Origin: Clostridiales bacterium
Lineage (GTDB): Bacteria > Bacillota > Clostridia > Caldicoprobacterales > DTU083
Reading direction: 5' to 3'
NCBI GenBank assembly: GCA_012839095.1
Contig: DUOA01000092.1
Location: forward strand, 1-37,692
Length of the DNA stretch: 37,692 bases
The notes beneath the pieces are model-generated. The model was given only the letters and a program-made list of their open reading frames with translations. It had not been told where the DNA came from and did not search any database. How positions within the stretch are numbered: position 1 is the first letter of the stretch; every line of letters begins with the position of its first letter. This document shows positions 1-37,692 of this stretch, in pieces. A program made the position numbers and the translations under genes.

Positions 1-125
1 GCTCTGCCAAACTGGGCCATGATGGTGGTTATTGCCGCCGTCAGTGTGGTCTTGCCGTGGTCAACGTGCCCTATGGTTCCTACGTTGACATGGGGCTTGG
101 TTCTTTCAAATTTTGCCTTTGCCAT
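1..125 (-). CDS. tuf: Elongation factor Tu, N-terminal fragment
   Basis: This is the first 41 codons of EF-Tu, the GTPase that delivers aminoacyl-tRNA to the ribosome. It is read on the minus strand and runs off the left edge. The start is ATG at 123-125, preceded by an AGGAGGAG ribosome binding site seven bases upstream. The translation begins [20 protein letters not shown] and continues into the P-loop GHVDHGKTT, which is diagnostic of EF-Tu. Two tRNA genes lie just upstream on the same strand with no terminator visible between, so tRNA-Gly, tRNA-Thr and tuf are probably one transcript from the promoter at 453-481. The rest of the protein cannot be judged. Confidence 0.95.
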
Positions 126-193
126 GAAAGCTCTCCTCCTTTGTTTTTCCATGGATTCTCATTACAACTCTTCCTGGTGGCTCATTTTTGGAA

Positions 194-221
194 GTCGGAT
201 GCCAGTTGTCGGAAGCCGGAG
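194..221 (+). repeat. Degenerate heptamer repeat, locus A
   Basis: Four tandem 7-nt units lie in exact register: GTCGGAT, GCCAGTT, GTCGGAA, GCCGGAG. They sit between tuf and tRNA-Thr. The consensus GYCRGAN is shared with two other intergenic loci in the window (328-348 and 30986-31013). Confidence 0.6.
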
Positions 222-235
222 CAAAGTCTCTTGTA

Positions 236-311
236 TGGAGCCCACGACCGGGATTGAACCGGTGACCTCCGCCTTACCATGGCGGCGCTCTGCCTGCTGA
301 GCTACATGGGC
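236..311 (-). tRNA. tRNA-Thr (anticodon GGU)
   Basis: A complete cloverleaf is visible on the minus strand. The acceptor arm GCCCATG pairs with CGTGGGC, the D arm contains AGCTCAGCAGGCAGAGC, and the anticodon stem CCGCC/GGCGG encloses the loop ATGGTAA with anticodon GGT. The T arm carries GGTTCAATCC. The 3' CCA is encoded (236-238). The mature body is 239-311 (73 nt). It lies between tuf and tRNA-Gly in the same orientation. Confidence 0.96.
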
Positions 312-327
312 CGACTGGATGTCGAAT

Positions 328-348
328 ATCTGAAATCTGACCTCTGAC
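328..348 (-). repeat. Degenerate heptamer repeat, locus B
   Basis: Three tandem 7-nt units are read on the minus strand between tRNA-Gly and tRNA-Thr: GTCAGAG, GTCAGAT, TTCAGAT. This is the same heptamer family as loci A and C. Confidence 0.6.
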
Positions 349-358
349 TTCCCTTTTA

Positions 359-432
359 TGGAGCGGGTGATGGGAATCGAACCCACGCAGCCAGCTTGGG
401 AAGCTGGAACTCTACCATTGAGCTACACCCGC
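359..432 (-). tRNA. tRNA-Gly (anticodon CCC)
   Basis: A complete cloverleaf is visible on the minus strand. The acceptor GCGGGTG pairs with CACCCGC, and the anticodon stem CCAGC/GCTGG encloses the loop TTCCCAA, giving anticodon CCC, the rarer glycine isoacceptor that reads GGG. The T loop has GGTTCGATTCC. CCA is encoded at 359-361 and the body is 362-432 (71 nt). It is the first gene after a strong promoter and is followed by tRNA-Thr and tuf. Confidence 0.95.
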
Positions 433-452
433 ATATCTGAAAATCATATAAT

Positions 453-481
453 ATTTTAATCTCCGAAGCACCGTTTGTCAA
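453..481 (-). promoter_or_regulatory. Sigma-A promoter for tRNA-Gly, tRNA-Thr and tuf
   Basis: On the minus strand TTGACA (476-481) is followed by a 17-bp spacer and TAAAAT (453-458). The -35 is a perfect consensus and the -10 matches five of six positions. The predicted start is about 13 bases before tRNA-Gly. The promoter lies between the sigH stop codon and the tRNA. Confidence 0.8.
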
Positions 482-502
482 CGGTAACCTGGAATCAGCC
501 TG

Positions 503-1159
503 TCATTCCTTGCCGTTCAGGTATCGTTCCAGCTTACGCTTCACTCTCTGCAGTGCATTGTCAATGGATTTGACATGCCGATCCAGATCTGCGGCGATTT
601 CCTGATAGGACTTACCCTGCAGATAGGAGGTAAGAACTTCCCACTCCAGATCGCTGAGCAGCTCTCCGATTTTGCATTCGATGCTGTTGAAGTCCTCCTG
701 GCTGATGATAAGTTCCTCAGGATCGGAAATCCGGGTGCCGGATAATACATCCATCAATGTGCGGTCGGATTCTTCATCATATATGGGTTTGTTAAGAGAA
801 ATATAGGAGTTCAGCGGAATATGCTTCTGACGGGTGGCAGTCTTAATGGCAGTAATGATCTGCCTGGTAATGCAAAGCTCGGCAAAGGCCCGGAAGGAGG
901 AAAGCTTGTCCGACCGGAAATCGCGAATGGCTTTGTAAAGGCCTATCATGCCTTCCTGGACGATGTCTTCCCGGTCTGCCCCGATAAGGAAATAGGATCG
1001 TGCCTTAGCCCGCACAAAATTGCGGTATTTGTGAATGAGATACTCAAGTGCCTGCTCATCGCCGATACGGGCGTCTTCCACCACCTGCTCATCCGGTATT
1101 GCATCGTAATTGCTGTAATAGTCTTTTGTTGCCGGTAACTCCACCAGTTTCTCCCCCAT
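503..1159 (-). CDS. sigH: RNA polymerase sporulation sigma factor SigH
   Basis: This is a sigma-70 family factor of the SigH (Spo0H) type, which directs transition-state and early sporulation genes. Region 2 is seen as ALEYLIHKYRNFVRAKARSY and DREDIVQEGMIGLYKAIRDF. Region 4 has the helix-turn-helix LQGKSYQEIAADL near the C terminus. The ATG at 1159 gives 218 residues, the usual SigH length. The open frame extends to a TTG at 1198, but the predicted transcription start (about 1196) falls inside that extension, so I reject it. The ATG has no Shine-Dalgarno directly before it. A short start-stop element lies just upstream at 1170-1175. The neighbours rae1, rlmB and mrnC are typical of clostridia and bacilli. 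Confidence 0.93.
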   Translation of the reverse strand: MGEKLVELPATKDYYSNYDAIPDEQVVEDARIGDEQALEYLIHKYRNFVRAKARSYFLIGADREDIVQEGMIGLYKAIRDFRSDKLSSFRAFAELCITRQIITAIKTATRQKHIPLNSYISLNKPIYDEESDRTLMDVLSGTRISDPEELIISQEDFNSIECKIGELLSDLEWEVLTSYLQGKSYQEIAADLDRHVKSIDNALQRVKRKLERYLNGKE

Positions 1160-1202
1160 TGCTGCTGCATTACATATCTGCGTAATCCTACCAATCAAAT
1201 TG

Positions 1203-1232
1203 ATTATACATTACATAATCTGTACAAGTCAA
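1203..1232 (-). promoter_or_regulatory. Sigma-A promoter of sigH
   Basis: On the minus strand TTGACT (1227-1232) and TATAAT (1203-1208) are separated by 18 bp. The start point should be near 1196, leaving a leader of about 37 nt. The promoter lies directly after, and nearly touches, the rae1 stop codon, so sigH can be expressed independently of the upstream genes. Confidence 0.75.
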
Positions 1233-1233
1233 G

Positions 1234-1755
1234 CTATCTTTGCCTTCTCCAGCGCTCCAGTTTTTCAAGGGTTTCAGGGCCCACCCGGTCTCCCAGGAGA
1301 TTGGTTTTCGGGTGGTGTTTTTCCAGATATTCACTGTTTATCCTTTTACGAACAAGTCTGACCTGTTCAAGCAGCTCCCGGGCAGAAATCCTTACTGCCC
1401 CCTGTGACAGTACCATGGTCTGCTGCAGAAAATCGGAAGTAGCCACAATAACATGCATATTTTTCTGAATTCCTGCAGTCCAGCGCTCTATGTAATGATC
1501 GGCGGTCTCATTTTCCCGGGTATAGACCACCTCTATATTACCTGCCCTTTCTGTTTTCTCCAGGCCTCCCTGTATCATATGGGCATCAAAAACAACAATA
1601 ACCCGGAGGCCTTTGTAACCCTGGAAATCCTGCAGAATTTCCAGCAATGCATACCTGGCGTCCTCCAGGCTGTAATCCGCAATCCTCTTAAGATCCGGCC
1701 AGGCATGTATGATATTGTATCCGTCCACCAAAAGTATCTCCTGCAAACCCCTCAC
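1234..1755 (-). CDS. rae1: NYN-domain ribonuclease Rae1 (YacP family)
   Basis: This is a PIN-like NYN-domain endoribonuclease. In Bacillus subtilis the family member Rae1 cleaves mRNA in the ribosomal A site. The N-terminal strand carries the acidic motif ILLVDGYNIIHAW. VIVVFDAH and the later IVATSDFLQQ supply the further acidic residues of the fold. The C terminus is basic. I choose GTG at 1755 (173 residues, near the roughly 170 of YacP). It lies one base after the rlmB stop and is preceded by GAGAGG inside the rlmB end, which implies translational coupling. The ATG at 1782 lies inside rlmB. A TTG nine bases downstream of the GTG is an alternative start. Confidence 0.88.
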   Translation of the reverse strand: MRGLQEILLVDGYNIIHAWPDLKRIADYSLEDARYALLEILQDFQGYKGLRVIVVFDAHMIQGGLEKTERAGNIEVVYTRENETADHYIERWTAGIQKNMHVIVATSDFLQQTMVLSQGAVRISARELLEQVRLVRKRINSEYLEKHHPKTNLLGDRVGPETLEKLERWRRQR

Positions 1756-1756
1756 C

Positions 1757-2593
1757 CTAACCTCTCTGTCTGACCACCTCATACATCAGTATCCCGGCCG
1801 CTACCGAAGCATTCAGGGATTCGATCCGTCCCTTTAAGGGGATGCTGACCAGAAAATCGCACTTTTCCCTGACCAGCCGTCCGAGGCCCCTTCCCTCACT
1901 GCCGATAACAAGGGCAATGGGGCCGGTAAGATCCTGAGCGGTATAGGGCGAGCCCTCCGGATCGGCCCCCGCAATCCAGATGCCCTGTTTTTTCAAATCC
2001 TCCAGCAGCCTGGCCAGATTGGTCACCCTGCCGACGGGCATATATTCCACGGCACCCGCCGACGCCTTAATGGCTGCAGGTGTCAGTCCCGCTGATCTCC
2101 GTTTGGGAATAATGACTCCATGGGCGCCGCAGCATTCAGCTGTCCGCATAACAGCCCCCAGGTTATGGGGATCGGTGATTTCATCCAGTATTATCAGGAA
2201 AGGAGCTTCTCCCCTTTCTCCGGCAGCTTCGAGCATTTCTTCCACTTCTGCATACTTATATGGGGTAACATAGGCAATAACTCCCTGGTGCGCACCGGAA
2301 AGGGATATTTCATCCAGCCGCTGCCTGTCTATCTCCTGAATGACAGTTCCGCTCTCCCCGGCTCTTTTCACTATCTCCCGGATGGAGCCCTCACTGCTGC
2401 CGCGGGCTATCAGCAGTTTCTCCACCGTACGGCCGGAGCGTAAAGCCTCCAAAACCGGATTTCTCCCCTCTATACGGTTCTCCGGTGCATCAGCTTCGTT
2501 AACCCTGCTGTCTTTTGGAAAGCCGGCATCATCCTTTTTATGCATCTGCTTCCTTCTGCCGCTTTTTTTGAAGTTCCTGTCAAGATCTTTCAT
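1757..2593 (-). CDS. rlmB: 23S rRNA (guanosine-2'-O-)-methyltransferase RlmB (SpoU/TrmH family)
   Basis: This is an AdoMet-dependent 2'-O-ribose methyltransferase of the SPOUT fold, expected to modify 23S rRNA. All three SpoU motifs are visible: EITDPHNLGAVMRTAE (motif 1), IALVIGSEGRGL (motif 2) and IPLKGRIESLNASVAAG (motif 3, the knotted AdoMet site). A substrate-binding domain precedes them, beginning IEGRNPVLEALRSGRTVEKL. The start is ATG at 2593, which has GGAGG four bases upstream. An in-frame ATG seven codons earlier lacks a site. The first 30 residues are basic and low complexity. It lies between mrnC and rae1 on the same strand. Confidence 0.93.
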   Translation of the reverse strand: MKDLDRNFKKSGRRKQMHKKDDAGFPKDSRVNEADAPENRIEGRNPVLEALRSGRTVEKLLIARGSSEGSIREIVKRAGESGTVIQEIDRQRLDEISLSGAHQGVIAYVTPYKYAEVEEMLEAAGERGEAPFLIILDEITDPHNLGAVMRTAECCGAHGVIIPKRRSAGLTPAAIKASAGAVEYMPVGRVTNLARLLEDLKKQGIWIAGADPEGSPYTAQDLTGPIALVIGSEGRGLGRLVREKCDFLVSIPLKGRIESLNASVAAGILMYEVVRQRG

Positions 2594-2623
2594 ATGGCCT
2601 CCATAATGTTTCACACTCTAAAT

Positions 2624-3091
2624 TCAATTCTCCGGTTTGCCGGCTTTGGCAGACTGATTCTGATCCGCCTTTGCAGCCAGCATATATCCAATTAACTGGC
2701 ATAAGCGCTCTTCCTGTCTTGTAAGATACAGAAAGCCCAGCAATGACTCAAAGCCGGTGGCCCGTCTGTAATCAGCAACATCGGCGTTTTTCGGAATTGT
2801 GCCCGATTTGGCGTTGCGTCCCCGGCGGACAATGTCTTTTTCTTCCTCTGTCAGCTGCTCGTCTATTTGATACAGTGTCTCGGACTGGGATTCCGCTTTT
2901 ACATAGGATATGGATTTTATATGCAGTTGATGCACCGGGACATCATGGACATGAATCAGATAGGTCCTTACAAACAGATCGTAAACAGTATCACCTATAT
3001 AGGCCAATACCAAAGGATTCATCATTCGCACATGTTCCTTGTCCAATGCCTTTCCTGTTGCAGTTTCTATGTAATCCAGCAATCCTCTCAA
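2624..3091 (-). CDS. mrnC: Mini-ribonuclease III (MrnC)
   Basis: This is an RNase III catalytic domain without the double-stranded-RNA-binding domain. In Bacillus it matures 23S rRNA ends. The signature LAYIGDTVYDLFVRTYLI and the family block RRGRNAKSGTIPKNADVADYR are both present, followed by FESLLGFLYL. The open frame begins at an ATG at 3166, but a promoter -10 at 3152-3157 would start transcription downstream of it. TTG at 3091 has GGGGTG five bases upstream and gives 155 residues, close to the family's 130-145. GTG at 3100 is an alternative. The gene is the probable first member of an mrnC-rlmB-rae1 operon. Confidence 0.88.
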   Translation of the reverse strand: MRGLLDYIETATGKALDKEHVRMMNPLVLAYIGDTVYDLFVRTYLIHVHDVPVHQLHIKSISYVKAESQSETLYQIDEQLTEEEKDIVRRGRNAKSGTIPKNADVADYRRATGFESLLGFLYLTRQEERLCQLIGYMLAAKADQNQSAKAGKPEN

Positions 3092-3151
3092 ATTTTTCAC
3101 CCCAGGCTTAATTAGTACTGATCCGGGCGCTGCCTCAGATTGAATATGCAT

Positions 3152-3181
3152 ATTATAGCATTCCACTGTTTATATTGTATA
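3152..3181 (-). promoter_or_regulatory. Probable promoter of mrnC-rlmB-rae1
   Basis: On the minus strand TATACA (3176-3181), an 18-bp spacer and a perfect TATAAT (3152-3157) are seen. The predicted start near 3146 argues for a GTG or TTG start codon of mrnC at 3100 or 3091. Confidence 0.5.
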
Positions 3182-3270
3182 CCCGATTTTTCCTGAAAAA
3201 ACAGTCTGTGAGAAAATAGTTTGAATCTGCGAGAAAAATGTATAAAAAAGAAGGAATTTGTTCTAAACAA

Positions 3271-3299
3271 TTGTATAAATATATATTTTAATATATAAT
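3271..3299 (+). promoter_or_regulatory. Promoter of riboswitch-EAL gene
   Basis: TTGTAT (3271-3276), a 17-bp A/T-only spacer and TATAAT (3294-3299). The predicted start is near 3306, about 15 bases before the riboswitch closing stem. Confidence 0.6.
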
Positions 3300-3320
3300 G
3301 AAAAATAAAGCAGAAATTTC

Positions 3321-3408
3321 CAATTGAAAAAGGCAAACCTGTCGAAAGGCAGGGACGCAAAGCTGCAAGTCTAAAGTGGAGACACCAGGACGGTTGAGCT
3401 GCCAATTG
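3321..3408 (+). promoter_or_regulatory. Cyclic-di-GMP-I (GEMM-I) riboswitch
   Basis: The conserved GEMM-I core is present. GGCAAACC is followed by a hairpin CCTGTC-GAAA-GGCAGG with a GNRA tetraloop (3338-3353), then the hallmark GGGACGCAAAGC (3352-3363). A second arm has stem GTCT/AGAC and ends AGGACGGTTGAGCTGCC. CAATTG at 3321-3326 and again at 3403-3408 can close the element. GEMM-I aptamers bind c-di-GMP. The gene that follows encodes a c-di-GMP phosphodiesterase domain plus a c-di-GMP-binding PilZ domain, which strongly supports the call. The second arm is divergent from the commonest consensus. Confidence 0.87.
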
Positions 3409-3509
3409 AGTCACAAACGGGGATACCTTACCCTCCTATCGTCCTTCACTTCATTAAGCATAGTGTTCCTGTGGCCGCAGATTGTCTTTTCAATCGGGGA
3501 GGAAATGCC

Positions 3510-4802
3510 ATGTATGTACTCTTCAGCACTTTACCCAATGAAAAGAGCAGCAAAAATTCCACAGAAGAGACTGAAAAACGCAGACACCTGCAGCTTGATA
3601 TAAAAAAGGCAATTGCACTGGGGCAGTTTCGCATACATCTTCAGCCTTTGGTCAACCTTGATACCTGCGAAATCACCGGAGCAGAAGCCTTTATAAGATG
3701 GGACCACCATATTTACGGCACTCTTCTTCCTGAAGAATTTATTTCCATTGCCGAAGAGTCCCAGTTTATTTTGGAAATGGGAGACTGGGTGCTTAATGAA
3801 GTGTGCCGCCACTATAAGAACTGGATGAAAGAAGATCTGCCTCCCGTTAAAATATCAATAAATGTATCCAGCCTGCAATTTCTTCAGGAGGATTTTGCCG
3901 ATCGCATTTTGAATATAATCAGTTCCCACGGGCTGAATCCGGACTTTCTGGTAATTGAAATACTTGAAAGAGTGATGATACGTGATTATCAGCAGATGAA
4001 ATTATCCATAGATAAGCTGCATGAAATGGGAATAAAGGTTGCCCTGGATGATTTCGGCACAGGCTTTTCTTCGATGGAATACCTGAGCAGACTCAATATT
4101 GACATACTGAAGATAGATCAGCTGTTTATACAGACCATCCCCCAGGACAAAACCAATTCTGCCATTACCGATGCTATTCTGACGCTGGCAGAAAAACTGG
4201 GCATTCAGGCCATAGCAGAGGGGATCGAAACAGATGAACAACTGGAGTTTCTGAGAAAGTGCGGCTGTCAGTTCGGGCAGGGTTACTACTTCAGTGCCCC
4301 GCTGCCTCCTGCTGAATGCAAGAAGCTGATTCAAGCCAGGTACCTGATACCGGAGCCGTCCCCCCGGACTCCTGTTGATATACGTGATAAGCGGGCTTAT
4401 CCGCGGTATAAGTTTCATCAGTACCTGGAAGCATCAATGACTATTCTTAAGTACGATGGGCAGGACGTCCATGTCGGCAGTACCCTTGTGCTGATTCATG
4501 ACATAAGCGGAGGAGGGCTGTGTTTCTATTCGACAGTCAGTCTGCCCCTTAAGAGTAATCTCTTCATCCAGTTTTCAACATCCCTGCTGGGCAGACACAT
4601 TAATCTGTACGGTACACCGGTCTGGGGAAAGGAAGTGCAGGAGGGACTCTTCAAGTACGGTGTGCGATTCCGCATAAGTGAACAGGAGCGATTCAAACTG
4701 CTGAAATTGATAGAGGAAATCCGGTCCCGGGCAGACAGGGGAGACACAATTCTGGAAGGTGACTTCACCCTGCTGTCTCCTTACAGCTATTTTAATATCT
4801 GA
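3510..4802 (+). CDS. EAL-PilZ c-di-GMP phosphodiesterase/effector
   Basis: This two-domain cytoplasmic protein (430 residues) should hydrolyse c-di-GMP and sense it. The EAL domain (about residues 27-270) has EAFIRW in place of EALxRW but keeps the metal and catalytic residues: INVSSLQF, IEILE, ALDDFGTGFSS, LKID, AEGIET and GQGYYFSAPLP. The PilZ domain (about 285-410) has RAYPRYKF (RxxxR) and HDISGGG (D/NxSxxG), both needed for c-di-GMP binding. There is no membrane segment or GGDEF domain. The start is ATG 3510 with GGGGAGG seven bases upstream; the open frame extends back to a GTG at 3471 without a site. It is preceded by a c-di-GMP-I riboswitch and followed by a terminator, so it is a single-gene unit with likely feedback. 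Confidence 0.93.
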   Translation: MYVLFSTLPNEKSSKNSTEETEKRRHLQLDIKKAIALGQFRIHLQPLVNLDTCEITGAEAFIRWDHHIYGTLLPEEFISIAEESQFILEMGDWVLNEVCRHYKNWMKEDLPPVKISINVSSLQFLQEDFADRILNIISSHGLNPDFLVIEILERVMIRDYQQMKLSIDKLHEMGIKVALDDFGTGFSSMEYLSRLNIDILKIDQLFIQTIPQDKTNSAITDAILTLAEKLGIQAIAEGIETDEQLEFLRKCGCQFGQGYYFSAPLPPAECKKLIQARYLIPEPSPRTPVDIRDKRAYPRYKFHQYLEASMTILKYDGQDVHVGSTLVLIHDISGGGLCFYSTVSLPLKSNLFIQFSTSLLGRHINLYGTPVWGKEVQEGLFKYGVRFRISEQERFKLLKLIEEIRSRADRGDTILEGDFTLLSPYSYFNI

Positions 4803-4826
4803 ATCAGAACAGGAAACAATGGCAGT

Positions 4827-4861
4827 AAATGCATCCACTTCCGGGTTGATGCATTTTTTTG
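4827..4861 (+). terminator. Rho-independent terminator after EAL-PilZ gene
   Basis: The stem AATGCATC/GATGCATT (4828-4835 with 4848-4855) is followed by a run of Ts ending at 4861. It sits 25 bases after the stop codon. Confidence 0.85.
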
Positions 4862-4889
4862 TTCTTGCTGCCTATTTGTTCGGTAAGGA

Positions 4890-4918
4890 TATACAAACAG
4901 GATTGGTAAAGTTATAAT
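4890..4918 (+). promoter_or_regulatory. Promoter of GPH symporter gene
   Basis: TATACA (4890-4895), a 17-bp spacer and TATAAT (4913-4918) lie 23 bases before the start codon, which has GGGGG upstream. Confidence 0.55.
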
Positions 4919-4941
4919 AGTTCTAAAAGGGGGACTGTCAT

Positions 4942-6312
4942 ATGGATAAGCACGCCGTTCGCAACAGATATGCCTTTGGACTGGGCACCATAGGCAGGGA
5001 TATGGTCTATGCTCTTGTCAGCATGTATCTGATATTTTACCTGACGGATATTCTGGATCTGCCCAACTCCATACTTTGGTGGCTGAACTTTATACTCATG
5101 GGAGGACGTATCTTTGATGCAGTCAACGATCCCTTTATGGGAGTCATAGTTGACAATACCCGTACACGATTTGGCAAATTCAAGCCCTGGATTGCCTCAG
5201 GCGCATTGCTGACAGGTCTGGCTGTAATACTTCTCTTTACCGACTTTGGCATAAGCGGCCCGGGCTATGTAGTCCTGTTTGCCTTTTCCTATCTTTTCTG
5301 GGAAGTATCCTATACTGCCAATGATATCTCCTATTGGTCCATGCTGCCCTCTCTCAGCGTGAGTCAGAAGGAGCGGGAGAAAATCGGCGCCTTTGCCAAG
5401 ATTTGCGCCAATGTTGGTTTATTCACAGTGGTGGCGGGAATCGTGCCCATAACAACCGCACTTGGCCAGGCATATGGAAGCATGAAAACAGCCTATACCG
5501 TTTTTGCTGCAGCTTTGGCAGTAATTATGTGCATAGGTCAGGCAGTCACCCTTTTTGGGGTAAAAGAGCACAAAGAGCTCTACCAGCATGAAAGCTCAAC
5601 TTCACTGAAAGGCATGGTAAAGGCCATTTTTCAGAACGATCAGCTGCTGTTCGTTGCAGTTTCCATGTCGCTTTTTATGATCGGCTATATGACAACCACC
5701 AGCTTTGGATTGTATTTCTTTAAATATGCATATGGAGACGAAGGCATGTATTCCATCTTTGCAGTAATTTTAGGCATATCTCAGATAACCGCCCTGGCTG
5801 TCTTTCCCCTGTTCAGCAGGCGATTCAACCGAAAAAGCATGTACTCTGCTGCAACTGCCATGGTGGTTGCCGGTTATGTTCTCTTCTTTTTCTCGCCGAT
5901 GGATATGCTATATATAGGCGCATCAGGCATTCTTATTTTTATAGGGCAGGCCTTCATTCAGCTTCTCATGCTGATGTTTCTGGCGGATACCGTGGAATAC
6001 GGCCAGTGGAAGCTGGGCAAGAGAAATGACAGCGTTACCTTTTCCCTCCAGCCTTTTATAAACAAGATGGGCGGTGCCCTGGCCAGCGGCATCGTGGGTA
6101 CCACGGTCATCCTGTCCGGCATAACCGACGCTGCAAGGCCTTCCGATGTAAGCCCTGAAGGACTGATGATGATGAAGGCAGCCATGCTGATTCTGCCCCT
6201 GATTTTAATTTTGATAAGTTATTTGCTGTACAGTAAAAAATACAGAATTGACGAGGTTATGTATGAGCAAATCCTTGAAGATCTCCGTGGGCGGGGAGGA
6301 ATTTCCCTATAG
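4942..6312 (+). CDS. GPH-family sugar:cation symporter (MelB-like)
   Basis: This is an integral membrane transporter of the glycoside-pentoside-hexuronide:cation symporter family (MFS superfamily), 456 residues with about twelve hydrophobic segments. The family signature after TM2 is clear: GRIFDAVNDPFMGVIVDNT then RTRFGKFKPW. A second conserved block, DTVEYGQWKLGKRNDS, lies in the C-terminal half. It would import a glycoside or oligosaccharide with a cation. It has its own promoter and AGGGGG ribosome binding site. No hydrolase is adjacent. Its last two codons CTA-TAG coincide with the last two codons of the convergent kinase gene, so there is no terminator between the two. The substrate cannot be inferred. 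Confidence 0.92.
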   Translation: MDKHAVRNRYAFGLGTIGRDMVYALVSMYLIFYLTDILDLPNSILWWLNFILMGGRIFDAVNDPFMGVIVDNTRTRFGKFKPWIASGALLTGLAVILLFTDFGISGPGYVVLFAFSYLFWEVSYTANDISYWSMLPSLSVSQKEREKIGAFAKICANVGLFTVVAGIVPITTALGQAYGSMKTAYTVFAAALAVIMCIGQAVTLFGVKEHKELYQHESSTSLKGMVKAIFQNDQLLFVAVSMSLFMIGYMTTTSFGLYFFKYAYGDEGMYSIFAVILGISQITALAVFPLFSRRFNRKSMYSAATAMVVAGYVLFFFSPMDMLYIGASGILIFIGQAFIQLLMLMFLADTVEYGQWKLGKRNDSVTFSLQPFINKMGGALASGIVGTTVILSGITDAARPSDVSPEGLMMMKAAMLILPLILILISYLLYSKKYRIDEVMYEQILEDLRGRGGISL

Positions 6313-7692
6313 GGATTGATTGGGCCCGTATGTAAGATTGGTTTTCTCCGTTGAGCGCTTGTCTTCATTTGTTTTAAAGTTGAAGCAAAGCAGAAACTCT
6401 GTCTCATACTCATCGCTGCGGAAACTGATGACTCCCTGATTCCTCTGGGTCAGCTCATTTACTATATACAGCCCGTATCCCCGTTCTCCTTCCAATTTGT
6501 CTTTGGTTGAATATTTATATTCAAAAATATGTTTTTGATGAACTTCCGGGATTTTGCTTCCGTTATTGGAGATGGATATGCAGCATTGGTCGTCTTCCTC
6601 AAAGACGGAAAGGGAGACGATTTTCTTTTTATCGGGCGGATTCATCATTACGGCATCAAAGGCATTGTCCACAATGTTCCCTATTATGGTGGTCAGATCA
6701 ACGTCATCCACCGATATGTCCTCCAGAGTCCGTTCCACATCCACTTCAAAATAAATATCATTTTTGGCAGCAAGACTGTTTTTGACAGCCAGCAAGCCGT
6801 CGAGGTACTTGTTGCCGGTATTGTAAAAATGGAGTCCGACCGTGAGTTCATTGCCTGTCAGTTTAAGTGCATAGGTTCTGAACTCATCGATGGCCTCCAG
6901 ATCCCTCATGGTGCAAAGTGCAACCAGTGTGCTTATATGATTTTTGTAATCATGCTTCTCCTTTCTCACCGCATCAACAATCAGTTCCATGTGTTTGGAA
7001 TACTCCTGCTGAAGCTTCAGCTGGTTTTGAATATCCATCCATTTGATGCGTTCCTTTGTGTCGAGAACTCCAAGGAGAACCACCGAAAGGAACATGAGAC
7101 CGCTTATTATAAGTACAGCGGTATCATATATGTATTTTACAAGATTGCTGTAAAGCACACTTATTAAGAAAATAACCAGCGGAAGTAAGGTCACGGAAGA
7201 ATTCTTTGTTCTGAAATAGTGCTTCTCAAACAGAGCGGGCCTTAACTGAGGCCTGGCAAGCAGGATAAGGGCTGCGGTCTGAATGGGCCTTATTATCAGC
7301 AGGGCCTTCATCTGAAGCAGGTCATCAGCCATTGCTTCAGAAAAAGAAACTCCCATGAAATAAAGGACGGGTATGGAAACCAGTGTTTCTGAAATTCCAT
7401 AAATCAAAAATACAAGGATATTTGCTGTAATGGACAGATATAAGCTGGTCTTGGTTATATAGGATATAATTAAAATATTGAAAACAATATACACCAGTGT
7501 AAGGGGCAGCCCCCGGTAAGCTACTAAGAAATAGGACAATACCAGGTATAAAATGATATAGATCAATGATTGGTGCCAATGTTTCCGGATAAAATCCGGC
7601 ATTCCTACCATGTACAGATACAGAAACAGCAATGTGGCGCTTTCCAGAGCGATAAAAACAATCTGATTTATAAAAAACAGCAAAACATCCAT
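6307..7692 (-). CDS. AgrC-like membrane sensor histidine kinase (GHKL)
   Basis: This 461-residue kinase has six or seven membrane helices (about residues 1-210), a short coiled region, the phosphoacceptor motif EKHDYKNH (His about 247), the N box NIVDNAFDAV (about 339) and a G box ERGYGLYIVNEL. The SPOB-like H box and GHKL ATPase are those of AgrC/ComD-type kinases, which sense peptides and usually signal to LytTR response regulators. The start is ATG 7692 with GAGGGG seven bases upstream. No response regulator or pheromone gene is present in the window, so its partner must be elsewhere. Three 21-bp-spaced repeats resembling AgrA/ComE boxes lie upstream. The signal is unknown. Confidence 0.88.
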   Translation of the reverse strand: MDVLLFFINQIVFIALESATLLFLYLYMVGMPDFIRKHWHQSLIYIILYLVLSYFLVAYRGLPLTLVYIVFNILIISYITKTSLYLSITANILVFLIYGISETLVSIPVLYFMGVSFSEAMADDLLQMKALLIIRPIQTAALILLARPQLRPALFEKHYFRTKNSSVTLLPLVIFLISVLYSNLVKYIYDTAVLIISGLMFLSVVLLGVLDTKERIKWMDIQNQLKLQQEYSKHMELIVDAVRKEKHDYKNHISTLVALCTMRDLEAIDEFRTYALKLTGNELTVGLHFYNTGNKYLDGLLAVKNSLAAKNDIYFEVDVERTLEDISVDDVDLTTIIGNIVDNAFDAVMMNPPDKKKIVSLSVFEEDDQCCISISNNGSKIPEVHQKHIFEYKYSTKDKLEGERGYGLYIVNELTQRNQGVISFRSDEYETEFLLCFNFKTNEDKRSTEKTNLTYGPNQSL

Positions 7693-7731
7693 AGCATTAC
7701 CCCTCAGCCATTAATTTGGAAATGCCAGACA

Positions 7732-7807
7732 TTTATATCCATTCATCAAAACTTAAACTTACTGCAGCAACGCTGTACCATACTGTTTCAATTCTACAGG
7801 TTACTGT
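7732..7807 (-). promoter_or_regulatory. Triple LytTR-like operator and -10 box before kinase gene
   Basis: Read on the minus strand, ACAGTAACC (7799-7807), ACAGTATGG (7778-7786) and GCAGTAAGT (7757-7765) are direct repeats. Each starts exactly 21 bp after the last, with 12-bp gaps. LytTR regulators such as AgrA and ComE bind 9-bp direct repeats (AgrA consensus ACAGTTAAG) with 12-bp spacing. A TATAAA -10 (7732-7737) follows with no good -35, as expected for an activated promoter. Regulation of this kinase by a LytTR protein is inferred. Confidence 0.6.
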
Positions 7808-7854
7808 CAAATCCTCTTCAAATTTGAAAAAAATTCTATGATATGTAAATTTTA

Positions 7855-8793
7855 TCAGGCCTTTGATTTCTGGTCGGCCAGGGTATTGCGCTCCCAGAAT
7901 ACCCCCGAGGTATAACCCTGAATGGATGAATCCTGTTCAGCCATCTCCAGCCTCTTTTCAGCCCATATGCAGTACAGTTCATTCTGTTCTATACCAATAT
8001 ATTTTCTCCCCAGCTTTTTTGCAACCACGCTGGTTGTACCTGAGCCCAAAAAGGGATCCAGGATCAGATCTCCCGGCCGGGAACTGGCCAAAACCAGCTT
8101 GGCTATCAGCTTTTCCGGTTTTTGTGCAGGATGAGCGGTATTCTCAGGCATGGACCAGAAGGGGATGGTAATATCATCCCAGAAGTTGGACGGGCAGGTG
8201 TCCCTGTAATTGCCATTCCGGCTTTCAATCCAGTCCTTCGGTTTTCCGTTTTCCCTGTAGGGGGCAATTACCCTCCTGCGTATCATCACAGCATCCAGAT
8301 CGAATACAAATTGATTGGATACAGTTGCATACCAGATATCCTCCATGCCGTTTTTCCAGTTGGTTTTGGCACCCCTTCCCTTTTCCCGCTGCCAGGTAAT
8401 TCTGTTCCGAACAATTGTTTTTTCCATCAGCACCTGCCCGATGATCAGGCTGGACTGCCAATCGCAGCATACATATATGCTCCCGGTATCCTTCATCAAA
8501 GGCAGCAGCAGATTCAGCCAGCTTTCAGTATAGGATCGGTATTCCTCAGCTTTCTTTTTCTGAAACACCTTGCCATGATACTGCTTGGTCAGATTATAGG
8601 GGGGATCGACTATCATAAGATCTATGCTGCCAGGGGGAAGAAATGGGGCAACCTGAAACAAATCCCCGCAGATTGTTGAATTAATCAGCCGGTCTTTACA
8701 AACAGGCCTGTCAATTATTTTACACTTGTCCAGGTAATGCCTGCCTTCTTCTACACCGATATCAATGGTTTTGTTTCTGGGCGACTTTTTCAT
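7855..8793 (-). CDS. Orphan type II DNA (adenine-N6) methyltransferase, beta class
   Basis: This is a 312-residue site-specific DNA methyltransferase. The catalytic motif IV DPPYNL (about residues 63-68) precedes the AdoMet-binding motif I DPFLGSGTTSVVAKKLGRKY (about 245-264). That order defines the beta class, and DPPY favours adenine-N6 over cytosine-N4. A target-recognition region lies between, including IESRNGNYRDTC. No restriction endonuclease or specificity gene is nearby, so it looks like an orphan, possibly epigenetic, enzyme. It starts 23 bases after the B12-activation-like gene with GAGAGGA upstream, so it is probably the third gene of that operon. The recognition site cannot be read from the sequence. 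Confidence 0.9.
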   Translation of the reverse strand: MKKSPRNKTIDIGVEEGRHYLDKCKIIDRPVCKDRLINSTICGDLFQVAPFLPPGSIDLMIVDPPYNLTKQYHGKVFQKKKAEEYRSYTESWLNLLLPLMKDTGSIYVCCDWQSSLIIGQVLMEKTIVRNRITWQREKGRGAKTNWKNGMEDIWYATVSNQFVFDLDAVMIRRRVIAPYRENGKPKDWIESRNGNYRDTCPSNFWDDITIPFWSMPENTAHPAQKPEKLIAKLVLASSRPGDLILDPFLGSGTTSVVAKKLGRKYIGIEQNELYCIWAEKRLEMAEQDSSIQGYTSGVFWERNTLADQKSKA

Positions 8794-8816
8794 CCATGTC
8801 CTCTCCCGGGAATTTA

Positions 8817-9509
8817 TCAGTTCCCTGCAGCCTGATACTTTTCAGCATACAGACCGGGGCGATACTCAGCTCTCCTGTTGGGACAGCCTTCCCTGGGGCA
8901 GAGCCGGCAGCTTACAAAATCCGATTCAGTCTGAAAGAGTATTCCAGATGTGGACTTTATAGGCAGCATCAGACAGCTCTCGGTGAGCTCCACACCTACA
9001 GACTTCCTTACATCACCAAGAATCTGAAACAGTTCCCTTTGCTGGGAAATAGGCCAGTCCTCCAAAGAGCCCGGATGCATGGATCTGAACTTGCCCAGCC
9101 GGTACTCATTTTCCAGATGCTCGTAAAAATATTTCTGAGCTGCTGTGTGGGCCTGTTCCATGATCACAGCAGCCCAGTACTGCTCCAGCATATCTTCAAT
9201 GCCTTCTGCCCACTCATGCAGCTCTCTTCCGCAGGTGGCAACATATGGGAACACCCTGTTGATATCCGCAAAGTTTACCCGCATGATGCGGCTGCTCAGT
9301 CTGACGCCGTCTATTATCACATGATCATCCTGTTTATCATTTATGGATGACAGGGTATACACAACTTTCGGTCTGCCGATCTCCTCAGCTTCTTTAATCA
9401 TTTCCATAACCCGTGCGCCATCTTCATCATCGGGCTGTAGATGTATCCTCTTAAATAACAGGTTTCTGTCCACCCTGAATGGAATTTGATCCAAAACTAC
9501 ACGCTTCAT
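8817..9509 (-). CDS. Vitamin B12-dependent methionine synthase activation-domain-like protein
   Basis: This 230-residue protein resembles the stand-alone MetH activation-domain proteins of clostridia, which are thought to help reductive reactivation of cobalamin methyltransferases. Recognisable parts are the central helix ATCGRELHEWAEG, the block FRSMHPGSLEDWPISQQREL and GVELTESCLMLPIKSTSGI, which correspond to the AdoMet-binding part of the MetH activation domain. The C terminus has a cysteine cluster, CRLCPREGC, that could bind a metal or cluster. The start is ATG 9509 with AAAGGAGA seven bases upstream; the longer frame to 9563 lacks a site. No metH is in the window. It lies between the ZIP transporter and the DNA methyltransferase in one probable operon. 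Confidence 0.78.
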   Translation of the reverse strand: MKRVVLDQIPFRVDRNLLFKRIHLQPDDEDGARVMEMIKEAEEIGRPKVVYTLSSINDKQDDHVIIDGVRLSSRIMRVNFADINRVFPYVATCGRELHEWAEGIEDMLEQYWAAVIMEQAHTAAQKYFYEHLENEYRLGKFRSMHPGSLEDWPISQQRELFQILGDVRKSVGVELTESCLMLPIKSTSGILFQTESDFVSCRLCPREGCPNRRAEYRPGLYAEKYQAAGN

Positions 9510-9578
9510 TGCCAAGTCTCCTTTTGCTATGCATACTTCAACTTTATATGGCAATGTTATCACTATTCTGCGCCGACT

Positions 9579-10391
9579 TCAACCCAGTACAACATCAAGA
9601 AACATCATAATAACAAACCCAATCAGCAAGGCATGGGCCGCCAGTTTGGAATGCCCGTCGCTGTTCTGGCTTTCCGGAATGATTTCATGGGCTATGACAA
9701 AGAGCATGGCTCCCGCCGCAAAGGAGAGTGTAAAAGGAAGCAGAGGCCGTGCAATACGCACCAGACCGATACCCAGAAGCCCCCCCATGGGTTCCACCAG
9801 TCCGGTTGCCAGCGCAACCAGGAATGCCTTCCACTTTGGGAATCCCTCCCGAAGCAGGGGAAGGGCCACGGCAAGACCCTCAGGAAGATTTTGAAGCCCT
9901 ATTCCGATGGCAATAGTCAAACCATTGGCAATGTCTCCGTCTCCAAAACCAACTCCCACCGCCATTCCTTCCGGAAAATTATGAACGGTGACAGCCAGAA
10001 TAAAAATCCATACCCTCCTCAGGCTGGGCTGCATATTGAATAAACCGCTTCTCCTGCCGTTTATATCCATTGAATTGGCCATCAGATTGGTATTGGGAAA
10101 AAATTTATCTACCAAATCCAAAAATACTCCGCCGCTTAATATTCCAATTAAAACAATACCGGCTGCGTTTATTCCGCCCCCTGCCTTTTCCAGGGCCGGT
10201 ATTATAAGGCTGAAGGATGTGGCAGCCAGCATAACCCCTGCTGCCGCACCCAGCAAAGCATCCAGCAGCTTTTTGGGAACGTTCCCGGTAAAAAAAATAG
10301 GCAGTGCTCCCGCTCCGGTGGCCAGCCCCGCTGCCAGGCTTGCTATGATACCCACCCATATGATGTTGAATTGCATAAAATATTCTGCCAT
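9579..10391 (-). CDS. ZIP-family divalent metal transporter (GufA/ZupT-like)
   Basis: This is an integral membrane protein of 270 residues with about eight helices. ZIP proteins bring Zn2+, Fe2+, Mn2+ or related ions into the cytoplasm. The metal-binding helices are evident: VTVHNFPEGMAVGV (TM4) and IGLQNLPEGLAVALP (TM5). AAGAMLFVIAHEIIPE supplies further ligands near the C terminus. The loop after TM3 is short and not histidine-rich. The start is ATG 10391 with GGGGGCAG upstream. It is the first gene of a probable operon with the B12-activation-like gene (69 bp downstream) and the methyltransferase. The gap of about 220 bp upstream separates it from the terminator of the sugar locus. Confidence 0.9.
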   Translation of the reverse strand: MAEYFMQFNIIWVGIIASLAAGLATGAGALPIFFTGNVPKKLLDALLGAAAGVMLAATSFSLIIPALEKAGGGINAAGIVLIGILSGGVFLDLVDKFFPNTNLMANSMDINGRRSGLFNMQPSLRRVWIFILAVTVHNFPEGMAVGVGFGDGDIANGLTIAIGIGLQNLPEGLAVALPLLREGFPKWKAFLVALATGLVEPMGGLLGIGLVRIARPLLPFTLSFAAGAMLFVIAHEIIPESQNSDGHSKLAAHALLIGFVIMMFLDVVLG

Positions 10392-10543
10392 TCATCTGCC
10401 CCCTCACAAAATACTTGCCATTTTCATCATATGGGAATCAGGTGTACACTGTGAGTGCTGTCAATGTGTAACTATACTATGCAGGGCAGATGAAAAACAG
10501 AATGGCCTAAAACTGCTCTGTTTCAATAAGCAGCGGATAACTC

Positions 10544-10583
10544 CAAAAAATAAGAGAAACCGTCCGCTAAGGCCGGTTTCTCT
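10544..10583 (-). terminator. Terminator of the Gfo/Idh/MocA-TIM-barrel unit
   Basis: A ten-base-pair stem AGAGAAACCG/CGGTTTCTCT (10553-10562 with 10574-10583) is followed on the minus strand by TTATTTTTT. It lies 33 bases after the oxidoreductase stop codon. Confidence 0.9.
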
Positions 10584-10615
10584 GATGCTTTAATCTTAAG
10601 CATGGTTGGTGCAAT

Positions 10616-11779
10616 TTATAAACTGTCCACTTCTATCCACTGCTTCTCTTCAATGGAGGTTTCCACGGCTTCGAGTACCTGGGAACATTTGACGCCGTCG
10701 GTAAAGTCCGGATTGGCTTTCCTGCCCGTTGCAATGGCTTCAACGAACTCATAGAACTCATGCACAAAGGTATGCTCGTATCCTATTATGTGACCTGCCG
10801 GCCACCAGGCCTGCATATAGGGATGGCTGCCTTCCGTAGCCTGTATCAGGCGGAAGCCCTGAGTTCCCTCTTCATCATCGGCGTTGTAGTACTGCAGTTC
10901 ATTCATTCGCTCCAATTCGAAACGGACGCTGCCCTTGCTTCCGTTTATTTCAAAGGACATGCCGTTCCGATGCCCCTGTGCAAAACGGGTAGCTTCAATG
11001 GAACCAAGTGCCCCGTTTTTGAATTCTGCCAGGAAGAGGGTGGCATCATCCACCGTCACCTTGCCCATGGCAGCACTTTCCTGGGCCTTGGCACTAAGGC
11101 CTGTCATTTTCTCCACTATGGGACGTTCCTTGATAAAGGTCTTGCTCATTCCAATTACCTTATCAAAGTCTCCCACCAGGAACCGGGCCAGATCTATTAA
11201 ATGGGCGCCTAGATCACCCAGGGCTCCCGAACCGGCAACTTCCTTATCCAGCCTCCATACCAGCGGGAAATCGGGATCTACAATAAAATCCTGCAGGTAG
11301 AGGCCGCGGAAATGATAAATTGTTCCGAGTTTGCCTTCATCAATCAGCTTCTTTGCCAGCTGTACTGCGGGGGCAAAGCGGTAGTTGAAACCGATCTGGT
11401 GCCTGACACCGTTTGCTTCCGCTGCCTCCAGCATCTCCCTTGCATCCTTCAGGGTAAGGGCCAGGGGCTTTTCGCAGAATACATGCTTGCCTGCGTTTGC
11501 TGCTGCCAGGGCAATTTCCTTATGGACATTACTAGGTGCTGTAATGTCCACCATGTCTATGTCATCCCTCTGCACCAGTTTTTCCCACGAAGTTTCATAG
11601 CTCTCCCATCCGAACTGTTGGGCTGCCTGTTTTACCCATTCCTCGTCCCTGCCGCATATTGCTTTCATCCTTATATCCATGCTGGGTTCAAAGAACATCC
11701 CGACTCGCTGGAATGCATTGCTGTGGGCCTTGCCCATAAATTTATAACCTACGAGTCCGACATTGAGTATATCCTTCAT
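10616..11779 (-). CDS. Gfo/Idh/MocA-family sugar dehydrogenase
   Basis: This is a 387-residue NAD(P)-dependent oxidoreductase. The N-terminal Rossmann domain has GLVGYKFMGKAHSNAF, the conserved APSNVHKEIALAAANAGK and the catalytic-lysine motif CEKPLALT. The C-terminal alpha/beta domain has ALGDLGAHLIDLARFL, where Asp and His normally act in hydride transfer at a sugar hydroxyl. The tail WWPAGHIIGYEHTFVHEFYEF is typical of a clostridial subgroup of unknown substrate. The start is ATG 11779 with GGAGGTGA four bases upstream. It follows the TIM-barrel gene on the same strand, and a strong terminator lies after it. The pair could act on inositols or make and process 3-keto sugars. That is inference. 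Confidence 0.9.
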   Translation of the reverse strand: MKDILNVGLVGYKFMGKAHSNAFQRVGMFFEPSMDIRMKAICGRDEEWVKQAAQQFGWESYETSWEKLVQRDDIDMVDITAPSNVHKEIALAAANAGKHVFCEKPLALTLKDAREMLEAAEANGVRHQIGFNYRFAPAVQLAKKLIDEGKLGTIYHFRGLYLQDFIVDPDFPLVWRLDKEVAGSGALGDLGAHLIDLARFLVGDFDKVIGMSKTFIKERPIVEKMTGLSAKAQESAAMGKVTVDDATLFLAEFKNGALGSIEATRFAQGHRNGMSFEINGSKGSVRFELERMNELQYYNADDEEGTQGFRLIQATEGSHPYMQAWWPAGHIIGYEHTFVHEFYEFVEAIATGRKANPDFTDGVKCSQVLEAVETSIEEKQWIEVDSL

Positions 11780-11848
11780 GACATCACCTCCGTGTCATTA
11801 TGTACAAGACTTGATAATGTATGCTTACATTTACTTAAGCTTAACGAC

Positions 11849-12814
11849 TTAAGCCCAGAACATCTCCCCTGTCTCCTCAAAGACCAGTACTTCCTTCAGG
11901 AAAGAAATAGCTTTCTGCAGCCCTTCCTGCCCGGACATGAGGCTGTCTTCATGCTCGATGCTGATAACATCGTCATAGCCTGCCATTCTCAGATTGCTGA
12001 TTATGTCCTTCCAAAGCTGATAGTCATGACCGTAACCAACCGAACGGAAAATCCAGGAACGATTGATTTCATCGCCATAGTGTTTGGTATCCAATACACC
12101 GTTTACAGCGGTATTCAAGGGGTCAACCTTGGTATCCTTGGCGTGGAAATGATAGATGGCCTTGCCCAGCTTCCGGATGGCTGCCACAGGATCTATACCC
12201 TGCCAGAATAAATGGCTGGGATCGAAATTGGCTCCCAGAGTGTCTCCAACGGCCTCCCGTATTTTCAGCATGGTTTCGGGATTGTAGACGCAAAAGCCCG
12301 GATGCATTTCGAAGCAGATCTTATTGACACCATGATCAGCGGCAAAAGCAGCAGCCTTCTTCCAGTAGGGAATAAGTACTTCATTCCATTGATAGTCCAA
12401 TATTTTCAGGAAGTCATCCGGCCAGGGACAGGTAACCCAGTTGGGATATGCAGCACCTGGACTGTCACCTGGGCAGCCCGAGAAGGTAATGACCTTTTCA
12501 AGGCCCAATTTCTCAGCCAGTAAAACCGTCTTTTCAAAATCAGAATGAAACTTATCTGCCACTTCCTTTTGAGGATGAACAGGATTGCCATGACAGCTGA
12601 GTGCATTAATCTCAAGGTTGTATTTCTCTGCCAGGCCCTTAAGTTCCCGGATTTTGCCGTCATCGGCCAGCAGTTCATCAGGGTTGGCATGGGCAGTTCC
12701 CGGGTAACCACCGGTCCCGATTTCAACGGCCTGAACACCGGATTCCGATAAGTACCTGAATGCTTCTTCTACGCTTTGTCCGCCTAAAACAACGGTAAAT
12801 ACACCTAACTTCAT
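11849..12814 (-). CDS. Sugar phosphate isomerase/epimerase-like TIM-barrel protein
   Basis: This protein (321 residues) belongs to the xylose-isomerase-like TIM-barrel superfamily (AP endonuclease 2 fold), typical of sugar isomerases, epimerases, inosose dehydratases and 3-keto-glycoside lyases/hydratases. Metal-ligand candidates sit at strand ends: AVEIGTGG, ICFEMHPGF, GANFDPSHLFWQGID, YHFHAKDT and ISIEHEDSLM, which together provide the usual Glu/Asp/His/Glu set. The start is ATG 12814 with AAGGAG eight bases upstream. It is 70 bases ahead of the Gfo/Idh/MocA gene and downstream of an AraC regulator. The exact reaction is not recognisable. Confidence 0.87.
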   Translation of the reverse strand: MKLGVFTVVLGGQSVEEAFRYLSESGVQAVEIGTGGYPGTAHANPDELLADDGKIRELKGLAEKYNLEINALSCHGNPVHPQKEVADKFHSDFEKTVLLAEKLGLEKVITFSGCPGDSPGAAYPNWVTCPWPDDFLKILDYQWNEVLIPYWKKAAAFAADHGVNKICFEMHPGFCVYNPETMLKIREAVGDTLGANFDPSHLFWQGIDPVAAIRKLGKAIYHFHAKDTKVDPLNTAVNGVLDTKHYGDEINRSWIFRSVGYGHDYQLWKDIISNLRMAGYDDVISIEHEDSLMSGQEGLQKAISFLKEVLVFEETGEMFWA

Positions 12815-12922
12815 TGAAAACACTCCTTCTCTTATTATTTAATTGCTGTTTTTCTGCTATTCTTATTATTCTTCAAATCAGAAGAAAATCCTTCATTAAA
12901 TAACACATATGATTCCAATAAA

Positions 12923-13852
12923 CTACCTCCAATACTTTCTGAACTTAAGCGGTGTTATGTTTTCGTGCTTCTTAAAGGTCTGAATAAAATGGGAGGCATT
13001 CTCGAAGCCTACTCTTTGCGCGATTTCATAAACCGGCAGGGCTGTTTCCTTCAGCATGGCTTTGCCCTGACTCAGACGGTATTTGATCAGATACTCATTG
13101 GGACTGTAGCCGGTATAAAGCTTGAACTGCCTGGATAAGTAGAATTTGCTTATGCACAGTTCTTCAGCCAGTTCATCCAGGGCAATCGGTTTCTGATACC
13201 GGTTCTCTATGATAGATACAGCCTTCTGAATCGTAGAAGGGATACCTCCGTCATTTTTTCTGCTGCTGACTGTCAGCAGCAATTCGGTTAAGATCTGTAT
13301 CAGAAGACAGGAGGTCCTGATATCGATACACTCATCATTATCCAGCAGGAGGCGGTGTATCTGAGAAATATGCTCAGGTATTTGGCTGGATGAGTCTATG
13401 GGAATGACAGGACCGGTATTATTCAGGATCTGATGAACATAGCCCCTGCTTTCACTGCCGTTAAAATGAATCCAGTCGAATATCCATATATTCTCCTCCG
13501 AAGTGCTCCGGGCCGAACCCGATACTTCCCTCCCGGTGCTGCCGGAATCAGCTTTCTGTTTTGAATCGGTTCCATATACCTGTTCCTCTCTGCAGTCAAT
13601 AATGCAGACAGTGCCGGGACTCAAGGAATATACCTGATTTCTGTAGCTGAGGGTACCAAAACCGTCAATGGTGTAAATAAGCAGCATAGAATCATAGTCA
13701 CTGCGCCGGGTACAGTATTCAGACCCGTTTTTGAAATGCCCTGCCGATTGCAGGTAATAGAACAAGGACTTGGATACCATGCTGGGAGTATGTTCCTTGC
13801 TCCAGGAATTATCAAGCAGATGCATAGTAATATTCAATGTATCATCCCCCAT
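12923..13852 (-). CDS. AraC-family transcriptional regulator with cupin sensor domain
   Basis: The C-terminal 100 residues are a double helix-turn-helix AraC domain: ELAEELCISKFYLSRQFKLY and then YEIAQRVGFENASHFIQTFK. The N-terminal half is a cupin-like sugar-sensing domain (FGTLSYRNQVYSLSPGTVCI). An odd Ser/Gly-rich charged insertion (about residues 96-120) interrupts the cupin between two strands; the domain would be continuous without it. The gene is divergent from the UroD-like gene and upstream of the TIM-barrel and dehydrogenase genes, its probable targets. The frame opens with ATG 13852, but TTG 13837, eight bases after GGGGG, is an equally plausible start. Confidence 0.9.
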   Translation of the reverse strand: MGDDTLNITMHLLDNSWSKEHTPSMVSKSLFYYLQSAGHFKNGSEYCTRRSDYDSMLLIYTIDGFGTLSYRNQVYSLSPGTVCIIDCREEQVYGTDSKQKADSGSTGREVSGSARSTSEENIWIFDWIHFNGSESRGYVHQILNNTGPVIPIDSSSQIPEHISQIHRLLLDNDECIDIRTSCLLIQILTELLLTVSSRKNDGGIPSTIQKAVSIIENRYQKPIALDELAEELCISKFYLSRQFKLYTGYSPNEYLIKYRLSQGKAMLKETALPVYEIAQRVGFENASHFIQTFKKHENITPLKFRKYWR

Positions 13853-13880
13853 GGCAATATTCTTATATTTTTAGGCAACA

Positions 13881-13916
13881 AATAGTAATGATTTTGCATT
13901 GTTATTTATATATAAT
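13881..13916 (+). promoter_or_regulatory. Inverted repeat next to TATAAT in the AraC/UroD divergent region
   Basis: AATAGTAATG (13881-13890) and CATTGTTATT (13897-13906) form an imperfect ten-base inverted repeat around ATTTTG. A perfect TATAAT (13911-13916) follows, 63 bases before the UroD-like start. No good -35 is present. The repeat may be the operator of the AraC regulator encoded on the other strand. Confidence 0.4.
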
Positions 13917-13979
13917 GATAGCATGAAAAGAATATATTAACAAACGGTATGAAAAAAGGGCTTAGTGAGGAGATGAAGC

Positions 13980-15101
13980 ATGAGTATCAAACCTATTCGT
14001 GAAAAATGGAAGGGGACCATGACAGATCGGGAACGGTTTAATCGTCAGATGCGTTATCAACCTGTGGATCGCTGCTTCAATATGGAATTCGGATATTGGG
14101 ATGAAAACTTTAAAGAATGGCCTTTGTTCTATGAAAACAACATAACCAGTAACCATGAAGCGGATATCTTTTTCAATTTTGACAGGATTGAAGTCATTTC
14201 CGGCAGGGTCTGGCTGAACCCCTCTTTCAGATCAGAAGTTGTGGAAGAGACGGATACCACTCTAATAATGATGAATGGCGACGGCCTGCTGGCAGAGGTT
14301 CCCAAGGACGGCCACGACACCATACCCCATTATGTAAAGGCCTCCGTTGTCACCCCGGAGGATTGGAAACGCTGCAAGGAAGAGCGGTTACGCCTTGATG
14401 ATCCGGCGCGCATATTAGACATCGAGGCTTTGAAAAAGAGGCATCCTGCAGATCGCACATACCCCCTGGGAGTTGATTGCGGCTCCATGATCGGCAAAGT
14501 AAGGGACATGCTGACCTTCGAAGGGCTGGCATATGCCTGCTTTGATTATCCGGATATGGTAGAGGATATGGTGGAAACCTGCTGCCGGATGGTGGAACAT
14601 TTTCTGGATCAGGTGCTGCCCCATTTTGAATTTGATTTTGCTTCAGGCTGGGAGGATATTTGCTTTAAAAACGGCCCCATTGTTTCGGTGCCCTTCTTCC
14701 GGGATGTGGTTATGCCGCGCTATAAGCGAATCAGCAAAAAACTGAAAGCCCACGGCATCGATATCTGGTATACAGACTGCGACGGGGATGTTCGCCCCAT
14801 CCTGCCCTATTTGCTGGAGGGAGGCATTAACTGCCTGTTTCCCTTCGAAGTCAATGGCTGCTCCCATCCCGGCGAGCTGCTTGACCAATACGACGGACAG
14901 CTGCGGATCATGGGCGGGGTTGACAAGATTCAGCTGGGCAAGGGTCCGGAGGCAATAAAAGCATATCTGGAGACCCTGGTGCCCTATGTTGAAAGGGGAG
15001 GCTATATCCCCTTCTGCGATCACCGGTGTCCGCCCAATGTGAACCCGGAGGACTATTTGTACTATCTGGATCTGAAGGAAAAGATGTTTGGCATGAAATG
15101 A
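13980..15101 (+). CDS. Uroporphyrinogen decarboxylase-like protein (UroD/MtaA/CmuA superfamily)
   Basis: This 373-residue protein has the UroD TIM-barrel fold shared by uroporphyrinogen decarboxylase and corrinoid methyltransferases. Visible blocks are MTDRERFNRQMRYQPVDR at the N terminus, GLAYACFDYPDMVEDMVET, HFEFDFASGWEDICFKNGP, HGIDIWYTDCDGDVRPI and, at the C terminus, GGYIPFCDHRCPPNVNPED. The Asp/His/Cys residues at strand ends could hold zinc, as in methyltransferases of the family. It is not a heme gene by context: it sits opposite an AraC regulator and sugar enzymes. Such proteins recur in clostridial carbohydrate loci with unknown substrate. The start is ATG 13980 with GAGGAG seven bases upstream. 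A strong terminator follows, so it is a single-gene transcript. Confidence 0.85.
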   Translation: MSIKPIREKWKGTMTDRERFNRQMRYQPVDRCFNMEFGYWDENFKEWPLFYENNITSNHEADIFFNFDRIEVISGRVWLNPSFRSEVVEETDTTLIMMNGDGLLAEVPKDGHDTIPHYVKASVVTPEDWKRCKEERLRLDDPARILDIEALKKRHPADRTYPLGVDCGSMIGKVRDMLTFEGLAYACFDYPDMVEDMVETCCRMVEHFLDQVLPHFEFDFASGWEDICFKNGPIVSVPFFRDVVMPRYKRISKKLKAHGIDIWYTDCDGDVRPILPYLLEGGINCLFPFEVNGCSHPGELLDQYDGQLRIMGGVDKIQLGKGPEAIKAYLETLVPYVERGGYIPFCDHRCPPNVNPEDYLYYLDLKEKMFGMK

Positions 15102-15153
15102 TTACTCTGCTTACGGCAGCTGCTTCCATGAATAAATAATTTGAGCTCAAGTT

Positions 15154-15210
15154 AAAGGGCATACAAAATTCCACCTCATTGGATTTCGTATGCCCTTTCT
15201 TATATTTTCA
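15154..15210 (+). terminator. Terminator after UroD-like gene
   Basis: A very stable hairpin: AAAGGGCATAC (from 15154) pairs with GTATGCCCTTT (15188-15198) and the stem continues inward with AAAT/ATTT. A T-rich tail follows. Confidence 0.85.
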
Positions 15211-15240
15211 GCGCTGTTACCATGCATGTCATCCTGCCGG

Positions 15241-15393
15241 CTAAAAAAGCCCCTTCAGAAAACCGAACTCCACCAGGTAGTAAAGCACCAGGACAGCCAC
15301 CCCGAGCAGCAATACCGTTTTCAATACCTTAAATGCAATTTTGAGTATAAAGAATATGGCTGCCACTGCAGCAATGATAATAAGAACATCCAT
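15241..15393 (-). CDS. Small hydrophobic membrane protein, 50 residues
   Basis: This short gene starts at ATG 15391-15393 (minus strand), with GGAG ten bases upstream in the run GGGGGCGGAGAAAGTTG, and stops at TAG 15241-15243. The protein begins MDVLIIIAAVAAIFFILKIA and ends LVEFGFLKGLF. It has two hydrophobic stretches (about residues 3-17 and 26-41) separated by FKVLKT, so it is one or two membrane helices with a basic turn. I do not recognise the family. It lies tail to tail with the UroD-like gene, beyond that gene's terminator, and has no partner gene on its own strand. The clean reading frame and ribosome binding site make it likely real. Confidence 0.65.
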   Translation of the reverse strand: MDVLIIIAAVAAIFFILKIAFKVLKTVLLLGVAVLVLYYLVEFGFLKGLF

Positions 15394-15732
15394 CAACTTT
15401 CTCCGCCCCCTGACTTTTCCGGATTTTGTGCTACTATTTTATCATATATCATAGCTTAGTACTATCCAAAATAGGCGTCTGAAGGCATATAATTGTATGT
15501 ATTTTCCCTTTTATTGACCTCTTTGCATATATATTCAGTTAATTTTTTAAACATAAATTGAAATTTTTAATAATAGATCCTTCATTTTGTGAAAATCACT
15601 TGCCATGAATGCAAAGACGTTGTAAACTATTAAGAAATCCGATTATCCTTTATTTAACGGGGAATAAACAGACTGAAAATTGCTTTGCCTTTTTCGTAAT
15701 GAAATCAGTATTTTATCAGGAGGACTTGCAAA
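15394..15732 (+). other. A/T-rich intergenic region before citrate synthase
   Basis: This stretch must hold the promoter of the small membrane protein (leftward) and of citrate synthase (rightward). It is rich in A/T with many TATA-like words but no convincing paired -35/-10. No hairpin terminator, RNA gene or open frame with a ribosome binding site was seen. Confidence 0.5.
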
Positions 15733-17106
15733 ATGCAGAACCATAATTCAAATGGTGCAATAAATGGGAAAAACCAACTGATTGACGACCTTTACAGGTT
15801 TGCCGCAGACAATAACTACATTGAACCCAGCCTCTTTGATTACTATGGTGTAAAAAGAGGGCTTCGCAACAACGATGGCACAGGTGTACTGGTAGGCCTG
15901 ACTCAAATCGGCGATGTTCAGGGATATGTAGTGGAAGACGGAAAAATAATTCCGACCAGGGGTCGTCTCAGCTACCGCGGAATCAGCGTGGAGGATATTG
16001 TGGCAGCCTGTCAGGCCGAAAAACGCTTCGGATATGAAGAGGTTTGTTTCCTGCTGCTGTTCGGAAAGCTGCCCAATAAGAAAGAGCTGGATACCTTTTG
16101 TGATATCCTGTGGAAGAGCCGGAATCTTCCCGATGGTTTTATGGAGGATGTAATTTTAAAAGGTCCCAGTAAAAATATCATGAACAAGCTTTCCCGCTGC
16201 ATTCTTACCTGTTACTCCTATGAGGAAAACCCCGACGATTTGTCCATCAACAGCGTGCTCAGCCGCTGCATAGATTTAATCGCGCAAATACCCGTTTTTG
16301 TGGCTTATTCCTATATGGCCAAACGTCACTATATTGATAATGAAAGCCTCCACATCCACAAACCGGGGGAGGAACAGAGCACTGCCGAGTGTCTGCTCCA
16401 TATGATCCGGCCCAATTGCGAGTTTAGCCCGCTTGAGGCGGAGATTCTGGATCTGTCTCTCATTCTCCATGCCGAGCACGGCGGAGGAAATAACTCCACC
16501 TTTGTTACCAGGGTGGCCACATCTTCCGGTACTGACACCTATTCAGCCATCGCAGCAGGCGTAGGCGCCCTGAAAGGACCCAAGCACGGCGGGGCCAACA
16601 TCAAGGTAATGGAGATGATTGAAGACCTCAAAGCCAATGTCCCCAACTGGGAGAAGGAGGAGGCTGTCAGAGAATATCTGATAAAGCTCCTCAATAAGGA
16701 AGCCTTTGACCGCTCCGGGCTGGTCTACGGCATGGGCCATGCTGTATACACACTTTCCGATCCCAGGGCGGAATTATTGAAGAAAAAGGCACATGAGCTG
16801 GCAAAAGTCAAAAATATGGAGCATGAATTCGCTTTATATGATACAATAGAGAGGACAACACCTGAGCTCTTTGCCGGCATGAAGGGCGGCAAAAGCCTGT
16901 GTGCAAATGTAGACCTCTATTCGGGCTTTGTATACAAAATGCTGGGGATCCCCATGGATCTGTATACCGCAATATTTGCCATTGCCAGAGTACCAGGCTG
17001 GTGTGCCCACTCAATGGAGGAACTTATAAGCGGCGGCAGGATTATCCGCCCGGCCTATCGTACCCTGGTCCAGATAAAGGATTACAAGCCCCTGAATGAG
17101 AGGTGA
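15733..17106 (+). CDS. Citrate synthase (citrate/2-methylcitrate synthase family)
   Basis: This 457-residue enzyme should condense acetyl-CoA with oxaloacetate to citrate, feeding glutamate synthesis in an anaerobe. Catalytic landmarks are present: HAEHGGGNNSTF (first His about residues 246-249), GMGHAVY (second His about 339) and NVDLYSGFVY (catalytic Asp about 395), with the CoA-side block GPKHGGAN. The N-terminal extension of about 60 residues with SYRGISVEDI is typical of clostridial forms. A propionyl-CoA-using relative cannot be excluded. The start is ATG 15733 with AGGAGG nine bases upstream. A flavin-reductase-like gene follows after 16 bases and is probably co-transcribed. Confidence 0.92.
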   Translation: MQNHNSNGAINGKNQLIDDLYRFAADNNYIEPSLFDYYGVKRGLRNNDGTGVLVGLTQIGDVQGYVVEDGKIIPTRGRLSYRGISVEDIVAACQAEKRFGYEEVCFLLLFGKLPNKKELDTFCDILWKSRNLPDGFMEDVILKGPSKNIMNKLSRCILTCYSYEENPDDLSINSVLSRCIDLIAQIPVFVAYSYMAKRHYIDNESLHIHKPGEEQSTAECLLHMIRPNCEFSPLEAEILDLSLILHAEHGGGNNSTFVTRVATSSGTDTYSAIAAGVGALKGPKHGGANIKVMEMIEDLKANVPNWEKEEAVREYLIKLLNKEAFDRSGLVYGMGHAVYTLSDPRAELLKKKAHELAKVKNMEHEFALYDTIERTTPELFAGMKGGKSLCANVDLYSGFVYKMLGIPMDLYTAIFAIARVPGWCAHSMEELISGGRIIRPAYRTLVQIKDYKPLNER

Positions 17107-17122
17107 TCAAGGAGGCTTGATT

Positions 17123-17665
17123 ATGTCTATGTGTATGAAATGCTGCTCAACAGGGAACCCGGTCAAACACATACCCTATGATCAATACCTGGGGGAGGTA
17201 ACCCGTCACCTGACCGGTGAAGGTATCTTTCTGACAACTCACAGTCAAAAGCACAACACCATGATCATAGGCTGGGGAGGAATCACCTTTTACTGGGGCA
17301 AGCCTGTCTTTCTGGTTCCGGTGCGTACAACACGCTACAGCTGGAAGGCATTGGATTCCACCGGCGTCTTTACTGTCAGCATCCCCCTCAAGCAGGACCT
17401 GAAAGAGGCCATCGCCTTTTGCGGCAGCAAATCCGGCAGGGATTATGACAAGTTCAGGGAATGCAAGCTGACACCTGTACCGGGTAAGTTTGTAAGGGTG
17501 CCCATTATCGGGGAGTGCAGCCTGCATTACGAGTGCAAGGTGGTATTCAGGCAAAACATGGAACCCTCCCTGCTGGACCCCGGCATCAGGGAAAGACAAT
17601 ACAAAAATCATGACTACCATACCATGTTCTATGGGGAAATTGTTGCCTGTTATACTACTGATTAG
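17123..17665 (+). CDS. Flavin reductase-like FMN-binding protein
   Basis: A 180-residue protein of the flavin reductase-like (split-barrel FMN-binding) family, known for NAD(P)H:flavin oxidoreductases and related flavoproteins. Family blocks are NTMIIGWGGITFYWGKPVFL, VPVRTTRYSWKALDSTGVFT and FCGSKSGRDYDKF. The N terminus is unusual: MSMCMKCC places three cysteines in eight residues. The start is ATG 17123 with AAGGAGG seven bases upstream; the longer frame begins inside citrate synthase. It follows citrate synthase by 16 bases. Its 3' end overlaps the convergent YihY-family gene by 11 bases. The physiological electron acceptor is unknown. Confidence 0.85.
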   Translation: MSMCMKCCSTGNPVKHIPYDQYLGEVTRHLTGEGIFLTTHSQKHNTMIIGWGGITFYWGKPVFLVPVRTTRYSWKALDSTGVFTVSIPLKQDLKEAIAFCGSKSGRDYDKFRECKLTPVPGKFVRVPIIGECSLHYECKVVFRQNMEPSLLDPGIRERQYKNHDYHTMFYGEIVACYTTD

Positions 17666-18545
17666 TTTCATTCCTATGATTCTTTTTATATGATACGGTT
17701 GATTTTTTCTTCCTTATTAGACTCTTTCTTTTTTCGATTTTACTCTTTCGATGGAAAATCAGGACTGCATTCAGCTCACCTCCCATTATTATCAGCTGGG
17801 CGCTTATAAAAAGCCAGACCAGCAGACCGATGATGCCCCCTATGCTGCCATAAACAAGGGAAAGGTTCCAGAATCGATTTACATACCAGGCAAAAATCCA
17901 GGAAACCATCAACCAGCCTGCAGTGGTAAAAATTGCACCCGGCAGGGCGCTGCGCCATCGGATTTTGATGCATGGGCTGTATCTGTACAGAAACACGAAA
18001 ACCAGGATCATCATAAGAACAGCAATCCCATGCCTGAAAAGATCCCAGATCAGCCAATGAAGCCGGGGCGGCCCCGCTTTCATCAGGCCGGCCCCTATCT
18101 GCCTGCCGAATATCAGCAGGGCAAAGTATGACAGAATAAGAACAGTAACCATAAGTGTAAACAACAAAGACAAGGGTATGGCGATCCAAAACGGCCTTGT
18201 GTCCTTTTGACACAGGGCCTTATTAATGCCCCGCATCACCGCTCCCATACCGCTGGCCGCCGCCCAGAGCATGGAGGCAAAGGAAAATGACAACAGTTTG
18301 AAGTTACGTCTGTTTATAATTTGTTCCACATTATCCCTGAGCATTTCATATGAAATCTGAGGCAGTATATCAGACAGGGAATCCAGAATGCTGCTGCCGT
18401 CCAAGGGCAGGTACCCTATCACCGTAGTGAGAAATATAAGAAAGGGAAAGACTGATAGCAGAAAATAGTAAGCCATTTCCGCTCCATAAGCTGCCACTTC
18501 GTCATCTATGTATCTGCGGTACAGTTCTCTGATGTAAAAAATCAT
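17655..18545 (-). CDS. YihY/BrkB-family membrane protein
   Basis: A 296-residue polytopic membrane protein of the YihY/virulence factor BrkB family, once misnamed ribonuclease BN. Six hydrophobic segments are seen, beginning EMAYYFLLSVFPFLIFLTTV. Conserved family features include SMLWAAASGMGAVMRGINKA, the loop LYRYSPCIKIRWRSALPGAI and YGSIGGIIGLLVWLFISAQL near the C terminus. The last 35 residues are very basic (Lys/Arg-rich) and probably cytoplasmic. The function of the family is not established. The start is ATG 18545 with GGGAG upstream. Its end overlaps the convergent flavin-reductase-like gene by 11 bases. Confidence 0.9.
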   Translation of the reverse strand: MIFYIRELYRRYIDDEVAAYGAEMAYYFLLSVFPFLIFLTTVIGYLPLDGSSILDSLSDILPQISYEMLRDNVEQIINRRNFKLLSFSFASMLWAAASGMGAVMRGINKALCQKDTRPFWIAIPLSLLFTLMVTVLILSYFALLIFGRQIGAGLMKAGPPRLHWLIWDLFRHGIAVLMMILVFVFLYRYSPCIKIRWRSALPGAIFTTAGWLMVSWIFAWYVNRFWNLSLVYGSIGGIIGLLVWLFISAQLIIMGGELNAVLIFHRKSKIEKRKSLIRKKKSTVSYKKNHRNETNQ

Positions 18546-18584
18546 AATAATGAAATCTCCCTTGCTTTCAGGCTGATTTACCCA

Positions 18585-18613
18585 TGTTTAATATGCCCCT
18601 TTTTTGCTATAAT
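18585..18613 (+). promoter_or_regulatory. Candidate promoter before small protein gene
   Basis: A perfect TATAAT (18608-18613) lies 31 bases before the chosen start at 18645. The -35 hexamer TGTTTA (18585-18590) is poor. The -10 overlaps the first ATG of the long open frame (18612), which rules that ATG out as the start. Confidence 0.45.
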
Positions 18614-18644
18614 GGTACTATTACTAAAACAAAAAGGTGAGATG

Positions 18645-18911
18645 ATGTATCGTATATGGGGCATACTTCGCAAAAACAACAGAATTATCGCGGATACAGT
18701 CGCAGAAAGCAATGAGCAGGGATTGACTGATGAAGAAAGGCTTCAGGAATGCATTCTGAAAATCTGTTCTGAGTTCGATCTGCAAAGGCCCATGTGGCTG
18801 CCTAAAAATGAAAGAGAGTTTGAAAAATACAGAAGAGCTGTTCTGAATCAGGATAACTTTATAGAATTAATATCCTTTGACACCCTGGAAATTGAATTGC
18901 TGGACGATTGA
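18645..18911 (+). CDS. Conserved-looking small hypothetical protein, 88 residues
   Basis: An acidic, mostly helical small soluble protein beginning MYRIWGILRKNNRIIAD and ending SFDTLEIELLDD. I do not recognise a named family. Features are a basic N-terminal strand, a helical middle with the sequence DEERLQECILKIC, and the block RPMWLPKNEREFEKYRRAVL. There is no signal peptide or membrane segment. AGGTGAG lies just upstream; ATG 18645 has better spacing than the adjacent ATG 18642. Another small gene follows after about 100 bases on the same strand. Confidence 0.65.
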   Translation: MYRIWGILRKNNRIIADTVAESNEQGLTDEERLQECILKICSEFDLQRPMWLPKNEREFEKYRRAVLNQDNFIELISFDTLEIELLDD

Positions 18912-19009
18912 GCAAAGCTGCGTTGTCAGATTTATTATATATGGCAATATCACAACTCCTCCTATATGGCATAAGATATACTATGAATTGTATGGAGGTG
19001 TTTTCTTAT

Positions 19010-19303
19010 ATGAGCTATGAGAACGACAACCAGGTACTTCCCACATTGACAGAAAGAAAACCTGACAGGGACAAAGATCGCTGCAAACAACAACCGGGCA
19101 CCATACTCAGAATTTTTATCCCTGCCGGTGCTGAAATTAATCTTCTCAACCTTATAGAAATTTCATCACCCAGCGGTATTTGTATAATAATCCGCATACC
19201 ATTACTTGCAGGACTCATCGACAATGATGGGAAAACCTTGTCATTGGCAGATATTCAAAACGCCATCACCAGTGTTGGCGGTAAAGTGGAAGTAATGGCA
19301 TAA
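19010..19303 (+). CDS. Small hypothetical protein, 97 residues
   Basis: The protein begins MSYENDNQVLPTLTERK. An N-terminal charged, probably disordered third is followed by a compact alternating strand/helix region: TILRIFIPAGAEINLLNLIE, ICIIIRIPLLAGLI and LSLADIQNAITSVGGKVEVM. No family is recognised. ATG 19010 is chosen because GGAGGTG lies nine bases upstream. The open frame extends back to 18908 without a site and would overlap the preceding gene. A GC-rich hairpin (19309-19328) follows the stop codon. Confidence 0.6.
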   Translation: MSYENDNQVLPTLTERKPDRDKDRCKQQPGTILRIFIPAGAEINLLNLIEISSPSGICIIIRIPLLAGLIDNDGKTLSLADIQNAITSVGGKVEVMA

Positions 19304-19308
19304 TTCCT

Positions 19309-19328
19309 GCCGGCTCTGCAAAGCCGGC
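19309..19328 (+). terminator. Hairpin after the 97-residue ORF
   Basis: GCCGGCT (19309-19315) pairs with AGCCGGC (19322-19328) around a six-base loop, six bases after the stop codon. The T tract is poor (TTACCTATAATT), so termination may be weak. Confidence 0.4.
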
Positions 19329-19523
19329 TTACCTATAATTAAACTGATTACCGGTCAGGCACATAAGTGCGATTTTGATGTTTCATCCCTAATTTCCTTA
19401 TGGCAGCAGTCACTTTAAAATGATCGCAAAAACCATTAAAATTTTTCTTGAAAGGACGTTTATTTTTTATAATGCTGGTTATCATAATAGTGTAAGTTAC
19501 CCAAACCCCCAAACCCCTTACAT

Positions 19524-19560
19524 AAAAGAGCCTCATAAACTTGCCGAGGCTCTTTTATTT
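19524..19560 (-). terminator. Bidirectional terminator at the end of the GH51 gene
   Basis: AAAAGAGCCTC (from 19524) pairs with GAGGCTCTTTT (19546-19556). On the minus strand it follows the GH51 stop by about 20 bases. On the plus strand the hairpin is followed by an even better T run, so it could also stop rightward transcripts. Confidence 0.8.
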
Positions 19561-19575
19561 TTCTCTTATCTTATT

Positions 19576-24013
<4,438 letters not shown>

Positions 24014-24015
24014 AA

Positions 24016-24951
24016 TTATTCCTCCTGTCTGCATCCGCCGCAGCCTTCAATACAGCATTTTACAACCTTCTGAATATCTTCTTCATTGTCAGCTGCCGGC
24101 CTGGATACATTCTCAATCAGCTCCCATTCCTCCAGATGATTTATTGTATCTCCGGGTTCCAGCCTGGTTAAGGGAGACAGGCTTTCCATTTCCATCATAT
24201 AGTCGTTGGTGTAGGTTTCGTAGGATACGCCGTAATCCGGGTACACTGCACCCATTACGTGACGGAACCGCTTGATAAACAGATTTCCGTGATTGAAATA
24301 AGCTGCCCATCCGCCTTCATTTGGGATTCCAAACTTAAAGGGAGTATCAGTATCAGGATCCTGCTTAAGCGTTATGTACCGATCACCCCAATATACCCTG
24401 TGGTCATTCATTTTGGTGTAGGGCCAGAGTGAAAGCAGCCGGTTGGCCAGCAGTCCCGTATCCCGGGAGGGCTGAGGCACAACCTGCAGGCCGCCTGCAG
24501 CCATTACCGTAATAGCCCAGGCCGACACTTCTATAGGCCAGGCATTTTCATTGGTCAGCCTGTGAATTATCTGTACCTTGTTGCAGCAACCTGCCATGGT
24601 TATGTCCATTTGCTTTTTGATCTGGACCCATGGCTCCGTTTCCTGTGTAACCCGGATACCATTTTCTATTTTCTCATAGTGGACGGGCTTGTTGTCAGGG
24701 CTGTATGACCGGGGCATAGCCTCGGGGCTGTGCCACAGACGGTGGCCCCCTAAAATGTGCCATTCCTCATTTCCCACCGGTACGCTGAAGCTTCCGTCAT
24801 CGCAGAATTCATTTTCTCTGCCGGTGAGTCCAAAGCGGATTATTCTCGGCCCCACATCCACCGTTACCACAATATCCGCATTTCCATTGGAAATTTCAAC
24901 ACACTTTCCAAAACTCCCGTATTCTATTTCCTTTATTCTGATTTCAGGCAT
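24016..24951 (-). CDS. Galactose-mutarotase-like fold protein of unknown function
   Basis: A 311-residue soluble protein that looks like an aldose-1-epimerase/galactose-mutarotase-fold protein, rich in beta strands (ADIVVTVDVGPRIIRFGLTG, WHILGGHRLWHSPEAMPRSY, ISAWAITVMAAGG-like blocks). I cannot assign it to a characterised enzyme. The C terminus is striking: CCIEGCGGC places five cysteines within nine residues right before the stop. The start is ATG 24951 with AAGGAGG eight bases upstream. It overlaps the ribosome binding site of the GH38 gene and is the first gene of the operon with GH38 and GH51, so it may handle the released mannose- or arabinose-containing sugar. Confidence 0.7.
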   Translation of the reverse strand: MPEIRIKEIEYGSFGKCVEISNGNADIVVTVDVGPRIIRFGLTGRENEFCDDGSFSVPVGNEEWHILGGHRLWHSPEAMPRSYSPDNKPVHYEKIENGIRVTQETEPWVQIKKQMDITMAGCCNKVQIIHRLTNENAWPIEVSAWAITVMAAGGLQVVPQPSRDTGLLANRLLSLWPYTKMNDHRVYWGDRYITLKQDPDTDTPFKFGIPNEGGWAAYFNHGNLFIKRFRHVMGAVYPDYGVSYETYTNDYMMEMESLSPLTRLEPGDTINHLEEWELIENVSRPAADNEEDIQKVVKCCIEGCGGCRQEE

Positions 24952-25063
24952 AATTGGAACCTCCTTGAATTTACACCATATTTTCTCTTCCCCTTAATAT
25001 ATTCTTTTTAAATAAAAAAAATCCTTCCTCTGAAGAGCAATGGTTCTGAGAAAAGTCACAGTA

Positions 25064-25210
25064 AGAGCCCGAGGCAACTGCACCCGGGCTCTCTATGGAA
25101 AAAGGCCGGCCTTATCATTCATTATTGTCTGAGGTTCTCTTAATGCGTGCACGGCATATTGAGTTGTTCTCCATTCCCGAATTGCCCAAGGGAATCACGC
25201 CTTTCCATAG
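25064..25210 (-). ncRNA. Candidate structured RNA or leader upstream of the GH38 operon
   Basis: CTATGGAAA (25093-25101) pairs with TTTCCATAG (25202-25210) and GGC (25104-25106) with GCC (25199-25201), closing about 90 nt. Inside are smaller hairpins (ATTCCC/GGGAAT, ATGC/GCAT). A separate 8-bp hairpin AGAGCCCG/CGGGCTCT (25064-25071 with 25085-25092) abuts the closing stem with no gap. On the minus strand a possible promoter, TTGTCA, 16 bp, ATTAAT, would start transcription at the edge of the structure. I do not recognise any known riboswitch or RNA family. Strand assignment is inferred. The rest of 24952-25419 holds no credible gene. Confidence 0.4.
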
Positions 25211-25315
25211 CTGTGGACATTAATGTCCGGCTGTTTTAATTGACAAGCTTTGAATATTACTGGTAAACTTGATTCATTGTAAGTTATATTGCGTAGATCG
25301 CAGGGTACCTTTTCC

Positions 25316-25332
25316 AATGTAGCTGCTACATT
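25316..25332 (+). promoter_or_regulatory. Perfect palindrome before HAD phosphatase gene
   Basis: AATGTAGC-T-GCTACATT is a perfect 8-1-8 inverted repeat, with TATAAA (25338-25343) just downstream. It lies in the upstream region of the phosphatase gene and is probably an operator for an unknown dimeric regulator. Confidence 0.45.
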
Positions 25333-25419
25333 AAATATATAAACATATGGAAATGTATGAAACAAGAATGAAACAAAAAATATCACATTTTTCAAACAAT
25401 TACAGGAGGATGTCGATAA

Positions 25420-26202
25420 ATGAGGAAACTTCAGCCGAACATAAGGTATTTTGTCCTGGATATGGACGGCACTTTCTATCTGGGGAATCAGCTGCTGGAA
25501 GGATCGCTGGAATTTTTGGAGAAGGTAAAGGAAGCCGGCAAGGACTTTATCTTCTTTACAAACAACTCTTCCAGGAATCGGGAAACATATCTGGAAAAGC
25601 TGGCCGGCATGAACTGCCATATCAGTGAAGATCAGCTCCTCACCTCCGGAATGGTCACCATTGATTACATTAAAAGCACCTGGCAGAACCCGAAGGTATA
25701 TTTACTGGGTACACCGGCCCTGGAAAAGGATTTTTCAGACAACGGAATCCGGCTGACGGATAAAGATCCGGACGCGGTGGTGGTAGGCTTTGATACAACT
25801 CTCACCTATGAAAAACTTAGTAAAGCCTGTACATTGATTCGAAATAATGTTCCTTTCCTGGCTACCCACCCGGACAACAACTGTCCCACTGAATTCGGTC
25901 CTATCCCCGATTGCGGTGCCATGTGCGCTTTCATAACCCGGTCCACCGATGTAAAGCCCAGGTACCTGGGCAAACCCTATGCTGAAACTATGAATTACAT
26001 CACCAAATATCTCAATTGTTCAAGAGAAGAATTGGTGTTTGTGGGCGACAGGCTTTATACGGATATCGCCATTGCTGCCAGGCACGGGGCAACCAGCGTT
26101 CTGGTTCTTACAGGTGAGACCGGGCCGGAAGACGTACAGCATTCCCAGTACAAACCCGATATTATTGCAGATCGCCTGATAGATCTGGCCGCCTGTTTTT
26201 AA
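25420..26202 (+). CDS. HAD-IIA (NagD-like) phosphatase
   Basis: A 260-residue phosphatase of the haloacid dehalogenase superfamily, subclass IIA, like NagD, AraL and phosphoglycolate/p-nitrophenyl phosphatases. All four motifs are seen: DMDGTFYLGN (nucleophile and acid/base Asp), FFTNNSSR (motif II), the Lys in YLGKPYAE (motif III) and FVGDRLYTDIAIA (motif IV). The C2 cap lies between motifs II and III. It probably dephosphorylates sugar phosphates; the substrate cannot be specified. The start is ATG 25420 with AGGAGG about ten bases upstream. It is a single gene, with a palindromic operator candidate upstream and an 8-bp hairpin (26188-26210) straddling its stop codon. Confidence 0.92.
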   Translation: MRKLQPNIRYFVLDMDGTFYLGNQLLEGSLEFLEKVKEAGKDFIFFTNNSSRNRETYLEKLAGMNCHISEDQLLTSGMVTIDYIKSTWQNPKVYLLGTPALEKDFSDNGIRLTDKDPDAVVVGFDTTLTYEKLSKACTLIRNNVPFLATHPDNNCPTEFGPIPDCGAMCAFITRSTDVKPRYLGKPYAETMNYITKYLNCSREELVFVGDRLYTDIAIAARHGATSVLVLTGETGPEDVQHSQYKPDIIADRLIDLAACF

Positions 26203-26210
26203 CAGGCGGC
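26188..26210 (+). other. Hairpin straddling the HAD phosphatase stop codon
   Basis: GCCGCCTG (26188-26195) and CAGGCGGC (26203-26210) form a perfect 8-bp stem around the loop TTTTTAA, which contains the TAA stop. No T tract follows, so it is not a canonical terminator. Confidence 0.5.
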
Positions 26211-26281
26211 AGGAATACCAGCCAAAATCTATAGTGCAGCCGGCGGAAATTCGATATAACTTCCTGCCCGGCAGCACTTAT

Positions 26282-26524
26282 CTATTTTTTGCTTTGCCAT
26301 GAATCAGGCTGCCCGCTGCCCTGTCCGGCAGAGGATGAGCCAGATGGAAAAGGAATTATCTTTCCTCTTTCACGATCCAGCAAAGAGTGCCTGCGCCTCT
26401 TCACATGGGACAATTTTCTTTTTTGAAACACCATGTACCCTGATCTTTTCCTTCGTTTCCAGCGGTATACCAGGCAGGCAGCTGCACAAATCACGGCAAG
26501 AGAAAACGCTGTCAAGAACTCCAT
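26282..26524 (-). CDS. Small basic single-pass membrane protein, 80 residues
   Basis: The protein begins with one hydrophobic helix (MEFLTAFSLAVICAAACLVY) followed by WKRRKRSGY and a highly basic cytoplasmic-type stretch (RKLSHVKRRRHS). The tail ends in a Ser/Gly/Gln-rich segment with IIPFPSGSSSAGQGSG. No family is recognised. The start is ATG 26524, which has GGAGG six bases upstream; the longer frame to 26560 has no site. It lies between the HAD phosphatase (opposite strand) and htpG (same strand, upstream, with its own terminator). It could be a small membrane regulator; there is no direct evidence. Confidence 0.55.
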   Translation of the reverse strand: MEFLTAFSLAVICAAACLVYRWKRRKRSGYMVFQKRKLSHVKRRRHSLLDRERGKIIPFPSGSSSAGQGSGQPDSWQSKK

Positions 26525-26628
26525 AACCATCCTCCATGCAAACAAATAAAGATCGACCATCGGTCATGACTATATTATTTGCATATGGAAGCGATTCTTA
26601 TCCTGCTTTTCCAATATTTCTTAAGCGG

Positions 26629-26657
26629 GCAAAAGAAAACCGGCAGTAACTGCCGGT
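26629..26657 (-). terminator. htpG terminator
   Basis: ACCGGCAG (26639-26646) pairs with CTGCCGGT (26650-26657) around a three-base loop, followed on the minus strand by TTTTCTTTT. It lies directly after the htpG stop codon. Confidence 0.9.
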
Positions 26658-26663
26658 ATTGTT

Positions 26664-28568
26664 TCAGCTTTCCAGTTCAGCCAGCCGGGTCAGCAATTTA
26701 TTGCTGCGCTTGACAAATTCCGCCATGTCCCCGGGTTCCAGCGGTTTGTGATTCAGCATGGCCAGATCGTATACATGCCTGCAAATCATTTCCGTCTCTT
26801 CCTTACGATCCTCTCTGTTCTTAAGCTCTGCCAGTCTGGCAATCAGGTTGTTTTTACTGTTGAGTACCAGGGTCTGTTCCAGCGGGAAGCCGCCAATGCC
26901 GGGATTGCCAAACCGCCTGGTCATTTCCTGCATTCTTCTGGAATGCTCCGCCAGCAGTACAACAGCCGGAATATCGGATGTCCTCAAAGCCTCTACCTTG
27001 ATTTTAAGCTCCTTATTGTTCAGTGAATTCCGGAACATGTTCTCCAGTGCTTCCTGAAGCTGTTTGTCTTCCTTGTCCGGTTCCGTTTTTTCCTTAAGTG
27101 CATCGGAAATGTCAGAATCCACACCGATGAAGCGGGTACCGCTTTCCTTCATTTCCAGAAAATTAATGAAGTGGCTGTCAATCAGGGAATCCAGGTACAG
27201 GGCTTCCAAATCATTTTCCTTAAACATCCTGATATACTGGGCCTGCTGTTTTTCATCGGATATATAGAAGACCTGATCCTTATGCTTATCCTTGTTGCGA
27301 TCCAGATAATCCTTAAGGAGGGTATACTCTCCATTGGTGGACTTGAATATAAGTATATCCTTTACCCGCTCATGGAACTTGTCGTCCCGCATGCATCCGA
27401 ACTTGATAAAGGGGTTTATGTCGTCCCAGTACTTTTCATAATTCTCCTTTTCCGTCTTATACAGGCTGTTGAGCTTGTCCGCTACTTTCTTGGAGATATG
27501 ATCGGATATCTTCCTGACAAATCCGTCATTCTGCAAAAAGCTTCTGGATACATTGAGGGGAAGATCCGGGCAGTCTATGACACCTTTAAGCAGCAGAAGG
27601 AATTCGGGTATGACCTCCTTTATGTTGTCGGCCACAAATACCTGGTTGTTGTACAGCTTGATCTGCCCTTCCAGGCTGTCAAACTCGTTCCTGAGCCTGG
27701 GGAAATACAGGATTCCCTTCAGGTTGAAAGGATAGTCCACATTCAGATGAATCCAGAACAATGGCTCCTGGAAGTCCATGAATACCTTGCCGTAAAACTC
27801 CTTGTACTCCTCTTCAGTGCATTCAGACGGCTTTTTCAGCCAAAGCGGGTGGGTGTCGTTTATGGGTTTTGGTGCTTTCTCCCCGTCTTCCCCGTCCTTC
27901 TTATCCTTTGTTTCAGTTTTTTTCTTCTTCTCCTCTTCTGTGTCTTCCAGGTAAATTTCTACCGGCAGGAAGGCACAGTATTTCTCCAATATTTTGCGAA
28001 GTTCAAACTTGTCCAGAAATTCTTTGCTGTCTTCAGCTATATGCAGGGTAACGACAGTACCTCGTTCCCGGCGGTCGGATGAAGACATTTCGTATTCGGG
28101 ACCCCCGTCGCTGCTCCATTTTACCGCCTCTGCCCCAGCCTGCCAGGACAGTGTATCTATTTCCACCTTGTCAGAAACCATGAAGGCAGAATAGAAGCCC
28201 AGGCCGAAATGCCCTATAATCTGGCTGGCTTCATTCTGATCCTTGTATTTTTCCAGGAACTCCCTGGCGCCGGAAAATGCAACCTGGTTGATGTACTTTT
28301 TTACTTCCTCTGCGGTCATGCCGATTCCGTTATCCGCTACCTGTATGGTCTTTTTCTTTTTATCCAAAATTACATGAATCTGATACTGCTCTTCGGCATC
28401 TGCCTCTGCCTCTCCCAGAGAAACCAGCCTTTTCATCTTGGCTATGGCATCGCAGCCGTTGGATACCAGCTCACGAAGGAATATATCCTTGTCTGAGTAG
28501 AGCCACTTTCTTATGATAGGAAAAATATCCGCAGTATTCACGGAAATACTGCCTCTTTCTTGAATCAT
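26664..28568 (-). CDS. htpG: Molecular chaperone HtpG (Hsp90)
   Basis: This is the bacterial Hsp90 chaperone, an ATP-dependent homodimer, 634 residues. The GHKL ATPase domain has ELVSNGCDAIAKMKRL, DNGIGMTAEEV and GHFGLGFYSAFMVSDKVE. The middle domain has LYNNQVFVADN and PLNVSRSFLQND with its ATP-contacting Arg. The C-terminal dimerisation domain follows. A charged linker of about 30 residues (around 208-236, mostly Glu, Lys and Asp) joins the first two domains and is longer than in Escherichia coli HtpG. The start is ATG 28568 with GGGAGG eight bases upstream. The gene has its own strong promoter and terminator. No CIRCE repeat is seen upstream. Confidence 0.97.
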   Translation of the reverse strand: MIQERGSISVNTADIFPIIRKWLYSDKDIFLRELVSNGCDAIAKMKRLVSLGEAEADAEEQYQIHVILDKKKKTIQVADNGIGMTAEEVKKYINQVAFSGAREFLEKYKDQNEASQIIGHFGLGFYSAFMVSDKVEIDTLSWQAGAEAVKWSSDGGPEYEMSSSDRRERGTVVTLHIAEDSKEFLDKFELRKILEKYCAFLPVEIYLEDTEEEKKKKTETKDKKDGEDGEKAPKPINDTHPLWLKKPSECTEEEYKEFYGKVFMDFQEPLFWIHLNVDYPFNLKGILYFPRLRNEFDSLEGQIKLYNNQVFVADNIKEVIPEFLLLLKGVIDCPDLPLNVSRSFLQNDGFVRKISDHISKKVADKLNSLYKTEKENYEKYWDDINPFIKFGCMRDDKFHERVKDILIFKSTNGEYTLLKDYLDRNKDKHKDQVFYISDEKQQAQYIRMFKENDLEALYLDSLIDSHFINFLEMKESGTRFIGVDSDISDALKEKTEPDKEDKQLQEALENMFRNSLNNKELKIKVEALRTSDIPAVVLLAEHSRRMQEMTRRFGNPGIGGFPLEQTLVLNSKNNLIARLAELKNREDRKEETEMICRHVYDLAMLNHKPLEPGDMAEFVKRSNKLLTRLAELES

Positions 28569-28621
28569 GCATATTCCCTCCCATTACGATTACATATCAT
28601 TCTGCATTTTCCATATCTATC

Positions 28622-28649
28622 ATTTTATAATAACTCTCCGGCTTGTCAA
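28622..28649 (-). promoter_or_regulatory. Sigma-A promoter of htpG
   Basis: On the minus strand TTGACA (28644-28649), a 16-bp spacer and TAAAAT (28622-28627). It lies just after the AraC stop codon and about 55 bases before the htpG start. No heat-shock operator is recognisable. Confidence 0.7.
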
Positions 28650-28666
28650 GCTTGCCTCACGGCACT

Positions 28667-29464
28667 TCATCGCTTCAGCCTGCAGCGGTAGGCCCCGGGC
28701 GGCAGACCATAGACCTTTCTGAACTGCCTTGAGAAGTTGGGCATATCCTGGAATCCGCAGGAATACATGATTTCCTTGATACTCATATCCGTGCCTGTCA
28801 GCATGGATTCCGCCTGTTCCAGGCGGTAGGACAGCAGGTATTCCCGGACCGATTTGCCGGTTGCTTCCTTAAAGATACGGAACAGATGACTCCTGCTGAT
28901 GCCGAGATGATTTGCTATCTGGGAAACGGTAAGCCCGTAGGAATAGTTCTTGTTAATGTAATCCAGGGCTAGGTCTATCAACTGAACTCCCCTGGCAGGC
29001 AGGTTTTCCATACCCTGGATCATGGAGAAAAACTCATACAAGCTGGAAAGGGCGAGAAATCCGTTATGATTGACACGATAGTTCTCTGCCAGTTCCCTAA
29101 TTGTCTGCATCATTTTATCTGTATCAGTAAAAGAAAATACAGGATTCTCCATGCCAATGCCGCATATTGAACAAATGCTGCCCGCATCGGCACCGTTAAA
29201 GCCCACCCAGGCATACTGCCAGGGGTTTATGGAATCAGCCTGATAAAATGTGACAACACCAGGCAGAATCAGAAAGCCCTGCCCTCTTTTAAGCGGATAC
29301 CTTCTTCTGCCGATGTAAAAGGTACCTTCCCCATCAAGAACACAGTGTATCAGATAATGGTCTCTTACTGCCGGTCCGAAACTATGCCCCGGGGCACAGG
29401 GCTCCCAACCTGCCTGATATATGGAAACAACACTGGAACAGCTCTTTGCATAATGATCTGTCAT
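28667..29464 (-). CDS. AraC-family transcriptional regulator, probable regulator of the GH4 gene
   Basis: A 265-residue regulator with an N-terminal AraC-type cupin (APGHSFGPAVRDHYLIHCVL, GEGTFYIGRRRYPLKRGQGF, NPWQYAWVGFNG) and a C-terminal double helix-turn-helix (QIANHLGISRSHLFRIFKEA; IKEIMYSCGFQDMPNFSRQF). This layout matches sugar-responsive regulators of alpha-galactoside use such as MsmR/RafR types. It is divergent from the GH4 alpha-galactosidase gene, with 21-bp-spaced direct repeats between. The ATG at 29464 is immediately preceded by an in-frame mini-ORF (ATG TAT AAA TAA), and the only Shine-Dalgarno serves that mini-ORF. Confidence 0.9.
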   Translation of the reverse strand: MTDHYAKSCSSVVSIYQAGWEPCAPGHSFGPAVRDHYLIHCVLDGEGTFYIGRRRYPLKRGQGFLILPGVVTFYQADSINPWQYAWVGFNGADAGSICSICGIGMENPVFSFTDTDKMMQTIRELAENYRVNHNGFLALSSLYEFFSMIQGMENLPARGVQLIDLALDYINKNYSYGLTVSQIANHLGISRSHLFRIFKEATGKSVREYLLSYRLEQAESMLTGTDMSIKEIMYSCGFQDMPNFSRQFRKVYGLPPGAYRCRLKR

Positions 29465-29476
29465 TTATTTATACAT
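29465..29476 (-). CDS. Three-codon leader mini-ORF before AraC gene
   Basis: ATG TAT AAA TAA is read on the minus strand, with GGGAG about six bases upstream. The TAA is followed at once, in the same frame, by the ATG of the AraC gene. It suggests termination-reinitiation control or a weak expression device. Translation of it is unproven. Confidence 0.35.
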   Translation of the reverse strand: MYK

Positions 29477-29527
29477 TTACACTCCCTTTTTACTCTTTAT
29501 ACCCAGTATAACACAAATATTAATTAT

Positions 29528-29592
29528 GCAACATAAGGACAATAAGTTGCAACATTATCCCATATGATTTCGGTCAAGCAGCCTGTAAAATG
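29528..29592 (+). promoter_or_regulatory. AraC-type operator (21-bp direct repeats) and GH4 promoter
   Basis: TGCAACATA (29528-29536) and TGCAACATT (29549-29557) are direct repeats starting exactly 21 bp apart, the spacing of AraC-family half-sites. The -10 box TAAAAT (29587-29592) follows with no good -35. The proximal half-site ends about seven bases before the expected -35 position, as in activated promoters. Confidence 0.55.
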
Positions 29593-29650
29593 AAAATACA
29601 TGCACATGTAAATATAAAACCGTGCAATTAAAAAGTGAGGAGGAACAATA

Positions 29651-30976
29651 ATGCCGAAAATAACCTTCATGGGAGCGGGCAGTACCGTATTTGCCAGAAA
29701 CGTATTGGGCGACTGCATGTGTACCCCGGCTCTGAGAGAAAGTGAGATTGCTCTGTATGACATCGATCCTGACAGGCTTAAGGATTCGGAAATCATACTG
29801 AAGGCCATCAATCAGAACATTAATGACAACAAAGCTACAATCAAAACTTACCTTGGTGTTGAGCAGAGAAAGGAAGCTTTGAAAGGTGCGGATTTCGTAG
29901 TTAATGCCATACAGGTCGGCGGATACGACCCCTGCACTATTATTGACTTTGAAATTCCGAAAAAATACGGCCTGCGTCAGACCATTGCAGACACCCTGGG
30001 CATCGGCGGCATAATGCGTGCACTGCGTACCATTCCCGTTATGAAGGACTTTGCCGATGACATGGAAGAGGTATGTCCCGATGCATGGCTGCTTAACTAT
30101 ACCAACCCCATGTCTATGCTGACCGGTTATATGCTGCGTTATACCGGTGTTAAGACAGTAGGCCTCTGCCACAGTGTCCAGGTGTGCTCAGACGGTCTTC
30201 TAAGGTCCCTTGGCATGGAGGATAAGTTAGAGGGCAGAAGAGAACTGATAGCAGGGATCAACCACATGGGCTGGCTGCTTGAAATTAAGGACAAGGATGG
30301 AAACGACCTGTATCCTGAAATCAGAAAACGCGCTGCAGAGAAAAATGCTAATGAGAAGCATTGGGATATGGTCCGTTATGAATACATCAAACATCTGGGC
30401 TATTATTGCACTGAATCCAGCGAGCATAATGCCGAGTACAACCCGTTTTTCATTAAGTCCCGCTATCCTGAACTGATTGACAGGTTCAATATCCCTCTGG
30501 ATGAATATCCCCGCAGATGCATAGGCCAGATCAACAGCTGGAATGTTGAAAGGGACAGGATTCTTCAGGACGGTAAAATAACTCATAATCGTTCAGAGGA
30601 ATATGCATCCTATATCATGGAATCCATGACAACCAATACTCCATATTCCATCGGCGGCAATGTGATGAATACAGGCCTGATAGAAAATCTGCCTTCAGAT
30701 GCCTGCGTCGAAGTACCCTGCATGGTGGACGGAAGCGGCATCCATCCCTGTCATGTAGGCAGGCTCCCGGTTCAGCTGGCTGCCATGAACACGACCAATA
30801 TCAATGTACATCTGATGACCATAGAGGCAGCCCGTACCAGAAAGATTGAAAATATCTATCAGGCTGCCATGCTTGATCCCCATACAGCAGCTGAACTGTC
30901 CATTGATGACATAATCAGCATGTGCGATGAGATGATAGAAGCCCACGGAGATTATATGGCGATGTACGGCAAATAG
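29651..30976 (+). CDS. melA: GH4 alpha-galactosidase (MelA-like)
   Basis: A 441-residue NAD+- and Mn2+-dependent glycosidase of family GH4, which acts by oxidation at C3 and elimination. It resembles Escherichia coli MelA throughout: ITFMGAGSTVFARNVLGD (Rossmann motif), QTIADTLGIGGIMRALRTIP, the metal-binding VGLCHSVQ (Cys about 173, His about 174), GINHMGW, TESSEHNAEYNPFFIK and the C-terminal MLDPHTAAELSIDDI. CHSVQ is typical of the alpha-galactosidase branch rather than the glucosidase branch. The start is ATG 29651 with GAGGAGGA upstream. It is divergent from an AraC regulator and followed by a shared terminator. It would hydrolyse melibiose- or raffinose-type sugars inside the cell. Confidence 0.95.
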   Translation: MPKITFMGAGSTVFARNVLGDCMCTPALRESEIALYDIDPDRLKDSEIILKAINQNINDNKATIKTYLGVEQRKEALKGADFVVNAIQVGGYDPCTIIDFEIPKKYGLRQTIADTLGIGGIMRALRTIPVMKDFADDMEEVCPDAWLLNYTNPMSMLTGYMLRYTGVKTVGLCHSVQVCSDGLLRSLGMEDKLEGRRELIAGINHMGWLLEIKDKDGNDLYPEIRKRAAEKNANEKHWDMVRYEYIKHLGYYCTESSEHNAEYNPFFIKSRYPELIDRFNIPLDEYPRRCIGQINSWNVERDRILQDGKITHNRSEEYASYIMESMTTNTPYSIGGNVMNTGLIENLPSDACVEVPCMVDGSGIHPCHVGRLPVQLAAMNTTNINVHLMTIEAARTRKIENIYQAAMLDPHTAAELSIDDIISMCDEMIEAHGDYMAMYGK

Positions 30977-30985
30977 AGGCCGGTA

Positions 30986-31013
30986 GTCGGAGATCAGAGT
31001 CTGAGGTTGGAAT
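30986..31013 (+). repeat. Degenerate heptamer repeat, locus C
   Basis: GTCGGAG, ATCAGAG, TCTGAGG and TTGGAAT follow in tandem just after the GH4 stop. An inverted copy, TCTCCGAC (31035-31042), can pair with GTCGGAGA (30986-30993) as a hairpin. The same heptamer family flanks the tRNA genes at the start of the window. Confidence 0.5.
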
Positions 31014-31106
31014 TTGTAAATGATAAAGTGATGTTCTCCGACCATAAGTTGGATTATTGAGGTTTCTATTGCTGACATATACTTAATATGTAATACGCAT
31101 TAAAAA

Positions 31107-31156
31107 TAAAATGGTTGTGCGGAATGAGAATTCATCATCCTGCACAACCATTTTTA
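31107..31156 (+). terminator. Bidirectional terminator between GH4 and Gfo/Idh/MocA genes
   Basis: ATGGTTGTGC (31111-31120) pairs with GCACAACCAT (31142-31151), flanked by an A run and a T run, with a smaller internal hairpin GAATGA/TTCAT. It can end the rightward GH4 transcript and the leftward glycosidase operon. Confidence 0.85.
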
Positions 31157-31174
31157 TGAACAACTTATTCTGCC

Positions 31175-31210
31175 GCTTATGATCCTGCTGCAGCTTATGA
31201 GCCTGCTGCA
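31175..31210 (+). repeat. 18-bp tandem duplication
   Basis: GCTTATGATCCTGCTGCA (31175-31192) is followed directly by GCTTATGAGCCTGCTGCA (31193-31210), 17 of 18 bases identical. It lies between the Gfo/Idh/MocA stop codon and the terminator. Confidence 0.85.
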
Positions 31211-31216
31211 GTTAGT

Positions 31217-32269
31217 TTACTCAAAGTCCACAATCTGTTGTTTTTCAGCAGATTCAAATATTGCCTCCATCAACTTCATAACCCGCAAAACCTCAGGCAG
31301 TTTTACGATAATCTCTGCCTTTCCGGACAGGTTGGCGGCCACATTTCTGTAGAAATCCTTGATGTCACCGTGAACAAGGGGTACAAGATGATTGGATATG
31401 GTATCCTCTCTGCGGGGCGCCATGGTCTTGGTCAGACCTGCCGCAGTCTTGACCGGAACGATATCCTCCTCGCTCTTGCCGCGGGCAAGGGTCACTTTTG
31501 CATCCATGCCCCAGTCTTCAATTACAGCCGTACCGTTATTGCCCAGCATATACCACCGCGGAAGTGAAATAAAGTTGCTGGTGCCTACTTCCAGAAGAAA
31601 AGTCAATCCGCTTTCAAAGGTAAGCACTGCACGGAATCCGTCATCCACAATTTGATTGGTTACATAGGTCAAAGTGGCATAGACCTTCTTAACCTTTTCA
31701 TTTATCATCAGCAAGGCCTGATCCAGAATGTGAACTCCCCAATCCAATACCATTCCGCCGCCATGCTCCTTTTCTCCCCGCCAGTCTCCGGGAATTCCCC
31801 TGGAACCATGTACCCTGGATTCGATGGCAAATACCTCACCCAGCATCTTCTCTTCATAAATCTTTTTCATGGTCAGGAAGTCTTCATCCCAGCGGCGATT
31901 CTGATGCACAACCAAAAGCTTGCCGGTTTTTTCCGAGACATCCATCATTTCCTGTAAATCAGCCGAGTTCATGGTAACCGGTTTTTCGCAGACAACGGCC
32001 TTTCCAGCTTCCATGGCCTTTATGGCTATATCCTTGTGTACATCATTAGGGGTGGCAATCAGGATTATGTCTATTGTGTCATCAGCCAGGATATCTTCCA
32101 GGCTGTCATATACCCTGAGGCCTTTCTCTTTTGCCAGCTGCTGCCTGCTTTCCTTTATGTCGTAAGAACCGACAAATTTGACTTCATCTATACCCTTGGC
32201 CAATTCCAAATGATAACTGCCCATTCCGCCAAAACCAACAATGCCAATGGTATATACATCCTTACCCAA
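31217..32269 (-). CDS. Gfo/Idh/MocA-family oxidoreductase
   Basis: A 350-residue NAD(P)-dependent dehydrogenase. It has the Rossmann motif IGIVGFGGMGSYHLELAK, the conserved IATPNDVHKDIAIKAMEAGK and VVCEKPVTMN with its catalytic Lys. The C-terminal domain has GGGMVLDWGVHILDQALLM, carrying the usual Asp and His. The start is TTG 32269, seven bases after AGGAGGAG. It is the last gene of the leftward operon GH116, GH3, GH109-like, dehydrogenase, and ends before a terminator. In that setting it probably oxidises or reduces a released sugar or glycoside; the substrate is unknown. Confidence 0.88.
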   Translation of the reverse strand: MGKDVYTIGIVGFGGMGSYHLELAKGIDEVKFVGSYDIKESRQQLAKEKGLRVYDSLEDILADDTIDIILIATPNDVHKDIAIKAMEAGKAVVCEKPVTMNSADLQEMMDVSEKTGKLLVVHQNRRWDEDFLTMKKIYEEKMLGEVFAIESRVHGSRGIPGDWRGEKEHGGGMVLDWGVHILDQALLMINEKVKKVYATLTYVTNQIVDDGFRAVLTFESGLTFLLEVGTSNFISLPRWYMLGNNGTAVIEDWGMDAKVTLARGKSEEDIVPVKTAAGLTKTMAPRREDTISNHLVPLVHGDIKDFYRNVAANLSGKAEIIVKLPEVLRVMKLMEAIFESAEKQQIVDFE

Positions 32270-32410
32270 TTAAAACTCCTCCTTTAATTCCAGCACTTAT
32301 GTGAACTTAGTCGGATTTACACGCATCCAATTAATGATTATAGCACTTTTTCTGCCAAAATACATAGAGAATCGACACCAAAACCTAAAATATATCATGA
32401 ATGTATCTTT

Positions 32411-33643
32411 TCAGTCTACTTTGTGCAGGCAATATCTGCCTTCCGGTGCCGGCTCCCTGTCAACCCATCTGCCGTTGGTAAAATCCGGAACAGCCACCGG
32501 CAGCCCGCCCATGGCTATTGACTGCTCAGACAAGGCAGTTATACTCATCCAGGCTGCCATGTCGTAAACATCAACAGGCACCTGGACCTGCCTTCTGGCA
32601 CTGTCAAAGAAGGCAGCCAGTACCAGTTCGTCCATACCGCCGTGCCCGGCATCTTCACCCGGAGTATAATTTCTCCAGATGGGATGGTCGTATTTCTCTC
32701 TGTACTTCTCTACATTGTTCCACTGTTCCATCCAGTTGAATTCAAACTCACCGTGTTCATCATTCAGGAAAAGGGAACGGTTATCCTCCATGAACATGGC
32801 TTTTGTTCCCTGGACCAGGAATCCCCTTGAATAGAAACGGGGCAGGGTAGTATCCAGTGTAAGGGTAATGGTTTCCCCATGGGCGCATTTTATGATGGTG
32901 GTAACAACATCTCCCTGGGCAAATGGATAGTCCGCCAGCTCATGATCGGCTCCCTCTTCCCTGCGTATGTATTCATTCAGCCCCCTGGCTTTGGAAGCTA
33001 CGGATACAAGGCTGAGCATCTGATTTCCCCTGTTGATGTTCAGGATCTTTGCAATGGGGCCCAGCTCATGGGTAGGATAGTTCTCGCAGTTGCGATGCAT
33101 ATAATTAGCCAGCCGATAATGCCTGTTCTCTCTTCCGTAAGTTATTTCCTTCCTAAGATCATGACGGTATCCGCCCTCACAATGGACAACCTCACCAAAA
33201 AGCCCTTTCTTCACCATGTTGAGTACCATCAGTTCCTCCCTGCCGTAGCAGCAATTTTCCAGCAGCATGCATGGTACTCCTGTTTTCTCATAGGTTCTTA
33301 CCAGCTCCCAGCACTCATTTAGGGAGTAGGCACCTCCTACCTCCACACCTACGTATTTCCCGGCCTTCATTGCATCTATTGCTATATGGATATGATCTGC
33401 CCAGGATGTAGATACAACTACAGCATCTATTTCATCCATTTTCAGTATATCCTTATAGTTTCCGGTGCAGAAAGGGGTATTGCCGGCTGTTTCTTCCACC
33501 AGCTTTGCAGCAGCCTGCTGCCTGTCCTCATATTTGTCACATACTGCTGTGACCAGGATCCCTTCCATCTTCAGAATAGTGGAAAGCAAAAAGTAACCGC
33601 GGCCGCCCAGGCCGATAATTCCTACGTTCAGTTGTTTTTCCAT
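32411..33643 (-). CDS. GH109-like NAD-dependent glycosidase / Gfo/Idh/MocA protein
   Basis: A 410-residue Gfo/Idh/MocA-fold protein that closely resembles family GH109, whose founding members are NAD+-dependent alpha-N-acetylgalactosaminidases. The usual dehydrogenase EKP motif is replaced by GVEVGGAYSLNECWELV. The GH109 blocks MLLENCCYGREELMVLNMV, LFGEVVHCEGGYRHDLR and NYPTHELGPIAKILNINRGN are all present, with Glu where many members have Gly in PTHGLGP. There is no Tat or lipoprotein signal, so it is cytoplasmic. The start is ATG 33643 with GGGAGGAG upstream. It sits between GH3 and a second dehydrogenase in one operon. Exact anomer and sugar specificity are unproven. Confidence 0.82.
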   Translation of the reverse strand: MEKQLNVGIIGLGGRGYFLLSTILKMEGILVTAVCDKYEDRQQAAAKLVEETAGNTPFCTGNYKDILKMDEIDAVVVSTSWADHIHIAIDAMKAGKYVGVEVGGAYSLNECWELVRTYEKTGVPCMLLENCCYGREELMVLNMVKKGLFGEVVHCEGGYRHDLRKEITYGRENRHYRLANYMHRNCENYPTHELGPIAKILNINRGNQMLSLVSVASKARGLNEYIRREEGADHELADYPFAQGDVVTTIIKCAHGETITLTLDTTLPRFYSRGFLVQGTKAMFMEDNRSLFLNDEHGEFEFNWMEQWNNVEKYREKYDHPIWRNYTPGEDAGHGGMDELVLAAFFDSARRQVQVPVDVYDMAAWMSITALSEQSIAMGGLPVAVPDFTNGRWVDREPAPEGRYCLHKVD

Positions 33644-33735
33644 TTTTTCTCCTCCCACTGGTTTGAAATTCTGCCTGCAGTCATGAATAATTTACCATAT
33701 ATAAATCTGCGGCAAAAGCAAAAATTCTGTATCCT

Positions 33736-35703
33736 CTATTCCACAATTATTTCCAGCCTTGATGAATCTTCAAAGAGACTCAGTACATCCCTGCTTAGGG
33801 CTATATTGACGGCAGCTTCTTCACCCCTGGGGACAAAGACCTTGCTGAAACCTGCCAGACGGCGGTTCAGCCTGCTATTGCCCTTTTCCCTTACATAGAC
33901 CTTGACCAGGCACTTCCCGTCATAATTTCCGATGTTTTTCACCACAGCCTCCACTCCTTTCAGGGAGCTTGACTTAACATTTATACGGAATTCCGTATAT
34001 GAGAGGCCATAACCAAAGGGATACAAGGGTTTGCCCCTGAAGTACTGGTAGGTCCTGTTATCCATTGAGTAGTCTTCGAAATCAGGTAAATCATCAGTGC
34101 CTGCGTAGAAGGTTACCGGCAGGCCTCCGCTTGGGTTGGTTACTCCAAATAACATATCAGCCACCGCTTTTCCACCCATTGCACCCGGGTAGAATACCTG
34201 GACCACAGCATTGCATTCTGTATCCGCTTCAGTCAGGTTGACGCAGCTGCCGCTGACGTTTACGAAAACTATGGGTTTACCAATCTTTTTAACTTCCCTT
34301 AAGAGTTTAAGCTGGGTTTTGGGCAGCTCAATATCAGACTTGTCTCCGCTGTTTGCTCCGTTATAGGCATCGCCTTCCTCGCCTTCCATGGAGGGGTTCA
34401 GACCCATGACCATTACCACTGCATCGCTTTTCTGAACAGCAATCAGAGCTTCCCTCAGGGGCTGTTCCTGCCATGAATGTATTTCATCATCGAAAATGTG
34501 ACAACCTTTTGCATACAGCACTTTTCCCTTTGATGCTTCCAGAATTCCCCTGAGCAGGGTATAGTATTCAGTTGGAGTGCCATTATAGTTTGCCAGCAGG
34601 ATGGATTTGTCATCGGCATTCGGACCTATAACCGCTATATTCTTTGTATTGTCCAGCGGAAGGATACCGTCATTTTTCAGAAGAACAATGGACTCATCGG
34701 CCATGGCCTTGTTGATCTCCTGATGCCTGCTGCACTCAACCACGTCATAGGGAATGCTGTTGTAGACACAATCCTCATCAAACATGCCCAGGCGGAAGCG
34801 CGCCTCAAACAGCTTTTCCACTGCCTCGGTTATGGTTTCCTCGCTGATCAGACCTTCAGCAACAGCTGCCTTAAGCCATTTATATGTATCGCCGCAATTA
34901 AGGGTGCATCCGTTGTTTACGGCCAGAGCAGCACTTTCAATGGGAGTCTCCGTTACACGATGATGCTGGTCAAAATCACATATTGCACCGCAGTCGGAGA
35001 CCACATAGCCCTTGAAGCCCAGTTTTTGATAGAGGGTTTCCTTCAAATAGGTTTTGCTGCCGCAGGCAGGTTCCCCGTTAATTCTGTTGTATGCTCCCAT
35101 TACAGCAGACGGATCTGCATGATCAATGCAGTATTTGAATGCAAAGAGATATGTTTCCCATAAGTCCTTCTCATTCACTACAGCATCGAAGCTGTGTCTT
35201 TTCCCTTCAGGACCGCTGTGAACCGCATAGTGCTTGATGGTAGCGTCCAGTTTGCGATGTCTGCTGTCATCTCCCTGAAGTCCTTTTATAAAGGCTGCAC
35301 CCATCACACCTGTAAGCAGCGGATCTTCACCATAGGTTTCATGGCCCCTTCCCCAGCGGGGGTCGCGGAAAATATTAATATTGGGTGACCAGCAGGTCAG
35401 ACCCTGATAAATCTGGGTGTCTCCGAATTTACGGTACTCATTGTACTTGGCACGGGCCTCATCCGATATGCAAACCGCAACCTGTTCCATCAGCTGCGGG
35501 TTAAAACTGGCAGCCATGGCTATAGACTGCGGAAAGACAGTAGCTGCACCGGACCTTGCCACACCATGCAGGCATTCATTCCACCAGTTATAGGCCGGAA
35601 CATTCAGCCGTTCAATAGCCGGTGCGTCATACCTCATCTGCGCACATTTTTCCGCCAGGGTCATTTGGGCAACCAGGGCCTTAGCACGTTCCTTATAATT
35701 CAT
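33736..35703 (-). CDS. GH3 beta-glycosidase (beta-xylosidase/glucosidase type)
   Basis: A 655-residue intracellular family GH3 enzyme, somewhat shorter than the usual 690-720. The N-terminal TIM barrel has YNWWNECLHGVAR, WSPNINIFRDPRWGRGHETY, KHYAVHSGPEGKRHSFD and the nucleophile Asp in YVVSDCGAI (about residue 237). The alpha/beta sandwich has VMGLNPSMEGEEGDAYNG with the probable acid/base Glu. A fibronectin-III-like domain closes the protein (LYPFGYGLSYTEF onward) and appears short. These blocks match the beta-xylosidase branch best. The start is ATG 35703 with GAGGGG upstream. It is second in the operon after GH116, so together they remove xylosyl or glucosyl units. Confidence 0.94.
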   Translation of the reverse strand: MNYKERAKALVAQMTLAEKCAQMRYDAPAIERLNVPAYNWWNECLHGVARSGAATVFPQSIAMAASFNPQLMEQVAVCISDEARAKYNEYRKFGDTQIYQGLTCWSPNINIFRDPRWGRGHETYGEDPLLTGVMGAAFIKGLQGDDSRHRKLDATIKHYAVHSGPEGKRHSFDAVVNEKDLWETYLFAFKYCIDHADPSAVMGAYNRINGEPACGSKTYLKETLYQKLGFKGYVVSDCGAICDFDQHHRVTETPIESAALAVNNGCTLNCGDTYKWLKAAVAEGLISEETITEAVEKLFEARFRLGMFDEDCVYNSIPYDVVECSRHQEINKAMADESIVLLKNDGILPLDNTKNIAVIGPNADDKSILLANYNGTPTEYYTLLRGILEASKGKVLYAKGCHIFDDEIHSWQEQPLREALIAVQKSDAVVMVMGLNPSMEGEEGDAYNGANSGDKSDIELPKTQLKLLREVKKIGKPIVFVNVSGSCVNLTEADTECNAVVQVFYPGAMGGKAVADMLFGVTNPSGGLPVTFYAGTDDLPDFEDYSMDNRTYQYFRGKPLYPFGYGLSYTEFRINVKSSSLKGVEAVVKNIGNYDGKCLVKVYVREKGNSRLNRRLAGFSKVFVPRGEEAAVNIALSRDVLSLFEDSSRLEIIVE

Positions 35704-35841
35704 TATGTATATCCCCTCTCTCCTGATTCATCCTGAAGTTGTTTAAGCCGAAATTAAGCTATTGCTCCAATTATACCTTTACGTACAAGCATGATCAACC
35801 TGAAGAAACGCAGATGAAATAACGGAACCATTTTGAAGTCT

Positions 35842-37692
35842 TTAACAGGTTAATATCAGCGGGCAGTTTTTAGTTATGGTCACAAAATTATCGAAAACAA
35901 TTTGCTCACCGTCTCTCTCAAACTGCAGAGAATTGTCTCCGAGTGCAATGCCGCTTATATACTCTCCTTCCAGGAAAGGCAGCCTGATAGCCCTGATATC
36001 AAGTTTTCCGTATATGACTTTGAGTTCGACACTGGATGGGCTTATTTTAACCAGTCCCCAGGCGGGATCAAGAGACCAGAAGCATTTAAAATCATCGTCT
36101 CCCGTCTCAATTGGGTTAAAGCCTATCATACCTTCAACCATATCGTATTCAAATCCGCTGAAGGTATTAAGGAGGGCATAACTGGCCATGGATCTGGCAT
36201 AATTGCTGCCGCACTCGAATTCATTCCATGGATTTCGTTTTTCTCCATCGTAACGTTCACGAACAGCCTTTACAATCTGCATTCCTTCATCCACCATCCC
36301 TTCCTGGATCATATGGATTGCAGCCTGATACTCAAAGCCATTCATTGTCTCACTGGCATAGGTTATGGGTATAACCGGTTTGTATTTTCCTTCCGGCCAT
36401 TCGCAGATTACGATTCCCGCTTCATCATTCAGGGAATAAATACGGCAGGGATTAAAGAAATTCCTCATGCTCTTCTTAAAATTGTATTTGTATAAAGCTG
36501 CCAGGGCACTTCTGGTCTGCTCTTTGTCGAAGATTTCGCCAAGGCCGCAGAGATTGGCATGCCACTGAGCCAGAACCTGATCAATTATGCAGCCTTCACC
36601 TATCTGGTACTTAATTTCCCCTGCCTCATTGTTCCAGTAATTCTCTGCATTAAAGCTGTCGACAATGGATTTATCCTTCAAATCGATTAATTGATGGTAA
36701 TACTCTCCGTTAAACAGGTTTTCGTCTGCCCACTGTTTGCCCCTCTCAAATATTTCACGGTATTCCTGAGCCTTATCAGTTTCTCCCAGGTGTTCAGCCA
36801 TCTCGGCACCGGCTTTCAGAGCAGCCAGATAAAAGCCGGTAAGCCAGGAATTTGGCCCGAATAACTCCATATCCAGTGTATGGTGCTGCCGGCCCTCTAA
36901 AACACCTTTTTTATGGGGATCCCATTTATCCTCATTAGTCTCTGCCCAGGCAAATTCGATTGAATTCTTAACAGCAGGCCAGTTGGATTTAAGCCACTTA
37001 CTGTCTCCGCTTATCTTCCAATCCCTGTATGCCTTGATAACACCGCCAAACTGGCCGTCGGCACAGGGTCTGAAGGCAGAACGCTCCCTGCCTAAGGGAA
37101 GCTGCAGCCTGAAAGACATTCCACCATCTGCCCCCTGATTATGCTTAAAATCCAGGTCGCGCATGGAACGTTCCAATTTCGGAAAGAGGAAAGGCAGGGC
37201 ATAGGCATAGTTCCATACATGAGTACAGGAACCCTCGCAGCAGCCCGAATCCGGATGGCAGCCCTCCCAGCCGTAAAATGATCCATCCTCCAGCCGTAAG
37301 CCGGTAGGGGTTTTCAGAATGGAAATATTGGCAGACACCGCTTCCAGAGCAGCGGCGGGTATGGTGGATTCAAACAAGGCCTCTTTAAACTCAAGAGTAT
37401 CCCTGTACAGCCGATCCCAGTTCTTCAAGGCATAAGAGGCACTGGCACCGGAATCCTCAAACAGGGCGGCATAGTAATTTTTCCACGTCCCAGGTTTGTC
37501 TGTATCACAGCAACCGTCATTGCAGCTACACTTTTCCGGATTCCAGTAGTTATGACAATTGGGATAATTCCAGGCAATAATAAACCTTAAGCATTCCGTC
37601 TGCCCGGGAGCTATTTCGATATGAGAAGCCAGCGAAGCTGTATCTGAACCTGAATAAACATTACCACTAAGATCCTGAGCACTGCTATAAGA
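35842..37692 (-). CDS. GH116-like beta-glycosidase (DUF608), 5'-truncated by the window edge
   Basis: A family GH116-type enzyme (relatives: bacterial beta-glucosidase/xylosidase and human GBA2). The reading frame is open from the right edge to the stop at 35842 (616 codons visible), so the gene begins outside the window; the TTG at 37428 is internal. The visible N-terminal domain part includes [16 protein letters not shown] and [14 protein letters not shown]. The catalytic domain has the probable nucleophile Glu in YGWEGCH and the acid/base Asp in [14 protein letters not shown]. Cysteines are clustered in [12 protein letters not shown] and in [13 protein letters not shown], perhaps a structural metal or disulfide site. 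It precedes GH3 in the operon. No signal sequence can be judged. Confidence 0.88.

Follow-up and report, generated by a model that had tools for sequence, protein, structure and literature searches.

Three CAGTA repeats at 21-bp phase before a conserved orphan AgrC-type kinase gene are most likely a chance coincidence and not a LytTR operator

Upstream of an orphan AgrC-type kinase gene, the window (the whole stretch of 37,692 nucleotides that was analysed) carries three CAGTA repeats, which we regard as a chance, lineage-specific coincidence and not as a LytTR operator, with a probability of about 0.7. The repeats are most likely coincidental because no LytTR protein was detected in the genome and none of the eight related kinase genes keeps them. 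The part worth keeping is the kinase itself: it is conserved and orphan, and belongs to a genome with no detected LytTR protein and with an agrB-agrD pair elsewhere.

The sequence-only reading had described three repeats on the minus strand at exact 21-bp intervals, followed by a TATAAA box without a -35 and then by the kinase gene. This description was confirmed, all 9-mers being present at the exact spacing (Table 1); the minus strand reads ttgACAGTAACCtgtagaattgaaACAGTATGGtacagcgttgctGCAGTAAGTttaagttttgatgaatggaTATAAAtg, followed by the kinase ATG at 7692. The copies share the core CAGTA, five identical bases each, and lie in the 162-bp intergenic region that separates the methyltransferase gene from the kinase gene, where no AgrD-like short ORF was seen by eye directly upstream of the kinase. 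Copy 3 ends 19 bp before TATAAA and copy 2 ends 40 bp before it; a hexamer scan found no good -35 hexamer 15-19 bp from this box. To judge from the motifs, the real -10 need not be TATAAA. In the G006 orthologue, TTGTCA-17 bp-TATAAT directly follows the methyltransferase stop, and the TTTACA-16-TCAAAT of the window is a weaker element at the matching place. We also noted weak half-phase copies between the repeats (GTAGAA at 7797, ACAGCG at 7776), giving five elements with a phase of about 10.5 bp over 7757-7807. A structured RNA at the repeats was considered and rejected, Rfam giving no match there.

Table 1. Features of the kinase locus in the window
Feature	Sequence	Position	Strand	Basis
Orphan AgrC-type membrane histidine kinase, 461 aa, GHKL ATPase domain		6307..7692	minus	profiles, PDB, motifs
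N6/N4 DNA methyltransferase, gene upstream of kinase		7855..8793	minus	N6_N4_Mtase 1.4e-42
Repeat copy 1	ACAGTAACC	7807-7799	minus	read from sequence; without counterpart in orthologues
Repeat copy 2	ACAGTATGG	7786-7778	minus	read from sequence; without counterpart in orthologues
Repeat copy 3	GCAGTAAGT	7765-7757	minus	read from sequence; without counterpart in orthologues
Possible -10 without -35, putative	TATAAA	7737-7732	minus	sequence and hexamer scan
Alternative promoter-like site, weak, putative	TTTACA-16 bp-TCAAAT	7822..7849	minus	hexamer scan; upstream of repeats

How unusual is such a triple? The 162-bp intergenic region was dinucleotide-shuffled 4000 times, and identical 5-mer triples arose with P ~0.0005 at a spacing of exactly 21 bp, 0.001 at 20-22 bp and ~0.01 for any spacing of 10-40 bp; the first of these values speaks against coincidence. 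The pattern was noticed and not predicted, so that this local probability has to be set against every position and spacing at which a pattern could have caught the eye. Identical 5-mer triples with assorted spacings occur at about eight places in 47 kb of non-coding DNA of the host genome (some loci overlap), the background of arbitrary 5-mer triples being drawn from ~206 kb of partly overlapping sequence. Another non-coding triple at 21 bp, the low-complexity ATTTT, is found within the window. The exact CAGTA-containing triple was found once in the 31 genomes searched and once in its own genome. There, triples relaxed to at most three mismatches number 36 against 50 for a reversed-pattern control, and pairs with at most one mismatch 97 against 91. 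The genome scan for the motif at 21-bp phase thus returned no other exact triple and no excess of relaxed ones, and a regulon of similar sites was rejected, neither pairs nor triples rising above the control. Altogether, the triple is real and locally uncommon, yet no more than anyone reading through 37 kb could expect to come across.

The identity of the downstream gene as an orphan AgrC-type kinase is well borne out. The protein matches HATPase_c (7.5e-17) and HATPase_c_5 (1.7e-11), and the staphylococcal AgrC model covers most of it (residues 40-422, 4.8e-18). This match reaches 65.5 of 500 bits, far below the curated equivalog cut-off, and the protein is thus AgrC-like and not a staphylococcal AgrC; for the ATPase part alone, the DcuS/MalK model outscores the AgrC model. 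Among solved structures, it is closest to the kinase module of S. aureus AgrC, the best PDB match (1.2e-10). The protein combines an AgrC-like membrane region, a GHKL ATPase domain and an H-box, and the H-box KHDYKN, N-box GNIVDNAFDA and G-box GYGL are kept with small changes among family members. Unlike the S. aureus AgrC-AgrA system, the kinase has no agrA, agrB or agrD next to it, nor any adjacent response regulator, and no cognate AgrA-type LytTR regulator was found in a search of its own genome. By its sequence, it looks like a genuine, conserved and partnerless quorum-sensing receptor. Elsewhere in the window, a c-di-GMP-I-GGC riboswitch (3323-3407, plus strand, 71.3 bits) lies just upstream of a 443-aa ORF (3471-4802) that appears by eye to be of the EAL type.

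Eight family relatives of the kinase were found at 51-60% identity, seven of them full-length or nearly so, the eighth being split; L061 and L062, close relatives from a contig scan, duplicate the G012 and G001 sequences. In the split orthologue (G001, L142:5608-7010), the break between the two frames falls near residue 309 and reflects either a genomic frameshift or an assembly error. Synteny is strong: in most relatives the kinase lies near the counterpart of block 503-3166 of the window, which by eye comprises sigma factor, YacP-like, RlmB-like and Mini-III-like genes, and in G004 and G006 the methyltransferase gene also directly precedes it. These comparisons show a kinase conserved in a housekeeping locus with its catalytic motifs kept. 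The repeats do not share this conservation. Comparison of the regions upstream of the eight orthologous kinases gave 0/8: no RCAGT pair at 20-22 bp was found in any of them, and the best triple scores 11-13 of 18 there vs 18 in the window. The compared regions are all from other genera, that of G004 has only ~40 bp of intergenic sequence and that of G010 is cut by a contig end, so that a young operator could escape this comparison.

This leads to the main rival explanation: a regulator outside the LytTR group, for instance of the OmpR/PhoB type, would use the repeats as an operator that arose recently in this lineage. The low local chance probability in the shuffles argues for it, as do the half-phase elements visible between the repeats and the presence in the genome of about 20 receiver domains, many of them in proteins of OmpR-type size. 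Operator turnover could moreover hide a young site, since the nearest relatives belong to other genera (51-60% kinase identity). However, the half-phase elements were chosen post hoc, the genome has no second site and the repeats are not conserved, and we hold this explanation to be unlikely.

The sequence-only reading had instead proposed that the kinase is autoregulated through binding of a LytTR response regulator of the AgrA/ComE type to the repeats. Its premise agrees with the literature: LytTR sites consist of 9-bp repeats with 12-bp spacers (PMC6193735; PMC2766830), a geometry that the three copies at exactly 21 bp reproduce, before an AgrC-type kinase gene. As in described LytTR regulatory systems, such repeats stand before an operon with a membrane protein; those operons, however, encode a LytTR regulator and have a pair of copies ~10 bp before a -35 (PMC6193735), whereas in the window there are three, and both a -35 and a regulator are lacking. 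From the operon tables of that study we computed a distance of 27-34 bp between the repeat end and the -10, against 19 or 40 bp to the putative -10 TATAAA of the window. S. aureus AgrA likewise differs in binding two repeats, the promoter-proximal ones being centred near -60 (PMC4227749). Every copy in the window reads GTA where the LytTR core is GTT. The LytTR consensus is [TA][AC][CA]GTTN[AG][TG], and the best pair of copies matches it at 15/18 positions, which is the level of shuffled sequence (mean 14.7, P 0.57).

The distribution of LytTR proteins points the same way. The LytTR domain (PF04397) had no match in the window genome, a metagenome-assembled genome of 2.74 Mb in 169 contigs that is 96% complete, so that a single LytTR gene may lie in the missing part; the same search was positive in 5/14 control genomes. 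In the family, LytTR is present in five of 13 genomes, the window genome included in the count (G001, G007, G009, G011 and G012), and absent from five of the nine that bear the kinase (G000, which is the window genome, G002, G004, G006 and G010). Presence of LytTR is not associated with presence of the window kinase across these genomes (4/9 with the kinase, 1/4 without; Fisher P 0.49). In the two with the clearest LytTR neighbourhood, the neighbour of the regulator is a small GHKL-like kinase distinct from that of the window (L137 in G001, L151 in G012). The orthologues that lack the repeats include four whose genomes carry LytTR. Autoregulation through a LytTR regulator is therefore not supported: the repeats are missing from the orthologues and no LytTR regulator was found in the genome, the two observations that had been named beforehand as speaking against it. 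With a chance-level consensus match, the wrong gap to the -10 and no other copies in the genome in addition, we reject a LytTR operator as highly improbable.

The closest precedent for such an operator comes from C. difficile, where the orphan AgrC-like kinase RgaS works with the unlinked VirR-like regulator RgaR, whose repeats have critical G residues at -51 and -72, 21 bp apart (PMC10602386). The two situations are alike in that an orphan AgrC-like kinase lies distant from agrB and agrD and that the AgrBD pair, agrB1D1 in C. difficile, is without its own AgrC and AgrA. They differ in that RgaR is VirR-like (LytTR-type) and uses paired repeats at several promoters (PMC10602386), whereas the window genome has a single site and yielded no LytTR protein. 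Distant relatives of the window kinase (30-35% identity) lie in agrD-agrC-agrB clusters of G049, G081 and G048 (L144, L147 and L149), none of which is adjoined by a response regulator. No LytTR was found anywhere in G048. It is present elsewhere in the genomes of G049, G081, G053 and others, and their kinases could thus use an unlinked LytTR partner, like RgaS with RgaR; for the window genome, this route seems closed. Finally, action of the repeats at the RNA level, within a leader transcribed from a true promoter upstream at 7849, would fit the promoter-like TTTACA-16-TCAAAT on their 5' side and the better promoter at the matching place in G006, but is very improbable given the missing Rfam match at the repeats and their lack of conservation.

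It had also been suggested that the regulator and the pheromone lie elsewhere in the genome. For the pheromone this held, a search for agrD/agrB-like genes having found a pair on contig C41; for the regulator it did not, as no LytTR regulator was found. The AgrB gene (G000:C41:13864-14430, 1.6e-38) is followed by an AgrD peptide, MARRIFAAAATLFTIIAAIASASACWIWMYQPEEPKSLQQ (46.8 bits vs TIGR04223), whose core lies around ACWIWMYQPEEP, and then by a gene for a GGDEF/HD-domain protein. In this locus (L129:7381-8634; G000:C41, ~13380-14633), agrB is preceded by a gene for a 158-aa membrane protein with no match in Pfam or NCBIfam, and proteins resembling it are encoded before agrB in further family genomes as well. 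We rejected the 158-aa protein as a truncated AgrC sensor, as it has no similarity to the window kinase. AgrD-like peptides also follow AgrB in G001, G007 and G012. Among family genomes, agrB is found in six of the nine with the kinase and in none of the four without it (one-sided Fisher P = 0.049, a value to be read with the relatedness of these genomes, which makes the counts non-independent, and their uneven completeness). Two response regulators of the Spo0A type are also encoded in the genome (L097:1483-2295 and L099:1483-2268).

In the explanation that we favour, the kinase would be made from an ordinary sigma-A-type promoter. It may sense a cyclic peptide from the agrB-agrD pair on the other contig, a putative pairing, and would phosphorylate a non-LytTR response regulator. 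A LytTR protein is an improbable partner for the kinase; as a guess, the partner may be one of the two Spo0A-like regulators. More broadly, a clade of Clostridia could have moved its Agr-type receptor kinase away from the LytTR (AgrA) output to another regulator, possibly Spo0A, with the three CAGTA copies as a lineage-specific operator in the present genome; this wider scenario is speculative and rather improbable.

The repeats themselves matter little, and they are a caution against deducing a LytTR operator from nothing more than LytTR-like spacing in front of an AgrC-like gene. The conserved AgrC-type kinases and the agrB-agrD genes found in genomes devoid of detected LytTR proteins make an alternative output of Agr signalling directly testable.
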